NCBI GenBank assembly: GCA_002692965.1
Contig: NZNC01000023.1
Location: 1-64,000, forward strand
Origin: Haliea sp.
GTDB lineage: Bacteria > Pseudomonadota > Gammaproteobacteria > Pseudomonadales > Halieaceae
DNA length: 64,000 bases
Direction of reading: 5' to 3'
Part shown: positions 1-64,000 of the stretch, piece after piece
Layout: every line of letters begins with the position of its first letter
Numbering within the stretch: the stretch's first letter is position 1
Notes under the pieces: model-generated
What the model was told of the DNA's origin: nothing
The model's input: only the letters and a program-made list of their open reading frames with translations
Database searches by the model: none
Translations under genes and position numbers: made by a program

Positions 1-2325
1 CGTCACCACCAGCTCACTCGCAGGTGTCGCACTCAGACTGCCGGTAATCGTCGCCTGACCACTGTCCTCTTCGCTCACAGTGACGTCGTTCAGGGTCAGA
101 GTGACAATATCATCGGCATCGTCGGTGATGGTCGAGGTGACCACGCCGCCGTCCAGCTCCACCGTCTCGTACACGTTCTGGGTGAACGACTGGCCTTCAC
201 CCGTCGCCAGCGCTACCGTGTACTGCTCGCCGTTGTCGGCAAAGGCATCATCCACCAGCGCCGCACTGAACACCGCGCCGATCTGCACCGTGGTGCCCGA
301 GGGCGTGTAGTCCTCGTCCTGGGCGGTGATGTTCTCGAACACCACGTCCACGTTGGTGCCGTCCAGGCCGGTCAGCAGATTGCCCTCTTCGTCCTGGGCA
401 ATCACCTTGTAGTACAGCGTCTCTTCCTCGGCTCCTTCGTTCTGCGTGGGATCCCCCAGCGGGTTGCCCTGGGCGTCCACCGCAATCACCTGCAGCGTCA
501 CCACGTCCGGATCCGGCTCCGTGTTCGGGACCGTGTCGTCGAGGATCGTGGTGGTCACGCTGTTATTTGCCGGATCGGGGGACAACGAATCGAAACCACC
601 ACCGGAGAGCCCGCTGATGGTGATGACGATGGTCTCGCCATTGTCGGCAATGTAGTCATCGATCGTGGGCAGAGTGAAGGTCGTGGAAGACTGTCCAGCC
701 GGAATCACGACCTGGGCCTGGCTGGTGTAGTCAGAGCCGTCAGTGGCAGTTCCCGTATAGGTCAGGGTGACAGTTACCGGCGTATTCGCGGTATCCGTGA
801 GGCTGACCGTGTATTCACCCGTGACATTGCCCTCTACCACGGTGGCGGGCCCAGTGATACTGGCGAACTGGGGCTCCGGCTGCGGCGGCGGGGGGGGCGG
901 CGGAGGCGGCGGCTCCGTGCCATCGATAATCGTCACCACGCCCTGATTATCGGCAATGGTCGCGCCACTGGCATTGCTCAGGTTGACCAGGAACTGCTCC
1001 GTGGCCTCTTCAATCGCATCTTCGTTGGTCTGAATCTGGATTGTGATTGCGGTCTGACCTGGAGCAAAGGTAACAGTGCCGGTCTCGGGGTCATAGTCAC
1101 CACCGATGACCGTCGCCGTGTCATCCAGGGTACCGAACTGAACAGAGACGGGGCCGTCAACAGCTTCCGACAGGCTGAGGGTCAGCTCCGCCGTCTGCCC
1201 CTCGGTTACCGTCACATCATTGATGGAGATAGTCGGCAGGGAACCATCGATAATCGTCACGACACCCTGACCATCAGCGATGGTCGCACCGGTGGCGTTG
1301 CTAAGATTGACCAGGAACTGCTCGGTCCCTTCGAGGATCGCATCCTCATTGGTCTGGACCTGGATGACCGCACTGGTCTGACCTGGAGCGAAGGTCAGGG
1401 TACCGGTCTCGGGGTCATAGTCGGCGCCGGATACCGTCGCGGTATCGTCCAGGGTGCCGAACTGCACCGTGACCGGCTGGTCACTGGGGCCCGACAGTGA
1501 AACGGTCAGCTCGGCCGTTTCGCCTTCAACCACGGTGACATCGTCGATGCTGATGGTAATCGGCTCGGGCGCAGGTTCGGGAACGGTCACGCGTACAGTC
1601 GCGGTATCCTCGGCATTGCCATCGGGCGTCGTGGCGGTATAGGTGAAGATGTCCTCGCCGAAGAAGCCCTCATTCGGAGTGTAGGTGACAGTGCCATCCG
1701 GGTTGATCACGACGGTGCCGTTCTCGGGCTGAGTGACTGCGGTCACTATCGAGCCCTCAATGAATACGTCGTTGGTCTGGACCGGAATGACCACACTTTC
1801 ACCCGGCTCGGTGGTGGCTTCGTCATCGATCGCATCAACGGTGATCAGCGGATCCTGATCGACAGGCACAGCGGCCTCGGGGGCGGCCAGGTTGGCCTGG
1901 ATGTGGAAATCGTCGGTCTCCTCGACGATCCGCGCCAGGCGCACGAAGCTGTGCCCGCCGCCTTCGCCACCATCACCACCGGCACCGGCGGCCGTGGCCT
2001 CCAGATCCTCGAGGATATCCCCCTCGCCTTCTTCCAGGGCCGCGAGTACGGCCTCCACGGTCTCGTCCTCGACAGCGCTCTCGTCGGCACCGGCAGCCCG
2101 CTCAGCGATGATATCCCGGGTCAGGGTCATCTCCGGAACATCGACAACCGCGAAGGGCGTACCGTCCGCGAGCGCCAGCTCCACCGATCCGCCTTCTGGC
2201 GTCACTACGGTCTCGCCCTCCCGGATCACATCACCGGGCTGGAGTTCACGAAGCTGCCCATTTTCGTCACGGGCATACGCTTTGCCCTGAACGGCCACAA
2301 CAGTGGCGATTGCTTGATCTGCCAT
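1..2325 (-). CDS. LapA-type giant RTX adhesin, N-terminal part (runs off window)
   Basis: The open frame runs from an ATG at 2325 (GGGAG ribosome site upstream) to base 1 without a stop: 775 residues of a longer protein. Residues 1-110 look like the retention module of LapA-type biofilm adhesins, which plugs the outer-membrane channel. TAAG at residues 111-114 matches the site cut by the periplasmic protease LapG, and a Gly-rich linker follows. Next come a cadherin-like domain (about 155-240), two near-identical tandem 108-residue Calx-beta repeats (about 250-465), a poly-Pro hinge (about 470-484) and more Calx-beta-like domains. The protein is very acidic, as expected for a calcium-dependent adhesin. 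The C-terminal RTX and secretion signal lie outside the window. The likely exporter is the LapB/LapC pair at 10571-14115. LapD, LapG and the TolC-like LapE are not in the window. Confidence 0.88.
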   Translation of the reverse strand, partial: MADQAIATVVAVQGKAYARDENGQLRELQPGDVIREGETVVTPEGGSVELALADGTPFAVVDVPEMTLTRDIIAERAAGADESAVEDETVEAVLAALEEGEGDILEDLEATAAGAGGDGGEGGGHSFVRLARIVEETDDFHIQANLAAPEAAVPVDQDPLITVDAIDDEATTEPGESVVIPVQTNDVFIEGSIVTAVTQPENGTVVINPDGTVTYTPNEGFFGEDIFTYTATTPDGNAEDTATVRVTVPEPAPEPITISIDDVTVVEGETAELTVSLSGPSDQPVTVQFGTLDDTATVSGADYDPETGTLTFAPGQTSAVIQVQTNEDAILEGTEQFLVNLSNATGATIADGQGVVTIIDGSLPTISINDVTVTEGQTAELTLSLSEAVDGPVSVQFGTLDDTATVIGGDYDPETGTVTFAPGQTAITIQIQTNEDAIEEATEQFLVNLSNASGATIADNQGVVTIIDGTEPPPPPPPPPPQPEPQFASITGPATVVEGNVTGEYTVSLTDTANTPVTVTLTYTGTATDGSDYTSQAQVVIPAGQSSTTFTLPTIDDYIADNGETIVITISGLSGGGFDSLSPDPANNSVTTTILDDTVPNTEPDPDVVTLQVIAVDAQGNPLGDPTQNEGAEEETLYYKVIAQDEEGNLLTGLDGTNVDVVFENITAQDEDYTPSGTTVQIGAVFSAALVDDAFADNGEQYTVALATGEGQSFTQNVYETVELDGGVVTSTITDDADDIVTLTLNDVTVSEEDSGQATITGSLSATPASELVVT
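922..1570 (-). repeat. Tandem 324-bp repeat encoding Calx-beta domains
   Basis: The sequence beginning ATCGATAATCGTCAC at 922 recurs at 1246, a 324-bp period (108 codons), with strong identity along the unit. It encodes two consecutive Calx-beta repeats of the adhesin. This is intragenic domain duplication, not a mobile repeat. Confidence 0.8.
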
Positions 2326-2632
2326 TTTCTCGCTCCCTTAGGCTGCGGACTCGGTCCGCTGCGCGGTTTTCTGACTATCTGTCCCGATGATGCGCCCGGG
2401 AGCGAGCAGGCGCATTGTACTAAAGGACAACAATGAGGCCGGTGAGCGTGACGCAGGTCACGAATTTGACAGAAGATTTCGAAAAACTACCTGAAGACTA
2501 CCGATTTAACGCATAACCTCCGCGCTCATATCGCGCATTCGTTTACTCCTGAAGCGCCAAGTACATGTCAATGCACCTGATCAGCTCTAGGTAACAGGCG
2601 CCCTCTGATTTACCAGTTCGATGATTAGACTC
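2326..2632 (-). other. 307-bp upstream region of the adhesin gene
   Basis: No substantial gene is visible. On the minus strand it holds a CRP-like palindrome (2448-2461), a possible TACAAT -10 element near 2415, and a 10-codon ORF with a good ribosome site (2506-2538). It is the only place for an adhesin-specific promoter between this gene and the pilin operon upstream. I see no rho-independent terminator for the pilin operon. Confidence 0.5.
2448..2461. promoter_or_regulatory. CRP/Vfr-like palindrome upstream of the adhesin
   Basis: GTGA-N6-TCAC, extended to a perfect CGTGAC-GCAG-GTCACG inverted repeat, 123-136 bp upstream of the adhesin ATG. This matches the core of the CRP-family consensus, although the flanking T and A of TGTGA/TCACA are C and G here. 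The regulator is not identifiable from sequence alone. Confidence 0.35.
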
Positions 2633-2950
2633 TCACAGCTCCAGGTCCTCGTATTCGGCCTGCGCCCCTTTACTGGAGAATCGCTGCGACCTCGGGTCAA
2701 TGCACTCCTCGAGCACCCGTCCCGCGGGCACTTTTGCAGCATAAGCCGGTCCAGCCTCGCCGGTGACCACCAGCCGGGCACGTTCCAGGCTGTCCGCCTG
2801 CACACCGATAAACCGCCTCTCGCCATCCGGCTCGACAACCTGGCACACGAATTGGCCCTGGGGCATGGGCATCTGCGCCATTGCAGCGGGGGTGAAAACC
2901 ACGCCACAGGCGAGTACTACGGGATAAAACCTGTTGCAAATACGCATCAT
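2633..2950 (-). CDS. Small exported protein of unknown function, 105 aa
   Basis: I do not recognise a family. The protein starts with tandem ATGs at 2950/2947 and has a Sec-type signal peptide of about 25 residues (hydrophobic core, cut near AMA-Q). About 80 mature residues follow, with two cysteines that could form a disulfide. It lies 22 bp downstream of pilE on the same strand, so it is probably the last gene of the minor-pilin operon. A role in pilus or periplasmic function is inferred only from that position. Confidence 0.6.
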   Translation of the reverse strand: MMRICNRFYPVVLACGVVFTPAAMAQMPMPQGQFVCQVVEPDGERRFIGVQADSLERARLVVTGEAGPAYAAKVPAGRVLEECIDPRSQRFSSKGAQAEYEDLEL

Positions 2951-2972
2951 CGACCTCGCGTGCTACAAATCA

Positions 2973-3416
2973 CTACCAGCAATCATTCGGCGTGGTCCCC
3001 GTGGCAGAACGGTTGCCGAAGGAATCCAGGGTAAAGCTCGTGCATCGATCATCGGCAGCCTGCGGCGACCCGGCAACGGGTGTCGCGGTCAGTTCGTAGC
3101 AGGTCACGATGCTGCCTCCCGTGCACACTGCGGCATCCACGGAATAATGCCCCTCGTCCGACACCAGTGGATCAGTCGCATATCCGAGCTGCGTCATGTC
3201 CAGGGTATACCTGCCCTGGTCGAGCAGATACTGCTCCTGGCGATTCGCGGCATCCAGCAGGGCGGATATCGCATCGCTGCGCCGCCCCTTCTGCAGACTC
3301 CCCTGGTAGGAGGGCAGGGCAACCATCAGCAGGATGCCCACAATAACCACGACGATCATGACTTCAATCAGCGTGAAGCCAGCGTCACGACCTCCCGGTG
3401 TCAGGGCACGCAACAT
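2973..3416 (-). CDS. pilE: Type IV minor pilin PilE
   Basis: The 147-residue prepilin has a short leader ending in Gly13, then FTLIE with Glu at +5, the site for PilD cleavage and N-methylation, followed by a hydrophobic assembly helix. The C-terminal half carries the paired cysteines expected of a pilin D-region. The ATG at 3416 overlaps the pilY1 stop (TGATG), so translation is probably coupled. A TTG three bases upstream is less likely. In Pseudomonas, PilE is a minor pilin that joins PilVWX and PilY1 in the priming complex at the pilus tip, and the gene order here is the same. Confidence 0.9.
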   Translation of the reverse strand: MLRALTPGGRDAGFTLIEVMIVVVIVGILLMVALPSYQGSLQKGRRSDAISALLDAANRQEQYLLDQGRYTLDMTQLGYATDPLVSDEGHYSVDAAVCTGGSIVTCYELTATPVAGSPQAADDRCTSFTLDSFGNRSATGTTPNDCW

Positions 3417-6400
3417 CAATACTGCTCCTGGAACCAGTAGTTGCCGTAGGGAGCCGGCAGGGTCGTGTTGATGTCACACACACCACCCGTGCAGTCCTCC
3501 TCGCCGTCACCGTCAGCGTCGCCGGCAGGCGTACCCGGCGGCAGCAGCAGGCGAATCTTGCCGTCCTCGCCGAAGTGCAACGAGGGCGTATCGGGGATAA
3601 TCGGCCCCAGCGGTATGATATTCCCCGCACCCGTGAAGAGGTTGCGGGTATAGAGGCGCCCCGCCCCGGAGAGCGGTTCACAGATGTTGATGTCGCTCAA
3701 CAGGTCGTTGGGCGTGAATGTCGTGAAGTAGACAACGCCATTGATGGTCACCGACTTGGCCAGGCTCTTTTCTCCCGAATTTTCCAGGTGAATACGCCAG
3801 CCACTGGCGGCATTGAGCGCTATCAGCGCCTCCTCCTGTTCGGTCGCGGTGCCGGTATTCAGGGGGTTGTCAGTAATATTGAACAACTGTCCCTCGGTCA
3901 GGGGCAGGGAGCACCTGAAATCCGAGAAGCCCTCCTCGCCACACTCACTACTGTTTGGGCGCTCGGTGCTGTACGGGGCCACCTGCAGATCCTTGAGCAT
4001 GTAGAAGCGGTTGTTGACATCGGTGGCATTGGGGTTGGTCCGGTCACCCGAGCCAATCAGGACCGCATCCACCGGCGTGCCGGCAATGCGGATACGCACC
4101 ACGTCCGGCGCATTGAAGAAGCGCCGGTCGCTCGACGTTCCCCCGCCAGCCAGGCTCGCAAGCTTGTTGATCTGCCAGGTATCCTGGGACGCGGTCGGCA
4201 GGACGTTGCCGGGCATGTCGACCCGCCACACGTTGCCCCCGGTGTCGGCAAAATAAATCCGGTCGCTAAGTTCATCGCCGTTGCTGTCGACCACCGTGAC
4301 CGGGGCAGCCACCGAGTGCAGCAGGCCCGTCGCCGACAGATTGGTCGCGCTGTTACCGGCCGGCGTCACGCTCCAGACCAGGGCACCGGTATCCGCGTCG
4401 ACCACGAAGATTCCACGCCCGCTGTCATCGGGTGTTGCAACTCCGGAGCCGTCCTTATCGGTATCATAGCCCGCACCGAAGATGACCACCGGCTTGGGCA
4501 CGCCGTCATCGTCACGGTAGCCCGGGATCCGGGTAACAACCGGCTCCGACCAGGTTTGCGCCAGCTCGGAGAAGCCCGCCGTATCATTGCCTATACGCCA
4601 CTTGAAGGCGGGCGACGCGGGATTGGAGAGATCCAGTGCATAATAGGAACTGCCTCCGCGTCGCATGCCCAGGTAGACCCAGACCTTGTCACCATCACTG
4701 GCGTCGAGGGTCCCGTCGCCGTTGTTGTCCCGGGTATAGACAGTCGCGGTCAGGTCCATGCCATAGATGTTGTCGCTGCTGAGGGCATTGCGACGCCGCT
4801 GGGGCAGGATGGGGATCAGCTCCTTGGGGAAAAATGCCCAGTCTTCCTGGCCATCATCGCCACCAAACAGGTGCACGAAGCCGGCGTTGGTTCCAACCAG
4901 CAGCCTGAGATCGGGGTTCTCCTCGGTAAAGCTTCCCAGCTCCCCGTAATTCAGGACGAGCGGCTGGCTGTGCAACACGTCACCCATGATCCAGTTTCTC
5001 GGCTCGTCGGTATTATTATCCCCGTCGCTGTCGTAGGCATCGTGACCCCGCGCCCAGGCCACCTGCTTTTCGAACGCCGACTCGTTAGCCGCCCCGAAAA
5101 GCGAATAGACCTGGCTCATGCTCGCGACACCCAGGGCGCTCGCGTCAAGATTGTCCACGGTAAAGGCTTCCAGGGCGCCATTGCTGCCGGTATCGCTGTA
5201 GATGGAACGCGTGTCGGGATTGCGGCTAGCCAGCAATGCCCCGACGCCGCCTTTCTCGACGTCGCCACCATCCTGGGAGCTGCCCCAGAAGGTAGCAGCG
5301 GTGTCCTTGATATAACCGGTTTCGGGGTCGAGCGCGGGGCTGCCATTGCGGTCGACGAGAACCGCCTCCCCGTCGCTGAGGCTCAGCCTGAGTTTCTTGA
5401 TGTTGCCCGGCCAGTCCACCGAGTCGCGCGGCTTGAACATCGCGTAGAATATCTCGTCACGACTCTGCGTGCGGGTGAAGGTATCAACGGCCACCGCCGG
5501 TGAGGTAAAGGTGGTATCGGTCGACAGGATACTGGTGATGGCACCCCGGAATGCTTCCGTCAGCTCCCTGGCGTCATTGGCGGTGTAGTACAACCCCTTG
5601 CCGTTGTTCGCCGCATCCTCGAGCAACTTCTGGTCCGTTGTAAAACCGATGGTGTAGGTAATGGCAAACTGGTTGCCGTTGCTGCTGTCGCCATCCAGGT
5701 CGGTATTGGCCATGTACTCCGTCAACTGCGGCAGGCAGTTGGTGGTCCAGTCATCGTCGGCATCCAGGTAGCGATCACAGGTCTTTCCCGTAAGGCTGCG
5801 AATGGCGTCGTTGGCCGAAGTATCCCGCTGCGGGAAACCATCGGTCATCAGGATGACATAGGTATAGGCACAGTCAGTTGTAGGTGAAATATAGCGTCCC
5901 CCACTTTCTGCGCGCCGGTCTCGTTCAAGGACATCGTAAACACCGTAGTCATCCCTTCCACCCCGGGCCTCATAACCGTAAAGAACCGAGTCCCCGGCGA
6001 TATAGCGGTAGGCCTCGTACATCGACTCGCATATCGGCGTACTTCCGGCATGGTCGATATCTTTGACATCGTCGATGAGGTCTTCCCGCTCGTCACCCGA
6101 CATGTTGCCGATGATGCGGCGCACCACACGACCGCCCTGATCGTAATTGAACTCCATCAGGCCGAAATCAATGCCGGGGTTGGTGCTAATGATGGAACTG
6201 ACGACATCCTGCGCGATCTCCAGCCGCGAGCGCGGTTCCTCGAGGGACTCGTCGTGGAGCCAGTCCAGGTAGTGGGAGGTGAAAAAGGTATACGATTCAT
6301 CCCCCCAATCCATGGACGGATCGACACTGGGGCCGTACTCGGAACCGGTCTCGACATTGTTCCGGGGGAAGCCGTCCGCCACCTCGCTGCCGTTGTCGGC

Positions 6401-7063
6401 AATGCCCTGCACCTCATCGTCGCGACACTCGACATGCCGCGGGCTCTTGACGCTGGCGATCAGGGCCTGCCAGCTCCCGGGCCGTACATAATCGTCGGAG
6501 CACTCCTGGGTCGGCGCACTGTCGTACTCCCAGTCACCCCACTCAATGCACCACCAAAGAAAGGAGCGACGACACTCGCGGGTATAACACCCCCCATTTC
6601 TAAGAGTCGTACCGCTCGGGCAGACCTGCGGACCGCACTCCCCTGGGACCGATTCTGAGTCCACCCACCTCCGTGCGCGGGTCGCGGTGAACTGGCCTTC
6701 CTCATCGAGGAGAGTGTAGGACGAGGCGCAGCGATTGGAGCTGGCATTGAACCAGTTGTTGCTGCCGGGGGACGGGGTGGTGCCATCGGTGGACCAGTAG
6801 ATCCGGCCGCTGCCGAACTTGTTGTCGTAAGGATCCGGCGGATTCGGGTCGTAGGGGGGGCGCTGCTGATCGACCTCGAAGCTCATGGAGCCCGAGTCGT
6901 CAAACACGATGAGCACCCGCGGGCGAGCGGTGGAGGCAACATTGGCCTCCGCCTGATAGATCTCGGTATCGTCGGCCAGCGCGACCGCCGGGCCGAACAG
7001 GCCTGAAACCGCCACGACCAGGGCCGTTGCCCCAAACCTGATAACGTCGCCTACACTGTACAT
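3416..7063 (-). CDS. pilY1: Type IV pilus tip adhesin PilY1
   Basis: The protein has 1215 residues. The ATG at 7063 is preferred over the TTG at 7090 because GGGAG lies upstream and a signal peptide (about 30 residues, cut after ALA) begins right there. Residues about 45-520 form a von Willebrand A domain with the metal-binding DDSGSMS at 55-61 and a Cys-rich insertion. The C-terminal half is the PilY1 beta-propeller, with Asp-rich calcium loops such as DNNGDG near residue 775. PilY1 sits at the pilus tip and acts in adhesion, mechanosensing and control of extension and retraction. It is flanked by pilX and pilE, as in pseudomonads. Confidence 0.93.
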   Translation of the reverse strand: MYSVGDVIRFGATALVVAVSGLFGPAVALADDTEIYQAEANVASTARPRVLIVFDDSGSMSFEVDQQRPPYDPNPPDPYDNKFGSGRIYWSTDGTTPSPGSNNWFNASSNRCASSYTLLDEEGQFTATRARRWVDSESVPGECGPQVCPSGTTLRNGGCYTRECRRSFLWWCIEWGDWEYDSAPTQECSDDYVRPGSWQALIASVKSPRHVECRDDEVQGIADNGSEVADGFPRNNVETGSEYGPSVDPSMDWGDESYTFFTSHYLDWLHDESLEEPRSRLEIAQDVVSSIISTNPGIDFGLMEFNYDQGGRVVRRIIGNMSGDEREDLIDDVKDIDHAGSTPICESMYEAYRYIAGDSVLYGYEARGGRDDYGVYDVLERDRRAESGGRYISPTTDCAYTYVILMTDGFPQRDTSANDAIRSLTGKTCDRYLDADDDWTTNCLPQLTEYMANTDLDGDSSNGNQFAITYTIGFTTDQKLLEDAANNGKGLYYTANDARELTEAFRGAITSILSTDTTFTSPAVAVDTFTRTQSRDEIFYAMFKPRDSVDWPGNIKKLRLSLSDGEAVLVDRNGSPALDPETGYIKDTAATFWGSSQDGGDVEKGGVGALLASRNPDTRSIYSDTGSNGALEAFTVDNLDASALGVASMSQVYSLFGAANESAFEKQVAWARGHDAYDSDGDNNTDEPRNWIMGDVLHSQPLVLNYGELGSFTEENPDLRLLVGTNAGFVHLFGGDDGQEDWAFFPKELIPILPQRRRNALSSDNIYGMDLTATVYTRDNNGDGTLDASDGDKVWVYLGMRRGGSSYYALDLSNPASPAFKWRIGNDTAGFSELAQTWSEPVVTRIPGYRDDDGVPKPVVIFGAGYDTDKDGSGVATPDDSGRGIFVVDADTGALVWSVTPAGNSATNLSATGLLHSVAAPVTVVDSNGDELSDRIYFADTGGNVWRVDMPGNVLPTASQDTWQINKLASLAGGGTSSDRRFFNAPDVVRIRIAGTPVDAVLIGSGDRTNPNATDVNNRFYMLKDLQVAPYSTERPNSSECGEEGFSDFRCSLPLTEGQLFNITDNPLNTGTATEQEEALIALNAASGWRIHLENSGEKSLAKSVTINGVVYFTTFTPNDLLSDINICEPLSGAGRLYTRNLFTGAGNIIPLGPIIPDTPSLHFGEDGKIRLLLPPGTPAGDADGDGEEDCTGGVCDINTTLPAPYGNYWFQEQY

Positions 7064-7099
7064 AGCCCCATCTCCCGACTGCCGGGACAATACTCCCGG

Positions 7100-7588
7100 T
7101 CAGCCTGATTCACCGATCACCGTCTTGACCACACCCATTTCAACCTGGGTGCGCGCCTTTCTGTCTACATCGTGCTCCGATACCACCCGGTAAAAATCGC
7201 AGTCGAACACGCCGATACTGCTCCCGGCACCTTCCTCGGGAGGCCTGGGGCACTCGCGTGCCGGGGCGATGAGAAAAACCTCAACCGCCACCGAGCTGCT
7301 GCCATCCTTGAGGGCATTCAAAGGATGATCCTCATCGGCAAAATCCGCGAAGGGGTCGACCTGGTCCAGCCTCACAAAGGGATCATCCGCGGTATTCGCC
7401 AGTCCCAGGGCCGCGTAGACACCCGCCTCTGCCGCCTGAAATGAATCATAGGCGTCCTGCATGTTCCCCGCCATCCGCAGCCTCAGGGAACTGTTCATCG
7501 CCGCGGTTATACCGATCACGGTGACCACCAGCAGCAGGAGCAGGGACACCACCAGCGCCACGCCACGGTTACGCCGGGAGACAGTCAC
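7100..7588 (-). CDS. pilX: Type IV minor pilin PilX
   Basis: The 162-residue protein starts with GTG, overlapping the pilW stop (GTGA). The leader ends in Gly9, followed by a long hydrophobic helix. The usual Glu at +5 is absent, which is typical of PilX/GspK-class minor pilins at the very tip. The remainder is a globular domain with two cysteines in its C-terminal part. It is the fourth gene of the fimT-pilV-pilW-pilX-pilY1-pilE series. Confidence 0.88.
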   Translation of the reverse strand: MTVSRRNRGVALVVSLLLLLVVTVIGITAAMNSSLRLRMAGNMQDAYDSFQAAEAGVYAALGLANTADDPFVRLDQVDPFADFADEDHPLNALKDGSSSVAVEVFLIAPARECPRPPEEGAGSSIGVFDCDFYRVVSEHDVDRKARTQVEMGVVKTVIGESG

Positions 7589-8598
7589 AGGCCCCCCCGT
7601 ATCATCAGCTTCGGGTTGCGCATGGACACCTTGTTCTGCACCAACAGACGCCTCCAGTTGCCGCCGGGGGTGACAGTCACCCCGCCCAGCTCATAGGACT
7701 TGTTGTCCTCGTAGCCCGGATCCTCCGCCAGACTGCGCAGAAGCAGGGAGATTTCCACCGCCTCGACCCGGGCCCAGACACCTGCGGCGACGGCGCCGGC
7801 GGTGGTCATCCAGGTATCGACCTCCCCATTGAAGGGCGCATTGGCGTCCACGCCGAAGCGAAACCTCAGGTCCTCCGCACCGGGAACCAGTTCCTCGGTG
7901 GTCAGTTCCATCTGGCCCGCCCCCGCGTTCCAGCCCAAGACGCGCCGGCTGAGGCTGAGCTCACCACCGTTGTCACGAATATAGAACATCTGCACCCGGT
8001 AGGGCCAGGCGACACCCAGGGGCACATCGGCGCCCTCGCGCACGTCGGGGGCAGTATCGGCACCATCCAGCAGCACGCCACGCTCGCTGTTGGCGATGAC
8101 ATAGACGTCCTGGGCATCCAGCCCTGTCGGGAAACTTATCACACCGTCGCGGGCGGCGGATGCATTGTCGGGATCCGCATCGTAGCGGGGGTCCGGCAGC
8201 ACGTGCTTGATCAGCAGCACCTCGGTACCCGTGCGAGCATCGGGAACACAGCCAAAGACCGGCGAACCACTGGCGGCGGTAGCGGCGAGTAGATAGCTGC
8301 CCACCTCGTAGGCCCCCGCCAGGCCAGCGCAATCCCCGGCCACGGCACCGAGATTGCCGTCCAGGGCGATGTCGCGGGGGTGGGCCGCACCGAAAAAGCC
8401 CACATGCCGCAAGGCCTCGGTCAGCATCTGGACGGCGAAGCGACCGTGTTCGGACAGCTGGGCCACCTGCTCGGTTTCCGTGTAGGAGCGCTTGGCGCCC
8501 AGGTAAATGACCACCAGGCCACTGATCAGCACCAGGCCCAGCACCACGGAAACCATGAACTCGATCAGTGAAAAGCCTTTGGCTCGCCGCGCGCTCAC
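7585..8598 (-). CDS. pilW: Type IV minor pilin PilW
   Basis: The 337-residue prepilin has a leader ending in Gly8, then FSLIE with Glu at +5 and a 20-residue hydrophobic helix. The large globular domain is typical of PilW/GspJ minor pilins. The GTG start overlaps the pilV stop and the gene end overlaps the pilX start, so pilV, pilW and pilX are probably translationally coupled. Confidence 0.9.
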   Translation of the reverse strand: MSARRAKGFSLIEFMVSVVLGLVLISGLVVIYLGAKRSYTETEQVAQLSEHGRFAVQMLTEALRHVGFFGAAHPRDIALDGNLGAVAGDCAGLAGAYEVGSYLLAATAASGSPVFGCVPDARTGTEVLLIKHVLPDPRYDADPDNASAARDGVISFPTGLDAQDVYVIANSERGVLLDGADTAPDVREGADVPLGVAWPYRVQMFYIRDNGGELSLSRRVLGWNAGAGQMELTTEELVPGAEDLRFRFGVDANAPFNGEVDTWMTTAGAVAAGVWARVEAVEISLLLRSLAEDPGYEDNKSYELGGVTVTPGGNWRRLLVQNKVSMRNPKLMIRGGL

Positions 8599-9239
8599 AA
8601 CTCTGCCTCATCAATTACAAAAGTACTCACCACCAGCTGCCTGCGATAATCGTCGTCGCCGGCATCCTCTCCGCCACAGGCCTCCCCCCCGGCCGGCACG
8701 GCGTCCTGGCTCTCCGTCAGCCCACGCCACTGCAGGAGAATTCGGACCATCCCCGTGCGGGTTTTCCCGGCGTCGGCCACGAAAACAACACAGGCTCGCG
8801 GTTCTATCAAGCCGCCACTGTTGATGGTGCTGCCGTCCTCTTCGAAGGTGACAGCCGCGCCGTCCAGTGCCCTTTCAATCTGCCACAGATCGAAGTCCGC
8901 CAGTTGCTCGGGTGTGCAGGCGACCGCGCTGCAGTCCGTGGTGGGGGGATCTTCGATGGACCCCGCCCCCAGGGGACTGTCTAGATCGCGTTCCGCATAG
9001 GTCTCGATACCGCGGGGATTGATCCGTATGCGCTCGACGAAATCATTTGCCAGCAGCACCGCCCTGCTGCGCTGTATCGACTGGTGTTGCGAGCTCTTGG
9101 ACAAGAGCTGCAGACTGACCGCACCCAGGAGTCCCACCGACAGGATCAGGAAGGTGACCAGTGCCTCTATCAGGGTCACCCCTCTCTGGCGGCGGCCACG
9201 CCCCCGGCTGCCGAACCGGGCATCAACAGGACACATCAT
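8595..9239 (-). CDS. pilV: Type IV minor pilin PilV
   Basis: About 214 residues. A basic leader ends in Gly20, then VTLIE and a hydrophobic helix, followed by a globular domain with several cysteines. The start is uncertain. An ATG at 9251 lies directly on the GAGG that would serve as its ribosome site, so the ATG pair at 9239/9236, about 12-15 nt further on, is more plausible. The gene overlaps the end of fimT by about 17 bp. Family: PilV/GspI-like minor pilin. Confidence 0.88.
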   Translation of the reverse strand: MMCPVDARFGSRGRGRRQRGVTLIEALVTFLILSVGLLGAVSLQLLSKSSQHQSIQRSRAVLLANDFVERIRINPRGIETYAERDLDSPLGAGSIEDPPTTDCSAVACTPEQLADFDLWQIERALDGAAVTFEEDGSTINSGGLIEPRACVVFVADAGKTRTGMVRILLQWRGLTESQDAVPAGGEACGGEDAGDDDYRRQLVVSTFVIDEAEL

Positions 9240-9822
9240 TGCCACTGGCATCCTCTACGACGCCGTTGTCATCGTCATCCACGCTGGCCCGCAGTGAGCC
9301 GACACTGGTGACAATCAAGCCCCGCGCCTTTTCCGCTCCCCTGGCGTCACAGAAAACCAGGGTTCCCGTGTTGCCGAGGGAGGACCCCATGGCGTCAAAA
9401 CGGGTAAAGTCCCCGGAAAATACCATGCTGACCCGTGAGTTGGGGCGGTTTTCCCACTGCAGGCGGTTCAGGGAGGGATTGTCGACATCCACCGTGGCGC
9501 TGTCATCCGCGCCCAGCAGGACCATGTAACCACTGCTCCAGTCGGGATCCTCGCTGCAGGCAAGCCCATCGACAGTGCCACAGACAACCACGGGCAGACG
9601 GCGCGCTATCGCTTCTGAACGGGCCATGTTCAGTGTTGCACGCATGGCATAGACCTCGGAGATCAGGCGATTGTCCCGGATAAGCTCGGTAAAGGATGGG
9701 GCGGCCAGGGTCAGCGTTACGGTCAGCACCGCCAAGGTGATCATCAACTCGATCAGGGTAAAGCCCCGCGGCCCGCTTTTTTTCGACAACGGGTTGCAGG
9801 TACTGGCTATCGTCGCTGTCAC
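9223..9822 (-). CDS. fimT: GspH/FimT-type minor pilin, first gene of the pilin operon
   Basis: A prepilin of the GspH/FimT/FimU family. The leader ends in Gly20 and FTLIE follows, with Glu at +5. The globular domain has the family pattern (LNMARSEAIARR after the helix, and cysteines). The GTG at 9822 is chosen because AGGAAGG lies 8 nt upstream. A GTG at 9843 in the same frame is possible. FimT and FimU cannot be told apart by eye. It heads the run through pilE and probably provides the promoter region at 9823-9941. Confidence 0.85.
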   Translation of the reverse strand: MTATIASTCNPLSKKSGPRGFTLIELMITLAVLTVTLTLAAPSFTELIRDNRLISEVYAMRATLNMARSEAIARRLPVVVCGTVDGLACSEDPDWSSGYMVLLGADDSATVDVDNPSLNRLQWENRPNSRVSMVFSGDFTRFDAMGSSLGNTGTLVFCDARGAEKARGLIVTSVGSLRASVDDDDNGVVEDASGNDVSC

Positions 9823-9941
9823 CTCAGCACCCTTCCTGGACACCTTTCGGGCCCTTATTCTTAATCATTACTATCACAGCCTCCGGGAGGATGCCAGTAG
9901 ATACGCAGAATAATGAACAGGGCTTTTGCGGGCCACCAGCA

Positions 9942-10571
9942 TCAATGCACACTCGCCGGAGTCTTGATATTGTTCATCGCCAGCGCCAGCTGCACCCGGT
10001 CGCGCACCTGCAGCTTCTCGAATATGGCGGTCAGATGCGCCTTCACCGTGCGTTCGGTTATTTCCAGGGCCTCAGCAATCTCGCGGTTACTTTCGCCCTG
10101 GGCCACCAACCGGGCCACCATCAGCTCACGGGCAGTCAGGGAATCCAGTTCGGGCCGCTCGGGTGCAGGAGTGGGCACCACCCGCAGGGACAGGCCCATC
10201 AAGCGCTTGACCAGCTCCGGCAGCATCCAGATGCCACCGTGCTCGACGACCGTGGCAATCTCCCGCAGTTGCTCGGGAGCGGCCTCGAGGTGGCAGTAAC
10301 CCACCGCGCCGAGACTGAGCGCGCGGAAAGCATTGGCTTCCTCCGGGCTGGGCGTCATCACCACAACCCGATAGCCGTGGGTAACCGCCTGGCGCAGGGA
10401 GGCCACCCGTTCGGGCTCCTCCAGCAGGCTTACATCCAGCCACAGGATGCAGGACCGGGCATCGGGCAGTGAGGCCTCGCCGTCCATGGACGCGACCACG
10501 CGGGCCCCCGGAAAGGCTTCCCGCCACCGGCCTCGAACCACGCCACCGCGACTGACAAATATCTGCTCCAT
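9942..10571 (-). CDS. LuxR-family regulator with degenerate receiver domain
   Basis: The 209-residue protein has a C-terminal LuxR/GerE helix-turn-helix (about 140-205: LTARELMVARLVAQGESNREI, then TVKAHLTAIFEKL). The N-terminal half resembles a CheY receiver but lacks the acidic pair after beta-1. The usual switch Lys is replaced (GYCHLE instead of GYLxK), and only one Asp (WLDVSL) sits near the phosphorylation position. It may therefore act without phosphorylation. The start overlaps the lapC stop (TGATG), so it is expressed with the secretion genes. Its likely targets are the adhesin, the secretion genes or the pilin operon just downstream. Confidence 0.82.
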   Translation of the reverse strand: MEQIFVSRGGVVRGRWREAFPGARVVASMDGEASLPDARSCILWLDVSLLEEPERVASLRQAVTHGYRVVVMTPSPEEANAFRALSLGAVGYCHLEAAPEQLREIATVVEHGGIWMLPELVKRLMGLSLRVVPTPAPERPELDSLTARELMVARLVAQGESNREIAEALEITERTVKAHLTAIFEKLQVRDRVQLALAMNNIKTPASVH

Positions 10572-11989
10572 CACCGCTCCGTCAACGCATATTGCTTGGC
10601 CCGCAAGACCGGCTTCATCAGATACGCCAGTATCGTTTTCTTGCCGGTCAGGATATCCACCTGAACCGTCATGCCGGGAATGATCGGCATGTCCCCGTTG
10701 TTGCCAAAGCCGGCCTCCCGGGTCCTTACCTGAACCTCGTAGAACGGATTGCCGTCTTCGTCCAGGATGGTGTCGGCACTGATGTATTCCACCGTCCCCT
10801 CGAGGCCGCCATAGACCACAAAATCGTAGGCGGTGAACTTGACCAGTGCCTCCTGCCCAGGCACCAGAAAGGCGATATCCTTGGGCCGGATGCGAACCTC
10901 CACCAGCAAGGTGTCATCGGCAGGCACCACCTCGACCACCTCCTTGCCCGGCAGAACGACCCCGCCCAGCGTGTTGTAATAGAGGCGCTTTACGGTGCCG
11001 TCAACCGGCGAGCGCAGCTCCGTCTGCTGAACGCGATCGGTAAGCCCGGTTCCGGCCTCACGCAGCGCGTTCATGCGCGACAGGGTGTCGGTGAGCTCCT
11101 CACGCACCGTGGCCTCGAACTCCACCTCGACCTCCGTCAACTTGCGCCGGGCCTCCTCGATGGCGGAGCGCAGGCGCTGGATCTGCGCTTCCGACTGCTC
11201 AAATTCCCCGCCAAGCTGGTTCACTTCGCGCTCCAGTCGCAGGATTTCCACCCGGGACACCGCACCGGATGTCACCATTGGGCGGGTAACACTGAGCTCT
11301 TCCCGGGCCAGGGCCAGGGAGCGCGAGAGCTGGCGGGAGCGGGCACTGACTTCCGCCAGTTCCTGCTGGCGCTGCTCCAGCTGCTCGGAGGCAATCTGCA
11401 CCTGCAGCTCCAGCTGCTCGCGGGCGGTTGCGTAGAGCGCGCGCTCCTGGGCAACAATGGAGGGAACCCGCTCTTCCCATTCCGGTTCCAGCAGGAACTC
11501 GCTGCGGTTCATCAGCGCCGCCAGCCTGGCCGCCCGCACCGACAGCGCCATCAACTCTGCCTGGTTCTCCCGCAGGTTGGACTCGGAACGGGTGCGGTCC
11601 AGCCGTACCAGCAATTCCCCGGCTTTGACCCGGTCGCCTGCCCGCACATTGATCTCGCGAATCACCCCGCCATCCTGGGATTGCAGGACCTGAATCTGAC
11701 GCGAAGGTATTACCTTGCCGTCACCGCGGGTGACTTCATCGATCTCCGCCACCGCCGCCCAGGCCACCAGGGCCACCACGATTGCGGCGAGCACGTACAG
11801 CAGCCGCCGCGCCCGCAGGGGCTGCTGCTCGATGTAGCTGCGATGGGCGTCCTGATCCCAGGTGCGCGGGGCATCCGCCGGATCGCGCAACCAGGGTGCA
11901 AACAGGAAATCGGCCAGGAAACGCCGACGGGGCGCCGGCTCGGCATCGGGCTGTGTCTGACGGATAGGTACCGGCTGCTCGTCACTCAT
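10571..11989 (-). CDS. Type I secretion membrane fusion protein (LapC/HlyD family)
   Basis: The 472-residue protein has a cytoplasmic N-terminus of about 62 residues, one membrane segment (63-81) and a first half-lipoyl region (RGDGKVIPSRQIQVLQ). A long periplasmic coiled coil (about 140-310) and the second lipoyl/beta-barrel region follow, as in HlyD, LapC and PrtE. It bridges the inner-membrane ABC transporter and a TolC-like channel. The ATG overlaps the lapB stop (ATGA). It most likely exports the adhesin at 1-2325. A LapE/TolC gene is not adjacent. Confidence 0.9.
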   Translation of the reverse strand: MSDEQPVPIRQTQPDAEPAPRRRFLADFLFAPWLRDPADAPRTWDQDAHRSYIEQQPLRARRLLYVLAAIVVALVAWAAVAEIDEVTRGDGKVIPSRQIQVLQSQDGGVIREINVRAGDRVKAGELLVRLDRTRSESNLRENQAELMALSVRAARLAALMNRSEFLLEPEWEERVPSIVAQERALYATAREQLELQVQIASEQLEQRQQELAEVSARSRQLSRSLALAREELSVTRPMVTSGAVSRVEILRLEREVNQLGGEFEQSEAQIQRLRSAIEEARRKLTEVEVEFEATVREELTDTLSRMNALREAGTGLTDRVQQTELRSPVDGTVKRLYYNTLGGVVLPGKEVVEVVPADDTLLVEVRIRPKDIAFLVPGQEALVKFTAYDFVVYGGLEGTVEYISADTILDEDGNPFYEVQVRTREAGFGNNGDMPIIPGMTVQVDILTGKKTILAYLMKPVLRAKQYALTER

Positions 11990-14115
11990 CGCGCCGCCCC
12001 TATCTTGCCCTGCTGCAGCGCCTGGATCACGCTGTCCCGTGGACCGTCGGCCACCACCTTGCCGTTGTCGACGACCAGGATACGATCGACCATCTCCAGC
12101 AGTGAATTGCGGTGGGTCACCACCAGCCAGGTACGCCCCTTGAGATAGCTCTTGAGCTGGTTCTTGACCGCGACCTCGGTGGAGTGATCCATCGAGCCCG
12201 TCGGCTCATCCATGAACAGGATCGGCGGGTCGTGAATCACCGCCCGAGCCAGGGCGACGCACTTGCGCTGCCCCCCGGACAGCGAGTCGCCGCGCTCGCT
12301 GACCACCATGTCGAAACCCTGGGGGTGGCGGTTGATAAAGTCGTCCAGATTGGCGATTTCCGCCGCCCGCACCAGGTCGTGGTCGGAAACGTTGGCATGG
12401 GACAGGGTAATGTTGTCGCGCAGGCTGCCGAAGAACAGGGTCACATCTTGGGGCACATAGCCGACCCGGGCGCGGTACTCGCCGGGGTCGAGCTGGCGCA
12501 GATCCACGCCATCGATCATCACCGCCCCCTCGATGGGCTGGTAGAGCCCCATGGCCAGTTTCTGCAGAGTCGACTTGCCCGAGCCCACACGGCCCAGTAT
12601 GGCGACATGCTCCCCGGGGCTGATCTTGAAGGAGACATTGTGCAGTGAGGGGATTTCGCTGCCCGGGTAAGCGAAGGACACATTGCGAAACTCGATCTCA
12701 CCCCGGAACAGCTCCCGGGACAGGAACTGTGCACCCTCGGCGCGCTCGAGTGGCTTGTCCATGATGTCGTCGAGGGACGTCAGCGCGATATCCGCGTTGT
12801 GCCACGAGGTGATCAGGCCGGCGACCTGCCCGAAGGGCGCCATGATGCGGCCACTCAACATGGTGCAGGCAATCAGCCCGCCCATGCTCAGTTCCCCCGC
12901 GGTAATCAGGTAGACCCCGGTGACAATCACGAACAGCGTGACCATCTGCGCGCCCCACTGGGTCACGTTGATGGTGGAGTTGGAGACCAGCCGCAACTGC
13001 ACCCCGACATGGGCCAGGAAAGAGGTTGCTTCCTCCCACTTGCGCTGCATGCGCGACTCGGCGCCCATCGCCTTGAGGGTATCCAGCCCGCTCAGGCTCT
13101 CGATCAGCGTGGCGTTGCGCTGCGCCCCGGCGCGATAGGTAGTTTCCGAGAGCGCCTTGAGCTTGCCCTGGGTGGCCAGCGCGTAGCCCACCACGATGCA
13201 CAGTCCGAGCACGACCGGAATCAGAATGGGCCAGGCGATCCAGCCAATCACGGCCATGAACAGCAGCGCGAAGGGAATATCAATCACGGTGGTAATCGTG
13301 GCCGAGGTAATAAAGTCGCGCACGGTCTCGAAGGAGCGCAGGTTCACCGCATAGGAGCCCACCGACTGGGCGCGGTTCTCCAGCCGCGCCCCCAATACCC
13401 GCTCCATGATCTTGGACGACAGGTCCACATCCACCCGGCGGCTGGCCAGGTCGAGGAAGTAACCGCGCATGGTGCGCAGGACAATGTCCGCCAGCAGGAT
13501 GATCACAACGCCCGCTGCCAGCATCCACAGGGTCTCGACTGCATAGTTGGGCACCACGCGGTCATAGACGTTCATGGTAAACAGGGGCAGCGCCAGCGCG
13601 AATACGTTGATAAAGAACGCCGCCAGCAGGACATCGCGGTAAATCGGCGCATTGGCCCGGATGGCATCCCAGAACCAGTGGCCGCGATTGGAGGTGCCGG
13701 TACGCGGCGTGCGCTGGTCAAAGCGATAGCGGGGCCGGCAGAGGATCACGTGCCCGGATTGCTGGCTGCGAAGTTTCTCCGCCGGCACGTCCACTGCCGC
13801 CTCACCGAGGGCGGGGAAAATCACCGTCGCCGTCTGCCCGTCCTCGCTCCAGCCCATCAGCAGACAGGCGCGCTCATTCTTGAGCAGCACCACCGCGGGC
13901 AGAAGCTCGGGCTCCAGATCCTCCACCGCCACCGGTCGCGTGCGGCTGACCAGGCCAGCGCGACTGGCGGCGCGGGCAAACAGCCCGGGCGTCAGGCGAC
14001 CCTCGCTGTCCAGGGGCAAACCGCTGGCGAGGGCCTCGGGCGTCGACGCACTGCCGTGATAGCGGCACAGCGCCAGCAGACACTGCAGCAGCGGATCATC
14101 CTGTCTTGCGGTCAT
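11986..14115 (-). CDS. Type I secretion ABC transporter (LapB family)
   Basis: The 709-residue protein has three parts. The N-terminal C39-like domain (about 1-130) has no catalytic Cys at the expected place, so it should bind rather than cut substrate. A six-helix membrane domain spans about 155-450. The nucleotide-binding domain has Walker A GRVGSGKST, signature LSGGQRK and Walker B ILFMDEP. This layout is that of LapB/HlyB-type exporters of RTX adhesins. It is the first gene of a lapB-lapC-regulator operon, with the promoter expected in 14116-14351. Confidence 0.92.
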   Translation of the reverse strand: MTARQDDPLLQCLLALCRYHGSASTPEALASGLPLDSEGRLTPGLFARAASRAGLVSRTRPVAVEDLEPELLPAVVLLKNERACLLMGWSEDGQTATVIFPALGEAAVDVPAEKLRSQQSGHVILCRPRYRFDQRTPRTGTSNRGHWFWDAIRANAPIYRDVLLAAFFINVFALALPLFTMNVYDRVVPNYAVETLWMLAAGVVIILLADIVLRTMRGYFLDLASRRVDVDLSSKIMERVLGARLENRAQSVGSYAVNLRSFETVRDFITSATITTVIDIPFALLFMAVIGWIAWPILIPVVLGLCIVVGYALATQGKLKALSETTYRAGAQRNATLIESLSGLDTLKAMGAESRMQRKWEEATSFLAHVGVQLRLVSNSTINVTQWGAQMVTLFVIVTGVYLITAGELSMGGLIACTMLSGRIMAPFGQVAGLITSWHNADIALTSLDDIMDKPLERAEGAQFLSRELFRGEIEFRNVSFAYPGSEIPSLHNVSFKISPGEHVAILGRVGSGKSTLQKLAMGLYQPIEGAVMIDGVDLRQLDPGEYRARVGYVPQDVTLFFGSLRDNITLSHANVSDHDLVRAAEIANLDDFINRHPQGFDMVVSERGDSLSGGQRKCVALARAVIHDPPILFMDEPTGSMDHSTEVAVKNQLKSYLKGRTWLVVTHRNSLLEMVDRILVVDNGKVVADGPRDSVIQALQQGKIGAAR

Positions 14116-14351
14116 TCACTCCCCTCGGGGCCGGGTCACGGGTCTTTATTCTGCAAAGTCGCAAAAACACCACCTTGCGAAGCAGTCAGAGCATAAGTCA
14201 GACCACCCTCAATTACCATGCACGCCAGCAGACAGTGGGACCCCGAGCACAGAAACGGCGCGCCGGTGACCCTCGGCAATTGTTTTGCCGTGACACATGA
14301 CGCAAAATACTTTCCCCGCCCGCCACAGGCTCGTAATACGGGAGGCTGGCC

Positions 14352-14570
14352 ATGTCAGACAAACGCGCACATTTTGAAGTTCGGGACCTGTCCCCTCCGA
14401 TTGATTACGACAGCGACGGCAAGCCGGTCTATAAAGGCCCCGAGCGCCGCCGGCAGAACCGGCGCGACGGTCGCGACCGCCGCGAGGAAGTCCGCTTCGA
14501 GTTCGGCAAGGATGACCGCCGTCAGAAGCCCGGCCGACGCGAGGGCGACAAGGCCCCCAAGTTCTGGTGA
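14352..14570 (+). CDS. Small Arg-rich charged protein, 72 aa, unknown function
   Basis: No family is recognised. The ATG has GGAGG six bases upstream. The protein is highly charged: an acidic N-terminal third, then runs of Arg mixed with Asp and Glu (GPERRRQNRRDGRDRREE, then DDRRQKPGRREGD). There is no membrane segment or signal peptide. It is divergent from lapB and ends 10 bp before the end of convergent kbl. The good ribosome site and the clear end of coding bias support a real gene. A nucleic-acid or ribosome-associated role is only a guess from composition. Confidence 0.65.
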   Translation: MSDKRAHFEVRDLSPPIDYDSDGKPVYKGPERRRQNRRDGRDRREEVRFEFGKDDRRQKPGRREGDKAPKFW

Positions 14571-14580
14571 ACTTGCTTCC

Positions 14581-15768
14581 CTAAATGTTCAACCGCGCCT
14601 TGACCCGCGCGAAGCCCGCCAGCGCGGCATCGATATCCGACCCGGAAAGGGCCGCGGACATCTGTGTCCGAATTCGTGCCTGCCCGCGGGGCACCACCGG
14701 GTAGGCAAAGGCCACCACGTAGACCCCCTCCTCCAGCATTTCACGGGCGAAGCGCGCCGCCAGACCGGCGTCGTGCAGCATCACCGGCACGATGGGGTGC
14801 TCTCCCGGCAGTAGCTCAAAACCCAGGTCTTCCAGGCCCGCCCGGAAACGCCGCGTATTCTCGGTCAGCCGCTGGCGCAGGGCAGGCTCCTCCTCCACCA
14901 GCTCGACCGCACGCAATGCGCCGGCCACCACCGGTGGCGCCACGGTATTGGAAAACAGGTAGGGCCGGGAGCGCTGGCGCAGCAGGGCAACGATTTCCTG
15001 CCGCGCTGCAGTAAAGCCACCGCTGGCCCCGCCCAGGGCCTTGCCCAGGGTACCCGTGAGAATATCCACCCGCTCCATACAGCCGCGCAGTTCGTGCGTG
15101 CCGCGTCCCGTGGCACCCAGGAAACCGGTGGCGTGGCAGTCGTCGACATGCACCAGGGCATCGTAGCGCTCGGCGAGGTCACAGATGTCGTCGAGGCGGG
15201 CGATATACCCGTCCATGGAAAACACGCCGTCGGTGGTGATCAGTTTGAAGCGCGCACCCGCCGCGTCCGCGGCCTGCAGCTGCGCCTCCAGGTCAGCCAT
15301 GTCACTGTTGCGGTAGCGAAAACGCTTCGCCTTGCACAGGCGGATACCGTCGATGATGCTGGCGTGGTTCAAGGCGTCGGAGAGCACCGCATCCTCTTCC
15401 CCGAGCAGCGTTTCGAACAGGCCGCCGTTGGCGTCAAAGCAGGATGGGTAGAGGATCGTGTCCTGCATGCCCAGGAAGGCAGACAGGCGTTCCTCCAACT
15501 GCCGGTGCAGGGTCTGGGTGCCACAGATGAAGCGCACGGAGGCCATGCCGTAGCCCCAGCGTGCCAGGCCCTCCGCCGCGGCCCGGTTGACCTCGGGGTG
15601 CTGGGCCAGGCCCAGGTAGTTGTTGGCACACAGGTTGAGCAGGTCGCGACCGGCGACCCCGACGTGCGCCCCCTGGGGCGTATCAATCAAACGCTCGTGG
15701 CGGGTCAGCCCGGCGGCCTCGATCTCCTCCAGCTGCGCCGCCAGGTGGGCACGGAATGCGGTACTCAT
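14581..15768 (-). CDS. kbl: 2-amino-3-ketobutyrate CoA ligase (glycine C-acetyltransferase)
   Basis: The 395-residue, PLP-dependent alpha-oxoamine synthase matches the usual family length. Visible signatures are NNYLGLA near the N-terminus, DDCHATG around residue 210 and the PLP lysine in [13 protein letters not shown]. It converts 2-amino-3-ketobutyrate plus CoA to glycine and acetyl-CoA, the second step of threonine breakdown. It starts 1 bp after the tdh stop and so forms a tdh-kbl operon. Confidence 0.96.
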
Positions 15769-15769
15769 G

Positions 15770-16798
15770 CTAGCTCTCCCAGTTGAGGACGACCTTGCTG
15801 GCCTCGCCGTCGCTCATCACATCAAAACCGCGCTGGAAATCGCGGAAACTCATGCGGTGGGTGATAACCGGGGATATGTCCAGGCCAGACTCGATCATCA
15901 CCGACATCTTGTACCAGGTTTCATACATTTCCCGGCCGTAGATCCCCTTCAGGGTGAGCATGTTGAAGATCACGGTGTTCCAGTCGATCGCCGTGTTCTC
16001 CGAGGGAATGCCCAGGATCGCCACCTTGCCGCCGTGGCACATGTTGGCCAGCAGGTCATTGAAGGCCGCCGGATTGCCGGACATTTCCAGCCCGACATCG
16101 AAGCCCTCGCGCATGCCCAGGCTGCGCTGGACCTCCGCGAGGGACTCCCGCTGGACGTTGACGGTGCGGGTCGCACCCAGCCGGGCGGCCAGTTCGAGCC
16201 GGCTGTCGACCAGGTCGGTAATCACCACGTGGCGGGCACCCGCGTGGCGACAGACCGCCGCCGCCATCGCGCCGATCGGGCCGGCGCCGGTGATCAGGAC
16301 ATCCTCCCCCAGCAGGTCGAATTGCAGGGCCGTATGCACCGCGTTGCCGAAGGGGTCGAAAAGCGCCGCGACATCCAGGTCGATGCCCTCGCTGTGCTCC
16401 CAGACGTTGGACATCGGCAGGGCCAGGTATTCGGCAAAGGCGCCGGGACGGTTCACCCCGACGCCGCTGGTATGGGCACAGAGGTGGCGGCGGCCAGCCA
16501 TGCAGTTGCGGCAGCGGCCGCAGACCACATGACCCTCGCCGGAGACAATCTGCCCGGGACGGAAGTCCACCACATTGGAGCCGACCTCGACGATCTCGCC
16601 GACGAACTCGTGGCCGACAATCATGGGCACCGGGATGGTTTTCCGGGCCCAGCTGTTCCAGTGGTAGATGTGCATGTCGGTGCCGCAGATGGCGGTCCGC
16701 AGCACGCGAATCAGCACATCGTTGATGCCGATGCGTGGAATCGGCACCTCCTCCAGCCAGAGACCGGGCGCGGCCTCTTTCTTGACCAGTGCCAGCAT
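15770..16798 (-). CDS. tdh: L-threonine 3-dehydrogenase
   Basis: The 342-residue zinc-dependent medium-chain dehydrogenase begins at the ATG at 16798, with AAGGGAGG just upstream. The frame is open further upstream, but that part does not belong to the family. Catalytic zinc ligands are visible (CGTD..H, then GHEFVGE). The structural zinc Cys cluster (CGRCRNC......C) and a Rossmann motif GAGPIGAM are also present. It oxidises L-threonine to 2-amino-3-ketobutyrate with NAD+, feeding Kbl next door. Confidence 0.96.
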
Positions 16799-16877
16799 GA
16801 CGCCTCCCTTTTGCAGGGGCAAAGGTTCACCCGCGTTGCCCACCCCGGCTTCCTCGGCGGGATAGAGGCACTCGCGC

Positions 16878-17918
16878 TCAGCGGGCCGGGGCGCGCCTCG
16901 CGGTGTGTGCGGCAAACAGCATAGCAGAGAGCAGGACGACCGCGCCGCCCTGGTGGGCCGCCGCCAGGCTCACCGGCACGTGCAGGAGCAGGGTCTTGAT
17001 GCCCAGGGTGACCTGCAGCCAGAGCGCCAGCACCAGGCACACGCAGGCCACTTTCGCGCGGAAGGTGCCCAGGCGGCGCCAGAGGAAAAAGGCAAAGCCG
17101 TGGATCAGCACGAACAGGAGGTAGGCGAAGATGCGGTGATTGAACTGGATCGCGGTGATGTCCTCGAAGGCGTCCAGCCAGGCGGGGTCGCCACTGTAAA
17201 GTCCGGGCGGAATGAAGCTGCTGCCCATCAGCGGCCAGGTACTGAAGGCAAAGCCGGCGCGGGTCCCGGCAACCAGGCCGCCGGACAGGATCATCAGGTA
17301 AACCAGGCCCACCAGCACCAGTCCCCAGCGCGCCACCCCGCCGCGCATCTGCCCCGGTCGGGGGCTGAGGGTAAGCAAATCGTAGATCAACCACAGCATC
17401 CAGGCGTAGATCAGCACCGCCAGCCCCAGGTGCGCCGTGAGGCGATACTGGCTGACGTGGGGATCGTCCACCAGTCCGCTCTTGACCATGTACCAGCCGA
17501 GCAGCCCCTGGCAGGCACCGAGCAGGAACAGGCCCCATAACTTGGGCATCATTCCGGCCCGGATACGTCCCTTGAGGGCAAAATAGAGCATGGGGAAAAA
17601 GAACAGCACCCCGATCAGGCGCCCCAGCACCCGGTGCAGGTACTCGTACATGAAGATGGACTTGAAAGCGTCCAGGGACATGCCGCGGTTGATTTTCTGG
17701 TACTCGGGGAACTGCCGGTATTTCTCGAACACCTCCAGCCAGGCCTGCTCGGTCAGTGGCGGTATGATGCCCATCAGCGGCCGCCACTCGACCATCGACA
17801 GGCCCGAGTGGGTCAGCCGGGTGACACCGCCCAGCAGTATCATGCCGAAGATCACCGCGGCACAGAGAATCAGCCAGGCGGCCACCTGACGGTCATGCTG
17901 GGTTTGCTGGTAGAGCAC
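16878..17918 (-). CDS. ctaA: Heme A synthase (COX15/CtaA family)
   Basis: The 346-residue integral membrane protein has about eight hydrophobic helices. The conserved heme-ligating His residues are visible in [26 protein letters not shown] and AAHQGGAV, together with the [13 protein letters not shown] signature near the N-terminus. It oxidises heme O to heme A for aa3-type cytochrome oxidase. The start is GTG, with GAGGG upstream. It lies 79 bp upstream of tdh on the same strand and is not with other oxidase genes in this window. Confidence 0.92.
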
Positions 17919-18015
17919 GCTGTCGCCCTCGCTGCTGGTTCAGACGGGGCGCAATGATAGCGGAAATACCGCGGAAAGGCGTACACTGCGCGCCCACCCT
18001 GAACCGCCGATACCC

Positions 18016-19947
18016 ATGCCACTGCTACGCCTCGACAACCTGCAACTGCACTACGGCACCCACGCCCTGCTCGACGGGGTCAGCCTGGACATCCACCGCG
18101 GCGAGCGCTGGGGTCTGCTCGGCCGCAACGGCGCCGGCAAGACCACCCTGCTGCGGGTACTGGCGGGAGAGCAGGCGCCGGACAGCGGCGAGTGCTGGCA
18201 GCGCCCGGGCATCAAGGTGGCGCGCCTGCTGCAGACGCTGCCGGAAGCCGACGACAAGAGCGTGTACGACGTGGTCGCCGAGGGCCTGGCGGAGGCCGGC
18301 CAGCTGTTGCGGGACTATCATCACCTGCTGCAGGACGGCGACCCGGACCTGGACCAGCTGGCGCGGGTACAGCAGCAACTGGAGGCCGTCGACGGCTGGA
18401 ACCTGCAACAGCGGGTGGAAACCACCCTGACCCAGCTGCAGCTGCCCCAGGACACGCCGATGGGCGAACTCTCCGGCGGCTGGCGGCGGCGCGTGGCCCT
18501 GGCCCGGGCACTGGTCTCCGACCCCGATCTTCTGCTCCTGGACGAACCCACCAACCATCTGGATATTCCCGCCATCGAATGGCTGGAGGAGCAGCTGCGC
18601 CAGTTTCGCGGTGCCATCGTGCTGATCACCCACGACCGCCGCTTCCTGCAGAACGTGGCCACCTGCATCGCCGAGCTGGATCGCGGCCACCTGCGCACCT
18701 GGCAGGGCAGCTACCAGGGCTTCCTGCGCCACCGCGAACAGGAACTGGAGGCGGAAGAGCGCGCCAACGAGCTGTTCGACAAGAAGCTGGCCCAGGAGGA
18801 GGTGTGGATTCGCCAGGGGATCAAGGCCCGCCGCACGCGCAACGAGGGCCGGGTGCGCGCCCTGCAGGCGATGCGCCGGGAGCGCCAGCAGCGCCGCGAA
18901 CAGGTCGGCAGCGCCAATTTTGCAGTGGAGGACGCCTCGCGCTCGGGCAAGATCGTGGCCGAGCTGAAACACGTCAGCAAGGCCTTCGAGGGGCGTCAGA
19001 TCATCCGCGACTTCTCCACCATTATCCAGCGCGGTGACCGCGTGGGCATTGTCGGTGCCAACGGCGCCGGCAAGTCGACCCTGGTCAAGCTGCTGCTGGG
19101 CCAGCTCACGCCGGACAGCGGCACGGTCAGCCTCGGCAGCAAGCTGGAGATCGCCTACTCCGATCAGCTGCGGGACACCCTGGACCCGGAGAAGAACCTG
19201 ATCGACAACGTCTGCGGCGGCCAGGAATTCATCGAGATCAATGGCAAGCGCCGCCACGCCATCTCCTACCTGGGCGACTTCCTGTTCACCCCGGACCGGG
19301 TGCGCACCCCGGTCAAGGCACTCTCCGGCGGCGAACAAAACCGGGCGATTCTGGCGCGCCTGTTCAGCAAGCCCGCCAACCTGCTGGTCCTGGACGAACC
19401 CACCAACGACCTGGACGTGGAAACCCTGGAGCTACTGGAGGACATCCTGCTCAACTTCCAGGGCACCCTGATCCTGGTCAGTCACGACCGCGACTTCATG
19501 GACCACGTGGTCACCCAGCTCCTGGTCTTGCGCGGCGATGGCAGTGTCGACGAGCAGGCCGGGGGTTACAGCGACTGGGAGGCCCGCGGCGGCCGCCTCG
19601 CCGCCCCGCGACCCCCCGGCGAGCCGGATACCGCCTCCACTGCAGCGGCGGCGGACTCATCCGCACCGCAGTCGGCGGCACCCGCGGAGAAAGCTGCCGC
19701 GGCACCGACGCCGCCGTCGTCCGCAAAACGCAAGCTTTCCTACAAGGAACAGCGCGAACTGGACGCCCTGCCGGGGCGCATTGAAGCCCTCGAAGAGCAG
19801 CAGGTCGCCCTGGAAGCCCGCACGGCGGATCCGGCCTTCTACCAACAGGATCGGGAAACCGTGGAGGCGGTACTGGCGGAGCTGGAAGGGGTGCAGGCCG
19901 AGCTGGAAGCGGCCATTGAACGCTGGGCGGAACTCGAGGAGGGCTGA
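18016..19947 (+). CDS. uup: ABC-F ATPase Uup
   Basis: The 643-residue protein has two ABC cassettes and no membrane domain. Cassette 1 has GRNGAGKT, LSGGWRRR and LLLDEPTNHLD. Cassette 2 has GANGAGKST, LSGGEQNR and LVLDEPTNDLD. An Ala/Pro-rich linker (about 540-570) then leads to a C-terminal coiled coil (about 575-643), the Uup-type DNA-binding tail. Uup proteins act on ribosomes and in limiting transposon excision and other DNA events. The length fits E. coli Uup. It is divergent from ctaA. Confidence 0.93.
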   Translation: MPLLRLDNLQLHYGTHALLDGVSLDIHRGERWGLLGRNGAGKTTLLRVLAGEQAPDSGECWQRPGIKVARLLQTLPEADDKSVYDVVAEGLAEAGQLLRDYHHLLQDGDPDLDQLARVQQQLEAVDGWNLQQRVETTLTQLQLPQDTPMGELSGGWRRRVALARALVSDPDLLLLDEPTNHLDIPAIEWLEEQLRQFRGAIVLITHDRRFLQNVATCIAELDRGHLRTWQGSYQGFLRHREQELEAEERANELFDKKLAQEEVWIRQGIKARRTRNEGRVRALQAMRRERQQRREQVGSANFAVEDASRSGKIVAELKHVSKAFEGRQIIRDFSTIIQRGDRVGIVGANGAGKSTLVKLLLGQLTPDSGTVSLGSKLEIAYSDQLRDTLDPEKNLIDNVCGGQEFIEINGKRRHAISYLGDFLFTPDRVRTPVKALSGGEQNRAILARLFSKPANLLVLDEPTNDLDVETLELLEDILLNFQGTLILVSHDRDFMDHVVTQLLVLRGDGSVDEQAGGYSDWEARGGRLAAPRPPGEPDTASTAAAADSSAPQSAAPAEKAAAAPTPPSSAKRKLSYKEQRELDALPGRIEALEEQQVALEARTADPAFYQQDRETVEAVLAELEGVQAELEAAIERWAELEEG

Positions 19948-19977
19948 GGAACGCCCTCCTGCGCCTCGCTGCAGGTC

Positions 19978-21174
19978 TCAGTGCCCCTGCAGCACCTTGC
20001 CAACCGCCTCCGCCAGGTAGTCGATGTTGGCACCATTGACGCCCGCCACGTTGATGCGCGAGGAGTCCAGCATGTAAACGCTGTGCTCCCGGCGCAGGCA
20101 CTGGGCCTGCTCCGGGGTCAGGCCGAGGAAAGAGAACATACCCTTCTCCCGCTCGATAAAGCCGAAGTCGCGGTCGGTGCACTGCTGCAGCTTGCTCACC
20201 AGGCTGGTGCGCAATCCGTTGATGCGCCGGCACATGGCCTGGAGCTCGCTCTCCCAGTTTTCCCGCAGGTCGGGGTCATTCAGCACCCGCCCGGCCAGCA
20301 GGGCGCCGTGGGCGGGGGGCATGGAATAGACCCGGCGGGCCGCGACCTGGGCCTGGCTGAGCACCGCGTCCGCACGTGCCGGACTGTCGGTAACAAACAG
20401 GGACGCGCCGGTGCGCTCGCGGTAGAGGCCAAGGTTTTTCGAGCAGGAGGCGGCGATGATCACCTCCGGCAGGCGCTCAACCAGCAGGCGCAGACCCGCG
20501 GCGTCCTGCTCCAGGCCATCCCCCAGGCCCTGGTAGGCGATATCCACCATGGGCGTGAAGCCCTGCTGCTCCGCCAGGGTGGCGACTTCCGCCCACTGCT
20601 CCAGGGACAGGTCGGCGCCGCAGGGGTTGTGACAGCAGCCGTGGAGCAGCACTACATCGCCCTTCCCGGCGCGCCGGATGTCCTCCAGCATGGCGCTGAA
20701 ATTGACCCCGTGGCTGGCGGGCTCGTAGTAGCGGTAGGTCTCGAACTTGAGGCCGACACTGCCCAGCAGGGGGATATGCACCGGCCAGGTCGGGTCGGAC
20801 ACCCAGACCGTCGCGCCCGGCGCGGCGGCGTGAATCACCTCGGCACCAATGCGCAGGGCGCCGCAGCCCCCGGGGGTCTGGATGCTGGTCACGCGCCCGG
20901 CTGCCAGGGCAGTGCTGCCCGCCCCCAGCACCAGCGCCTGCATGGCGCGATTGAAATCGGCGTCCCCGGCCGGCGGCAGGTAGGCCTTGGTCGTCTCGCT
21001 CTCTATCAGCGCCCGCTGGGCCAGCTGCACGGCATCGAAGACCGGGCACACACCCTCTTCGTTCATGTAAATGCCGACCGTCAGATCCACCTTCTGGGGG
21101 TTCGGGTCCGCCCGACAGGCGGCAGCCAGGCCGAGAATCGGGTCGTCGGGCAGCTTGTCCAGTGCGTCCAGCAT
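19978..21174 (-). CDS. Aromatic/aspartate aminotransferase (class I, TyrB/AspC type)
   Basis: The 398-residue protein is a type Ia PLP aminotransferase. It has DLTVGIYMNEEG at the start, the HGCCHNPCGADL substrate/PLP region near residue 185, the catalytic Lys in SCSKNLGLYRER and an Arg in DSSRINVAG. The family transfers amino groups between aspartate, phenylalanine or tyrosine and 2-oxoglutarate. TyrB and AspC cannot be separated by eye. It converges on uup, with a 30-bp gap. Confidence 0.92.
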   Translation of the reverse strand: MLDALDKLPDDPILGLAAACRADPNPQKVDLTVGIYMNEEGVCPVFDAVQLAQRALIESETTKAYLPPAGDADFNRAMQALVLGAGSTALAAGRVTSIQTPGGCGALRIGAEVIHAAAPGATVWVSDPTWPVHIPLLGSVGLKFETYRYYEPASHGVNFSAMLEDIRRAGKGDVVLLHGCCHNPCGADLSLEQWAEVATLAEQQGFTPMVDIAYQGLGDGLEQDAAGLRLLVERLPEVIIAASCSKNLGLYRERTGASLFVTDSPARADAVLSQAQVAARRVYSMPPAHGALLAGRVLNDPDLRENWESELQAMCRRINGLRTSLVSKLQQCTDRDFGFIEREKGMFSFLGLTPEQAQCLRREHSVYMLDSSRINVAGVNGANIDYLAEAVGKVLQGH

Positions 21175-21362
21175 GGCAAAGGGTCCTCACAGGTTCAGGT
21201 TGCGCGCCCGGATGCCCGTCGAACCGGGTGGGCAACGGAGCGGAAACGCGGGAAAGAAGCGCAGTGTACGCAATCGCCAACCGGCAGGCCATAGCGCGCG
21301 CCGGCCCCCGCGCCACCCTGGCCTGTGCTAGTCTGCGCGTTTTTCAGGCCAGGGATACTCCC

Positions 21363-21926
21363 ATGCGCAAGCATTTCATCAGCCCGCAGCAACTTCTCGA
21401 GGACGCCTTTCGCCTGGCCTGGCAGGTATTCGAGAGCGGGTTTCGGCCGGACCACGTGGTGGGAGTGTGGCGCGGTGGCACGCCGGTGGGCATTGCGGTG
21501 CACGAGCTGCTGGACGTCCTCGGTGTGCACACTGACCACAGCGCCATCCGCACCGCTTCCTACACGGGAATCGGGGAGCGCAGCGATCACGTCCAAGTCG
21601 AGGGGCTCGAGCCCCTGGTCGACCGCCTGCGCGCCGACCAGGGACTGCTGCTGGTGGACGATGTCCACGACTCTGGGCTGTCACTGGCGCAGGTCATCGC
21701 CGAGCTGCAGCGGCGCTGCGGCCGCCACTGTCCGCAGATCCGTATCGCCACCCCCTACTACAAGCCGGAGAGCAACCGCAGCGGCCGCAGGCCCGACTTC
21801 TACCTGTATGAAACCGAAGACTGGCTGGTCTTTCCCCACGAGCTGCATGGCCTCACGGTTGAGGAACTGCGCGCCCACAAGCCCGAACTGACGGCAATAC
21901 TCGAGCAAATGCAGCCATTCCTGTGA
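21363..21926 (+). CDS. Purine phosphoribosyltransferase-like protein
   Basis: The 187-residue protein starts at ATG 21363; the frame is open further upstream but without family features. The PRPP-binding loop LLLVDDVHDSG (about 100-110) is the type I phosphoribosyltransferase signature, and the early VVGVWRGGTPVG loop also fits. The family includes hypoxanthine and xanthine-guanine salvage enzymes; substrate preference cannot be read from the sequence. It is divergent from the aromatic aminotransferase. Confidence 0.8.
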   Translation: MRKHFISPQQLLEDAFRLAWQVFESGFRPDHVVGVWRGGTPVGIAVHELLDVLGVHTDHSAIRTASYTGIGERSDHVQVEGLEPLVDRLRADQGLLLVDDVHDSGLSLAQVIAELQRRCGRHCPQIRIATPYYKPESNRSGRRPDFYLYETEDWLVFPHELHGLTVEELRAHKPELTAILEQMQPFL

Positions 21927-22012
21927 ATCTGTGTCGGCCCTGATCTATCCTTGCCATTATCCGCGGAGCGAACTAAGGTACACACGCTAAAGTATCTACA
22001 TTTGGACTCATC

Positions 22013-22243
22013 ATGACGACAACACGCGTCTTCCAGAACGGCAATTCACAGGCGGTCCGCATTCCCCGTGAATTTCAGCTGGATGTGTCCGAAGTGGAGA
22101 TATTCCGCCGCGGGGACGAGCTGGTCCTGCGCCCGAAGCGCCAGAACCTTGCGGAGGTTCTGGATATCCTTGCCGGCATGCCTGAGGACTTCATGGCCGA
22201 AGGCCGCCAGGATCTACCCGCTCAGGAACGGGACTTCGACTGA
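22013..22243 (+). CDS. vapB: VapB-type antitoxin (AbrB/MazE fold)
   Basis: The 76-residue protein has an N-terminal SpoVT-AbrB swapped-hairpin DNA-binding domain (TTRVFQNGNSQAVRIPREF) and an acidic, Phe-containing C-terminal tail for toxin binding. The stop overlaps the vapC start (TGATG), the standard coupled arrangement. It probably represses its own promoter in 21927-22012. Confidence 0.93.
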   Translation: MTTTRVFQNGNSQAVRIPREFQLDVSEVEIFRRGDELVLRPKRQNLAEVLDILAGMPEDFMAEGRQDLPAQERDFD

Positions 22244-22653
22244 TGCCAGCGTGCTACATGCTGGATACGGATACCTGCATTTATCTCCGCAAACGGCGCC
22301 CGCCGGGGGTTGAGGAACGCTTCCGCCAATTGCGTCCCGGAGAGGTGGTCATTTCAACCATCACCTACGGCGAGCTATACAACGGCGCCTTGAAAAGTCG
22401 CGAGGCAGCCGCCGCATTGAGCAATCTACAACGCCTGGTGGAGTTGCTTCCCGTCGTGCCGTTACCTGCCACAACCGGGATACACTACGGCGGCATCCGC
22501 AGCGCACTGGAAAAGGCCGGCAATATCATCGGGGGCAATGATTTGTGGATTGCCGCTCACGCACTCGAACTTGATCTGGTACTGGTGACAAACAATACCC
22601 GGGAGTTTGGTCGAATCCCGCAATTGAAACTGGAAAATTGGCTTAGCGGGTAA
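22243..22653 (+). CDS. vapC: VapC-type PIN-domain ribonuclease toxin
   Basis: The 136-residue PIN domain carries the acidic metal-binding residues: Asp in MLDTDTCIY, Glu in TYGELYNG, Asp in GGNDLWIAAHA, and the late VTNNTREFGRI motif. Plasmid VagD/VapC-type toxins of this subgroup cut initiator tRNA; the target here is not known. All catalytic acids are present, so the toxin looks intact. Confidence 0.94.
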   Translation: MPACYMLDTDTCIYLRKRRPPGVEERFRQLRPGEVVISTITYGELYNGALKSREAAAALSNLQRLVELLPVVPLPATTGIHYGGIRSALEKAGNIIGGNDLWIAAHALELDLVLVTNNTREFGRIPQLKLENWLSG

Positions 22654-22660
22654 ACCCCCT

Positions 22661-23410
22661 CTACAGCGCGTGCTCTAACAGGCGCGCGTAAATCAGCTCC
22701 GCCTGCTCACACATGGCTTCGCAACCCGCCGGCACCGGCACCTCCGCCAGCGGCACTTCACTGACCGGCTGGAAGCCGGTGGAGGCCTCCACCGCCGCAT
22801 ACCAGTGGGGCGCCCACACGCCATCGCTGTCCCGGCGCCCGGCGGGCCAGTGCAGCATCTGTTCGACGAAGGGAATACCCAGGCGCCCGCAGAGGGCCCG
22901 CAGCACCCGCTCCGGGTTCTCCAGCGTTCGCGCCGAGTCGATCACCGGCGGCGCCTGCCCCAGGCGGTCCGCGACGCGCTGGAACAGCGTCCATTGCTGG
23001 GGAAAGCCCAACTCCTCCACCGCAAAGTGCGGGCGCACCCTGGCATAGGAGGCGATGATGCGCCGCGGCTCACGGATCAGGAAGCAATTGCTCAGGCCGT
23101 CGGTCCAGGCCATGTCCCTGCGCGGCAGGATATGCTGGGTCATGTGCTTCTGGTAAAACACCCGGCAGCTGGCCGCATCGGCGGTCGCCGGCAGCTCCTC
23201 GCGGAGCTGACGAGCCACCTCGTCCCAGTCGCAGCTCATGCTGGCCATGATCGCCGCCCCATCGGGGTGCTGCAGCCCCGTGGCGCTCAGATAGTGCCCG
23301 TAGAAAGGCTCATCAACCACGGCGCAGTCGGGTCGGTTCTCGAAGGCACGCATCAGCGCCGTGCTGATGTTCCGCGGCCCCGACCACATGGCAATGCGCA
23401 GGAGCTCCAC
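22661..23410 (-). CDS. Sulfotransferase-like P-loop protein
   Basis: The 249-residue protein begins with MWSGPRNISTALMRAFENR, the phosphosulfate-binding loop of sulfotransferases. A mid-protein IREPRRIIASY resembles the PAPS 3'-phosphate site. Family members transfer sulfuryl groups from PAPS, but the acceptor is unknown. The GTG at 23410 is used because the P-loop starts within ten residues of it. It is 3 bp downstream of the class IV aminotransferase and must be co-translated with it. Confidence 0.8.
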   Translation of the reverse strand: MELLRIAMWSGPRNISTALMRAFENRPDCAVVDEPFYGHYLSATGLQHPDGAAIMASMSCDWDEVARQLREELPATADAASCRVFYQKHMTQHILPRRDMAWTDGLSNCFLIREPRRIIASYARVRPHFAVEELGFPQQWTLFQRVADRLGQAPPVIDSARTLENPERVLRALCGRLGIPFVEQMLHWPAGRRDSDGVWAPHWYAAVEASTGFQPVSEVPLAEVPVPAGCEAMCEQAELIYARLLEHAL

Positions 23411-23413
23411 GGC

Positions 23414-24352
23414 TCAGCCCCTCGGGTGCCCGCGACCGGGCCCGTCGATGTAGCGCGCCACCACCTCGCGGTAATGGGCCTGCAGGCGCCTGACCACAGG
23501 TTTCTCGCCCCCGGGCTCGCCGATCACCCGGCCATCCACCTCGGTGACCGGCACCAGACCGGCAAAGGTTCCGGTGACGAAGGCCTCCTCGGCGTTGTAG
23601 ACGTCGGTCAGGGTGAAATTGGTCTCGCGCACGGTCATGCCCAGCTCGCGCCCCATCATCAGCACCTTCTCCCGGGTGATGCCATCCAGGCAATAGTCCC
23701 CGGTAGACGTCCACAGCTCGCCGCGGCGCACAATGAAGAAGTGGGTGGAATTGCAGGTGGCGACAAAGCCGTGGGGGTCCAGCATCAGGGCCTCGTCCGC
23801 GCCGGCCTTCGCTGCCTGGATGCAAGCGCCAATGCAGTTCAGCTTGGAGTGGGTGTTGAGGCTGGGATCCTGCACGTCGGAATAGCCCCGGCGCACGTAA
23901 ACCGTGTACAAGCGTACGCCCTGCTCCACGACCTCCGGCAGGGCCGCCTTGTACTCGGGGATGATCACCACCGTGGGCGGGGTGATGGTCATGCGCGGGT
24001 CCTGGTAGGGCGTGGCTTTCACGCCCCGGGACACCATCAGGCGGACATGCACGCCGTCGTCCATGCCGTTGGCCGCCAACAAGCGGTACAGCCGCCGCGC
24101 CAGGTCCTCGCGGGTGAAATCCGGCTGGAAGTCGAGGGTCTTCATGCCCTCGAACAGGCGCTCCAGATGGCGCTCCAGGAACAGCACGGTACCGCGCTCC
24201 ACCCGCAGGCCCTCCCAGACTCCGTCGCCGAGTATGAAGCCGGAATCGAACACCGAGATGCGCGCCTGGTCCCGGTGGAAATGTTCACCGTTGATCTCAA
24301 TGAGGATGTCGGCGTTGCGGGCATCACCCGCGGTTTCATGGGTACCTTGCAT
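23414..24352 (-). CDS. Class IV aminotransferase (branched-chain/D-amino acid type)
   Basis: The 312-residue, PLP fold-type IV protein has FDSGFILGDGVWEGLR near residue 35 (family start motif). The catalytic Lys is in LNTHSKLNCIGACI, and a glycine loop sits near VTGTFAGLVPV. It resembles IlvE and D-amino acid aminotransferases, but the adjacent sulfotransferase suggests a special role. The gene has a 13-residue N-terminal extension before the conserved region. It is divergent from cmoA with only 57 bp between starts. Confidence 0.88.
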   Translation of the reverse strand: MQGTHETAGDARNADILIEINGEHFHRDQARISVFDSGFILGDGVWEGLRVERGTVLFLERHLERLFEGMKTLDFQPDFTREDLARRLYRLLAANGMDDGVHVRLMVSRGVKATPYQDPRMTITPPTVVIIPEYKAALPEVVEQGVRLYTVYVRRGYSDVQDPSLNTHSKLNCIGACIQAAKAGADEALMLDPHGFVATCNSTHFFIVRRGELWTSTGDYCLDGITREKVLMMGRELGMTVRETNFTLTDVYNAEEAFVTGTFAGLVPVTEVDGRVIGEPGGEKPVVRRLQAHYREVVARYIDGPGRGHPRG

Positions 24353-24409
24353 GCCGGGCTCCGCTGCTGCGTGGTAAACTGGCCGGCGGTTTCAGCAGGG
24401 ATATTCCGC

Positions 24410-25141
24410 GTGAGCGACGACCGCGACACACTATACGCAAAGCCAGTGCCCGAACCCAGCGCCTTCCGCTTTGACGACAGCGTGGCCCGGGTTTTCCCGG
24501 ACATGATCAAGCGCTCCGTGCCCGGCTACACCACCATCGTGGCCATGACCGGCCTGCTGGCGGGGCGCTTTGCCACCCCCGGCAGCCGCCTGTACGACCT
24601 CGGCTGCTCCCTGGGTGCCTCCACTCTGGCCATGCGCCAGAATGTGCAGCACCGGGACTGTGTGATTGTCGGGGTCGACAGCTCGGACGCCATGCTGATC
24701 CGCTGCCGCACGGTGATCGATACCGACAGCCACGAGCTCCCGGTGGAACTGGTCTGCGCCGACCTGGTGGACGTGCCGATCGAGAACGCCTCGGTGGTGG
24801 TGCTCAATTTCACCCTGCAGTTCATCCCGCGGGAAGCCCGCGACGCCGTCATTCAGCGCATTTTCGATGGCCTTCGCCCCGGCGGCATCCTGGTCCTTTC
24901 GGAGAAAGTGGTCTTCGAGGACCCGCGCCTCGACGCCCTGAACATCGAGTTGCACCACGATTTCAAGCGCGCCAATGGCTACAGCGACCTGGAGATTGCC
25001 CAGAAGCGCGACTCCCTGGAGGGCGTGCTGCGCCGTGAAACCCTCAACCAGCATCGCGAGCGCGCGCGCCGCGTCGGTTTCAGCAGCTGCGATGTGTGGT
25101 TCCAGTGCTTCAATTTCGCCTCCCTGGTGGCCCTGAAGTGA
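24410..25141 (+). CDS. cmoA: Carboxy-S-adenosyl-L-methionine synthase CmoA
   Basis: The 243-residue class I methyltransferase fold has motif I YDLGCSLGAST and GVDSSDAM, close to E. coli CmoA in length and sequence pattern. It uses prephenate to convert SAM to carboxy-SAM, the donor for CmoB. The GTG at 24410, with AGGGA upstream, gives the expected N-terminus (DTLYAKP...FRFDDSVARVFPDM). The long open frame upstream is antisense to the aminotransferase and is not coding. Confidence 0.96.
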   Translation: MSDDRDTLYAKPVPEPSAFRFDDSVARVFPDMIKRSVPGYTTIVAMTGLLAGRFATPGSRLYDLGCSLGASTLAMRQNVQHRDCVIVGVDSSDAMLIRCRTVIDTDSHELPVELVCADLVDVPIENASVVVLNFTLQFIPREARDAVIQRIFDGLRPGGILVLSEKVVFEDPRLDALNIELHHDFKRANGYSDLEIAQKRDSLEGVLRRETLNQHRERARRVGFSSCDVWFQCFNFASLVALK

Positions 25142-25192
25142 GAGCTTTCCACAGCCCGCAGCACAGCAACAGGTACGGGAACGCTCGCTGAG

Positions 25193-26170
25193 ATGATCGA
25201 TCTGCAAACTCTGCTGGAACGCTGGCGGGAGGGCCCGCTGGCCGCCTGGGCGGAAAAACTGCCGGCCCAGGTCGAGCGCGGCCTCTCCGTGGAGCGCTAC
25301 GGCGACCTGCCGCGCTGGCAGGCGGTCCTGGAGGCATTGCCCGAACTCCCCGTCAGCCAGCGCCACCTGGACCGCGCCCGGGTGGGCGCCGACTGCGACC
25401 CACCGCTATCGGAAACCGCACGCGCCAGCCTGCGGGACACCCTCCAGGGGCTGCACCCCTGGCGCAAGGGCCCCTTCGAGCTGTTCGGCGTGCACATCGA
25501 TACCGAGTGGCGCTCGGACTGGAAATGGGAGCGCATCGCGCCCCACCTGGATGACCTCAACGGCCGGCGCGTGCTGGACGTGGGCTGCGGCAGCGGCTAC
25601 CACTGCTGGCGCATGGCCGGCGCCGGGGCCAGCGAAGTCATCGGCATCGACCCCACGCCCCTCTTCGTACTGCAATTTCTGGCTCTGCAGAAGTACCTGC
25701 GGCAGCCCGGCGTGTGGGTCCTGCCCCTGGGCATTCAGCATGTCCCGCCCAGGCTGCAGGCCTTCGACACAGTGTTCTCGATGGGCGTACTCTATCACCG
25801 CCGCTCGCCCATGGACCACCTGCAGGAACTGCGCGATTGTCTGCGACCCGGTGGCCAGCTGGTGCTGGAAACCCTGGTCATCGAAGGCGGACCCGGCGCC
25901 ACCCTGGTGCCCCAGGGCCGCTACGCGCGCATGGGCAATGTCTGGTTCCTGCCCAGTTGCGACAGCCTGCTGGGCTGGTTGCGCAAGCTGAAATTCCGGC
26001 AGCCGGAAGTTGTCGACGTCAGTGTGACCTCGACCGAGGAGCAGCGCAGCACCGAGTGGATGCGCTTTCAGTCGCTGGCGGACTTTCTCGATCCCGAGGA
26101 TCCCAGCCGCACCCTGGAAGGCTACCCGGCGCCGCGACGGGCGGTGGTGAGGGCCTACGCACCGGGATAA
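25193..26170 (+). CDS. cmoB: tRNA U34 carboxymethyltransferase CmoB
   Basis: The 325-residue protein has SAM motif [15 protein letters not shown] at about 124-138 and [10 protein letters not shown] near residue 198, typical of CmoB. It transfers the carboxymethyl group from carboxy-SAM to 5-hydroxyuridine at tRNA position 34, making cmo5U for wobble decoding. It lies 51 bp after cmoA as a two-gene operon. The multi-hairpin element after its stop may end transcription. Confidence 0.96.
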
Positions 26171-26490
26171 TGGCCACATTTCCGGGGTTGTTCTAGCCCG
26201 CTCCGACACGCGCTCGCGCCTCCGAGCATCGTGCCCTGCACGGACATTGCCTCTTAGCGGGTAACGAAATCAGCGGCAGAGCTGCCAATAGCAGAATTGC
26301 TGCTGGAAGCTACGACCCAACCTTCTTACGACGCGCCGGACCAGCGAGGGGCTGTCGGGCAGTTGTGGGACCGTCGCCGGCCATGGACGGCCGGCGACGA
26401 GCGTACATGGATGTACTTGCAGCGTGTCCCACAACTGCCCGACAGCCCCTCGCGGGGTTGGCACCGAAGGCGAGAAGAAGCAGGCGCCGC
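26171..26490. other. 320-bp convergent gap between cmoB and lon, filled with hairpins
   Basis: No gene is supported. It contains short hairpins at 26275-26286 (GGCAG/CTGCC) and 26290-26304 (AGCAG/CTGCT), then the large composite palindrome at 26344-26453. No T-rich tract follows any stem. Confidence 0.6.
26344..26453. repeat. 110-bp composite palindrome, possible MITE or REP-type element
   Basis: A perfect 27-bp inverted repeat (26344-26370 with 26427-26453) encloses two further perfect hairpins: CGTCGCCGGCC/GGCCGGCGACG around ATGGAC, and GTACAT-GG-ATGTAC. Weaker symmetry (CTTCTT near 26322, GAAGAAG near 26471) extends the unit to about 160 bp. The folded form would be a three-armed cruciform. 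It has no ORF worth calling. It could be a non-autonomous mobile repeat, a bidirectional transcription barrier, or both. Confidence 0.75.
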
Positions 26491-28902
26491 TCAGTGCAGC
26501 GGCTTCTTCCCCCGCTGGTGATCCTGGAACACGATCTCGAAGACCTCGCGGTAGTTCCGCGCGAAGTGCACATCCAGTCCCTCGCGCAGGTAGTCCGGCA
26601 GCTCCTCGAAGTCCCGGCGGTTGGCGTCGGGCAGGATCAGCTCCATGATCTTCACCCGGCGGGCCGCAATGACCTTCTCGCGAATCCCGCCCACGGGCAG
26701 CACCTGCCCGGTCAGGGTGAGCTCGCCGGTCATCGCCAGGGGCCGGCGGATGCGCTCCTGGCGGGACAGGGAAATCAGCGCCGTGGCCATGGTAATGCCG
26801 GCACTCGGGCCGTCCTTGGGCGTGGCGCCCTCGGGCACGTGCAGGTGGACCATGCTGGTATCAAAGAAATCCGGGTCGCACCCGTAGTCCTTGAGGTGTG
26901 AAACCACATAGCTGTAGGCGATCTCCGCCGACTCCTTCATGGTGTCGCCGAGGCGCCCGGTGAGCTTGAAAACGCGATTCAGGGTGTGCACCTGGGAGGA
27001 TTCGATGGCCAGGGTGGCACCGCCCATGGCGGTCCAGGCGAGGCCGGTCGCCACGCCCGGTCCGCGCAGGAGTTTTTCCGCGTGGAACACCGGCTTGCCC
27101 AACAGGGACTCGATATCCTTCTTGCCGATGCGGATGCGCTCGGCCTCGCCCTCGACCAGGCGCACGATCGACTTGCGCATGATCCGCGCCAGCTGCTTCT
27201 CGAGGTTGCGCACCCCGGCCTCCCGGCAGTAGCTCTCGATCACGTACTTGAGCGCCGGGTCGTTGATCTTCAATTGATCGCTCTTCAAGCCGTGACGCTT
27301 GCGCAGCTTGGGCCACAGGTGGTTGCGGGCAATCGCCAGCTTCTCCTCGGCCACGTAACCGGACAGGCGCAGGATCTCCATGCGGTCCAGCAGCGGGCCG
27401 GGAATCGTGTCCAGCTGGTTGGCAGTGCAGACGAACAGCACCTGGGACAGATCCACCCGCAGATCCAGGTAGTGATCGAGGAAGTCACTGTTCTGCTCGG
27501 GGTCGAGCACTTCCAGCAGGGCCGAGGCGGGGTCGCCACGGAAGGAAGCGCCGATCTTGTCGATCTCGTCGAGCATGATCACCGGGTTGGCGACCTTGAC
27601 CTCCTTCAAGGCCTGCACGAACTTGCCGGGCATGGCGCCGATGTAGGTGCGGCGGTGCCCCTTGATCTCCGCCTCGTCGCGCATGCCGCCGAGGCTGAAG
27701 CGGTAGAACTCGCGGCCCAGGGCATCCGCCACCGAGCGGCCGATGCTGGTCTTGCCCACCCCGGGCGGCCCCACCAGCAACAGAATGGAGCCCTTGATCT
27801 CGCCCTTGAAGGCACCCACCGCCAGGAACTCCAGGATGCGCTTTTTCACATCCTCCAGGCCGTCGTGATGGGCGTCGAGCACCTCGCGGGCGTGCTTCAG
27901 CTCCAGGTGGTCCTCACTGGTCACCCCCCAGGGCACCTGGGTGGCCCAGTCGAGGTAGGTGCGGGTGACCCCGTATTCGGGGGAGCCGGTTTCCAGGATG
28001 GACAGTTTCTGCAGCTCGTCCCGCAGCCGCTTTTCCACCGGCTCCGGCATCGTCAGCGCGTCCATGCGCTCCTCGAACAGCTCGACATCGGTGCTGCGGT
28101 CGTCCTTGGAGATGCCCAGCTCCTTCTGGATCACCTTGAGCTGCTCGCGCAGGAAGAATTGTCGCTGCTGCTCCGAGACCTTCTCGTTGACCTGGCTGGT
28201 GATCTTGCCCTGGAGCTCCGCCACCTCGCGCTCGTGACGCAGCAGCAGCAGGACCTTCTCCATGCGCGCCAGCAGCGGCAGGGTATCGAGGATTTCCTGC
28301 AGTTCATCGCCCTTGGCCGAGGTCAGGGCTGCGGAAAAGTCGGTCAGGACGCTGGGCTGGTTGGGGCTGAAATTGCCCAGGTACTGCTTCAGCTCCTCGC
28401 CGTAGAGCGGGTTGAGCGGCAGCAACTCCTTGATTTCCTTGATCAGGGCCATCGCGTAGGCCTTGATCTCGTCGCTGTCGCGGTCCCCCTGGCTGCGGGG
28501 ATACTCCACCTGCACGCGATAGGGTGGCTCGTCGTTCAGCCAGCGCACAATGCGAAAACGCTTGATGCCCTGGGCCAGGAACTGACCCGGGTTGTCGCCA
28601 CCGCCCGAGGGCGGCCGGTGCAGACGCACCACGCAACCGATTTGCGGGAAGCTGGAGGCCCGGCTGTTGCCGGCCTCGTGCTGCTCGACATAGGACAGCC
28701 CGACCAGCCCGTGGCCGTCCTTCGCGACAGCCTCGAGGGTGCTCCCCCATTCCCGGGGGTTGATGATGACCGGCTGGATCTGGCCGGGGAAAAACGGCCG
28801 GTTGGGGATCGGGATCAGGTGCAGGGTCTCGGGCAGCACGTCCTCCGCCACCGCGGGGGCGTGTCGGGATTCACCTTCGGGATAGACCTGGTCATCACTC
28901 AT
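26491..28902 (-). CDS. lon: ATP-dependent protease Lon (S16 family)
   Basis: The 803-residue protein has an N-terminal substrate-binding LON domain (about 30-240), a coiled helical linker, an AAA+ module and a proteolytic domain. The AAA+ module has Walker A GPPGVGKTS and Walker B VIMLDEIDKIG. The proteolytic domain has the catalytic Ser in DGPSAGITMA and Lys in GGIREKVIAARR. It degrades misfolded and regulatory proteins in the cytoplasm. It is not next to clpPX or hupB, so it may be the second Lon copy (AsrA type) known in some pseudomonads. A heat-shock promoter lies just upstream. Confidence 0.95.
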   Translation of the reverse strand: MSDDQVYPEGESRHAPAVAEDVLPETLHLIPIPNRPFFPGQIQPVIINPREWGSTLEAVAKDGHGLVGLSYVEQHEAGNSRASSFPQIGCVVRLHRPPSGGGDNPGQFLAQGIKRFRIVRWLNDEPPYRVQVEYPRSQGDRDSDEIKAYAMALIKEIKELLPLNPLYGEELKQYLGNFSPNQPSVLTDFSAALTSAKGDELQEILDTLPLLARMEKVLLLLRHEREVAELQGKITSQVNEKVSEQQRQFFLREQLKVIQKELGISKDDRSTDVELFEERMDALTMPEPVEKRLRDELQKLSILETGSPEYGVTRTYLDWATQVPWGVTSEDHLELKHAREVLDAHHDGLEDVKKRILEFLAVGAFKGEIKGSILLLVGPPGVGKTSIGRSVADALGREFYRFSLGGMRDEAEIKGHRRTYIGAMPGKFVQALKEVKVANPVIMLDEIDKIGASFRGDPASALLEVLDPEQNSDFLDHYLDLRVDLSQVLFVCTANQLDTIPGPLLDRMEILRLSGYVAEEKLAIARNHLWPKLRKRHGLKSDQLKINDPALKYVIESYCREAGVRNLEKQLARIMRKSIVRLVEGEAERIRIGKKDIESLLGKPVFHAEKLLRGPGVATGLAWTAMGGATLAIESSQVHTLNRVFKLTGRLGDTMKESAEIAYSYVVSHLKDYGCDPDFFDTSMVHLHVPEGATPKDGPSAGITMATALISLSRQERIRRPLAMTGELTLTGQVLPVGGIREKVIAARRVKIMELILPDANRRDFEELPDYLREGLDVHFARNYREVFEIVFQDHQRGKKPLH

Positions 28903-28939
28903 AACTTCCGCTTCCTGACTGTGGCTGCACTGTCAGGGG

Positions 28940-28967
28940 ATATGGGTGCGCCATACCCCATTTCAAG
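28940..28967 (-). promoter_or_regulatory. Sigma-32 (RpoH) heat-shock promoter of lon
   Basis: On the minus strand CTTGAAA (-35), 14 bp, then CCCATAT (-10) match the sigma-32 consensus CTTGAAA-N(11-16)-CCCATNT. The predicted start near 28933 leaves about 30 nt of leader with GGAAG before the ATG. Lon is a classical heat-shock gene, so sequence and function agree. Confidence 0.88.
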
Positions 28968-29001
28968 CCGCGCCCCGGTTCTGTCGTGCCCGTGCTCGCG
29001 T

Positions 29002-29007
29002 TATACT
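29002..29007 (+). promoter_or_regulatory. Possible -10 element for the aminotransferase at 29046
   Basis: TATACT lies about 40 bp upstream of the TTG start. The -35 region about 17 bp further upstream (TTCTGT) is poor, so this is a weak prediction. Confidence 0.4.
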
Positions 29008-29045
29008 CGACGTTTTTCACCCACGCCTTATGCGAGGACACCACG

Positions 29046-30323
29046 TTGCACATCGACCAGGCCAGTGAGCCCCAACTGCGCGAACAACTCCAGGATCTCT
29101 ACGACCGCTTCGATCAACTGGCGGCGCGGAAACTCAATCTGGACATCACCCGCGGCAAGCCGAGTGCGGCCCAGGTCAGTCTTTCCGATGCGCTGGACGG
29201 TATTCTGGGCGGCGACTACCGCGCCGCCGACGGCACCGATGCCCGCAACTACGGCGGCCTGGATGGCCTGCCCGAGGCCCGCGCCCTGTTCGGTGAGGTA
29301 CTCGGCACCCGCCCCGAAGAGACCCTGGTGGGAGGCAACAGCTCCCTGACCCTGATGTACCAGGTGATGGACTTCGCCCTCAGCGAAGGCCTGCGCGGCC
29401 AGGAAAGTGCCTGGGCCAACCTCGACACGGTGAAGTTTCTCTGCCCGGTGCCCGGCTACGACCGCCACTTCTCCGTGTGCGAGTACCTCGGCATTGAAAT
29501 GATCAACGTGCCGATGCTCGACACCGGGCCGGACATGGATGAAGTCGAGCGCCTGGTGGCGGAGGATCCTGCGATCAAGGGGATCTGGTGCGTGCCGCGC
29601 TTCTCCAACCCCACCGGTTGCGTCTACGACGACGCCACGGTGGAACGCCTCGCGCGGCTGCCCAAACTGGCTTCGGAAGACTTCATCGTCATGTGGGACA
29701 ACGCCTACGCCGTGCACCAGTTGCGCGAGGATGCCGCGGCGCTGGCCTCCATCAGCGAATACGCCCGGCGCTTCGAGACCATGGACGGCATTTTCCAGTT
29801 CGGCTCCACCTCCAAGGTGACCTTCGCCGGCGCCGGCGTCGCCTTCGTCGGCAGCTCCGAACGCAACCTTTCCGCCCTCAAGGCCCACCTGGCCTTCCAG
29901 ACCATCGGCCCGGACAAGGTCAACCAGCTGCGCCATGTGCGCTTCCTCAAGGACAGCGACACCCTGGCCGCCCACATGGCGCGCCATGCGGAGCTGCTGA
30001 AACCGCGCTTCGACTGCGTACTGAATACCCTGGAGCGCGAGCTCGGCGACACCGGCATGGGCAGCTGGACCGCGCCCGAGGGAGGCTATTTTGTTTCCTT
30101 TGACGCCCTGCCCGGGCTGGCCCAGGAAATTGTCGACCTGGCCGGCAAGATCGGCGTCAAGCTGACCCCGGCCGGCGCCACCTTCCCCTACGGCAAGGAC
30201 CCGGAGAACCGCAATATCCGCATCTCGCCCAGCTTTCCCTCTCTCGAGGACCTGGAAGCGAGCATGGAAGCCTTCGTGGTGTGCGTAAAACTGGCGTCGG
30301 TGAAGCACAAACTGGGCGCCTGA
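29046..30323 (+). CDS. Aspartate aminotransferase of the Rv3722c type
   Basis: The 425-residue PLP aminotransferase belongs to the divergent class I family that includes M. tuberculosis Rv3722c. Features are LDITRGKPSA near the start, RFSNPTGCVY, the Lys in GSTSKVTFAGAG and RISPSFP near the end. The TTG at 29046 is chosen because GAGGA sits 7 nt upstream and the family N-terminus starts there. A GTG at 28986 would overlap the promoter-like sequence. Rv3722c-type enzymes transfer the amino group of aspartate. Specificity here is inferred from the family. Confidence 0.86.
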   Translation: MHIDQASEPQLREQLQDLYDRFDQLAARKLNLDITRGKPSAAQVSLSDALDGILGGDYRAADGTDARNYGGLDGLPEARALFGEVLGTRPEETLVGGNSSLTLMYQVMDFALSEGLRGQESAWANLDTVKFLCPVPGYDRHFSVCEYLGIEMINVPMLDTGPDMDEVERLVAEDPAIKGIWCVPRFSNPTGCVYDDATVERLARLPKLASEDFIVMWDNAYAVHQLREDAAALASISEYARRFETMDGIFQFGSTSKVTFAGAGVAFVGSSERNLSALKAHLAFQTIGPDKVNQLRHVRFLKDSDTLAAHMARHAELLKPRFDCVLNTLERELGDTGMGSWTAPEGGYFVSFDALPGLAQEIVDLAGKIGVKLTPAGATFPYGKDPENRNIRISPSFPSLEDLEASMEAFVVCVKLASVKHKLGA

Positions 30324-30331
30324 AGGCGCCC
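30314..30331 (+). terminator. Hairpin spanning the aminotransferase stop codon
   Basis: GGGCGCC-TGAA-GGCGCCC has a perfect 7-bp stem, with the TGA stop codon in the loop. There is no T tract, so efficiency as a terminator is uncertain. Confidence 0.35.
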
Positions 30332-30359
30332 TCGCGAGACGCGTCATACCTTCACTACT

Positions 30360-30378
30360 GGGGGCCCGCCGGGCCCCC
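30360..30378. terminator. GC-rich hairpin between convergent genes
   Basis: GGGGGCCC-GCC-GGGCCCCC has a perfect 8-bp stem. It lies between the converging aminotransferase (+) and DUF1820 gene (-) and could serve both. It lacks a T tract on either strand. Confidence 0.4.
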
Positions 30379-30389
30379 GGGACCCATCC

Positions 30390-30737
30390 TCAGTCGTCGC
30401 GGCCGACCTGCGGCTGCATGCCGGGTACCGGGAAGGAGGTGACGTTGCCGCGGCTGCTGCCGGCGGGGGCGTCGGAAACTTTGGCCGGCCCCTCTTTTTC
30501 CACCTCGTCGATACGGATGATCGCCTGCAGCGGTACATAACTGCGCTTGACCCCGGCGAACTCGGTTTTCAGCTTTTCCTCGCCCGGATCCACCAGGATC
30601 TGTGAGCGCTCCCCGAACACGAATTCCTCGATCTCGATAAAGCCCCACATGTCGCTCTGGTAGATCTGGCGGGCAAACACCTCAAACACCTGGTTGGCGT
30701 TGTGGAAGATCACCTTGTAGACGGGCTGGCTGGGCAT
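30390..30737 (-). CDS. DUF1820 family protein, 115 aa
   Basis: A strongly conserved N-terminal 85 residues ([22 protein letters not shown], then [13 protein letters not shown] and [11 protein letters not shown]) match the DUF1820 family of gammaproteobacteria. A variable tail follows. No signal or membrane segment is present, so it is cytoplasmic. The function is unknown. It is divergent from miaB across 175 bp. Confidence 0.9.
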
Positions 30738-30858
30738 TGCGACCTCTTCGCGTCGCCGCCACGGAGGAGGCGGCGGGTGGCTGTGGAAAGGGGGCGAATA
30801 CTACCACTCCGGGCACCCGCCAGCTACCGGCCCCCTGTGCGCCGGCGGGTCAAATGGG

Positions 30859-30864
30859 TATAAT
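30859..30864 (+). promoter_or_regulatory. -10 element of the miaB operon
   Basis: A perfect TATAAT lies 49 bp upstream of the miaB GTG start. No good -35 hexamer is visible, so it may depend on an activator or on contacts around the -10 region. It would drive miaB and perhaps the genes through lnt. Confidence 0.55.
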
Positions 30865-30912
30865 TGCCGCCCATTTTTTGACCAGCCCCCGATCCGGGAG
30901 CAAAGAGGACCC

Positions 30913-32274
30913 GTGAGCAAGAAGCTCTACATCCAGACCCACGGCTGCCAGATGAACGAGTACGATTCCGCGCGCATGCGCGACCTGCTCCAGGACAGTC
31001 ACGGCCTGACGCCCACGGACACGCCCGAGGAGGCGGATGTCCTGCTTCTGAACACCTGCTCGATCCGCGAGAAAGCCCAGGAAAAGGTCTTTCACCAGCT
31101 GGGGCGCTGGAAGCACCTGAAACAGAAGAATCCCGACCTGATTATCGGCGTGGGCGGCTGCGTGGCCAGCCAGGAAGGCGCCGAGATCGGCAAACGGGCA
31201 CCCTATGTAGACCTGGTTTTTGGCCCCCAGACCCTGCACCGGCTGCCGGAAATGATGGCGGAGCGCGCCACCCGCGGGCCCGGCGGCACCCTGGTGGTGG
31301 ACGTGAGTTTCCCGGAAATCGAGAAATTCGATCGCCTGCCGGAGCCCAAAGTCGAGGGGCCCACCGCTTTTGTCTCCATCATGGAGGGCTGCAGCAAGTA
31401 CTGCACCTTCTGTGTGGTGCCCTACACCCGGGGCGAGGAAGTCTCCCGCCCCCTGGACGACGTCATCGCGGAAATCGCCCACCTGGCCGCCGGCGGCGTG
31501 CGCGAGGTGAACCTGCTGGGGCAGAACGTCAACGCCTACCGCGGCGACAACCACCTGGGCGAGACGGTCGATTTTGCCGAACTGCTGCACTTCGTCGCCC
31601 GCATTCCGGGTATCGAGCGCATCCGCTATACCACCTCCCACCCGGTGGAGTTCTCCGACGCCCTGATCCAGGCCTACGCCGAGATCCCCCAGCTGGTGGA
31701 CCACCTGCACCTGCCGGTGCAGAGCGGTTCCGACCGCGTGCTGATGGCCATGAAGCGCGGCCACACCGCCCTGGAGTACAAGTCAAAAATCCGACGTTTA
31801 CGCAAGATACGCCCCGATATCAGCATTTCCTCGGACTTTATCATCGGTTTCCCCGGTGAAAGCGAGGCCGACTTCGCCGCCACCATGCAGCTGATCGACG
31901 ACATCGGCTTCGACACTTCCTTCAGTTTCGTCTACAGCGCCCGCCCCGGCACCCCCGCCGCGGAGCTGCCCGACGACACCGACGAAGCGGTCAAGAAGCA
32001 GCGCCTGCAGATCCTCCAGGCCCGCATCCTGCAGCAGGCCCAGGCAATCAGCCGGCGCATGGTCGGCAGCACCCAGCGCATCCTGGTCAGCGGCCCCTCG
32101 AAAAAGGACCCGGGCCAGCTGCAGGGGCGCACGGAAAACAACCGCGTAGTCAACTTCCGCTGCGACGATCACGGCCTGATCGGCGATTTCGTCGACGTGG
32201 AGATCCTCGAGGCCCTGCCCAACTCCCTGCGCGGCCAGCTGGCGCCCGGGCATCCGATGCGGGCAACTGGTTGA
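30913..32274 (+). CDS. miaB: tRNA-2-methylthio-N6-dimethylallyladenosine synthase MiaB
   Basis: The 453-residue protein has three domains. The N-terminal methylthiotransferase domain has the auxiliary cluster cysteines ([23 protein letters not shown]). The radical SAM domain has [11 protein letters not shown]-terminal TRAM domain binds RNA. It methylthiolates i6A37 in tRNAs that read UNN codons. The GTG start has AGAGGA upstream. Its neighbours ybeZYX and lnt follow in the order usual for gammaproteobacteria. Confidence 0.97.
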
Positions 32275-32306
32275 CTAGTGATCAATCCGGTATATCCTGT
32301 CTTTCC

Positions 32307-33356
32307 ATGCACAAACGCCCACGAGGGCCGAAGAGCGACTTGAACAGCGAACCTCCCACGCAAGCGTCTGCCCGGACGACTTTTACCCTGGAACCCAATG
32401 ATGCCCGCCATCTGGCCCTGCTCTGCGGCCAGCTGGACAGTCATTTGCGCCAGATCGAAAGCCGTCTCGGCATCAGCATTCACAACCGGGGCAACGAGTT
32501 CCTGCTCACGGGTCCGGAGACCGCCGTGGCCCAGGGCCGCGAGCTGTTGCAGCACCTTTACCGCGAGGTCTGCCAGGGCGTGGGCCTGAGCCCGGAGTCC
32601 CTGCACCTCCAGCTGCAGCAGACCGGCATGGAAGCTCCCGAGCCGGTGGATGACGGCGCCGTGGAATCCCTGCAGGTCATCCGCACCAAGCGCGCCTCGG
32701 TGAAACCCCGCGGCAAGAACCAGCAGGGCTACGTGCGCACCATCAAGCAGTGCGACATCAACTTCGGCATCGGCCCGGCGGGCACCGGCAAGACCTACCT
32801 GGCGGTGGCCTGCGCAGTAGAGGCCCTGCTCGAAGAGCGGGTACGGCGCATCCTGCTGGTGCGCCCGGCGGTGGAGGCGGGGGAAAAACTCGGCTTCCTG
32901 CCGGGTGACCTGACCCAGAAGATCGATCCTTACCTGCGCCCGCTCTACGACGCCCTCTACGAGATGCTCGGCTTCGAGACAGTCAACAAGTTCATTGAGC
33001 GCAATGTGGTGGAAGTGGCGCCGCTGGCCTTCATGCGCGGCCGCACCCTGAACAATGCCTTCATCATCCTGGACGAGGCCCAGAACACCACCCGGGAGCA
33101 GATGAAGATGTTCCTGACCCGGATCGGCTTCGGCTCCACTGCCGTGATCACGGGCGATGCCACCCAGATCGATTTGCCACGGGGCATTCCCTCGGGCCTG
33201 ACCCATGCCAGCAAGATCCTGACCGGCGTCGAGGGTATCGGCTTTACCTTCTTCGGCAGCCGAGACGTGGTGCGTCACCCCCTGGTACAACGCATCGTGG
33301 AAGCCTACGACGCCCACGACGACAAGGCCCTGCACCTCGACAAGAGCAAGCCATGA
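32307..33356 (+). CDS. ybeZ: PhoH-like ATPase YbeZ
   Basis: About 349 residues. It has an N-terminal KH-like region (about 35-110), then a P-loop ATPase with Walker [10 protein letters not shown] and Walker [10 protein letters not shown], plus [14 protein letters not shown], all typical of PhoH-family proteins. YbeZ partners YbeY in ribosome and rRNA quality control. The start is uncertain: the ATG at 32307 lacks a good ribosome site, and a TTG at 32340 preceded by GAAGAG would fit the family N-terminus equally well. The frame also opens at a TTG overlapping the miaB stop. Confidence 0.92.
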
Positions 33357-33823
33357 GCCTGCAGATCGACATCCAGCGCGCCTGCAGCGAGCCCGCCCCC
33401 GACGAGGATGACATACGCAGCTGGTTGAGCGCGGTACTCGACCGGGAGCGCCCGGGGCAGGACAGCGAGCTGTGCCTGCGCCTGGTCGACGAGACCGAAA
33501 TGACGGCGCTGAACAGCACCTGGCGCGGCAAGGCCGGGCCCACCAACGTGCTCTCCTTCCCCGCGGACCTGCCCCCCGAGCTGGCGCTGCCACTGCTGGG
33601 CGATATTGTCATTTGCAGCCCCGTCGTGGCCCGGGAAGCCGCAGCCCAGGGCAAGCCGGCCCGGGCCCACTGGGCCCACCTGCTGGTGCACGGCTGTCTG
33701 CACCTGCTCGGCCACGATCACATTGACCCCGAGGAAGCCCGGGCCATGGAGGCCCTGGAAACCCGACTGCTCGCCACCCTCGGTTTTCCCTGCCCCTATG
33801 AAGAGGAGCCCGTAACGCCATGA
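33353..33823 (+). CDS. ybeY: Endoribonuclease YbeY
   Basis: The 156-residue protein has the zinc-binding signature [11 protein letters not shown] near residue 113, and [18 protein letters not shown] upstream as in all YbeY proteins. It is a single-strand-specific RNase for 16S rRNA 3'-end maturation and ribosome quality control. It overlaps the stop of ybeZ and the start of ybeX by 4 bp each (ATGA), showing tight translational coupling. Confidence 0.97.
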
Positions 33824-34665
33824 GCGAAGATCGATCAAGTCACGAGTCAGGAGACCGCTCCTGGCTCGAGAAGATCGCCCTGCTGTTTTCCTCCGAGCCC
33901 CACAATCGCCGGGACCTGGAGGACGTGCTGGCCATCGCCGCCGAAAATGAGGTGATCGACCCGGACGCGCGCAGCATCATGGAAGGTGCCATGAAGGTCA
34001 GCGACATGCAGGTGCGGGACATCATGATCCCCCGCGCCCAGATGGTGGTGATCAAGGCGGGCGCCACGCTGGAGGAAATGCTCCCGCAGATCATCCGTTC
34101 CGCCCACTCGCGCTACCCGGTGGTGGGGGAGAGCCCCGATGACGTCCAGGGCATCCTGCTGGTCAAGGACATGCTGCCGGAGATCCTCAGCCAGGACCAC
34201 TCGGAGTTCCGCATTCAGAACCTCCTGCGCCCGGCCGTCGTGGTACCGGAAAGCAAGCGGCTCAACGTATTGCTGCGGGAATTCCGCGAGAACCGCAACC
34301 ACATGGCCATCGTGATTGACGAGTACGGTGGTGTCGCCGGCCTGGTGACCATCGAGGATGTCCTGGAGGAAATCGTCGGCGACATCGAGGATGAAACCGA
34401 TGTCGAAGAGGACCAGTTCATCCGCAAGATCGGCGACGGCGACTACTTCGTGAAGGCACTCACGCCGATCGAGGACTTCAACGACTACTTCCACACCCGC
34501 TTCAGTGACGAGGAGTTCGACACCATCGGCGGGCTGGTCATCCAGGCCTTCGGCCACATGCCGGCGCGCAACGAGGTGACCTGGATCGACGACTGTGAGT
34601 TCAAGGTGATCAACGCCGACCAGCGCAAAATCCACAGCCTGCGCATGCGTCCCGCGGCGCGCTGA
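33820..34665 (+). CDS. ybeX: CorC-like CBS-domain protein YbeX
   Basis: The 281-residue cytoplasmic protein has a pair of CBS domains at about 60-190 ([12 protein letters not shown], then [29 protein letters not shown]). A C-terminal CorC/HlyC domain (about 205-275) follows. It has no DUF21 membrane part, as in E. coli YbeX/CorC. The family is linked to magnesium homeostasis and ribosome metabolism. It lies between ybeY and lnt in one operon. Confidence 0.95.
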
Positions 34666-34667
34666 CT

Positions 34668-36179
34668 ATGGACGAGGCGCGCCTGCACCCGGCCTGGGTC
34701 GTCCTGCTGGCACCCCTCGCGGGCGCCCTGGTCACCCTGTCCCTGGCGCCCTTCGGATTCTGGCCGGCGGGCATTCTCAGCTGCGCTCTCTACGCCTGGC
34801 TGCTGTCCCGCTGCACACCCCGCCAGGCCCTGTGGCGGGGCTGGCTCTACGGCCTGGGCCTGTTCGGCTCGGGCGTGTCCTGGGTCTACGTCAGCATCCA
34901 CGTCTACGGCTATGCCAGTGTCCCGCTGGCGGCCCTGCTCACGGTCCTCTTCTGCGCGGGACTGGCCCTGCTGCAGGCCCTGTTCGCCGGCGTCTATGTA
35001 CGCTGGGTGCGCGCCCTGCCGGGGGGTATGCTGGTGGGCTTCCCGGCCCTGTGGGTGCTGTTTGAATGGCTGCGCAGCTGGCTGTTTACCGGCTTCCCCT
35101 GGCTGTTCCTCGGCTATGCTCACCTGGACAACTGGCTGGCCGGCTGGGCGCCCATCCTCGGGGTCTATGCGCTCTCTTTTGCCACCGTGCTCACCGGCAG
35201 CTGTTTGTTTCTCGCCTGGCGCAGCCGCCAGGCAGCCGCCCTGGCCACTTATGCCGTGATCCTGGTCACCCTCTGGGGCGGCGGCGCCATCCTGCGCCCC
35301 ATCGAATGGGTGGTGCCCGGCGCCGCGGAGCCCCTCTCGGTCGCCCTCTACCAGCCGGATATTCCCCAGGAGCGCAAGTGGTCGCCGGGCGAGTTTCCGC
35401 GCATCGTGGAGCAGTTCGAGCGCGCCCTGCCGCGACAGTACGGCCACGACATCATCCTGTGGCCGGAATCCGCCCTGCCGCGCTTCTATCACCAGGTCCG
35501 CGACATCCTCGACCCGATCGACAGCCACGCGCGCCTGCTGGACGAGACCCTGATTACCGGCATTCCCTGGCGCGAAGCGGGCAGCGACCAGTACTACAAC
35601 AGCATCGTGGCCCTGGGTGCCGGTGAAGGCCTGTACCACAAACAGCGCCTGGTGCCCTTTGGCGAATACGTTCCCCTGGAGAGCTGGCTGCGGGGCCTGA
35701 TCGCTTTCTTTGACCTGCCCATGTCCGGATTCAGCGCCGGGCCACCGGGACAGGACCTGCTGGTGGCGAACGGTTACCGCCTGGCACCCTTTATCTGCTA
35801 CGAAATCGTCTACCCCGACCTGGTGGCGGAGGGCGCGCGCCGGGCCGACCTGCTGGTGACCATCAGCAATGACAGCTGGTTCGGCGCCTCCATCGGCCCG
35901 CTGCAGCACCTGGAGATGGCGCGCATGCGGGCCCTGGAAACCGGCCGCTATCTGCTGCGGGGCACCAACAACGGCGTCTCTGCCATTATCGATCACCGCG
36001 GCCGCATCCTGGCGCAGAGCCCGCAGTTCGAGGAAGTCGTGCTCACCGGCGAGGCCCAGGTGATGCTGGGCAGCACCCCCTTCGCCAGCTTCGGCTCGCG
36101 TCCGGTGCTCTCCGCCTGTCTGCTGGTATTGCTGCTGATGCTGGTGCTCTATCACACGCTCTGGCGGGAGAACGACTGA
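34668..36179 (+). CDS. lnt: Apolipoprotein N-acyltransferase Lnt
   Basis: The 503-residue protein has about six N-terminal membrane helices (residues 1-200), then a periplasmic nitrilase domain. The catalytic triad is visible: Glu in IILWPESALP, Lys in YHKQRLVPFGEYVP, Cys in FICYEIVYPD. It adds the third acyl chain to lipoproteins at the inner membrane. It starts 3 bp after ybeX. The lipoprotein LptE, encoded just beyond leuS, would be one of its substrates. Confidence 0.96.
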   Translation: MDEARLHPAWVVLLAPLAGALVTLSLAPFGFWPAGILSCALYAWLLSRCTPRQALWRGWLYGLGLFGSGVSWVYVSIHVYGYASVPLAALLTVLFCAGLALLQALFAGVYVRWVRALPGGMLVGFPALWVLFEWLRSWLFTGFPWLFLGYAHLDNWLAGWAPILGVYALSFATVLTGSCLFLAWRSRQAAALATYAVILVTLWGGGAILRPIEWVVPGAAEPLSVALYQPDIPQERKWSPGEFPRIVEQFERALPRQYGHDIILWPESALPRFYHQVRDILDPIDSHARLLDETLITGIPWREAGSDQYYNSIVALGAGEGLYHKQRLVPFGEYVPLESWLRGLIAFFDLPMSGFSAGPPGQDLLVANGYRLAPFICYEIVYPDLVAEGARRADLLVTISNDSWFGASIGPLQHLEMARMRALETGRYLLRGTNNGVSAIIDHRGRILAQSPQFEEVVLTGEAQVMLGSTPFASFGSRPVLSACLLVLLLMLVLYHTLWREND

Positions 36180-36248
36180 CGGTGTGGTAGAATGCGCGGT
36201 TTTCCCGACCCGCTCCGACGCGGCCACAGCCGGCCCCGGAGCCCCTGA

Positions 36249-38711
<2,463 letters not shown>

Positions 38712-38728
38712 TGGCCACGGAGAAGCCC

Positions 38729-39229
38729 ATGCTGCGCACTGCCTTCGTTCTTCTGCTCGCCGGCCTGCTGACGGGCTGCGGTTTCCAGCTGCGCGGTGAC
38801 AGCAGCGCCACCGCCCTGCCGGAGAGCTGGCGGCAGATGGCGCTGGAGACCGGCAACCCGAACAGCGAGTTCAGCCGCGAACTGCAGGCGCGCTTCTCCG
38901 CCAACGGGGTCGAGTGGGTGGAGCGCGGCGAGGCCGCCTATATCCTGGAGCTCTCCCCCGAGCGCTTCCAGCAGCGCAACCTGTCCCTCAACAACCAGGC
39001 CCGGGCCGCCGAATTCGAACTCACCATGCGCGCCAATTTCAGTGTGCGCGACCGGCAGGGGGAGATCGCCATGCCGTCCACCGAGGCCGTGGTGGTGAAG
39101 CAAATGGAAAATGACCCCCGCAACGTGGTCGGCAAGGCCGAGGAAATCCGCATTCTGCAATCCGAGATGCGCGGTGAACTGGCCCGACAGATCCTCCGCC
39201 GTATCGGCTTCCACGCCGCCGCCCGCTGA
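38729..39229 (+). CDS. lptE: LPS-assembly lipoprotein LptE
   Basis: The 166-residue protein has a lipoprotein signal with lipobox LLTGC and the modified Cys at residue 17. The mature part follows the LptE pattern (GFQLRG, with a late RNVVGKAEE motif). It plugs and supports LptD in the outer membrane for LPS insertion. The ATG at 38729 is chosen because GGAGA lies 5-6 nt upstream and the signal peptide starts there. An in-frame ATG at 38711 overlaps the leuS stop. Confidence 0.93.
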   Translation: MLRTAFVLLLAGLLTGCGFQLRGDSSATALPESWRQMALETGNPNSEFSRELQARFSANGVEWVERGEAAYILELSPERFQQRNLSLNNQARAAEFELTMRANFSVRDRQGEIAMPSTEAVVVKQMENDPRNVVGKAEEIRILQSEMRGELARQILRRIGFHAAAR

Positions 39230-40263
39230 TGCAGGTCAAGCCGGAGCAACTGCGCGGCCATCTGGAGAAACAGTGCCTCCCTGCCTACCTCCTGCACGGT
39301 GACGAACCGCTGCTGCTGCAGGAATGCGCCGACCTGGTTCGCCAGGCGGCCCGCCGCGAAGGCTGCAGCGAACGCGAACTGCTGGAAGTGGACGACGACC
39401 GCTTCGACTGGGGCCAGCTGCGCGACAGTGCCGCCGAGATGTCACTCTTCGGCGACCGCAAGCTGATCGAAATCCGCCTGCCCTCGGGCAAGCCCGGTGC
39501 CGCCGGCAGCAAGGCGCTGTGCGAGTACCTGGAGCGCGGCAGCAACGACATCCTGCTGTTGCTCTGCGGCAAGGTGGACCAGCAGTCCCAGAACAGCAAG
39601 TGGTTCAAGGCCCTGGACAAGGCCGGCGCCGCGGTCCGGGTCTGGCCGGTGGGTGCCCGGGAAATGCCGCGCTGGTTGCGCCAGCGGCTGCAGGCAGCGG
39701 GGCTGGAGATCGATGCCGATGCCCTGGAGCTGCTCGCGGAACGCCTGGAGGGCAACCTCTATGCCGCCGTACAGGAAGTCGAGAAACTGGTGCTGCTGGC
39801 CGGGAACGGCCGCGTCAGCCTGGACACGGTGACCGCTTCCGTCCTGGACAATGCCCGCTACAACCTCTTCGCCATGCTGGACACCGCCCTGCGCGGGGAG
39901 GCGGAGGCGGCCCTGCGCATGCTGCGCGGTCTCCGCGGCGAAGGCAGCGACAGCATGCCGATCCTCTGGGTACTGGCGCGGGAGCTGCGCACCCTGCACG
40001 GTCTCCAGCTCGAGTGCGAGGCCGGGGCACCGGTCAGCCAGGTACTTCAGCGCCACCGGGTATGGAAGAGCCGGCTGGCCGCCACCCAGGCGGCCCTGGA
40101 GCGCCACGCCAGTCCCTCGCTGGCGCAGCTGCTGCGCCAGGCCCAGCAGGTGGATGCCTGTATCAAGGGCTTTGCCCCCGGGAAACCCTGGGACCGTCTG
40201 GAGGCCCTGCTGCTGGCACTCGCCGGAGTCAAACTGCCAGCCGCTCCGGCCCGTCTGGCCTAA
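39229..40263 (+). CDS. holA: DNA polymerase III delta subunit HolA
   Basis: The 344-residue protein shows the clamp-loader delta fold: PAYLLHGDEPLLLQE at the start, LPSGKPG in the AAA+-like domain, then RLEGNLYAAVQEVEKL and DNARYNLFAMLDTALRG in the C-terminal domains. It opens the beta clamp. The start overlaps the lptE stop (TGATG). The leuS-lptE-holA order is conserved in gammaproteobacteria. Confidence 0.96.
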   Translation: MQVKPEQLRGHLEKQCLPAYLLHGDEPLLLQECADLVRQAARREGCSERELLEVDDDRFDWGQLRDSAAEMSLFGDRKLIEIRLPSGKPGAAGSKALCEYLERGSNDILLLLCGKVDQQSQNSKWFKALDKAGAAVRVWPVGAREMPRWLRQRLQAAGLEIDADALELLAERLEGNLYAAVQEVEKLVLLAGNGRVSLDTVTASVLDNARYNLFAMLDTALRGEAEAALRMLRGLRGEGSDSMPILWVLARELRTLHGLQLECEAGAPVSQVLQRHRVWKSRLAATQAALERHASPSLAQLLRQAQQVDACIKGFAPGKPWDRLEALLLALAGVKLPAAPARLA

Positions 40264-40422
40264 ACCTCCACAGCACTTCTGCCGCGCCCATACCGCGGTC
40301 GCTCTCCTGCTCTCCTGCTAAACCCCCGCGGCCCCGCTTGCGACTGCGGACCTGTGCGTTCAGGCGACAGGTCATCCTGCGCCCTTGTTCCCTTCACTTG
40401 CAATCCGCCACCCGCCAAACTA

Positions 40423-40438
40423 CTGTATATCCATACAG
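40423..40438. promoter_or_regulatory. LexA operator (SOS box) upstream of imuA
   Basis: CTGTATATCCATACAG, in the context TA...CA, matches the gammaproteobacterial LexA consensus TACTGTATATNNATNCAGTA closely. It lies 33-48 bp upstream of the ATG at 40471, overlapping the likely promoter. Confidence 0.95.
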
Positions 40439-40470
40439 CACAAGGGACAAACCGCGGAGGCAAGGCCACC

Positions 40471-41259
40471 ATGGACAGCACCACTTACACCGAGCACCAC
40501 AAGAGCGGGCATGATGCCGGTCCGCTCGCCCAACAGGCCCTGGCTCAGGTTATTCGCCGCCCGGATACCTGGCGCGGGCGGCCGGGCCGCTTCGAGGGCG
40601 GGCGGCAGCCCGCCAACGGCGACTGGCACAGCCGCGGCCTGGCCACCGGTTACGGCAACCTGGACCAGGCCCTGCAGCAAAAAGGCTGGCCCGCCGGCAC
40701 CACCATCGAGGTGCTCAGCGACGGCTGCGGGCTGGGCAACATGGGGCTGTTCCTGCCGGCCATGACCACCCTCGGCGGGCAGCGCCGCTGGCAGGTCTTC
40801 ATCGCTCCGCCCTGGGCGCCCTATGCGCCCCTGCTGGCGGCGCGGGGCATCGATACCCGCCAGGTCCTGCTGGTCCACCCGCGCAATCGCGAAGATCTGC
40901 TGTGGAGCGTGGAGCAGGCCCTGCGCAGCGGCACCAGCGCCAGTGTGTTTGCCTGGCTGGGCGCCGGGCAGTATCGCTACAGCGAGTTGCGCAAGCTACA
41001 GCTTGCCGCCGCCGGCAGCGATACGCTGGCAGTAATGTTTCGCCCCAACAGCGCCGCCGCGGAGTCCAGCCCCGCCGGCCTGCGACTGCAGATGCGCGCC
41101 TGGCGTACCGTGCACCTGCTCAAGCAGCGCGGCGGCCGTCAGGGCGAGGACATCTACCTCTCCCCCGCGGATGAGCACCCCGAGCACCCGCAACTGTGGG
41201 AGCTGCCGGCCTGGCCGCAAGCGGCGATTAGCAAGGGGGAGCTGGCAGGTAGCGCCTGA
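40471..41259 (+). CDS. imuA: ImuA/SulA-like SOS protein
   Basis: The 262-residue protein resembles ImuA, a RecA-like protein without a functional nucleotide-binding loop that goes with translesion factors ImuB and DnaE2. Matching features are an early GLATGYGNLDQALQQKGWPAGTTIEVL, then GLGNMGLFLPAM, then LLVHPRN..LLWSVEQALRSG. The ATG follows GGAGG. The LexA box supports SOS control. No imuB or dnaE2 follows: the next gene is convergent and starts 10 bp away. A SulA-type division inhibitor is an alternative reading. Confidence 0.83.
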   Translation: MDSTTYTEHHKSGHDAGPLAQQALAQVIRRPDTWRGRPGRFEGGRQPANGDWHSRGLATGYGNLDQALQQKGWPAGTTIEVLSDGCGLGNMGLFLPAMTTLGGQRRWQVFIAPPWAPYAPLLAARGIDTRQVLLVHPRNREDLLWSVEQALRSGTSASVFAWLGAGQYRYSELRKLQLAAAGSDTLAVMFRPNSAAAESSPAGLRLQMRAWRTVHLLKQRGGRQGEDIYLSPADEHPEHPQLWELPAWPQAAISKGELAGSA

Positions 41260-41269
41260 ATCGTCGGGT

Positions 41270-42511
41270 TCAAAAACCTGCTTCCGCCACCAGCCAAAAC
41301 TTGCGAGTGTCGCGACTGAAATCATCCGCGCGGTAGTCCGCGTACTTGAGGGTGAGGGTATAGCGGCCGGCGAACTGTCGGCTGGCCTGCAGGTTCCATT
41401 CGCGGCCGAATGTTGAGTCCCCGGTATCCGCCTGATAGTGATGCCAGGTAGCCTTCAATGTGACGCCGGCCAATTGCCCACTGACACCGACGGAGCGGTC
41501 CTCCAGCCCCACGGTGGGGGTGCTGAGGAACTTGTCGGCCCAACCCTGGAAGGCGTGCAATGTCGCCAGCGGCGTCTGCAGGGCCACGCCCGCGTCACGA
41601 TCCGCGCCAAGCACTTCCCGCGCCACCCCCAGCCGCCAGCCCCGCCAGCTCAGGCCGGCCCCGAGGTGGGAAAAATCGGCACTGTAACTGGCGGGGTTAT
41701 CTCCCGCGTCCTCCTGCCGCGCCAGTTCCAGACGGTAATCCAGCACCAGCTCGTCGGCCAGCAGCCCGTCCAGAGCCACGCGCCCCTGCAGGTAGCCCCC
41801 TAGCGTTCGCGACGACAGCCCGGGTGCCTCGCGGCCGAAATCCAGCTGGTAAGCATATCCGCTCAAGCCGATGGCCTCGCCCGGGCGCCAGGCGATATTC
41901 AGCAGGTGGTGATCGCTGTCCAGGCTCGCCGGCGGTGTTCCGCGCTCGGGGCCGAAAATACGCCGGGTATCCTCCACCCAGGTGTAATCGATCTGAAGTT
42001 CGGTCAGCGGCTGCAGGGCAAGACGCAGGGCATCGTAGGTCTGCTCGTTCTGCCGCCAACCCACCCCGCCGACAAAGCGCTGATTGTCCAGCAGGATGCG
42101 CTGGCGCCCCGCCACGACGGAAACCTGCTCCCCCTGCCAGCCCAGGCTGAAGCGATTCAGATCGGTGCCTGTGGGGTCCACCACCACCGGAAATCCGGTC
42201 TTGCCGTTGCGCGTGTCGTTGTAGCGCCCGTCGAAGAGGTAAGCGACGTGATCGACTTCCGCCGCCAGCTCCCAGCCACGCCAAGGGGCACTGTTCCAGC
42301 TCAGGCGCCCCCGCAGCGTCGAGGCATTGGCGTCCCTGGCGAAGACGTCATCCGCCACCTGCTCGTGGCGCAGGCGAAACGACAACCCGATCTCCCCCTC
42401 TTGCAGGGCCGCCGCCAAACTGTCGACCCCGACGGCCTCCCCGGCCTGCACCGAGGCGCCCCCCAGGATGGCCAGCAATGACCACACACTCTTGTCCCAC
42501 TTTTTCTTCAT
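41270..42511 (-). CDS. Outer-membrane beta-barrel porin (alginate-export family type) at the end of the nas operon
   Basis: The 413-residue protein begins with MKKK and a signal peptide cut near VQA-GEA. The ATG at 42511 is chosen because GGGGGA lies upstream. The rest is alternating amphipathic strands with repeated Trp/Tyr girdle residues, ending in a Phe (AEAGF), the usual barrel C-terminus. It fits the AlgE/alginate-export barrel family. It follows nasA by 49 bp on the same strand, so it is probably the last gene of the nitrate operon and may pass nitrate or nitrite across the outer membrane (inference from position). Confidence 0.8.
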   Translation of the reverse strand: MKKKWDKSVWSLLAILGGASVQAGEAVGVDSLAAALQEGEIGLSFRLRHEQVADDVFARDANASTLRGRLSWNSAPWRGWELAAEVDHVAYLFDGRYNDTRNGKTGFPVVVDPTGTDLNRFSLGWQGEQVSVVAGRQRILLDNQRFVGGVGWRQNEQTYDALRLALQPLTELQIDYTWVEDTRRIFGPERGTPPASLDSDHHLLNIAWRPGEAIGLSGYAYQLDFGREAPGLSSRTLGGYLQGRVALDGLLADELVLDYRLELARQEDAGDNPASYSADFSHLGAGLSWRGWRLGVAREVLGADRDAGVALQTPLATLHAFQGWADKFLSTPTVGLEDRSVGVSGQLAGVTLKATWHHYQADTGDSTFGREWNLQASRQFAGRYTLTLKYADYRADDFSRDTRKFWLVAEAGF

Positions 42512-42560
42512 CGTCGTCCCCCTGTTTTTCACACCACGCGGCGCATCACCGAAACCGTGA

Positions 42561-45281
42561 TCACCGCATCGATAACAATTTGCGCAACTCCGGCAGGCAG
42601 GAGCCGCAGTTGGTTCCCGCCCGGGTCTGCTCGCCAAGTGCCTCGGCAGTCTGCGCGCCATCGTCGATTGCTTGTTGTATGGCCGCCTCGCGGACCTGAT
42701 GACAGCTGCACACCAGCGCGCTGCAATCGCCGCCGGCGAGGGGACGTCCCCGCGCCAGATTCAGCGCCGGCAACTCGCCGGCCGTCAGGGCATCCAGCAA
42801 CCAGCTCTCATCCACGCTCGGGCGGCCGGCACCCAGCGCCAGCCAGCAGACCGGCCGCCCCTCGCGATAGCCCACCAGTCGCAGGAACTCGCCGGCACTG
42901 TCCTCCAGCTCCGCCCAGTTCTCCACAGCCCCCTGCCAGAGCTGCTTCCAGTCGATCATGCCGGGAGGTAGACGAGCAGCCAGATTGACCAGCTGCCAGC
43001 CACCCCGCGGTCGGCGACACCAGTAGTCAACATCCGGCAGTGGCAGCCGTTCCCGGCTCAGCAGGAGGGCCTCCCAGCACGGTGACAGGGCCGTCACTGA
43101 AACCGGCGTCTGCTTGAACGCGGGTTGCCCGGAGTACGGATCCACCTGCGCGGCCACCAGGGTGTCGACCGTGGCAGCCGACGCGAAGCCGTCACTCCAG
43201 TGAATCGGCATGAAGGCCGTGCCAGGGGTCTGTCCCATTTGCGCTCGGGCCCGCACCCGGCACTGGCCCAGGGCACTGCGCACCTCCACCAGCTCGCCGT
43301 CCTCCAGGCCGCACTGCACCAGGTCATCGGGGTGCATCTCCACAAAGGGCTCGGCGATGTGCTGCAGAAGCCGGTCGCTGCGTCCGGTGCGGGTCATGCT
43401 ATGCCACTGGTCGCGGATGCGACCGGTGTTGAGCATCAGCGGGAATTCACTGTCGACAGCCACCGGCAGCGGCCGCGGCCTGCAGTCGACAAAGCGGGCA
43501 CGCCCCGAGGGCGTAAAGAAATGACCATCCGCGAACAGGCGCCCGCTTCCCCGCGGCTCGCCCAGCTCATCTCCCGTGTCCCGGTCCAGGGCATCGCCTG
43601 CCTTGTCTTCCGAACCAGCGCCCGCGCCAGAATGTCTGCCCACCGGAGTTGCCGGGCAGGGCCATTGCACCGGCCGCAGGGTGTCGTAGGCGGTATCGCT
43701 GAGCTCGGCCAGGGCACCGATATCGAAGTCCCGGCGGCCGCCATTCTCGAAGGCCGACAGCGCCGCGTGCTCGCGGAAGATGGCCGCCGGTCCCGGGTAA
43801 TCGAAGGCACCGCCGTGGCCGAGGCGACTGGCCACCTGGCAGAGCATCCACCAGTCCGGGCGCGCCTCTCCCGGCGGCGGCAGGAACGCCCGCTGGCGCG
43901 AGATGCGGCGCTCGGAATTGGTCACCGTGCCATCCTTCTCCCCCCAGGCCGCCGCGGGCAGGCGAATCCGCGCATGGCGCAGGGTATCGGTGTCATCGAC
44001 ACAGTCGGACACCACCAGGGTCTCGCAGCCGGCCAGTGCCTCGCGCACCCGGGCGCTGCGGGGCAGCGATACCGCGGGGTTGGTGGCAATCACCCAAAGA
44101 AACTTCACGTCGCCCCGAGCCACGGCCTCGAACAGCTCGACAGCGCGCAGCCCGGGGCGCGCGGGTATCTGCGAGGCGCCCCAGAAGCGCGCCACCTGCT
44201 CCCGGTGCTGCGGATTGTCCAACTCCATGTGTGCCGCCAACTGATTGGCCAGGCCACCCACTTCGCGCCCCCCCATGGCGTTGGGCTGCCCGGTAATCGA
44301 AAAGGGGCTGGCGCCGGGTCGACCGATGCGGCCGGTAGCCAGGTGGCAGTGGAGAATCGCGCTGCCCTTGTCGACGCCAGTCGTCGACTGGTTGATGCCC
44401 TGGGAGAACAGCGTGACCGTGCGCGGTGTCTGCGCAAACCAGCGGTAGAGTCGCTCCAGCTTTTCCGCTGGCAGGCCACAGGCAGCCGCGCTCGCAGCGA
44501 GATCCGGGTTGCGCGTAAGACTCGCCGCTGCCTGCGCCTTGAAGCCCTCGGTGTGCCGCCTGACAAAGTCGCGGTCGACCGCCTGCTGCCGCACCAGCCA
44601 GGCCAGCAAACCGTCGAAGAGGTAACCGTCGCTGCCCGGCGCCAAAGGCAGGTGCAGGTCCGCCAGCTCGCAGGTGGCTGTCTGCCGCGGGTCGATTACC
44701 ACCACCCGCAGCCCCGGCCGCCGCGCCTTTTCGGCGGCGATACGTTGGTACAAGACCGGGTGGGCCCAGGCCAGATTGGAGCCGGTAATCACCAGCAGGT
44801 CCGCCAGTTCCAGATCGCGATAATTGCCGGGCACCGAGTCGCTGCCGAGTACCCGCTTGTGGGCGGCAACCGCCGAGGACATGCACAGGCGGCTGTTGGT
44901 ATCGATATTGGCGCTGCCCAGGAAGCCCTTCATCAGCTTGTTGGCAACGTAGTAATCTTCGGTCAGAAGTTGACCCGAAACATAGAACGCCACGGCCTCG
45001 GGGCCGTGGCGCGTCAGAGTGCGGCGCAGGTCGCCCGCGACCTGGTCCAGGGCCTGATCCCAGGAGGCACGGCGACCCTCGATTTCCGGGTAGAGCAGGC
45101 GCCCCTCGTCACCCAGCGTTTCCCCCAGGGCACTGCCCTTGACGCACAGCCGACCGAGATTGGCGGGATGGTCGGGGTCGCCGCTGACCGCGACCTGGCC
45201 GGACTGAGCCTCGCCGACGGTCACCCGGACCCCGCAGCCGACACCGCAGTAGGGGCAGGTGGTACAGACCGCGCCGCTCAT
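42561..45281 (-). CDS. nasA: Assimilatory nitrate reductase catalytic subunit NasA
   Basis: The 906-residue molybdopterin bis-MGD enzyme has an N-terminal [4Fe-4S] motif CPYCGVGC..., with the fourth Cys in LCVKG. The Mo-bis-MGD domains follow (NSRLCMSSAV with the Cys position that ligates Mo, then TLFSQGINQST). The C-terminal 55 residues form a BFD-like [2Fe-2S] domain (CSCHQV...CGSC). There is no Tat signal, so it acts in the cytoplasm. It reduces nitrate to nitrite, which NirBD takes to ammonium. The start overlaps the flavoprotein stop (ATGA). Confidence 0.95.
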   Translation of the reverse strand: MSGAVCTTCPYCGVGCGVRVTVGEAQSGQVAVSGDPDHPANLGRLCVKGSALGETLGDEGRLLYPEIEGRRASWDQALDQVAGDLRRTLTRHGPEAVAFYVSGQLLTEDYYVANKLMKGFLGSANIDTNSRLCMSSAVAAHKRVLGSDSVPGNYRDLELADLLVITGSNLAWAHPVLYQRIAAEKARRPGLRVVVIDPRQTATCELADLHLPLAPGSDGYLFDGLLAWLVRQQAVDRDFVRRHTEGFKAQAAASLTRNPDLAASAAACGLPAEKLERLYRWFAQTPRTVTLFSQGINQSTTGVDKGSAILHCHLATGRIGRPGASPFSITGQPNAMGGREVGGLANQLAAHMELDNPQHREQVARFWGASQIPARPGLRAVELFEAVARGDVKFLWVIATNPAVSLPRSARVREALAGCETLVVSDCVDDTDTLRHARIRLPAAAWGEKDGTVTNSERRISRQRAFLPPPGEARPDWWMLCQVASRLGHGGAFDYPGPAAIFREHAALSAFENGGRRDFDIGALAELSDTAYDTLRPVQWPCPATPVGRHSGAGAGSEDKAGDALDRDTGDELGEPRGSGRLFADGHFFTPSGRARFVDCRPRPLPVAVDSEFPLMLNTGRIRDQWHSMTRTGRSDRLLQHIAEPFVEMHPDDLVQCGLEDGELVEVRSALGQCRVRARAQMGQTPGTAFMPIHWSDGFASAATVDTLVAAQVDPYSGQPAFKQTPVSVTALSPCWEALLLSRERLPLPDVDYWCRRPRGGWQLVNLAARLPPGMIDWKQLWQGAVENWAELEDSAGEFLRLVGYREGRPVCWLALGAGRPSVDESWLLDALTAGELPALNLARGRPLAGGDCSALVCSCHQVREAAIQQAIDDGAQTAEALGEQTRAGTNCGSCLPELRKLLSMR

Positions 45282-46483
45282 GCCGCGTCCAGGCCCAGCA
45301 ACAAGCGGTCGCTGTCTTCAACTGCCTGCGCCGACTGAATGCGATCGAAGTACTGCTGTCCGTCCCGCGTTTCCCCCAGCAGCACGGCGCCCACCAGCCG
45401 CCCGGCACGCAGCCACAGCCGGCGGTAGTGCCCCGCCACCGGGTCGCGCCAGGCCAGGCTGCGAATCGCCTCGCCACAGCACGGCTGCCCGGCGGAAAAC
45501 ACCTCGAGGCCGCTGACCTTGAGGCGCGTGGGCGCCGGCTCGCTGCGGTAGCCCGGGACCGCCTCGCCCGCCAGTGTCCGCCCCAGCACCTCTGCCTGGC
45601 GATAGACCGGGGCCACCAGCCCAAAAAGCTCCTCGCCAATCTGGCAACATTCCCCCAGGGCGTGGACGCCCGTGGCCGAGGTACGCAACCAGGGGTCGAC
45701 GCACACTCCCCGATCACAGCGCAGGCCGGCGGCGCGGGCCAGTTCGGTGCGCGGCTCGATCCCCGCGGCCAGCACCACCAGATCGCATTCCAGGCGACGG
45801 CCATCCTCCAGGCACACGCCGGAAACCGCGTCCGCTCCCAGCAGCTCGGACAGGCGCGCACCGGTCTGGCAGTCCACCCCTCGCCGCGCCAGCCGCTCCG
45901 CCAACAGGCTGCCCGCCTCGGCATCCAGCTGCCGGTTCATCAGCCACGGTCCGCGTTGCAGCACGCTGACCTGCATGCCGCGCGCCTGCAGCGCGCAGGC
46001 GGCCTCCAGCCCCAGCAGGCCACCGCCGACCACAATCGCTCGTCCGCCGGCCTCAGCACGCTGCCCCAACCAGCGGGCGTCGGCCAGGGAGCGCAGCGCG
46101 ATCACGTTGTTCAGCGCGATACCTGGCACCGCGGGGCGCGCCGCGCGGGCACCGGTGGCCAGCACCAGTTGATCCCAGGCGAAATCCCGCCCACTGGCCG
46201 TGCGCGCACGGCGCTCCCGGGTGCACAGCCAAGTGACCGGGTCGCCGCAATGCAGGGCGATGCCCCGCTCGCGGTACCAGTCGCGGTCATGGGTGATCAG
46301 CTCGGCTTCCGCCGCCTCACCGGCCAGCAGGGGGGAGAGCAGCACGCGGTTGTAGCCGGGCTCGGCTTCGGCACCCACCACCGTCACCTGAAAGCGCCCG
46401 GCGTCGCGCCGCAGCAACTCGTCCAGCAGCCGCGTCGCGGCCATCCCGTTGCCCACCACCAGAAGCCGTTGCCGCCGCGACAT
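45278..46483 (-). CDS. NasC-like FAD/NAD(P)H oxidoreductase of nitrate reductase
   Basis: The 401-residue protein resembles the FAD/NADH half of NirB and Klebsiella NasC. It has an N-terminal FAD site VVGNGMAATRLLDEL, a second Rossmann motif IVVGGGLLGLEAA for NAD(P)H, and GVHALGECC. The ATG at 46483 has GGAG upstream; the open frame continues back across nirD, but that part is a shadow. It should pass electrons from NADH or NADPH to the [2Fe-2S] tail of NasA. It overlaps nasA by 4 bp. Confidence 0.88.
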   Translation of the reverse strand: MSRRQRLLVVGNGMAATRLLDELLRRDAGRFQVTVVGAEAEPGYNRVLLSPLLAGEAAEAELITHDRDWYRERGIALHCGDPVTWLCTRERRARTASGRDFAWDQLVLATGARAARPAVPGIALNNVIALRSLADARWLGQRAEAGGRAIVVGGGLLGLEAACALQARGMQVSVLQRGPWLMNRQLDAEAGSLLAERLARRGVDCQTGARLSELLGADAVSGVCLEDGRRLECDLVVLAAGIEPRTELARAAGLRCDRGVCVDPWLRTSATGVHALGECCQIGEELFGLVAPVYRQAEVLGRTLAGEAVPGYRSEPAPTRLKVSGLEVFSAGQPCCGEAIRSLAWRDPVAGHYRRLWLRAGRLVGAVLLGETRDGQQYFDRIQSAQAVEDSDRLLLGLDAA

Positions 46484-46484
46484 G

Positions 46485-46868
46485 TCAGCGCTCCAGGGCC
46501 GCCGCCGATTGCGGCTGATCCGCCAGCAGGACGTCTTCGCCGGCGACCTGTACCGGCCAAGTCGGGACACGCACCCCCGGATCCTCCAGGCACTCACCGG
46601 TGCGCAGGCAGAAGTGCTGCTTGTAGACCGGCGAGGCCACCACCAGGCGACCGTCCAGGTCACCGACAATGCCGCGGGAAAGCACGTTGGCGCCGCTGCA
46701 GGGATCGAAGTTGCCAATGGCAAACACGCCCTCCGGCGTATGGAACAGGGCCACCTGGTCGCTACCCAGCCGGGCGGCGACGCCACTGCCGGGCACCAGG
46801 TCGGACAGCCTGCAGACACCCCGCCAGGCGGGCTCGGCAGACACAACACGGGCAGCTGGACTATTCAT
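46485..46868 (-). CDS. nirD: Nitrite reductase small subunit NirD
   Basis: The 127-residue Rieske-fold protein without the usual cluster ligands is typical of NirD: NFDPCSGANVLSRGIVGD and SPVYKQHFCLRTGECLEDP are the family signatures. It partners NirB in NADH-dependent nitrite reduction to ammonium. The start overlaps the nirB stop, and the end lies 1 bp before the next start. Confidence 0.95.
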   Translation of the reverse strand: MNSPAARVVSAEPAWRGVCRLSDLVPGSGVAARLGSDQVALFHTPEGVFAIGNFDPCSGANVLSRGIVGDLDGRLVVASPVYKQHFCLRTGECLEDPGVRVPTWPVQVAGEDVLLADQPQSAAALER

Positions 46869-49414
46869 CAGAGAGTCTCCTCGAGTACGCGTTGGGGCTC
46901 GTGTGCGGTGACCTCGGCCTTTTCCTCGGGACGGGCGGGGCGCTTCTGGCCGCGCTCGCGCACGTAGACGATTTGCTCGTCACCGCGCTCGTCGTTGACG
47001 AAGGGCCGGAAGCGTTTCAGCGCCTCCGGATCCTCGATGGTGCGTTTCCATTCGCAGACATAGCTGTCCACCAGGGCCTGCATCTGCGACTCCAGCTCCG
47101 CGGCGATGCCCAGGGAATCCTCCAGGATCACCGCCTGCAGGTAGGCCAGGCCACCTTCCAGGTTGTCCCGCCACACGGAGGTGCGCTGCAGGCGATCGGC
47201 GGTAGCGATGTAGAACATCAGGAAGCGGTCGATGGTGCGCACCAGCGTGGCGTCGTCCAGGTCGCTGGCGAACAGCTCGGCGTGCCGCGGCCGCATGCCG
47301 CCGTTGCCGCAGACATAGAGGTTCCAGCCCTTTTCCGTGGCGATCACGCCGACGTCCTTGCCCTGGGCTTCGGCGCACTCCCGGGTACAGCCGGAAACGG
47401 CCATCTTCAGCTTGTGGGGCGAACGGATACCGCGGTAGCGCTCTTCCAGGAAGATCGCCATGCCCACCGAGTCCTGCACGCCATAGCGACACCAGGTGGA
47501 GCCGACACAGGACTTCACCGTGCGCAGGGCCTTGCCGTAGGCGTGCCCGGATTCAAAACCGGCATCCACCAGTTCCCGCCAGATCGCCGGGAGCTGCTCC
47601 ACCCGGGCACCGAAGAGGTCGATGCGCTGGCCGCCGGTAATCTTGGTGTAGAGATCGTAGCGCTGCGCCACCTCCCCCAGGACGCACAGTTTTTCCGGGG
47701 TGATCTCCCCACCCGGCACACGGGGCACCACGGAGTAGCTGCCGTCCTTCTGCAGGTTGGCGAGGAAGTTGTCGTTGGTGTCCTGCAGGCCGACATGCCG
47801 CGGGTCGAGCACGTAGTCGTTCCAGCACGAGGCCAGGATCGAGGCCACGGCGGGCTTGCAGATCTCGCAGCCGAGGCCGCTGCCGTGGGCCTGCAGCAGG
47901 GCGTCGAAGCTGCGCAGCTCGTTTACTCGCACCAGGTGATAGAGCTCCTGGCGGCTGTAGGGAAAGTGCGCACAGAGATGGTTGGTAACCTCTACCCCCT
48001 GGCGCTTGAGCTCTGCGTCCATTACCTGCTTGACCAGGGTGCTGCAGCCGCCGCAGGTGGCGGAGGCGCGGGTTTCCGCTTTCAAGGCGCCGATCGTGGT
48101 GCAGCCGCCGCTCACCGCGGCACACAGGTCACCCTTGCTGACGTTGTTGCAGGAGCAGATCTGCGCGCTGTCGGGCAGTGCATCCACACCCAGGGCAGGC
48201 TTGCCCTCGCCTGCCGGCAGGATCAGACTCAGGGGCGCCGGCGGCAGGTCGATACCGTTCAGGCAGTATTGCAGCAGGCTGCCGTAGTCGCCGGTATCTC
48301 CCACCAGCACGGCTCCCAGGAGACGGCTGCCGTCCTCGCTGATGACCAGCTTCTTGTAGACACCGGCGACGCTGTCCTCCAGGCTGCAGCTGTGCGAGCC
48401 CGGCGTGCGCCCATGGGCGTCGCCGATGGAGCCTACCTCCACCCCCAGCAGCTTGAGCTTGGTGCTCATGTCCGCGCCGCGAAACGCCGCGTCGGCATCA
48501 CCGCAGAGCCCGGCTGCAAGCTGCCGGGCCATGTCGTAGCCCGGCGCCACCAGGCCGAAGATGCGCTGCTGCCACAGGGCCACCTCGCCGATGGCGTAGA
48601 TCGCCGGGTCCGAGGTGCGACAGCGGTCGTCGATCACCACGCCCCCGCGCTCGCCGAGCAGCAACCCGCAGTCACGCGCCAGCGCATCCCGGGGCCGAAT
48701 GCCCGCGGAAAACAGCACCAGGTCGGTTTCCAGCTCGCCATCGGCAAATACCATGCGGTGACGGCAGTCCGCACCGTCCTCGATGTGCTGGGTCGCCTTG
48801 CCGGTATGCACCTGCACACCCAGCTCCTCGATCTTGCGGCGCAGCAGCGCCCCGCCCGGGCCATCCAGCTGGACGCCCATCAATTGCGGCGCGAACTCCA
48901 CCACATGGGTTTCCAGGCCCAGGTCCTGCAGCGCCTTGGCCGCCTCGAGCCCGAGCAGGCCACCGCCGACCACCGCGCCAACGCGGCTGGTTTGAGCGGC
49001 CGCCTGTATCGCACCGAGGTCCTCCAGGGTGCGGTAGACCAGGCAGGCCTCGCGCTCGCTCCCGGGAATCGGCGGCACGAAGGGGTAGGAACCGGTCGCC
49101 AGCACCAGCTCGTCGTAGGCCACCACAGTGCCGCGGCTACCGGTGACTTCCCGGCGCTCGCGGTCGATGCACGTCGCCTCCTCGCCGATCACCAGCTTGA
49201 TTCCCTGTTCCCGGAACCATGCCATTGAGGTCAGCGCGAGGTCATCCGCCGTGGCACCGCTGAACCAGCTGCTCAGTTGCACCCGGTCATAGGCGGGCAC
49301 GGGCTCCTCGCAGAAAACCGTTATCTCGTAGGGGTGACCGCGCTCCACCATTTCCTCGAGAAAACGCTGCCCCACCATGCCGTTGCCAATCACTACCAGT
49401 CTGGGCTTGTTCAT
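46868..49414 (-). CDS. nirB: NADH nitrite reductase large subunit NirB
   Basis: The 848-residue protein has these domains in order: an FAD site VIGNGMVGQRFLEE; an NADH site GAVVGGGLLGLEAAK; a BFD-like [2Fe-2S] domain (CSCNNVSKG..., CGGC); and the siroheme/[4Fe-4S] domain with CVGSTWCRYG and CTRECAE. The ATG at 49414 has a perfect AAGGAGG. It performs the six-electron reduction of nitrite to ammonium in the cytoplasm. In this operon it is assimilatory. Confidence 0.96.
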   Translation of the reverse strand: MNKPRLVVIGNGMVGQRFLEEMVERGHPYEITVFCEEPVPAYDRVQLSSWFSGATADDLALTSMAWFREQGIKLVIGEEATCIDRERREVTGSRGTVVAYDELVLATGSYPFVPPIPGSEREACLVYRTLEDLGAIQAAAQTSRVGAVVGGGLLGLEAAKALQDLGLETHVVEFAPQLMGVQLDGPGGALLRRKIEELGVQVHTGKATQHIEDGADCRHRMVFADGELETDLVLFSAGIRPRDALARDCGLLLGERGGVVIDDRCRTSDPAIYAIGEVALWQQRIFGLVAPGYDMARQLAAGLCGDADAAFRGADMSTKLKLLGVEVGSIGDAHGRTPGSHSCSLEDSVAGVYKKLVISEDGSRLLGAVLVGDTGDYGSLLQYCLNGIDLPPAPLSLILPAGEGKPALGVDALPDSAQICSCNNVSKGDLCAAVSGGCTTIGALKAETRASATCGGCSTLVKQVMDAELKRQGVEVTNHLCAHFPYSRQELYHLVRVNELRSFDALLQAHGSGLGCEICKPAVASILASCWNDYVLDPRHVGLQDTNDNFLANLQKDGSYSVVPRVPGGEITPEKLCVLGEVAQRYDLYTKITGGQRIDLFGARVEQLPAIWRELVDAGFESGHAYGKALRTVKSCVGSTWCRYGVQDSVGMAIFLEERYRGIRSPHKLKMAVSGCTRECAEAQGKDVGVIATEKGWNLYVCGNGGMRPRHAELFASDLDDATLVRTIDRFLMFYIATADRLQRTSVWRDNLEGGLAYLQAVILEDSLGIAAELESQMQALVDSYVCEWKRTIEDPEALKRFRPFVNDERGDEQIVYVRERGQKRPARPEEKAEVTAHEPQRVLEETL

Positions 49415-49425
49415 GCTCGCCTCCT

Positions 49426-50301
49426 TCACAAGTCACTGCCGACGGCGCGGCGTTGGTCTGTCGCGCCCGCGGACGCCCCGGCCTCTGCACGGCCTGACGC
49501 CGCCGGCATGGCCTCCACCTTGCGCTGCTTTTCATAGAGAAAACGCAGGACCTCGCGGCGCAGGCGGGTGTAGTGCGTATCGCCCGCCAGTTCCAGGCGG
49601 TCCCGCGGACGCGGCAGGTCGATTTCCAGCACTTCGCCGACCGTCGCCGAGGGGCCATTGGTCATCATCACGATGCGGTCCGAAAGCAGTACCGCCTCGT
49701 CCACGTCGTGAGTGATCATGATCACGGTGTTATTGAGGTCGCGCTGGATCTCCATCAGCGTGTCCTGGAGGTGGGCGCGGGTCAGGGCATCCAGGGCGCC
49801 GAAGGGCTCGTCCATCAGCAGCACACGCGGCTGCATCGCCAGGGCCCGGGCGACCCCCACGCGCTGTTTCATGCCCCCGGAAATCTCGTCCGGTCGCTTG
49901 TCGGCGGCATCGCTCATGTGCACCAGCGCCAGGTGGTGGTCGACCCACTCGCGCATCTCGGCGCGGCTCTTGCGGCGCCGGAACACCTGCCGCACCGCGA
50001 GTGCCACGTTCTCGCGCACACTGAGCCAGGGCAGCAGGGAATGGTTCTGGAACACGACGGCACGCTCCGGGCCGGGCTCCCGCACCTCGCGCCCGTCGAG
50101 AATGATGCCCCCCGCGGAGGCCTGCAGCAGGCCGCCCACCAGGTTGAGTACCGTAGACTTGCCACATCCCGAGTGGCCAATCAGAGAGACAAATTCCCCC
50201 TCGCGGATCTTCAGGTTGACGTCGCGCAGGGCCTCGAACTCGCCCCGGGGCGTGGGAAAGCGCATGTCGACCGCGGATATATCCAGCAGGCACTTACTCA
50301 T
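49426..50301 (-). CDS. nrtD: Nitrate ABC transporter ATP-binding protein
   Basis: The 291-residue ATPase has Walker A GHSGCGKST, signature ISGGMKQRVG and Walker B LLMDEPFGALD. It matches the NrtD/SsuB group, with the VVFQNHSLLPWLSVRENV Q-loop. An Ala-rich tail of about 35 residues is extra. It starts 1 bp after nrtB and energises nitrate/nitrite uptake through NrtB. Confidence 0.92.
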   Translation of the reverse strand: MSKCLLDISAVDMRFPTPRGEFEALRDVNLKIREGEFVSLIGHSGCGKSTVLNLVGGLLQASAGGIILDGREVREPGPERAVVFQNHSLLPWLSVRENVALAVRQVFRRRKSRAEMREWVDHHLALVHMSDAADKRPDEISGGMKQRVGVARALAMQPRVLLMDEPFGALDALTRAHLQDTLMEIQRDLNNTVIMITHDVDEAVLLSDRIVMMTNGPSATVGEVLEIDLPRPRDRLELAGDTHYTRLRREVLRFLYEKQRKVEAMPAASGRAEAGASAGATDQRRAVGSDL

Positions 50302-50302
50302 C

Positions 50303-51295
50303 TCAGTCTCCTTGTTGCCAGTCGACCCGGCGCTGCAGCAGCAACATCAACCGGTCGAGCAGAAAGCCGATCAGACCGATGGCGAGGACCGCCACCATGA
50401 TCCGGCTGAGGGATTGGGAACTGCCGTTCTGGAACTCGTCCCAGACGAACTTGCCGAGCCCGGGGTTCTGCGCCAGCATTTCGGCGGCGATCAGCACCAT
50501 CCAGGCAATGCCCAGGGACACCCGCAAGCCGGTGAAGATCATGGGGATTGCCGAGGGCAGGACGATCCGCCACACATGGCTGAACCAGCCCAGCCGCAGC
50601 ACCCGGCTGACGTTGTCCAGGTCCGGACTGACGGCCTTCACACCCACCGCGGTGTTGATCAGGGTCGGCCACAGGGAACACAGCGTGACGGTGATCGCCG
50701 ACACCACGAAGGCGCGCTCAAACAGCGGGTCATCGCCGGTGTAGACCGCAGAGACCACCAGGGTCACCAGGGGCAGCCAGGCCAGCGGCGAGACCGGGCG
50801 AAACAGCTGCACCAGCGGGTTGACCGCACGATTCACGAAGGGGCTCAGGCCCATGACGATGCCCAGGGGAACCGCGATCACCGAGGCCAGCAGAAAGCCC
50901 GCAAGGACGGTGCCCAGACTGGTCAGGATCTGATCCAGGAAGGTCGGTGCGCCGGTGTAGCTGCGCCAGGTCGGCTGCCAGTCCGGCTGGTCCCGCAGGC
51001 GCTCGGCGATACGCTGCTCCTGCCGCTGGTAGAAGGCCGCGGCCCGCTCCCGCTCGCGCTGGTGCTCCCGCAACAGATTGGCCGCCTGCTCCGCCACCGC
51101 CACGGGGCCGGGAAACGCGCCCAGGGAGGTGTCCACCCGCTGCGCCGCGAATTGCCAGAGCAGCAGGAACAGTGCCAGTCCCAGCAGGGGTGCACCCAGG
51201 GTGCGCAGCAGCCACTGCCCGCTCTGTCGCAGCCCTTCGCGATCGCGATCCGGCAGGCGGGCATGCAGCTGACTGACAAGTTGCGAAGTATTCAT
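50303..51295 (-). CDS. nrtB: Nitrate ABC transporter permease
   Basis: The 330-residue inner-membrane protein has about seven hydrophobic segments and the BPD-type EAA-like loop (LRLGWFSHVWRIVLPSAIPMIFTGLRVSLGIAW). It is longer than basic NrtB because of an insertion after the first helix (about 75-115) rich in Arg and Glu. That insertion may reach the periplasmic binding protein or be structural. GGAG lies 8 nt upstream of the ATG. Confidence 0.92.
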   Translation of the reverse strand: MNTSQLVSQLHARLPDRDREGLRQSGQWLLRTLGAPLLGLALFLLLWQFAAQRVDTSLGAFPGPVAVAEQAANLLREHQRERERAAAFYQRQEQRIAERLRDQPDWQPTWRSYTGAPTFLDQILTSLGTVLAGFLLASVIAVPLGIVMGLSPFVNRAVNPLVQLFRPVSPLAWLPLVTLVVSAVYTGDDPLFERAFVVSAITVTLCSLWPTLINTAVGVKAVSPDLDNVSRVLRLGWFSHVWRIVLPSAIPMIFTGLRVSLGIAWMVLIAAEMLAQNPGLGKFVWDEFQNGSSQSLSRIMVAVLAIGLIGFLLDRLMLLLQRRVDWQQGD

Positions 51296-51322
51296 GAATG
51301 CATCTCCAGCGTTTGGGTCGAC

Positions 51323-52687
51323 TCAGGGCTGCTGATCGCCCTTGAGGCCGATGGGAAAGGCGTCGAGGTAGGCATTCGGCGCCGTGGCGTCAAAGGGAAT
51401 GCCATCGATGAAGGTGGTGTGGGCCACCGGCCGGATACCGCTCTCGGTCTCGAAATCGGGAAAGTCCTGCGGCGACATCAGACCCTCGTCGATCAGGGCC
51501 TCCGCCGCCTGGCGGTAGATCTCGGGGCGGAAGACCTTGCGCGCGGTTTCCAGGTACCAGTCGTCTGGTTTCGCGTCGCTGATCTGTCCCCAGCGGCGCA
51601 TCTGGGTGAGGTACCAGATCGCGTCCGAGTAGTAGGGGTAGGTCGCGTGATAACGGAAGAAGACATTGAAGTCGGGCGCCGGGCGCACATCCCCTTTCTC
51701 GTACTCGAAGACCCCGGTCATGCTGTTGGCGATGACCTCGTAGTCGGCGCCCACATAGTGCGAGCGGGAGATCAGTCGCGCAGCCTCCTCGCGGTTGGCG
51801 TTACTGCGCTCGTCCAGCCAGTGCCCGGCGCGGATCAGGGCCTTCACCACCCGCACGTGCGTGTTGGGGTACTGCGCGGCCCAGGCCTGGGTAACGCCGA
51901 AGACCTTCTCGGAGATGTTGTTGCGGATGGCCAGGTCGGCCACCACCGGGACACCGATGCCGCGGAATACCGCCTGCTGGTTCCAGGGCTCGCCGACGCA
52001 ATAGCCGTGGATGGTGCCCGCGTCCAGGGTCGCCGGCATCTGCGGCGGCGGCGTGACCGAAATCAGCACATCCGCGTCCAGGGTGCCGGCGGTATCGCCG
52101 CGCCGGGGCGCGTAATAGCCCGGGTGGATGCCGCCAGCCGCCAGCCAGTAACGCAACTCGTAGTTGTGGGTCGACACCGGGAACACCATGCCCATGCGGA
52201 AAGTTTCTCCGCCCTGGCGGTGAGCCTGGATGACCGGACGCAAGGCGGCGGCGCTGATCGGATGCACCGGCTTGCCATCCTGGTGAGGCACCTGCGGTTT
52301 CATGGCGTCCCAGACATCGTTGGCCACGGTGCAGGCATTGCCGTTCAGGTCCATGGTGAAGGCGGTAATGATGTGTGACTGCGTGCCGTAACCCAGGGTC
52401 GCCGCCAGGGGCTGGCCGGAGAGCATGTGGGCGCCGTCGAGCTCGCCGGAAATGGTGCGGTCCAGCAGAACCTTCCAGTTGGCCTGAGCCTCCAGTGTGA
52501 CGTACAGCCCCTCCTCCTCGAAGAAGCCCTTGTCCCGCGCCACGGCCAGGGGCGCCATATCGGTAAGCTTGATGAAGCCGAAGGTCAATTCCGCTTTCTC
52601 GGGATAACCCAGCGCCTGCAGGGCAGCACTGCCCAGGGACAGCGCTGTCGCCAGCAGTATGCGCAGGGTGGCAAGGGGTCGCTTCAT
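51323..52687 (-). CDS. nrtA: Nitrate/nitrite periplasmic binding protein (NrtA/NasF family)
   Basis: The 454-residue protein has a Sec signal (cut near LQA-LG), then the CmpA/NrtA-family fold: [41 protein letters not shown], and [13 protein letters not shown]. It captures nitrate in the periplasm for NrtBD. The ATG at 52687 has GAGGAG upstream. It is the first structural gene after the sigma-54/ANTAR leader, which is the position of nasF in Klebsiella. Confidence 0.94.
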
Positions 52688-52713
52688 CACATGCTCCTCG
52701 GTTTTTTCGGCAC

Positions 52714-52762
52714 AAAAAAAAGGCGCCCACGACACGGAAGGTTTTTCCGTGTGGTGAGCGCC
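52714..52762 (-). terminator. Intrinsic terminator in the nas leader (attenuator)
   Basis: On the minus strand, an 18-nt arm starting GGCGCTCACC pairs with an arm ending GGGCGCC around an AAACC loop (one mismatch and one G-U pair). Eight T follow. It lies 27 nt upstream of nrtA within the leader and would stop transcription unless the second ANTAR hairpin forms, which uses the same bases. Confidence 0.95.
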
Positions 52763-52824
52763 ATTGCTCGGTCGCTGGCCCCTGGGGACCCGGTCTGTCT
52801 GCAAGCCCGGACGCCGTTGTCCGG
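52756..52824 (-). promoter_or_regulatory. ANTAR-target dual hairpin (NasR-binding antiterminator RNA)
   Basis: Hairpin 1 (52807-52824) is CCGGAC-AACGGC-GTCCGG. Hairpin 2 (52756-52769) is GAGC-AATGGC-GCTC. Both hexaloops have A at position 1 and G at position 4, the reported ANTAR recognition rule. Hairpin 2 and the terminator's first arm share 52756-52762, so they exclude each other. NasR bound to nitrate should hold hairpin 2 and permit read-through. Confidence 0.88.
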
Positions 52825-52839
52825 ATTCACATTTGTTCG

Positions 52840-52856
52840 AGCAAAGCGCGTGCCAG
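52840..52856 (-). promoter_or_regulatory. Sigma-54 promoter of the nas operon
   Basis: CTGGCACG-CGCT-TTGCT matches the RpoN consensus YTGGCACG-N4-TTGCW at every fixed position, with GG and GC separated by 10 bp. The predicted transcript start is about 52828, a few bases before ANTAR hairpin 1. Confidence 0.92.
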
Positions 52857-52933
52857 ATTCCCGACAAGCCGCGTAAAACGGCAAATCAGCCTATTTCAGG
52901 GGTCTCCGAACGTGCGGCCACGCACGCTCTGTG

Positions 52934-52950
52934 CGCACCAGCGCTGTGCA
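52934..52950. promoter_or_regulatory. NtrC-like enhancer site
   Basis: CGCAC-CAGCGCT-GTGCA fits the NtrC consensus TGCAC-N7-GTGCA in 9 of 10 half-site bases. It is centred about 114 bp upstream of the predicted start, where NtrC enhancers usually lie, and sits just after the nasR stop codon. Confidence 0.65.
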
Positions 52951-52970
52951 GACGCCTCAAATTCGCGCAG

Positions 52971-54215
52971 CTAGCCATCGAAAACCTCCGACAGGTTGAG
53001 GACCGCCCGCGCCACTTCCGGCAGCTTGCAGCCCTGGTTCATCGCCATGCGGCGGAGCAGGCTGTGCGCCTCGTGTTCCGAAAGGCCGCGGTGTCGAATC
53101 AGCAGGGCCTTGGCGCGGTCCACCAGCCGGCGCTCGGCGAGCGCCGTGCGCGCCTGCTCGAGCGCTTCCTGCAGGTCGGCCAGCCGGCTGGTCTGCTCTT
53201 CCAACAGATCAATCAGGGAGCGCCGCATGCCGGGTCGCAGCGCCTCGCCGTCGCCGACAAGCGCCGCCTCCGGCTGCTCCGACAGACGGTCCAGCTGGGC
53301 CAGGGCATGCACCTCCCGGTGGCAGGCGGCAAACTCCCGGCGCGACGCCGCCAGACTCTCCTCCGCGGCGTGGCGCAGATGCAGCGACAGTTGATCCTCC
53401 ACCGCCTTCATGGCATCGATGCGCGCGGTACAGACGGCAAACCAGGTCTCACTGAGATCGGCGTCCGACGAGGATTCCGACTGCCGCGCCACGACGTGAG
53501 CGCGCAGGTCGTCCAGGGCCTGCTGGCTGGATACGTCGGCAAGCCACGACTGCCAGACCGCCAGGCTGCCCGCGTCGGCAAAGCGCGAGAAGACCTCCAA
53601 GCTGCGGCGCTGGCCCTCCTGCAAGACGACCAGCTTCTCGCTGCGCTGGGCACACAGCCGGCCGCTGGTCAGGCGCAAGGCACCCAGGGCGCGCTCCTGA
53701 CCGGCAAGCTCCTTCCCCTGCATGAAGTGAAGCAGCGCGACCAGCGCCCGCGTCACCGCGGAATCGGTCGCGGTATCCGCGATGTCAAACACCACGCCCA
53801 GCAGGTCCTGGATCAGTCCGGTGTAAAAGTCGTAGATCCGATCCTCGTCCATTTCCAGGCGCGCGGTGCCACGCAAAATCGCATCGCGTCGACCGAGCTG
53901 GTGGAGCACTCGCGCCAGCCGGCTGAGCAGGTGGCTGCCCGCCTGCTGCAGGGCCTCGTCGCGCTCCAGGTCCGCCAGCAGCTGATCGAAGGCCAGCACC
54001 TGCTGGTCCGTGGCGCTCACCAGGTTCCGCCGCTGCTGGCGGAAACGCTGCCCCCTCGAGCCGGTAAAAATGCCCGAGGCGCCACGCTCGCGCTGCAGGG
54101 CATGCACCAGGCCACTGACAATCACCACCAGGCGCACCCGCGGCAGCAAATGCTGCAGGGTGCGTATCTCACTCTGGCGGGCAGCAATCAGGAAATCAGC
54201 GGCGGACTGGGACAT
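52971..54215 (-). CDS. nasR: Nitrate-responsive antiterminator NasR (NIT-ANTAR)
   Basis: The 414-residue protein has an N-terminal all-helical NIT nitrate/nitrite-sensing domain (about 35-290, with LVHALQRERGASGIF). A coiled linker leads to a C-terminal ANTAR RNA-binding domain (about 345-410: RRLVDRAKALLIRH, then AHSLLRRMAMNQG). NasR binds nitrate and stops attenuation in the nas leader. The ATG at 54215 is the best start although no clear ribosome site precedes it. The dual hairpin and terminator it should control begin about 150 bp beyond its stop. Confidence 0.93.
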   Translation of the reverse strand: MSQSAADFLIAARQSEIRTLQHLLPRVRLVVIVSGLVHALQRERGASGIFTGSRGQRFRQQRRNLVSATDQQVLAFDQLLADLERDEALQQAGSHLLSRLARVLHQLGRRDAILRGTARLEMDEDRIYDFYTGLIQDLLGVVFDIADTATDSAVTRALVALLHFMQGKELAGQERALGALRLTSGRLCAQRSEKLVVLQEGQRRSLEVFSRFADAGSLAVWQSWLADVSSQQALDDLRAHVVARQSESSSDADLSETWFAVCTARIDAMKAVEDQLSLHLRHAAEESLAASRREFAACHREVHALAQLDRLSEQPEAALVGDGEALRPGMRRSLIDLLEEQTSRLADLQEALEQARTALAERRLVDRAKALLIRHRGLSEHEAHSLLRRMAMNQGCKLPEVARAVLNLSEVFDG

Positions 54216-54361
54216 GGAGGCATCGCAAAACAGTGGACATAATCTTGACGATGCAAGGAGCGGGCCAGCACACCGACACGGCAATGCCGATGGCCTGGAC
54301 TCGCTGCCGGCGTTATCATGGCGTCAGGTCCAGGCCTGACGACACGCAGCAGGAGTAGAGT

Positions 54362-54796
54362 ATGCAGGATTTCCCACACCACTACCGCGTCCACGCCCGG
54401 GGCAGCAGTGACGGCCCGGTCAGGCTTGAGGGCGACAAGCTGCCGGTTCTGGAGACCACGCCGCCCCCCGAGTTCGGCGGCCCCGAGGGTTACTGGTCCC
54501 CGGAGAGCCTGCTCCTCGGTGCCGTGGCGGACTGCTTCATACTGACCTTCCGTGCCGTGGCCAGCGCTTCCCGCCTGACGTGGACGAGTCTCGAGTGCGA
54601 CGCTACCGGCACCCTGGACCGGGTCGAGCGCGTCACCCGGTTTACCGCGGTCACCGTCGCCGCGCGTCTCAGCGTCCCCGAGGGCAGCGACCCGGAGAAG
54701 GCGCGGCGGGTGCTGGAGAAGGCCGAGGCCGCCTGCCTGATCACCAGTTCCATGAACGCGGAGGTCCACCTCGAGGCCGACGTGACAGTCGCCTGA
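54362..54796 (+). CDS. OsmC/Ohr-family protein
   Basis: The 144-residue protein has the two family cysteines: one in LLLGAVADCFILTFRAVA (about residue 59) and one in AEAACLITSSM. Other OsmC features are SPESLLLGA and a late beta strand. The family reduces organic hydroperoxides or serves in sulfur/thiol stress. It is divergent from nasR and 5 bp upstream of a DUF2788 gene. Confidence 0.88.
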   Translation: MQDFPHHYRVHARGSSDGPVRLEGDKLPVLETTPPPEFGGPEGYWSPESLLLGAVADCFILTFRAVASASRLTWTSLECDATGTLDRVERVTRFTAVTVAARLSVPEGSDPEKARRVLEKAEAACLITSSMNAEVHLEADVTVA

Positions 54797-54801
54797 GCAG
54801 C

Positions 54802-55008
54802 ATGGACCGCTGGCTGACCGACTACGGTGTCACCCTGGGCGTGGGTGCCCTGATCCTGTTCATGATCTTTATCGTCTGGGACCTGGCGCGGCGGAGCGAC
54901 GCCGGCCGCTTTGGCACCTTCATTCTCTATATCGCCCTGGCACTCGGGATCTTCGGCTTCCTGATCAAGGTGGCAATCACCTACCTGATGGAACACGGCG
55001 GGCTTTGA
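54802..55008 (+). CDS. DUF2788 small membrane protein, 68 aa
   Basis: Two hydrophobic helices (about 12-27 and 40-62) are joined by a basic loop (WDLARRSDAGRFGTFIL), as in DUF2788 proteins of gammaproteobacteria. It is an inner-membrane protein of unknown role. It follows the OsmC gene closely, so the two are likely co-transcribed. Confidence 0.88.
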   Translation: MDRWLTDYGVTLGVGALILFMIFIVWDLARRSDAGRFGTFILYIALALGIFGFLIKVAITYLMEHGGL

Positions 55009-55093
55009 GCCGCGGGCAGTGCTCGCCCCCGCGCCCCCAGGATACCGATCCTCTTCCCGCGGGTTATCACCGCCCTCACGGTGATGCCACCCA

Positions 55094-58000
55094 TCACTGA
55101 GCGCGCTCCAGTGCGGCCATCTGCCGGGCAATGGTTTCCGGGGATCCGGTGCGACGCGCCAGCAGGTAGTACAGCCCGGGCACCAGGTAGAGTGTAAACA
55201 GCGTGGCGAGCGCCACACCAAACAGAATGACCGCGCCCAGCACATTGCGACTGGCCGAGCCCGGTCCACTCATCAGCATCAGCGGCAGAGCCCCCGCCAG
55301 GGTCGAGACCGTGGTCATCAACACCGGACGCAGACGCAATTGGCAGCCCTCCAGGATGGCGTCCTCGAAGGCTCGCCCGGCATCGCGCAACTGGTTGATG
55401 AACTCCACCAGAAGAATACCGTTCTTGGTCGCGATGCCGATCAGCATCAGCAGGCCTATCTGGCTGAAGATATTGAAGGACTGGCCCGTCAGCACCAGCC
55501 CCCCCAGCCCCCCGACCACGGCCAGCGGCACGGTGATCATGATCACCGTGGGGTGCACGAAACTTTCAAACTGTGCCGCCATGACCAGGAAGGTCACCAG
55601 CAGGGCGAGGCCAAAGGTTGCATAGAGCGCGCCGGTGGACTCCTTGTAATTGAGAGACTCGCCGCGGTAATCGACCTTCGCCATGGGGGGCAACTTGCGC
55701 TCGACCACCTGCTCGAGAAAGGTGAGGGCCTCGCCGAGGCTAACGCCCGGCGCCAGGCTGCCACTCAGGGTTACCGCACGCATGCGGTTGTAGCGGTGCA
55801 AGGCACTGATACCGGCGCGACTTTCCAGGCTCACCAGGTTGGCCAGCTGAATCAACTCGCCGCTGTCGCTGCGGACAAAGATATTGCGCACGTCATCCGG
55901 GCTGCTGCGCTGGCTTCGCTCCAGCTGAACGATAACCGGATATTCCTCACCGCGTTCACTGAAGGTCGACACCTCCTGCTCGCTCATCAGTGCCTGCAGA
56001 GCCTCGGCCAGGGCGCGTGCGCTGACCCCCAGCGCCGCCGCGCGGTCCAGGTCGGTATGCAGATGCAGCTGCTGCTGGGTTTCGCGCAGATCACTGTCCA
56101 GGTTGCCGAACAGACCACTGCTACCGGCCTCGCGCAGCACAATATCGCGCCACTGCGCCAGGCTGCGGTAATCGGGTCCCTGCAGCACAAACTCCACCGG
56201 CGTATTGGCGCCGCCCTGCCCCAGCCCCGAGGGCAGGAATGCCATGACGCGGACACCCGGAATCTCGCGCCACTCGCGCATCAGCGCATCGCGCAACTCG
56301 AAGGCCGAGTAGTCGCGCTGGTCGCGACTGACCATGGAGATTCGCGAAAAGGCACCATCGGGGGTCGTGGTGCCAAACGAGGGCGACACGAACAGCACGC
56401 GGGGAATCGTGCCATCCGCTGCTCGCTGCAGCGCCGGCGCCTGCAAGGCCTCGATCACCTGGCGCATGCTGTCAATGCCTGTGCCCTGCTCCGCCCGAGC
56501 CAGAACAAGCACCGTATCCTGGTCTTCCACCGGCACCTGCTCCAGGCGTAGCTGGTCGCGCATCTGGAAGGCGAGCAGTGCCAGTACCGAGAGCAGAATC
56601 AGCATCAACAGCGGTCGCCGCAAGGTCCACTGCAGGCTGCTGCGGTAGCCGCGTGACAGGCCCTGCAATGCACTGCCGACACTGCGATCAAGCAGCGAGC
56701 GCCGCGCCTGGGGGCGCAGCAGCTTGCTACACAGCATCGGCACCAGGCTGAGGGCCAGCACCGACGAGGCGATGACCGCGACACAAATGGCCACCGCCAG
56801 CTCGGCGAATATCCGCCCGGTCATGTCCTGCATGAAGACAATCGGAGTGAATACCGCCAGCAGTACGGCGGTGGTAGCGACCACGGCGAAGCCCACCTGG
56901 CGCGCCCCCCGGGACGCCGCCAGCAGCGCCGGCTCGCCTTCTTCCACACGCCGGTGGATATTCTCGAGCACCACGATGGCATCATCCACCACCAGACCGA
57001 TGGCCAGCACCATCGCCAGCAGCGTGATCAAATTGACCGAGTAGCCAAACGCCAACAGCGCGATACAGCTCGACAGCAGGGACAAGGGTATGCAGACCAC
57101 CGGAATCAGGGTCGCCCGCCAGGCGCCCAGGAACAGAAAAATCACCGCGGCCACGAGTGCCGTGGTGATCCCCAGGGTCCAGTACACACCGCTGATGGCG
57201 GCGCGAATGAAGGCCGAGGCGTCGCCGGATGCGGAGATTTCCATACCGTCGGGCAGGTCCGCGCGGACCGACTCGATCTCCGCACGGATGGCAGCCAGGA
57301 CTTCCACGGTATTGGAGTTGGATTGCTTGACCACCCCCAGGGCCATGCTCTCCCGGCCGTTAGTGATAAACAGGCGGCGGCTGTCCTCACTGCCGATCTC
57401 CACCCGGGCCAGCTCGCCCAGGCGTACCAGGTGCCCGTCCGTACCGCGGGTAACCACCAGCTCGCGGAATTCGCGCTCACTGCGGTAGGCGCGCTGCAGG
57501 CGCAGGGGAAACTCCATACGGGTCGACTCGACCAGACCCGCCGGCAGTTCGATGTTCTCACGGCGCAGGGCTTCCAGCACGTCACTGACGCTCAGGCCCC
57601 GTGCGTTGAGTTTGTGGCGGTCGATCCAGATGCGCATGGCGCGGGCACCACCGCCGTAAGTGTTCACCGACGCCACCCCATTGATGGCGGCAAAACGGTC
57701 CTTGATATAGCGCTCGGCGTAATCGGTAACCTCGACCAGTGGCAGGTCCGCTGCCTCCAGGCTGATATAGATGATGGGAGAGGCATCGCTGTCGGCCTTG
57801 GAAACCGTCGGACTCTCCGCCTCCTGGGGCAGGCGATCCAGCGCGCGCGCCACCTTGTCGCGAACATCGTTGGCGGCGGCATCAATGTCCCTCGACAGGT
57901 CAAACTCGATGTTGATGCTGGAGCGCCCGTCGATGCTGCTGGAGCGGAGACTGCGCACCCCCTCGATACCCCCCAGCTCCTCCTCCAGCACCTGGGTGAT

Positions 58001-58186
58001 GCGCGTCTCGACGACGTCGGCTGCGGCTCCCCGGTAGCTGGTGCTCACCGACACCTGGGGGGCGGCGACATCCGGGTACTCCCGGGTCGAGAGCTGGGAG
58101 AAGGCCATGGCACCAAAGGCGGCGAGCAGCAGCGCGAGCACGGTCGCGAAGACCGGGCGCTGCACCGACAGATCCGAGAGCCTCAC
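55094..58186 (-). CDS. RND efflux pump, inner-membrane subunit
   Basis: The 1030-residue HAE1/AcrB-family permease has twelve membrane helices in two halves with large periplasmic loops. The proton-relay acids are in GLVVDDAIVVLENI and the matching Lys is in IGIATKNGILLVEF. The substrate is not predictable. The GTG start overlaps the adaptor stop (GTGA). No outer-membrane channel gene is nearby, so a shared TolC-like protein is probably used. Confidence 0.94.
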   Translation of the reverse strand: MRLSDLSVQRPVFATVLALLLAAFGAMAFSQLSTREYPDVAAPQVSVSTSYRGAAADVVETRITQVLEEELGGIEGVRSLRSSSIDGRSSINIEFDLSRDIDAAANDVRDKVARALDRLPQEAESPTVSKADSDASPIIYISLEAADLPLVEVTDYAERYIKDRFAAINGVASVNTYGGGARAMRIWIDRHKLNARGLSVSDVLEALRRENIELPAGLVESTRMEFPLRLQRAYRSEREFRELVVTRGTDGHLVRLGELARVEIGSEDSRRLFITNGRESMALGVVKQSNSNTVEVLAAIRAEIESVRADLPDGMEISASGDASAFIRAAISGVYWTLGITTALVAAVIFLFLGAWRATLIPVVCIPLSLLSSCIALLAFGYSVNLITLLAMVLAIGLVVDDAIVVLENIHRRVEEGEPALLAASRGARQVGFAVVATTAVLLAVFTPIVFMQDMTGRIFAELAVAICVAVIASSVLALSLVPMLCSKLLRPQARRSLLDRSVGSALQGLSRGYRSSLQWTLRRPLLMLILLSVLALLAFQMRDQLRLEQVPVEDQDTVLVLARAEQGTGIDSMRQVIEALQAPALQRAADGTIPRVLFVSPSFGTTTPDGAFSRISMVSRDQRDYSAFELRDALMREWREIPGVRVMAFLPSGLGQGGANTPVEFVLQGPDYRSLAQWRDIVLREAGSSGLFGNLDSDLRETQQQLHLHTDLDRAAALGVSARALAEALQALMSEQEVSTFSERGEEYPVIVQLERSQRSSPDDVRNIFVRSDSGELIQLANLVSLESRAGISALHRYNRMRAVTLSGSLAPGVSLGEALTFLEQVVERKLPPMAKVDYRGESLNYKESTGALYATFGLALLVTFLVMAAQFESFVHPTVIMITVPLAVVGGLGGLVLTGQSFNIFSQIGLLMLIGIATKNGILLVEFINQLRDAGRAFEDAILEGCQLRLRPVLMTTVSTLAGALPLMLMSGPGSASRNVLGAVILFGVALATLFTLYLVPGLYYLLARRTGSPETIARQMAALERAQ

Positions 58187-59244
58187 GCGGCGGGCCCCTC
58201 GGCCAGCTGGGAGCCCGGCGCCACTGCGCGCACCGGCGTGCCATCGCGCAGATTGAGGTGCCCGCGCAGCACAACCGGCGTCCCCGGTACAAGCTCGCCC
58301 TCGATCAGCACACCGCCTTCCACGCGACGCTCTATACGCACCGGCACGCTCAAGGCACGGCCCGCGTCATCGACGCTGTAGACAAAACTGCTGCCCCCCC
58401 GCTGCAACAGGGCCTGCTCGGGCACGACCAGCGCCGTCTGCTCTCCCGCCAGCAGATTGACCGTCAGCAGCATGCCCGGCCGCAGCTCGCCGCTGGCATT
58501 GTCCAGGGTGGCGCGCACTGTCACCGCCCGCGTCACCGGATCGACCCGACTGCCGATACTGCGCACGCTGCCGACAAATACCTGGTCCGGCCAGGCCGGG
58601 CTGTGTCCCTCCACACTGTCGCCCACTCGCAGGCGCGAAAGGTGCACTTCCGGCACAGTGAAATCCAGCTTCAGACGGTCGATGGCGTCGAGCTGGGTCA
58701 CCTCGGTACCCGGCGTGATTAGGGCGCCAACGCTGACCTCACGAAAGCCCAGAACTCCGGCAAAGGGCGCCCGCAGACGATGCTCCTCCAGAATGGCCCG
58801 CGCCTGCGCCAGCCGGGCTTCTTCCGCCGCCACGCTCGCCCGCGCGATGTCGATCGCCGCGCGCGTGGAAATATCCGCGCCCAGTCTGCTCAAACGCTGC
58901 AGTTCCAGTCGCGCCTGCGCCAGGGCCGCCTCGACCTCGGCCACGCGCGCCGCCGCCTCGGTAGCATCCAGCTCCAGCAACATCTGCCCCGCGGCCACCG
59001 TGTCACCGTCCTCGAAGTGCAATGCGCTGACCTTGCCACTGACCTGCAAGCTGAGCGCGACCGACTCGCGGGCGGCGAGAGTGGCCACGGACTCGATATG
59101 TTCGGCGACCGTCGTCTGCTGCACATGCCACAGCTCGACGGCAACTTCCCGCGGCGCTCCTGCAGTTGCGGGATGCCGCGTCTGCTCACAGCCGGTACAG
59201 AGCAGCGCGAGCAGCAGCGCGACCAGAATTCGGTATTTCCTCAT
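58183..59244 (-). CDS. RND efflux adaptor lipoprotein (membrane fusion protein)
   Basis: The 353-residue protein has a lipoprotein signal (LLALLCTGC, Cys near residue 19), a lipoyl domain, a short helical hairpin (about 95-160) and beta-barrel domains. It pairs with the RND permease next door. The ATG at 59244 has GGGGAG upstream; the open frame further upstream is not coding. It links the pump to an outer-membrane channel. Confidence 0.93.
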   Translation of the reverse strand: MRKYRILVALLLALLCTGCEQTRHPATAGAPREVAVELWHVQQTTVAEHIESVATLAARESVALSLQVSGKVSALHFEDGDTVAAGQMLLELDATEAAARVAEVEAALAQARLELQRLSRLGADISTRAAIDIARASVAAEEARLAQARAILEEHRLRAPFAGVLGFREVSVGALITPGTEVTQLDAIDRLKLDFTVPEVHLSRLRVGDSVEGHSPAWPDQVFVGSVRSIGSRVDPVTRAVTVRATLDNASGELRPGMLLTVNLLAGEQTALVVPEQALLQRGGSSFVYSVDDAGRALSVPVRIERRVEGGVLIEGELVPGTPVVLRGHLNLRDGTPVRAVAPGSQLAEGPAA

Positions 59245-59256
59245 CACTCCCCACTT

Positions 59257-59279
59257 GCCCGGCCCCTGCGGGACCGGGC
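59257..59279 (-). promoter_or_regulatory. Strong hairpin between the aminotransferase and RND genes
   Basis: On the minus strand GCCCGGTCCC-GCA-GGGGCCGGGC has a 10-bp stem with one G-U pair and no T tract, ending 12 bases before the adaptor ATG and close to its ribosome site. It could lower read-through, process the transcript or occlude translation. Confidence 0.45.
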
Positions 59280-59297
59280 CTCTCGGACAGTCCCCTG

Positions 59298-60452
59298 TCA
59301 GGACAGTTTCTCCAGCACCCGGGGCAGCGCATCGACGTAACGTTGCACGTCCGCAAGCTGGCCCATGCTGACCCGCGACCACTGGGTATAGTCGCGGTAA
59401 ATACCGCGAATCAGCACCTTCTCTTCGGCCATGGCAGCGCGGAAAGCCTCGGCATTGAGATCACCGAGGTTGACGAAGACGAAGTTGGTCTGCGAGGGGA
59501 GCGCACTCAGGCCATTGGCCTTGACCGCCGACATCACCATCTCGCGGCCCTCGCGGATCTTGCTGCGGGACATATCCATGAAGGCCTGGTCCTCATAGCT
59601 GGCAATGGCCGCCGCGAGGCCCGCCTGGTTCAGCCCGTACCAGCCCAGTCCGTAGCGTCCCATCGCCTCGATAATATCCGGCGGCGCAATCAGATAGCCT
59701 ACCCGCAGCCCCGCCAGACCATAAATCTTGGAAAAGGTCCGCGCGACGATCACCCGGTGCCCGTCCTTGACCAGCGGCACCATGCTGTTGGCTGCCGGCA
59801 TATCGGTGAGCTCGTTGTAAGCCTCGTCCACCAGCACCAGGGTCTTTTGCGCCGCGCGGGTGCAGAAGCTCCGCAGCTTGCCGGCTTCCAGCAACATGCC
59901 GGTCGGGTTATTGGGGTTGGTCACCTGCACCATGGCGATACTGTCGTCGATCGCCGCATACATGGCATCGAGATCAATCGCCATGTCGGCGCGCTTCGGC
60001 AAACGCTCGATACTACCCAGCCCCTGATTCTCGATACTCAAGGAGGTCGTGTCCCAGAACAGGTCCGGCCCCAGGATATTGCCGCTTTGTCCGGCCAGCA
60101 CCGCCGCCGCGACCAGGCCGCCACTGGAGCCGGCACTGAGGGTGATGTACTCCGGTGAGAGACCGTGGTACTCGGCGATCATCGCGCGCAGCTTGAGGGC
60201 ACTGTCATTGACGTAGTAGGCACCCTGGGCACTGGCCTCCTGTACCGCGGCGAGCGCCGCCTTGCTCGGCCCGAAGGGGTTTTCGTTGGCGTTGAGCTTG
60301 GCCACTCCCGCAGCGGGGCCGTAACTCACGCTGGGTCGCAGTGGTGCAGCCGCGGCGGGACCCGCCGCGCCCGCCAGACGCCCCCCCGCAAGCAGGGAAG
60401 CAGCGCCCGCGGCGGCACCCAGGAACAGTCGGCGATTCATGGAAACAGACAT
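59298..60452 (-). CDS. Tat-exported class I/II aminotransferase
   Basis: The 384-residue protein has a twin-arginine signal (MNRRLFLGAAAGAASLLAGG, cut near AAA). Next comes a fold-type I aminotransferase like histidinol-phosphate aminotransferase: NANENPFGPS, VQVTNPNNPTGM, VDEAYNEL, catalytic Lys in ARTFSKIYGLAGLRVGY, and a late Arg in WSRVSMG. A periplasmic PLP aminotransferase is unusual. Export via Tat implies that it folds with its cofactor before crossing. It lies within the amine-oxidase/cytochrome/RidA run. Confidence 0.9.
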   Translation of the reverse strand: MSVSMNRRLFLGAAAGAASLLAGGRLAGAAGPAAAAPLRPSVSYGPAAGVAKLNANENPFGPSKAALAAVQEASAQGAYYVNDSALKLRAMIAEYHGLSPEYITLSAGSSGGLVAAAVLAGQSGNILGPDLFWDTTSLSIENQGLGSIERLPKRADMAIDLDAMYAAIDDSIAMVQVTNPNNPTGMLLEAGKLRSFCTRAAQKTLVLVDEAYNELTDMPAANSMVPLVKDGHRVIVARTFSKIYGLAGLRVGYLIAPPDIIEAMGRYGLGWYGLNQAGLAAAIASYEDQAFMDMSRSKIREGREMVMSAVKANGLSALPSQTNFVFVNLGDLNAEAFRAAMAEEKVLIRGIYRDYTQWSRVSMGQLADVQRYVDALPRVLEKLS

Positions 60453-60494
60453 GGCGTTCTCCTTGATGAGACGTTCTGAAAGAGGTCGAAAAAA

Positions 60495-61322
60495 TCAGGC
60501 CTTGGCATACATCGCCGCCGCCACCAGAACCAGGTAGATACCGAAGGCCCGCTTGAGCTGACGCTCGTCGAGGCTATGGGCCAGGCGAGCGCCAATCGGC
60601 GCCGTGACCAGCGAGAAGGCGGCCACCGCCATCAGCGCCGGAATATTGATGTAGCCGATGGAACCCTGGGGCAGGTTCTCGGCATTCAGGCCCAGCAACA
60701 TGAAGCCAATGGCACCGGGGATCGCGATCAACACCCCTACCCCGGAAGCGGTTGCCACGGCCTGGTGCACCGGCCGGTTGCAGAGGACCATGGTGAGTAC
60801 CGTGACCGTCCCGCCGCCGATACCCAGCAGGGAGGAAAAACCGCCGAGGACGCTGGCCAGCACGGCGCGCCCGGGCCCGTGGGGCATTTCCAGCTTGCCC
60901 TTGAAGCGCTCGAAGGCGTCCGGGAACAGGAAGTAGACGGAATACAGCAGCACACCGACCGCGAAGACCATGATCAGACGGTTGCCGTCGATCAGCGAAG
61001 CCACCAGCAAGCCACCGGCAACCCCGACCAACAGCCACACCGCCCAGTCCTTGAGTACCTGGAAATCCACGGCACCGCGCTTGGCGTGGGCAAACATGGC
61101 CCGCGCTGAAGACACCACAATGGTGGCCAGAGAAGTACCCACGGCCACCAGCATCAGATGTTCGGTGTTGTCGGTCAGGAAGGGAAATACCGCCAGCAGG
61201 GCCGGCACCACCACAAAACCGCCGCCTACCCCGAACAGCCCGGCAGTGAGACCGGCAATGATTCCCGCCCCGGAAAGTAGTGCTATAAAGGTCAACACAT
61301 CGACACCCATTGTCTGTTCCAT
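60495..61322 (-). CDS. TSUP-family anion permease (TauE/SafE type)
   Basis: The 275-residue inner-membrane protein has about eight helices and the duplicated glycine motifs AGLFGVGGGFVVVP and SLLGIGGGTVTVLTM typical of TauE/SafE. The family moves sulfite, sulfoacetate and other small anions. In this run it may move an organic acid product or sulfur compound made in the periplasm; that is inference. Possible starts are the ATG at 61322 or an in-frame ATG at 61310. Confidence 0.88.
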   Translation of the reverse strand: MEQTMGVDVLTFIALLSGAGIIAGLTAGLFGVGGGFVVVPALLAVFPFLTDNTEHLMLVAVGTSLATIVVSSARAMFAHAKRGAVDFQVLKDWAVWLLVGVAGGLLVASLIDGNRLIMVFAVGVLLYSVYFLFPDAFERFKGKLEMPHGPGRAVLASVLGGFSSLLGIGGGTVTVLTMVLCNRPVHQAVATASGVGVLIAIPGAIGFMLLGLNAENLPQGSIGYINIPALMAVAAFSLVTAPIGARLAHSLDERQLKRAFGIYLVLVAAAMYAKA

Positions 61323-61356
61323 TCACTCACAGGATTGATCGGGAATAAGCCCACGC

Positions 61357-61824
61357 TCACCGGGGCATCCGGGCCGCGCGCACCTCGATCTCCACCAGCC
61401 AGCCGTCGACCACCAGATCGGCGACCTGCACGAAGGAGCGCACCGGCTTGGAGGGGTTTTCCTCGGTGCCAAAAAACTGCATGTAACCGCGATTGAAGCC
61501 GGCGAAATCGAGCTTCCCGTCCTCACCGGCGACCGCGAAGACACGCACCTGCACGACATCCGCCATCGACCAGCCGCGGCTCTCGAGGGTCTCCTTGAAT
61601 TTCGCCAGCGTGTCGATGGCCTGGGCCTCCATGTCGCCCCAGTTGCCATCGGCGTCGGGGGAGGCGCCGGAACCGCTGAGATAGAGGGTTTCCGCACCCG
61701 CGGGTATCTCGATCGTGGTGTAGAAGAGCTTGCCCTCCCCCTCGCGTTTGATCGCGTCGGCGGCGGCGAGCGGCCCGGCACACAGCAGCGCAGTGAGCAG
61801 GGAGGCAGTGATGGGCATTTTCAT
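61357..61824 (-). CDS. Exported RidA-family protein (imine deaminase type)
   Basis: The 155-residue protein has a Sec signal of about 23 residues (cut near LAA-AD), then a RidA/YjgF domain. The substrate-carboxylate Arg of RidA is kept in KPVRSFVQVADL, but the nearby Cys is replaced by Phe. RidA proteins hydrolyse reactive imines and enamines to ketones and ammonia. The ATG at 61824 has AAGGAA upstream. It starts 2 bp after the cytochrome gene and probably acts on an amine-oxidase product in the periplasm. Confidence 0.88.
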   Translation of the reverse strand: MKMPITASLLTALLCAGPLAAADAIKREGEGKLFYTTIEIPAGAETLYLSGSGASPDADGNWGDMEAQAIDTLAKFKETLESRGWSMADVVQVRVFAVAGEDGKLDFAGFNRGYMQFFGTEENPSKPVRSFVQVADLVVDGWLVEIEVRAARMPR

Positions 61825-61826
61825 GG

Positions 61827-62516
61827 TCAGTTTCCTTGCAGTTGGGTATGGCGATTCGCTGCTCCGGCGGCGACGGTGTCCGGCGGCGCGAGCGTATTGA
61901 GATAGGCAATGACATCCACCAGGGCCTGTTCGTCGGGCAGGGTTTGCGCCGCCGCGGCCATGGTGGCGCCCTCGCTGTCCGCGCGGTGCCGACCGCGATA
62001 ACCGAGGCGGAAGTTGCGCAGCTGGGTAAGCAGATACCAGTCGTTCTGACCCGCCAGGGCGGGAGCCCCCAGGGCCTGGTTGCCGCTGGCGTCCGCGCCG
62101 TGACACGCACTGCAGCCGGCGTACCAGCGGCGCCCGGCATCGACATCCCCGACGACGGTTTTCGCAACCGCGGCCTGGGGCCAACTGCCCACCCAGTTCA
62201 CCAGCGCGTCGATGCTGTCGTCGCTCAGCGGCGTGGCCATGGGGCGCATGGCACGGCCCTCGACATCCTGCGGATGGGTACCGCGCCGGCCATCGCGAAA
62301 CTTCTCCAGCTGGCGGCGCAGATACCAGGGCTCCATGCCCGCCAGCCGCGGCGCCTGTACCCCGACATTGCCGCGACCGTCGGCCCCATGGCAGGTGGTG
62401 CAGTAGAAATCGTCATAGGGCTCCCGGGCGTCTTCCCCGAGCGCCTCCAGCGACAGGCCCGCAAGTCCCAGGCAAAGGAGGAAAAGGGACAAAGCGCGCC
62501 GTGGCCGAGTCTTCAT
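61827..62516 (-). CDS. Di-heme cytochrome c (c4 type), periplasmic
   Basis: The 229-residue protein has a Sec signal (about 27 residues) and two heme sites, CTTCH near residue 39 and CSACH near residue 135. Met ligands are likely in RPMATPLSDD and ATMAAAAQTL. The two-domain c4 architecture takes electrons from dehydrogenases to the terminal oxidase. It overlaps the amine-oxidase stop by 4 bp (ATGA), so the two are almost certainly partners. Confidence 0.93.
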   Translation of the reverse strand: MKTRPRRALSLFLLCLGLAGLSLEALGEDAREPYDDFYCTTCHGADGRGNVGVQAPRLAGMEPWYLRRQLEKFRDGRRGTHPQDVEGRAMRPMATPLSDDSIDALVNWVGSWPQAAVAKTVVGDVDAGRRWYAGCSACHGADASGNQALGAPALAGQNDWYLLTQLRNFRLGYRGRHRADSEGATMAAAAQTLPDEQALVDVIAYLNTLAPPDTVAAGAANRHTQLQGN

Positions 62517-64000
62517 GCCGATGTCTCCGCGGCCACGTCCTGGTCCCGTGCAAAGCGTTCCAGCGCGCGATGCGCCGAAAGAACGGCACTCTCCTGCCAG
62601 GCAACGTGCTGGCTGACCTGGTCACCAATCAGGAAGTGGCGCCCCCCCTCCGGCTCGACCAGCGTATGCATCAGTCGCTCCTCGGCGGCATTCAGGGCGC
62701 GGTAGCTGTCGGTCCAGCGGGCAGCGCAACCGAGCATGTGATTCATCCGGTGCCAGGCGACGGTGATGCCCTTCTCCACCTGCTGGCGATAGTCCGGGTG
62801 GACTTTCTGCCCCTGAGCCAGCATGGCCTCAATACGTTGAGCGGGCGTCAGGTTGGTGAAGTGCATGCCGTGACCGAAGTCGTAGGCCCCAAGGATCACG
62901 CCCTTGGCGCGGTGAATCCCGTGCGCGGGGTACCAGATCTGGCGTATCGGCGCGTTCACCCAGGTGATGCCGCCGTAGATGTCCTGCGCTTCCCAGAAGC
63001 GGGTGCGTGCCTGGAAGGCGCCCTTGAAGGCCTCGCCCCGACGGATGTGCCCGAGGGCGCGCCGGTAGGGGCGGGAAAAGTTGTTCTGCAAGCCCGTCAG
63101 CAGGTGACTGGGAATGCAGTTGAACACATAGTCTGCCCGCAGCCAGTGGCGGCGACCGCCCTGGTCGTAGGCCACATCGACACCATCATCGCGCATCAGC
63201 ACTGCCTGGACCGGCGCCCGGTAGCGAATGCGGTCACCGAGTGCGCGCACGAAGCCCGAGACAATCCGGTCCATGCCGCCCACCGGCTGCATCAGAATGG
63301 GCCCGGTCTCCCCCTCGCTGGCCTGCAAAAGCTGCGACGCATAGGGAGATCGCAGGAGCGCATGGAGCCCGATCGTCTCGCGCGAGCTGCCGTGCTCGAG
63401 GAAACCGCCACTGGCATAGCCGGCGCGCACACTGCCCCGATAGATGAGATCCTCGTCGAGGTCACCGAATCGCCGCAGCACCTGCAACACCTGCTCGGTA
63501 TCCTCGCGGGAGACCGGCGCCTCGAGCTCGGCACGGGTCATCGACTTGGCAAACAGTTCAGCCATGAAACCGCGCAAATGCGTGGTGTACTCGACATTGC
63601 GTATCGGCTTGCCGCCCAACAGACGGTCATCCTGTACCCAGGCCGTCTTGCTCTCGTTAACAAAAACCTCCAGCTCCACGCCCAGCTCGCGGCAGTAATG
63701 CAGGATGTTGTGGTGAGTACTGGGAATCCGCGCCGCACCGGCATTGAAATACAGGTGGGGCTCATCGTCGAACTCGCAGTACTGACGGTTGCCAATCTCG
63801 TCGATCAGATCCCCGTGGCGCACCGTAAAGACGCGTCCACCGGGACGGTGGGAGGCTTCCAGTAACGTAACCTCGTGCCCGGCGCGCTGCAGTTCATAAG
63901 CGGCCACCAGGCCGGAGATGCCGGTGCCGAGAATCGCGATCCGGCGTGGTTGGCGCCCCAGACGGGCGTGGTCGAGAACCGTTGCGGCAGCCGGCGTCGG
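62513..64000 (-). CDS. FAD-dependent amine oxidase (5' end outside window)
   Basis: The frame is open from the stop at 62513 to the window edge: 495 residues, lacking the true start. The FAD dinucleotide fold is visible (AILGTGISGLVAAYELQRAGH and LEASHRPGGRV), as in flavin monoamine oxidases, with a C-terminal FAD-binding end. The residues before it (PTPAAATVLDHARLGRQPRR) could follow a Tat signal. Coupling to cytochrome c and RidA suggests a dehydrogenase that reduces cytochrome c. The substrate is unknown. Confidence 0.85.
   Translation of the reverse strand, partial: PTPAAATVLDHARLGRQPRRIAILGTGISGLVAAYELQRAGHEVTLLEASHRPGGRVFTVRHGDLIDEIGNRQYCEFDDEPHLYFNAGAARIPSTHHNILHYCRELGVELEVFVNESKTAWVQDDRLLGGKPIRNVEYTTHLRGFMAELFAKSMTRAELEAPVSREDTEQVLQVLRRFGDLDEDLIYRGSVRAGYASGGFLEHGSSRETIGLHALLRSPYASQLLQASEGETGPILMQPVGGMDRIVSGFVRALGDRIRYRAPVQAVLMRDDGVDVAYDQGGRRHWLRADYVFNCIPSHLLTGLQNNFSRPYRRALGHIRRGEAFKGAFQARTRFWEAQDIYGGITWVNAPIRQIWYPAHGIHRAKGVILGAYDFGHGMHFTNLTPAQRIEAMLAQGQKVHPDYRQQVEKGITVAWHRMNHMLGCAARWTDSYRALNAAEERLMHTLVEPEGGRHFLIGDQVSQHVAWQESAVLSAHRALERFARDQDVAAETSA

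Follow-up and report, generated by a model that had tools for sequence, protein, structure and literature searches.

The 64,000-nucleotide stretch of the Haliea sp. genome analysed here (the window) encodes, on its minus strand, a NIT-ANTAR protein followed by an operon for nitrate assimilation. The intergenic region between the two raises the question of whether the operon is governed by an antiterminated leader RNA of the kind known from Klebsiella nasF, as an earlier note on this DNA had claimed. Our reading is that the leader and nasR very probably form a switch with two inputs that controls the nrtABC-nirBD-nasA operon, with the parts being observed and the regulation being what we infer from them. 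The leader occupies the nasR-nrtA intergenic region of the minus strand, and its elements come in the order NtrC-like sites, promoter, first hairpin (P1), linker, second hairpin (P2) and terminator:

52950-52934, minus strand: candidate NtrC-like enhancer site TGCACAGCGCTGGTGCG, one mismatch to TGCAC-N7-GTGCA
52937-52921, minus strand: second, weaker candidate NtrC-like site TGCGCACAGAGCGTGCG, two mismatches, overlapping the first
52855-52841, minus strand: sigma-54 promoter TGGCAC-GCGCT-TTGC (-24/-12), read in the sequence and re-derived by script
52829 (or 52830), minus strand: predicted transcription start, by arithmetic, 12 nt past the -12 C
52824-52807, minus strand: P1 hairpin CCGGAC-AACGGC-GTCCGG, hexaloop AACGGC, closing C:G, supported by covariation
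52769-52756, minus strand: P2 hairpin GAGC-AATGGC-GCTC, hexaloop AATGGC, closing C:G, antiterminator element, supported by covariation
52762-52722, minus strand: terminator GGCGCTCAC-c-ACACGGAA-AAACC-TTCCGTGT-c-GTGGGCGCC, 17-bp stem, inverted repeat I1, covariation in the outer stem
52721-52714, minus strand: T8 tract TTTTTTTT, directly after the terminator stem, read in the sequence

Direct reading, scripts and a repeat search showed every coordinate of the earlier note to be correct. Both claimed hexaloops are present with A1 and G4, each closed by C:G; the terminator with its eight T is there as described; and the overlap of the second hairpin with the terminator is exactly as claimed, the seven bases in common (52762-52756) belonging at once to the 5' arm of the terminator and to the loop end plus 3' arm of P2. 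P1 (-11.2 kcal/mol; pairing probability about 0.9-1) is extended by an extra T.G pair at 52825/52806. The linker carries a small hairpin of its own. P2, with a stem of only 4 bp, is marginally stable alone (-4.0 kcal/mol), and the energy of the terminator stem is -29.5 kcal/mol. Tandem A1/G4 hexaloops with closing C:G, a terminator that excludes P2 and an ANTAR protein encoded in the same genome are all found here, which places the leader among ANTAR attenuators. The general dual-hairpin model of such attenuators, as far as the excerpted text of PMC3369931 presents it, is that of Ramesh and colleagues.

Mutual exclusion, for which folding of the minus-strand RNA had been proposed as a check, is borne out: P2 and the terminator cannot coexist. 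The best fold of RNA 52829-52714 is the terminator (-54.0 kcal/mol), and forcing P1 and P2 gives -41.7 kcal/mol. In the growing transcript P1 has a probability of 0.88-1.00, and P2 reaches only 0.04-0.21 before the 3' arm of the terminator exists and vanishes once that arm appears. Folding also indicates that P2 is outcompeted by a local rival hairpin in the naked RNA. Considering the terminator energy together with the low probability of P2, the leader is therefore expected to be off by default, with P2 in need of a clamp. NasR would be the obvious one.

A survey of one genome per species (84,980 species), with 21 aligned NasR sequences as the query, returned at least 538 relatives, and 80 loci were kept. 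A scanner that relied on P1, P2 and an overlapping terminator, and ignored the promoter, detected 55 leaders, spread over 48 of 110 loci (window locus included), versus 2 in mononucleotide-shuffled copies. It superseded a version whose strict terminator requirement had yielded only 13 leaders, in 12 of 80 loci. Setting aside five leaders with a promoter score below 19 and one, L095, for which the wrong P1 had been chosen, left a set of 49. Alignment A2 holds 34 of these (redundant and long rows and one odd row were removed), the window row being the window reference. The ten pairs of P1 and P2 form in 96.4% of the cells of A2, with both-side changes at 8 of the 10, compared with 31-50% formed when partners are shifted by 1-3 columns; the outer terminator stem, nine pairs, is formed in 94.8% of cells, with both-side changes at 6 of the 9 (slid control, 37-59%), all these pair counts resting on leaders that the scanner selected in part because they pair. 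Neither the promoter nor the ANTAR co-occurrence presented below is subject to that bias. Column 107, in the 3' arm of P2, combines with column 98 of P2 as AU 22, GC 10 and GU 2 times, and with column 163 of the terminator as UA 16, CG 9, UG 8 and other 1. The base in this column thus retains pairing with either of two competing partners, the hallmark of a switch whose folds exclude each other.

The consensus RpoN promoter claimed for the locus turned out to be a perfect match (22/22) to TGGCAC-N5-TTGC, which we take to be the sigma-54 consensus, with the -24 GG and -12 GC at the right spacing. P1 starts at +4 by arithmetic, in agreement with the claim that hairpin 1 begins a few bases past the predicted start. 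This placement is ordinary and common among such leaders, P1 being at most 10 nt from the predicted start in 27 of the 49. A sigma-54 score of at least 19 was found upstream of 50 of the 55 scanner leaders, versus 218 of 20,000 random 60-nt stretches. Two candidate NtrC-like sites, scored against what is presumably the NtrC consensus (TGCAC-N7-GTGCA), would complete the promoter, the centre of the stronger one lying ~113 bp upstream of the predicted start. Such a site, with up to two mismatches, is present upstream in 35 of the 48 other leaders and in 7.9% of control stretches. The genome encodes one RpoN and one NtrC (743.2 bits for NtrC, cut-off 558.6).

The genes on either side had been named as nasR (NIT-ANTAR) upstream and nrtA downstream, and both names hold:

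52971-54284, minus strand: nasR, NIT-ANTAR nitrate-responsive antiterminator, PF08376 156.6 bits, PF03861 66.7 bits
51323-52687, minus strand: nrtA, nitrate ABC transporter substrate-binding protein, PF13379 296 bits, ATG at 52687
50303-51295, minus strand: nrtB, permease, PF00528
49426-50301, minus strand: nrtC, nitrate ABC transporter ATPase, TIGR01184 357.2 bits, cut-off 291.8
46868-49429, minus strand: nirB, nitrite reductase large subunit, PF07992, PF01077, PF04324, PF03460
45278-46868, minus strand: NirB-N-terminal-like FAD reductase (PF07992), overlapped by a NirD-like ORF at 46485-46868 (by eye)
42561-45281, minus strand: nasA, assimilatory nitrate reductase-like molybdoenzyme, PF00384, PF01568, PF04324

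The NasC/NasA models match the product of 42561-45281 below their cut-offs. Both NasR domains, NIT and ANTAR, score above the Pfam curated cut-offs, and among solved structures the sole full-length relative is Klebsiella NasR (4akk; phmmer E 7.9e-36). Judged by sequence, Pfam and 4akk settle the protein family. Full-length relatives in the same order are ~30-42% identical to the window NasR. An ANTAR search of the genome gave one match, this protein. Covariance model R1, built with the window included, gives the leader a partly circular 57.8 bits, and we relied instead on R2, built from 33 other leaders with the window held out. R2 matches the genome once, at the window leader (50.4 bits, E 1.8e-9; the next match has E 0.37). 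The leader therefore seems to be the sole target of the sole ANTAR protein.

The best characterized counterpart is the nasF leader of Klebsiella oxytoca with its NasR (Chai and Stewart 1998, 1999, as cited in the excerpted part of PMC3369931). Excerpts of PMC7496416 report that K. oxytoca NasR binds nasF P1P2 at about 1 uM with nitrate, that read-through with NasR is 52% with nitrate versus 5% without, and that SELEX revealed a preference for closing C:G, A1 and G4. The window resembles nasF in having a NIT-ANTAR protein, two C:G-closed A1/G4 hairpins, a terminator overlapping P2 and a nitrate-assimilation operon. It differs in belonging to another bacterial family and in an operon that carries nrtABC-nirBD-nasA. 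The Klebsiella nas genes are under NtrC and NasR, with nasR there replacing nasTS, according to the excerpted part of PMC5424462, in parallel to the control proposed for the window leader. The EutV and AmiR leaders, as excerpted in PMC3369931, likewise have dual A1/G4 hexaloop hairpins and an overlapping terminator, but their signals are ethanolamine and amides. A 2025 survey (PMC12316311, in excerpt) predicts sigma-54 promoters at proteobacterial nitrate transporter and ANTAR genes. What is seen in the window agrees with these published accounts.

The mutational residues of K. oxytoca NasR named in the excerpts of PMC7496416 are R340, K341, K345, K347 and W362. Alignment to 4akk places R385, R386, R390, K392 and H407 of the window NasR at these positions. 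W362 is required for RNA binding in Klebsiella NasR (PMC7496416, excerpt), and His stands in its place in 9 of the 21 aligned NasR sequences, the window's included. This His is a reason for caution about the predicted RNA binding of the window NasR. By homology, NasR binding, a nitrate response and NtrC dependence may be expected at the window leader.

The proposed sequence of events is as follows. Under nitrogen limitation, NtrC would activate the sigma-54 promoter, and RNA polymerase would make P1 within the first nucleotides. Unaided, the RNA would go on to fold into the 17-bp terminator, taking up the 3' arm of P2 together with the end of its loop, and by default transcription would end after about 116 nt. 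With nitrate or nitrite bound by its NIT domain, NasR would use its ANTAR domains to hold P1 and P2. This clamp would keep 52762-52756 from the terminator, and the operon would be read.

How widespread this design is can be judged from the surveyed loci. R1 finds 84 leaders in 69 of the 80 NasR loci (E up to 0.00036), these being the best of 98 matches, with 14 dropped (E 0.0025-0.057); the remaining 11 of the 80 have no R1 leader at E 0.001 or better. A sigma-54 score of at least 19 accompanies 79 of the 84. The first window-like gene after these leaders is NrtA for 56, NirB or its N-terminal paralogue for 24 and NasA for 1, with none for 3. NIT-ANTAR nas loci of gamma- and betaproteobacteria usually combine a sigma-54 promoter with an ANTAR attenuator; the arrangement is no rarity of a single lineage. 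The window leader is a well-formed instance of the already known Klebsiella nasF kind, not a new kind. The claim that the locus follows the Klebsiella nasR/nasF logic in a different lineage is supported by its NIT-ANTAR protein, its A1/G4 loops, the covarying P2 and terminator, and the nrtA-type gene behind 56 of the 84 leaders.

Within the window's own order, R1 matches 91 of 390 genomes, and all 91 encode an ANTAR protein. Such a protein is found in 181 of the 390, so that the leader is present in 91 of 181, and by R1 it is present in 0 of the 209 genomes without one (Fisher p 3.7e-38, ignoring relatedness). For annotation, the gain is that same-order matches of R1 are confined to ANTAR-encoding genomes, 91 versus 0. 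Genomes with a full-length NasR match have the leader in 41 of 51 cases, while R1 finds none in the other 10, and those with other ANTAR proteins only have it in 50 of 130. The NasR tally counts matches with E up to 1e-40, which 51 of 65 genomes have; the others match over a portion of NasR, in most cases the NIT region. Three same-family R1 matches (genomes G271, G015 and G017; 27.9-31.4 bits) were not used as leaders, the scanner having seen no full architecture in them, and in the stretch fetched for G271 no annotated-looking ORF lies directly behind the match in the same direction. These matches may be real, because all three genomes encode an ANTAR protein, and they are counted among the 91.

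Within the window's family, NasR is absent from the 36 genomes searched, and 11 of the 23 same-family relatives scanned have an ANTAR protein. In one relative (L163) a receiver-ANTAR protein adjoins an NMT1-like sensor, forming a NasT-NasS pair. The window genome thus has NasR where those relatives that possess such a system, as far as seen, use NasT-NasS, and the Klebsiella nasF logic is supported here in a lineage whose sampled relatives are without NasR.

Two catalogued RNA families have to be considered next to the leader. At gathering thresholds, Rfam has no match over the window. A lax search gives narK RNA (RF03032) 24.6 bits for the leader (E 0.011; gathering 43.2) and P11 (RF00625) 18.7 bits (gathering 70), so that by Rfam's rule the leader is a member of neither. 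The narK motif was reportedly described by Weinberg in 2017. Its RF03032 consensus is like the window leader in having a sigma-54 motif, a P1 with AACGGC and a final CGAC-AAAGAC-GUCG readable as P2, whereas its pairing is confined to P1, with P2 left single-stranded and the terminator lying beyond the end of the model. narK RNA reaches gathering on a NasR leader (L098, 8596-8666) and, in family f21, scores 64-73 bits in three genomes, with the ANTAR gene less than 2 kb away in two. All 8 fetched narK-match loci (from 11 and 46 matches listed) overlap R1 leader matches. By these comparisons, narK RNA matches the same kind of leader as the window's, and this catalogued cis-regulatory motif would gain a proposed mechanism, a sigma-54 start with ANTAR antitermination. 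We found no statement of narK RNA as an ANTAR leader in the open-licence literature searched.

P11 we take to be the Pseudomonas nirB leader of the NasS-NasT system. It scores 117-129 bits in three same-order genomes of family f21. The one inspected (L154) has the same parts as the window leader: a sigma-54 site, A1/G4 hairpins and a P2-overlapping terminator, with a nirB-like gene downstream. Unlike the window leader, P11 occurs in genomes that encode a single ANTAR protein and lack a NasR match, and it is catalogued as an sRNA. Marogi is said to have reported in 2024 a partner switching of nitrate sensors with P11, so the role of P11 as a NasT target may have been published already. On balance, we lean towards regarding narK RNA, P11 and the NasR/NasT leaders as one proteobacterial element, usually coupled to sigma-54/NtrC, that takes either a one-protein (NasR) or a two-protein (NasS-NasT) sensor. 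The sensor would have been exchanged in the window's family, where the relatives keep NasS-NasT, and each leader, the window's among them, would shed a short P11-like RNA whose abundance reports nitrogen limitation without nitrate.

It might be argued that the P11 precedent applies to the window more directly, with the 116-nt terminated product acting in trans as an sRNA besides, or instead of, the cis attenuator, as claimed for Pseudomonas aeruginosa P11. P11 is called an sRNA regulator of a nitrogen assimilation operon in the excerpted part of PMC12080996, and both its high scores in f21 and the parts before the nirB-like gene at L154 bring it close to the leaders described here. However, the window leader falls far short of P11 gathering, and cis pairing with the terminator, together with ANTAR recognition, accounts for its conservation, all of which makes a trans-acting product improbable. 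Harder still to credit is that the terminator merely ends the nasR transcript, or attenuates constitutively, and that the hexaloop hairpins are incidental. True, nasR ends just ~250 nt upstream and the terminator is intergenic, as this would predict, yet a promoter sits between nasR and the terminator, and two C:G-closed A1/G4 hexaloops are present. Moreover, P1 and P2 covary, and the presence of the leader in ANTAR-encoding genomes only (91/91 leader-bearing genomes, 0/209 ANTAR-less ones) would be left without a reason. The preferred reading remains the nitrate-responsive switch formed by the leader and nasR.

Several leaders depart from the arrangement in the window. Same-order ANTAR leaders at L116, L124, L131, L133, L134 and L137 lack any recognisable sigma-54 motif up to 60 nt from P1, and sigma-54 coupling is accordingly common but not universal. 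Divergent ANTAR-leader pairs, one per strand and ~300-400 bp apart, occur at L034, L039, L045, L049, L042, L032 and L101, where a single NasR probably controls both of the opposed operons. At L172-L174 (genomes G179, G128 and G096), as at L098, narK RNA matches coincide with ANTAR leaders. The Variovorax leaders (e.g. L059 and L080) have an extra hairpin, AGACC...GGTCT, just upstream of P1, which moves P1 to about +27 to +31 past the predicted start; its loop is of the A1/G4 type in some species only. In the P11 leaders at L154-L156 (minus strand, about 1640-1500), P2 is preceded by two candidate A1/G4 hairpins. At L154 these are CTTC-AACGTA-GAAG and CCCG-AGAGAA-CGGG, giving three ANTAR-type hairpins in a row.
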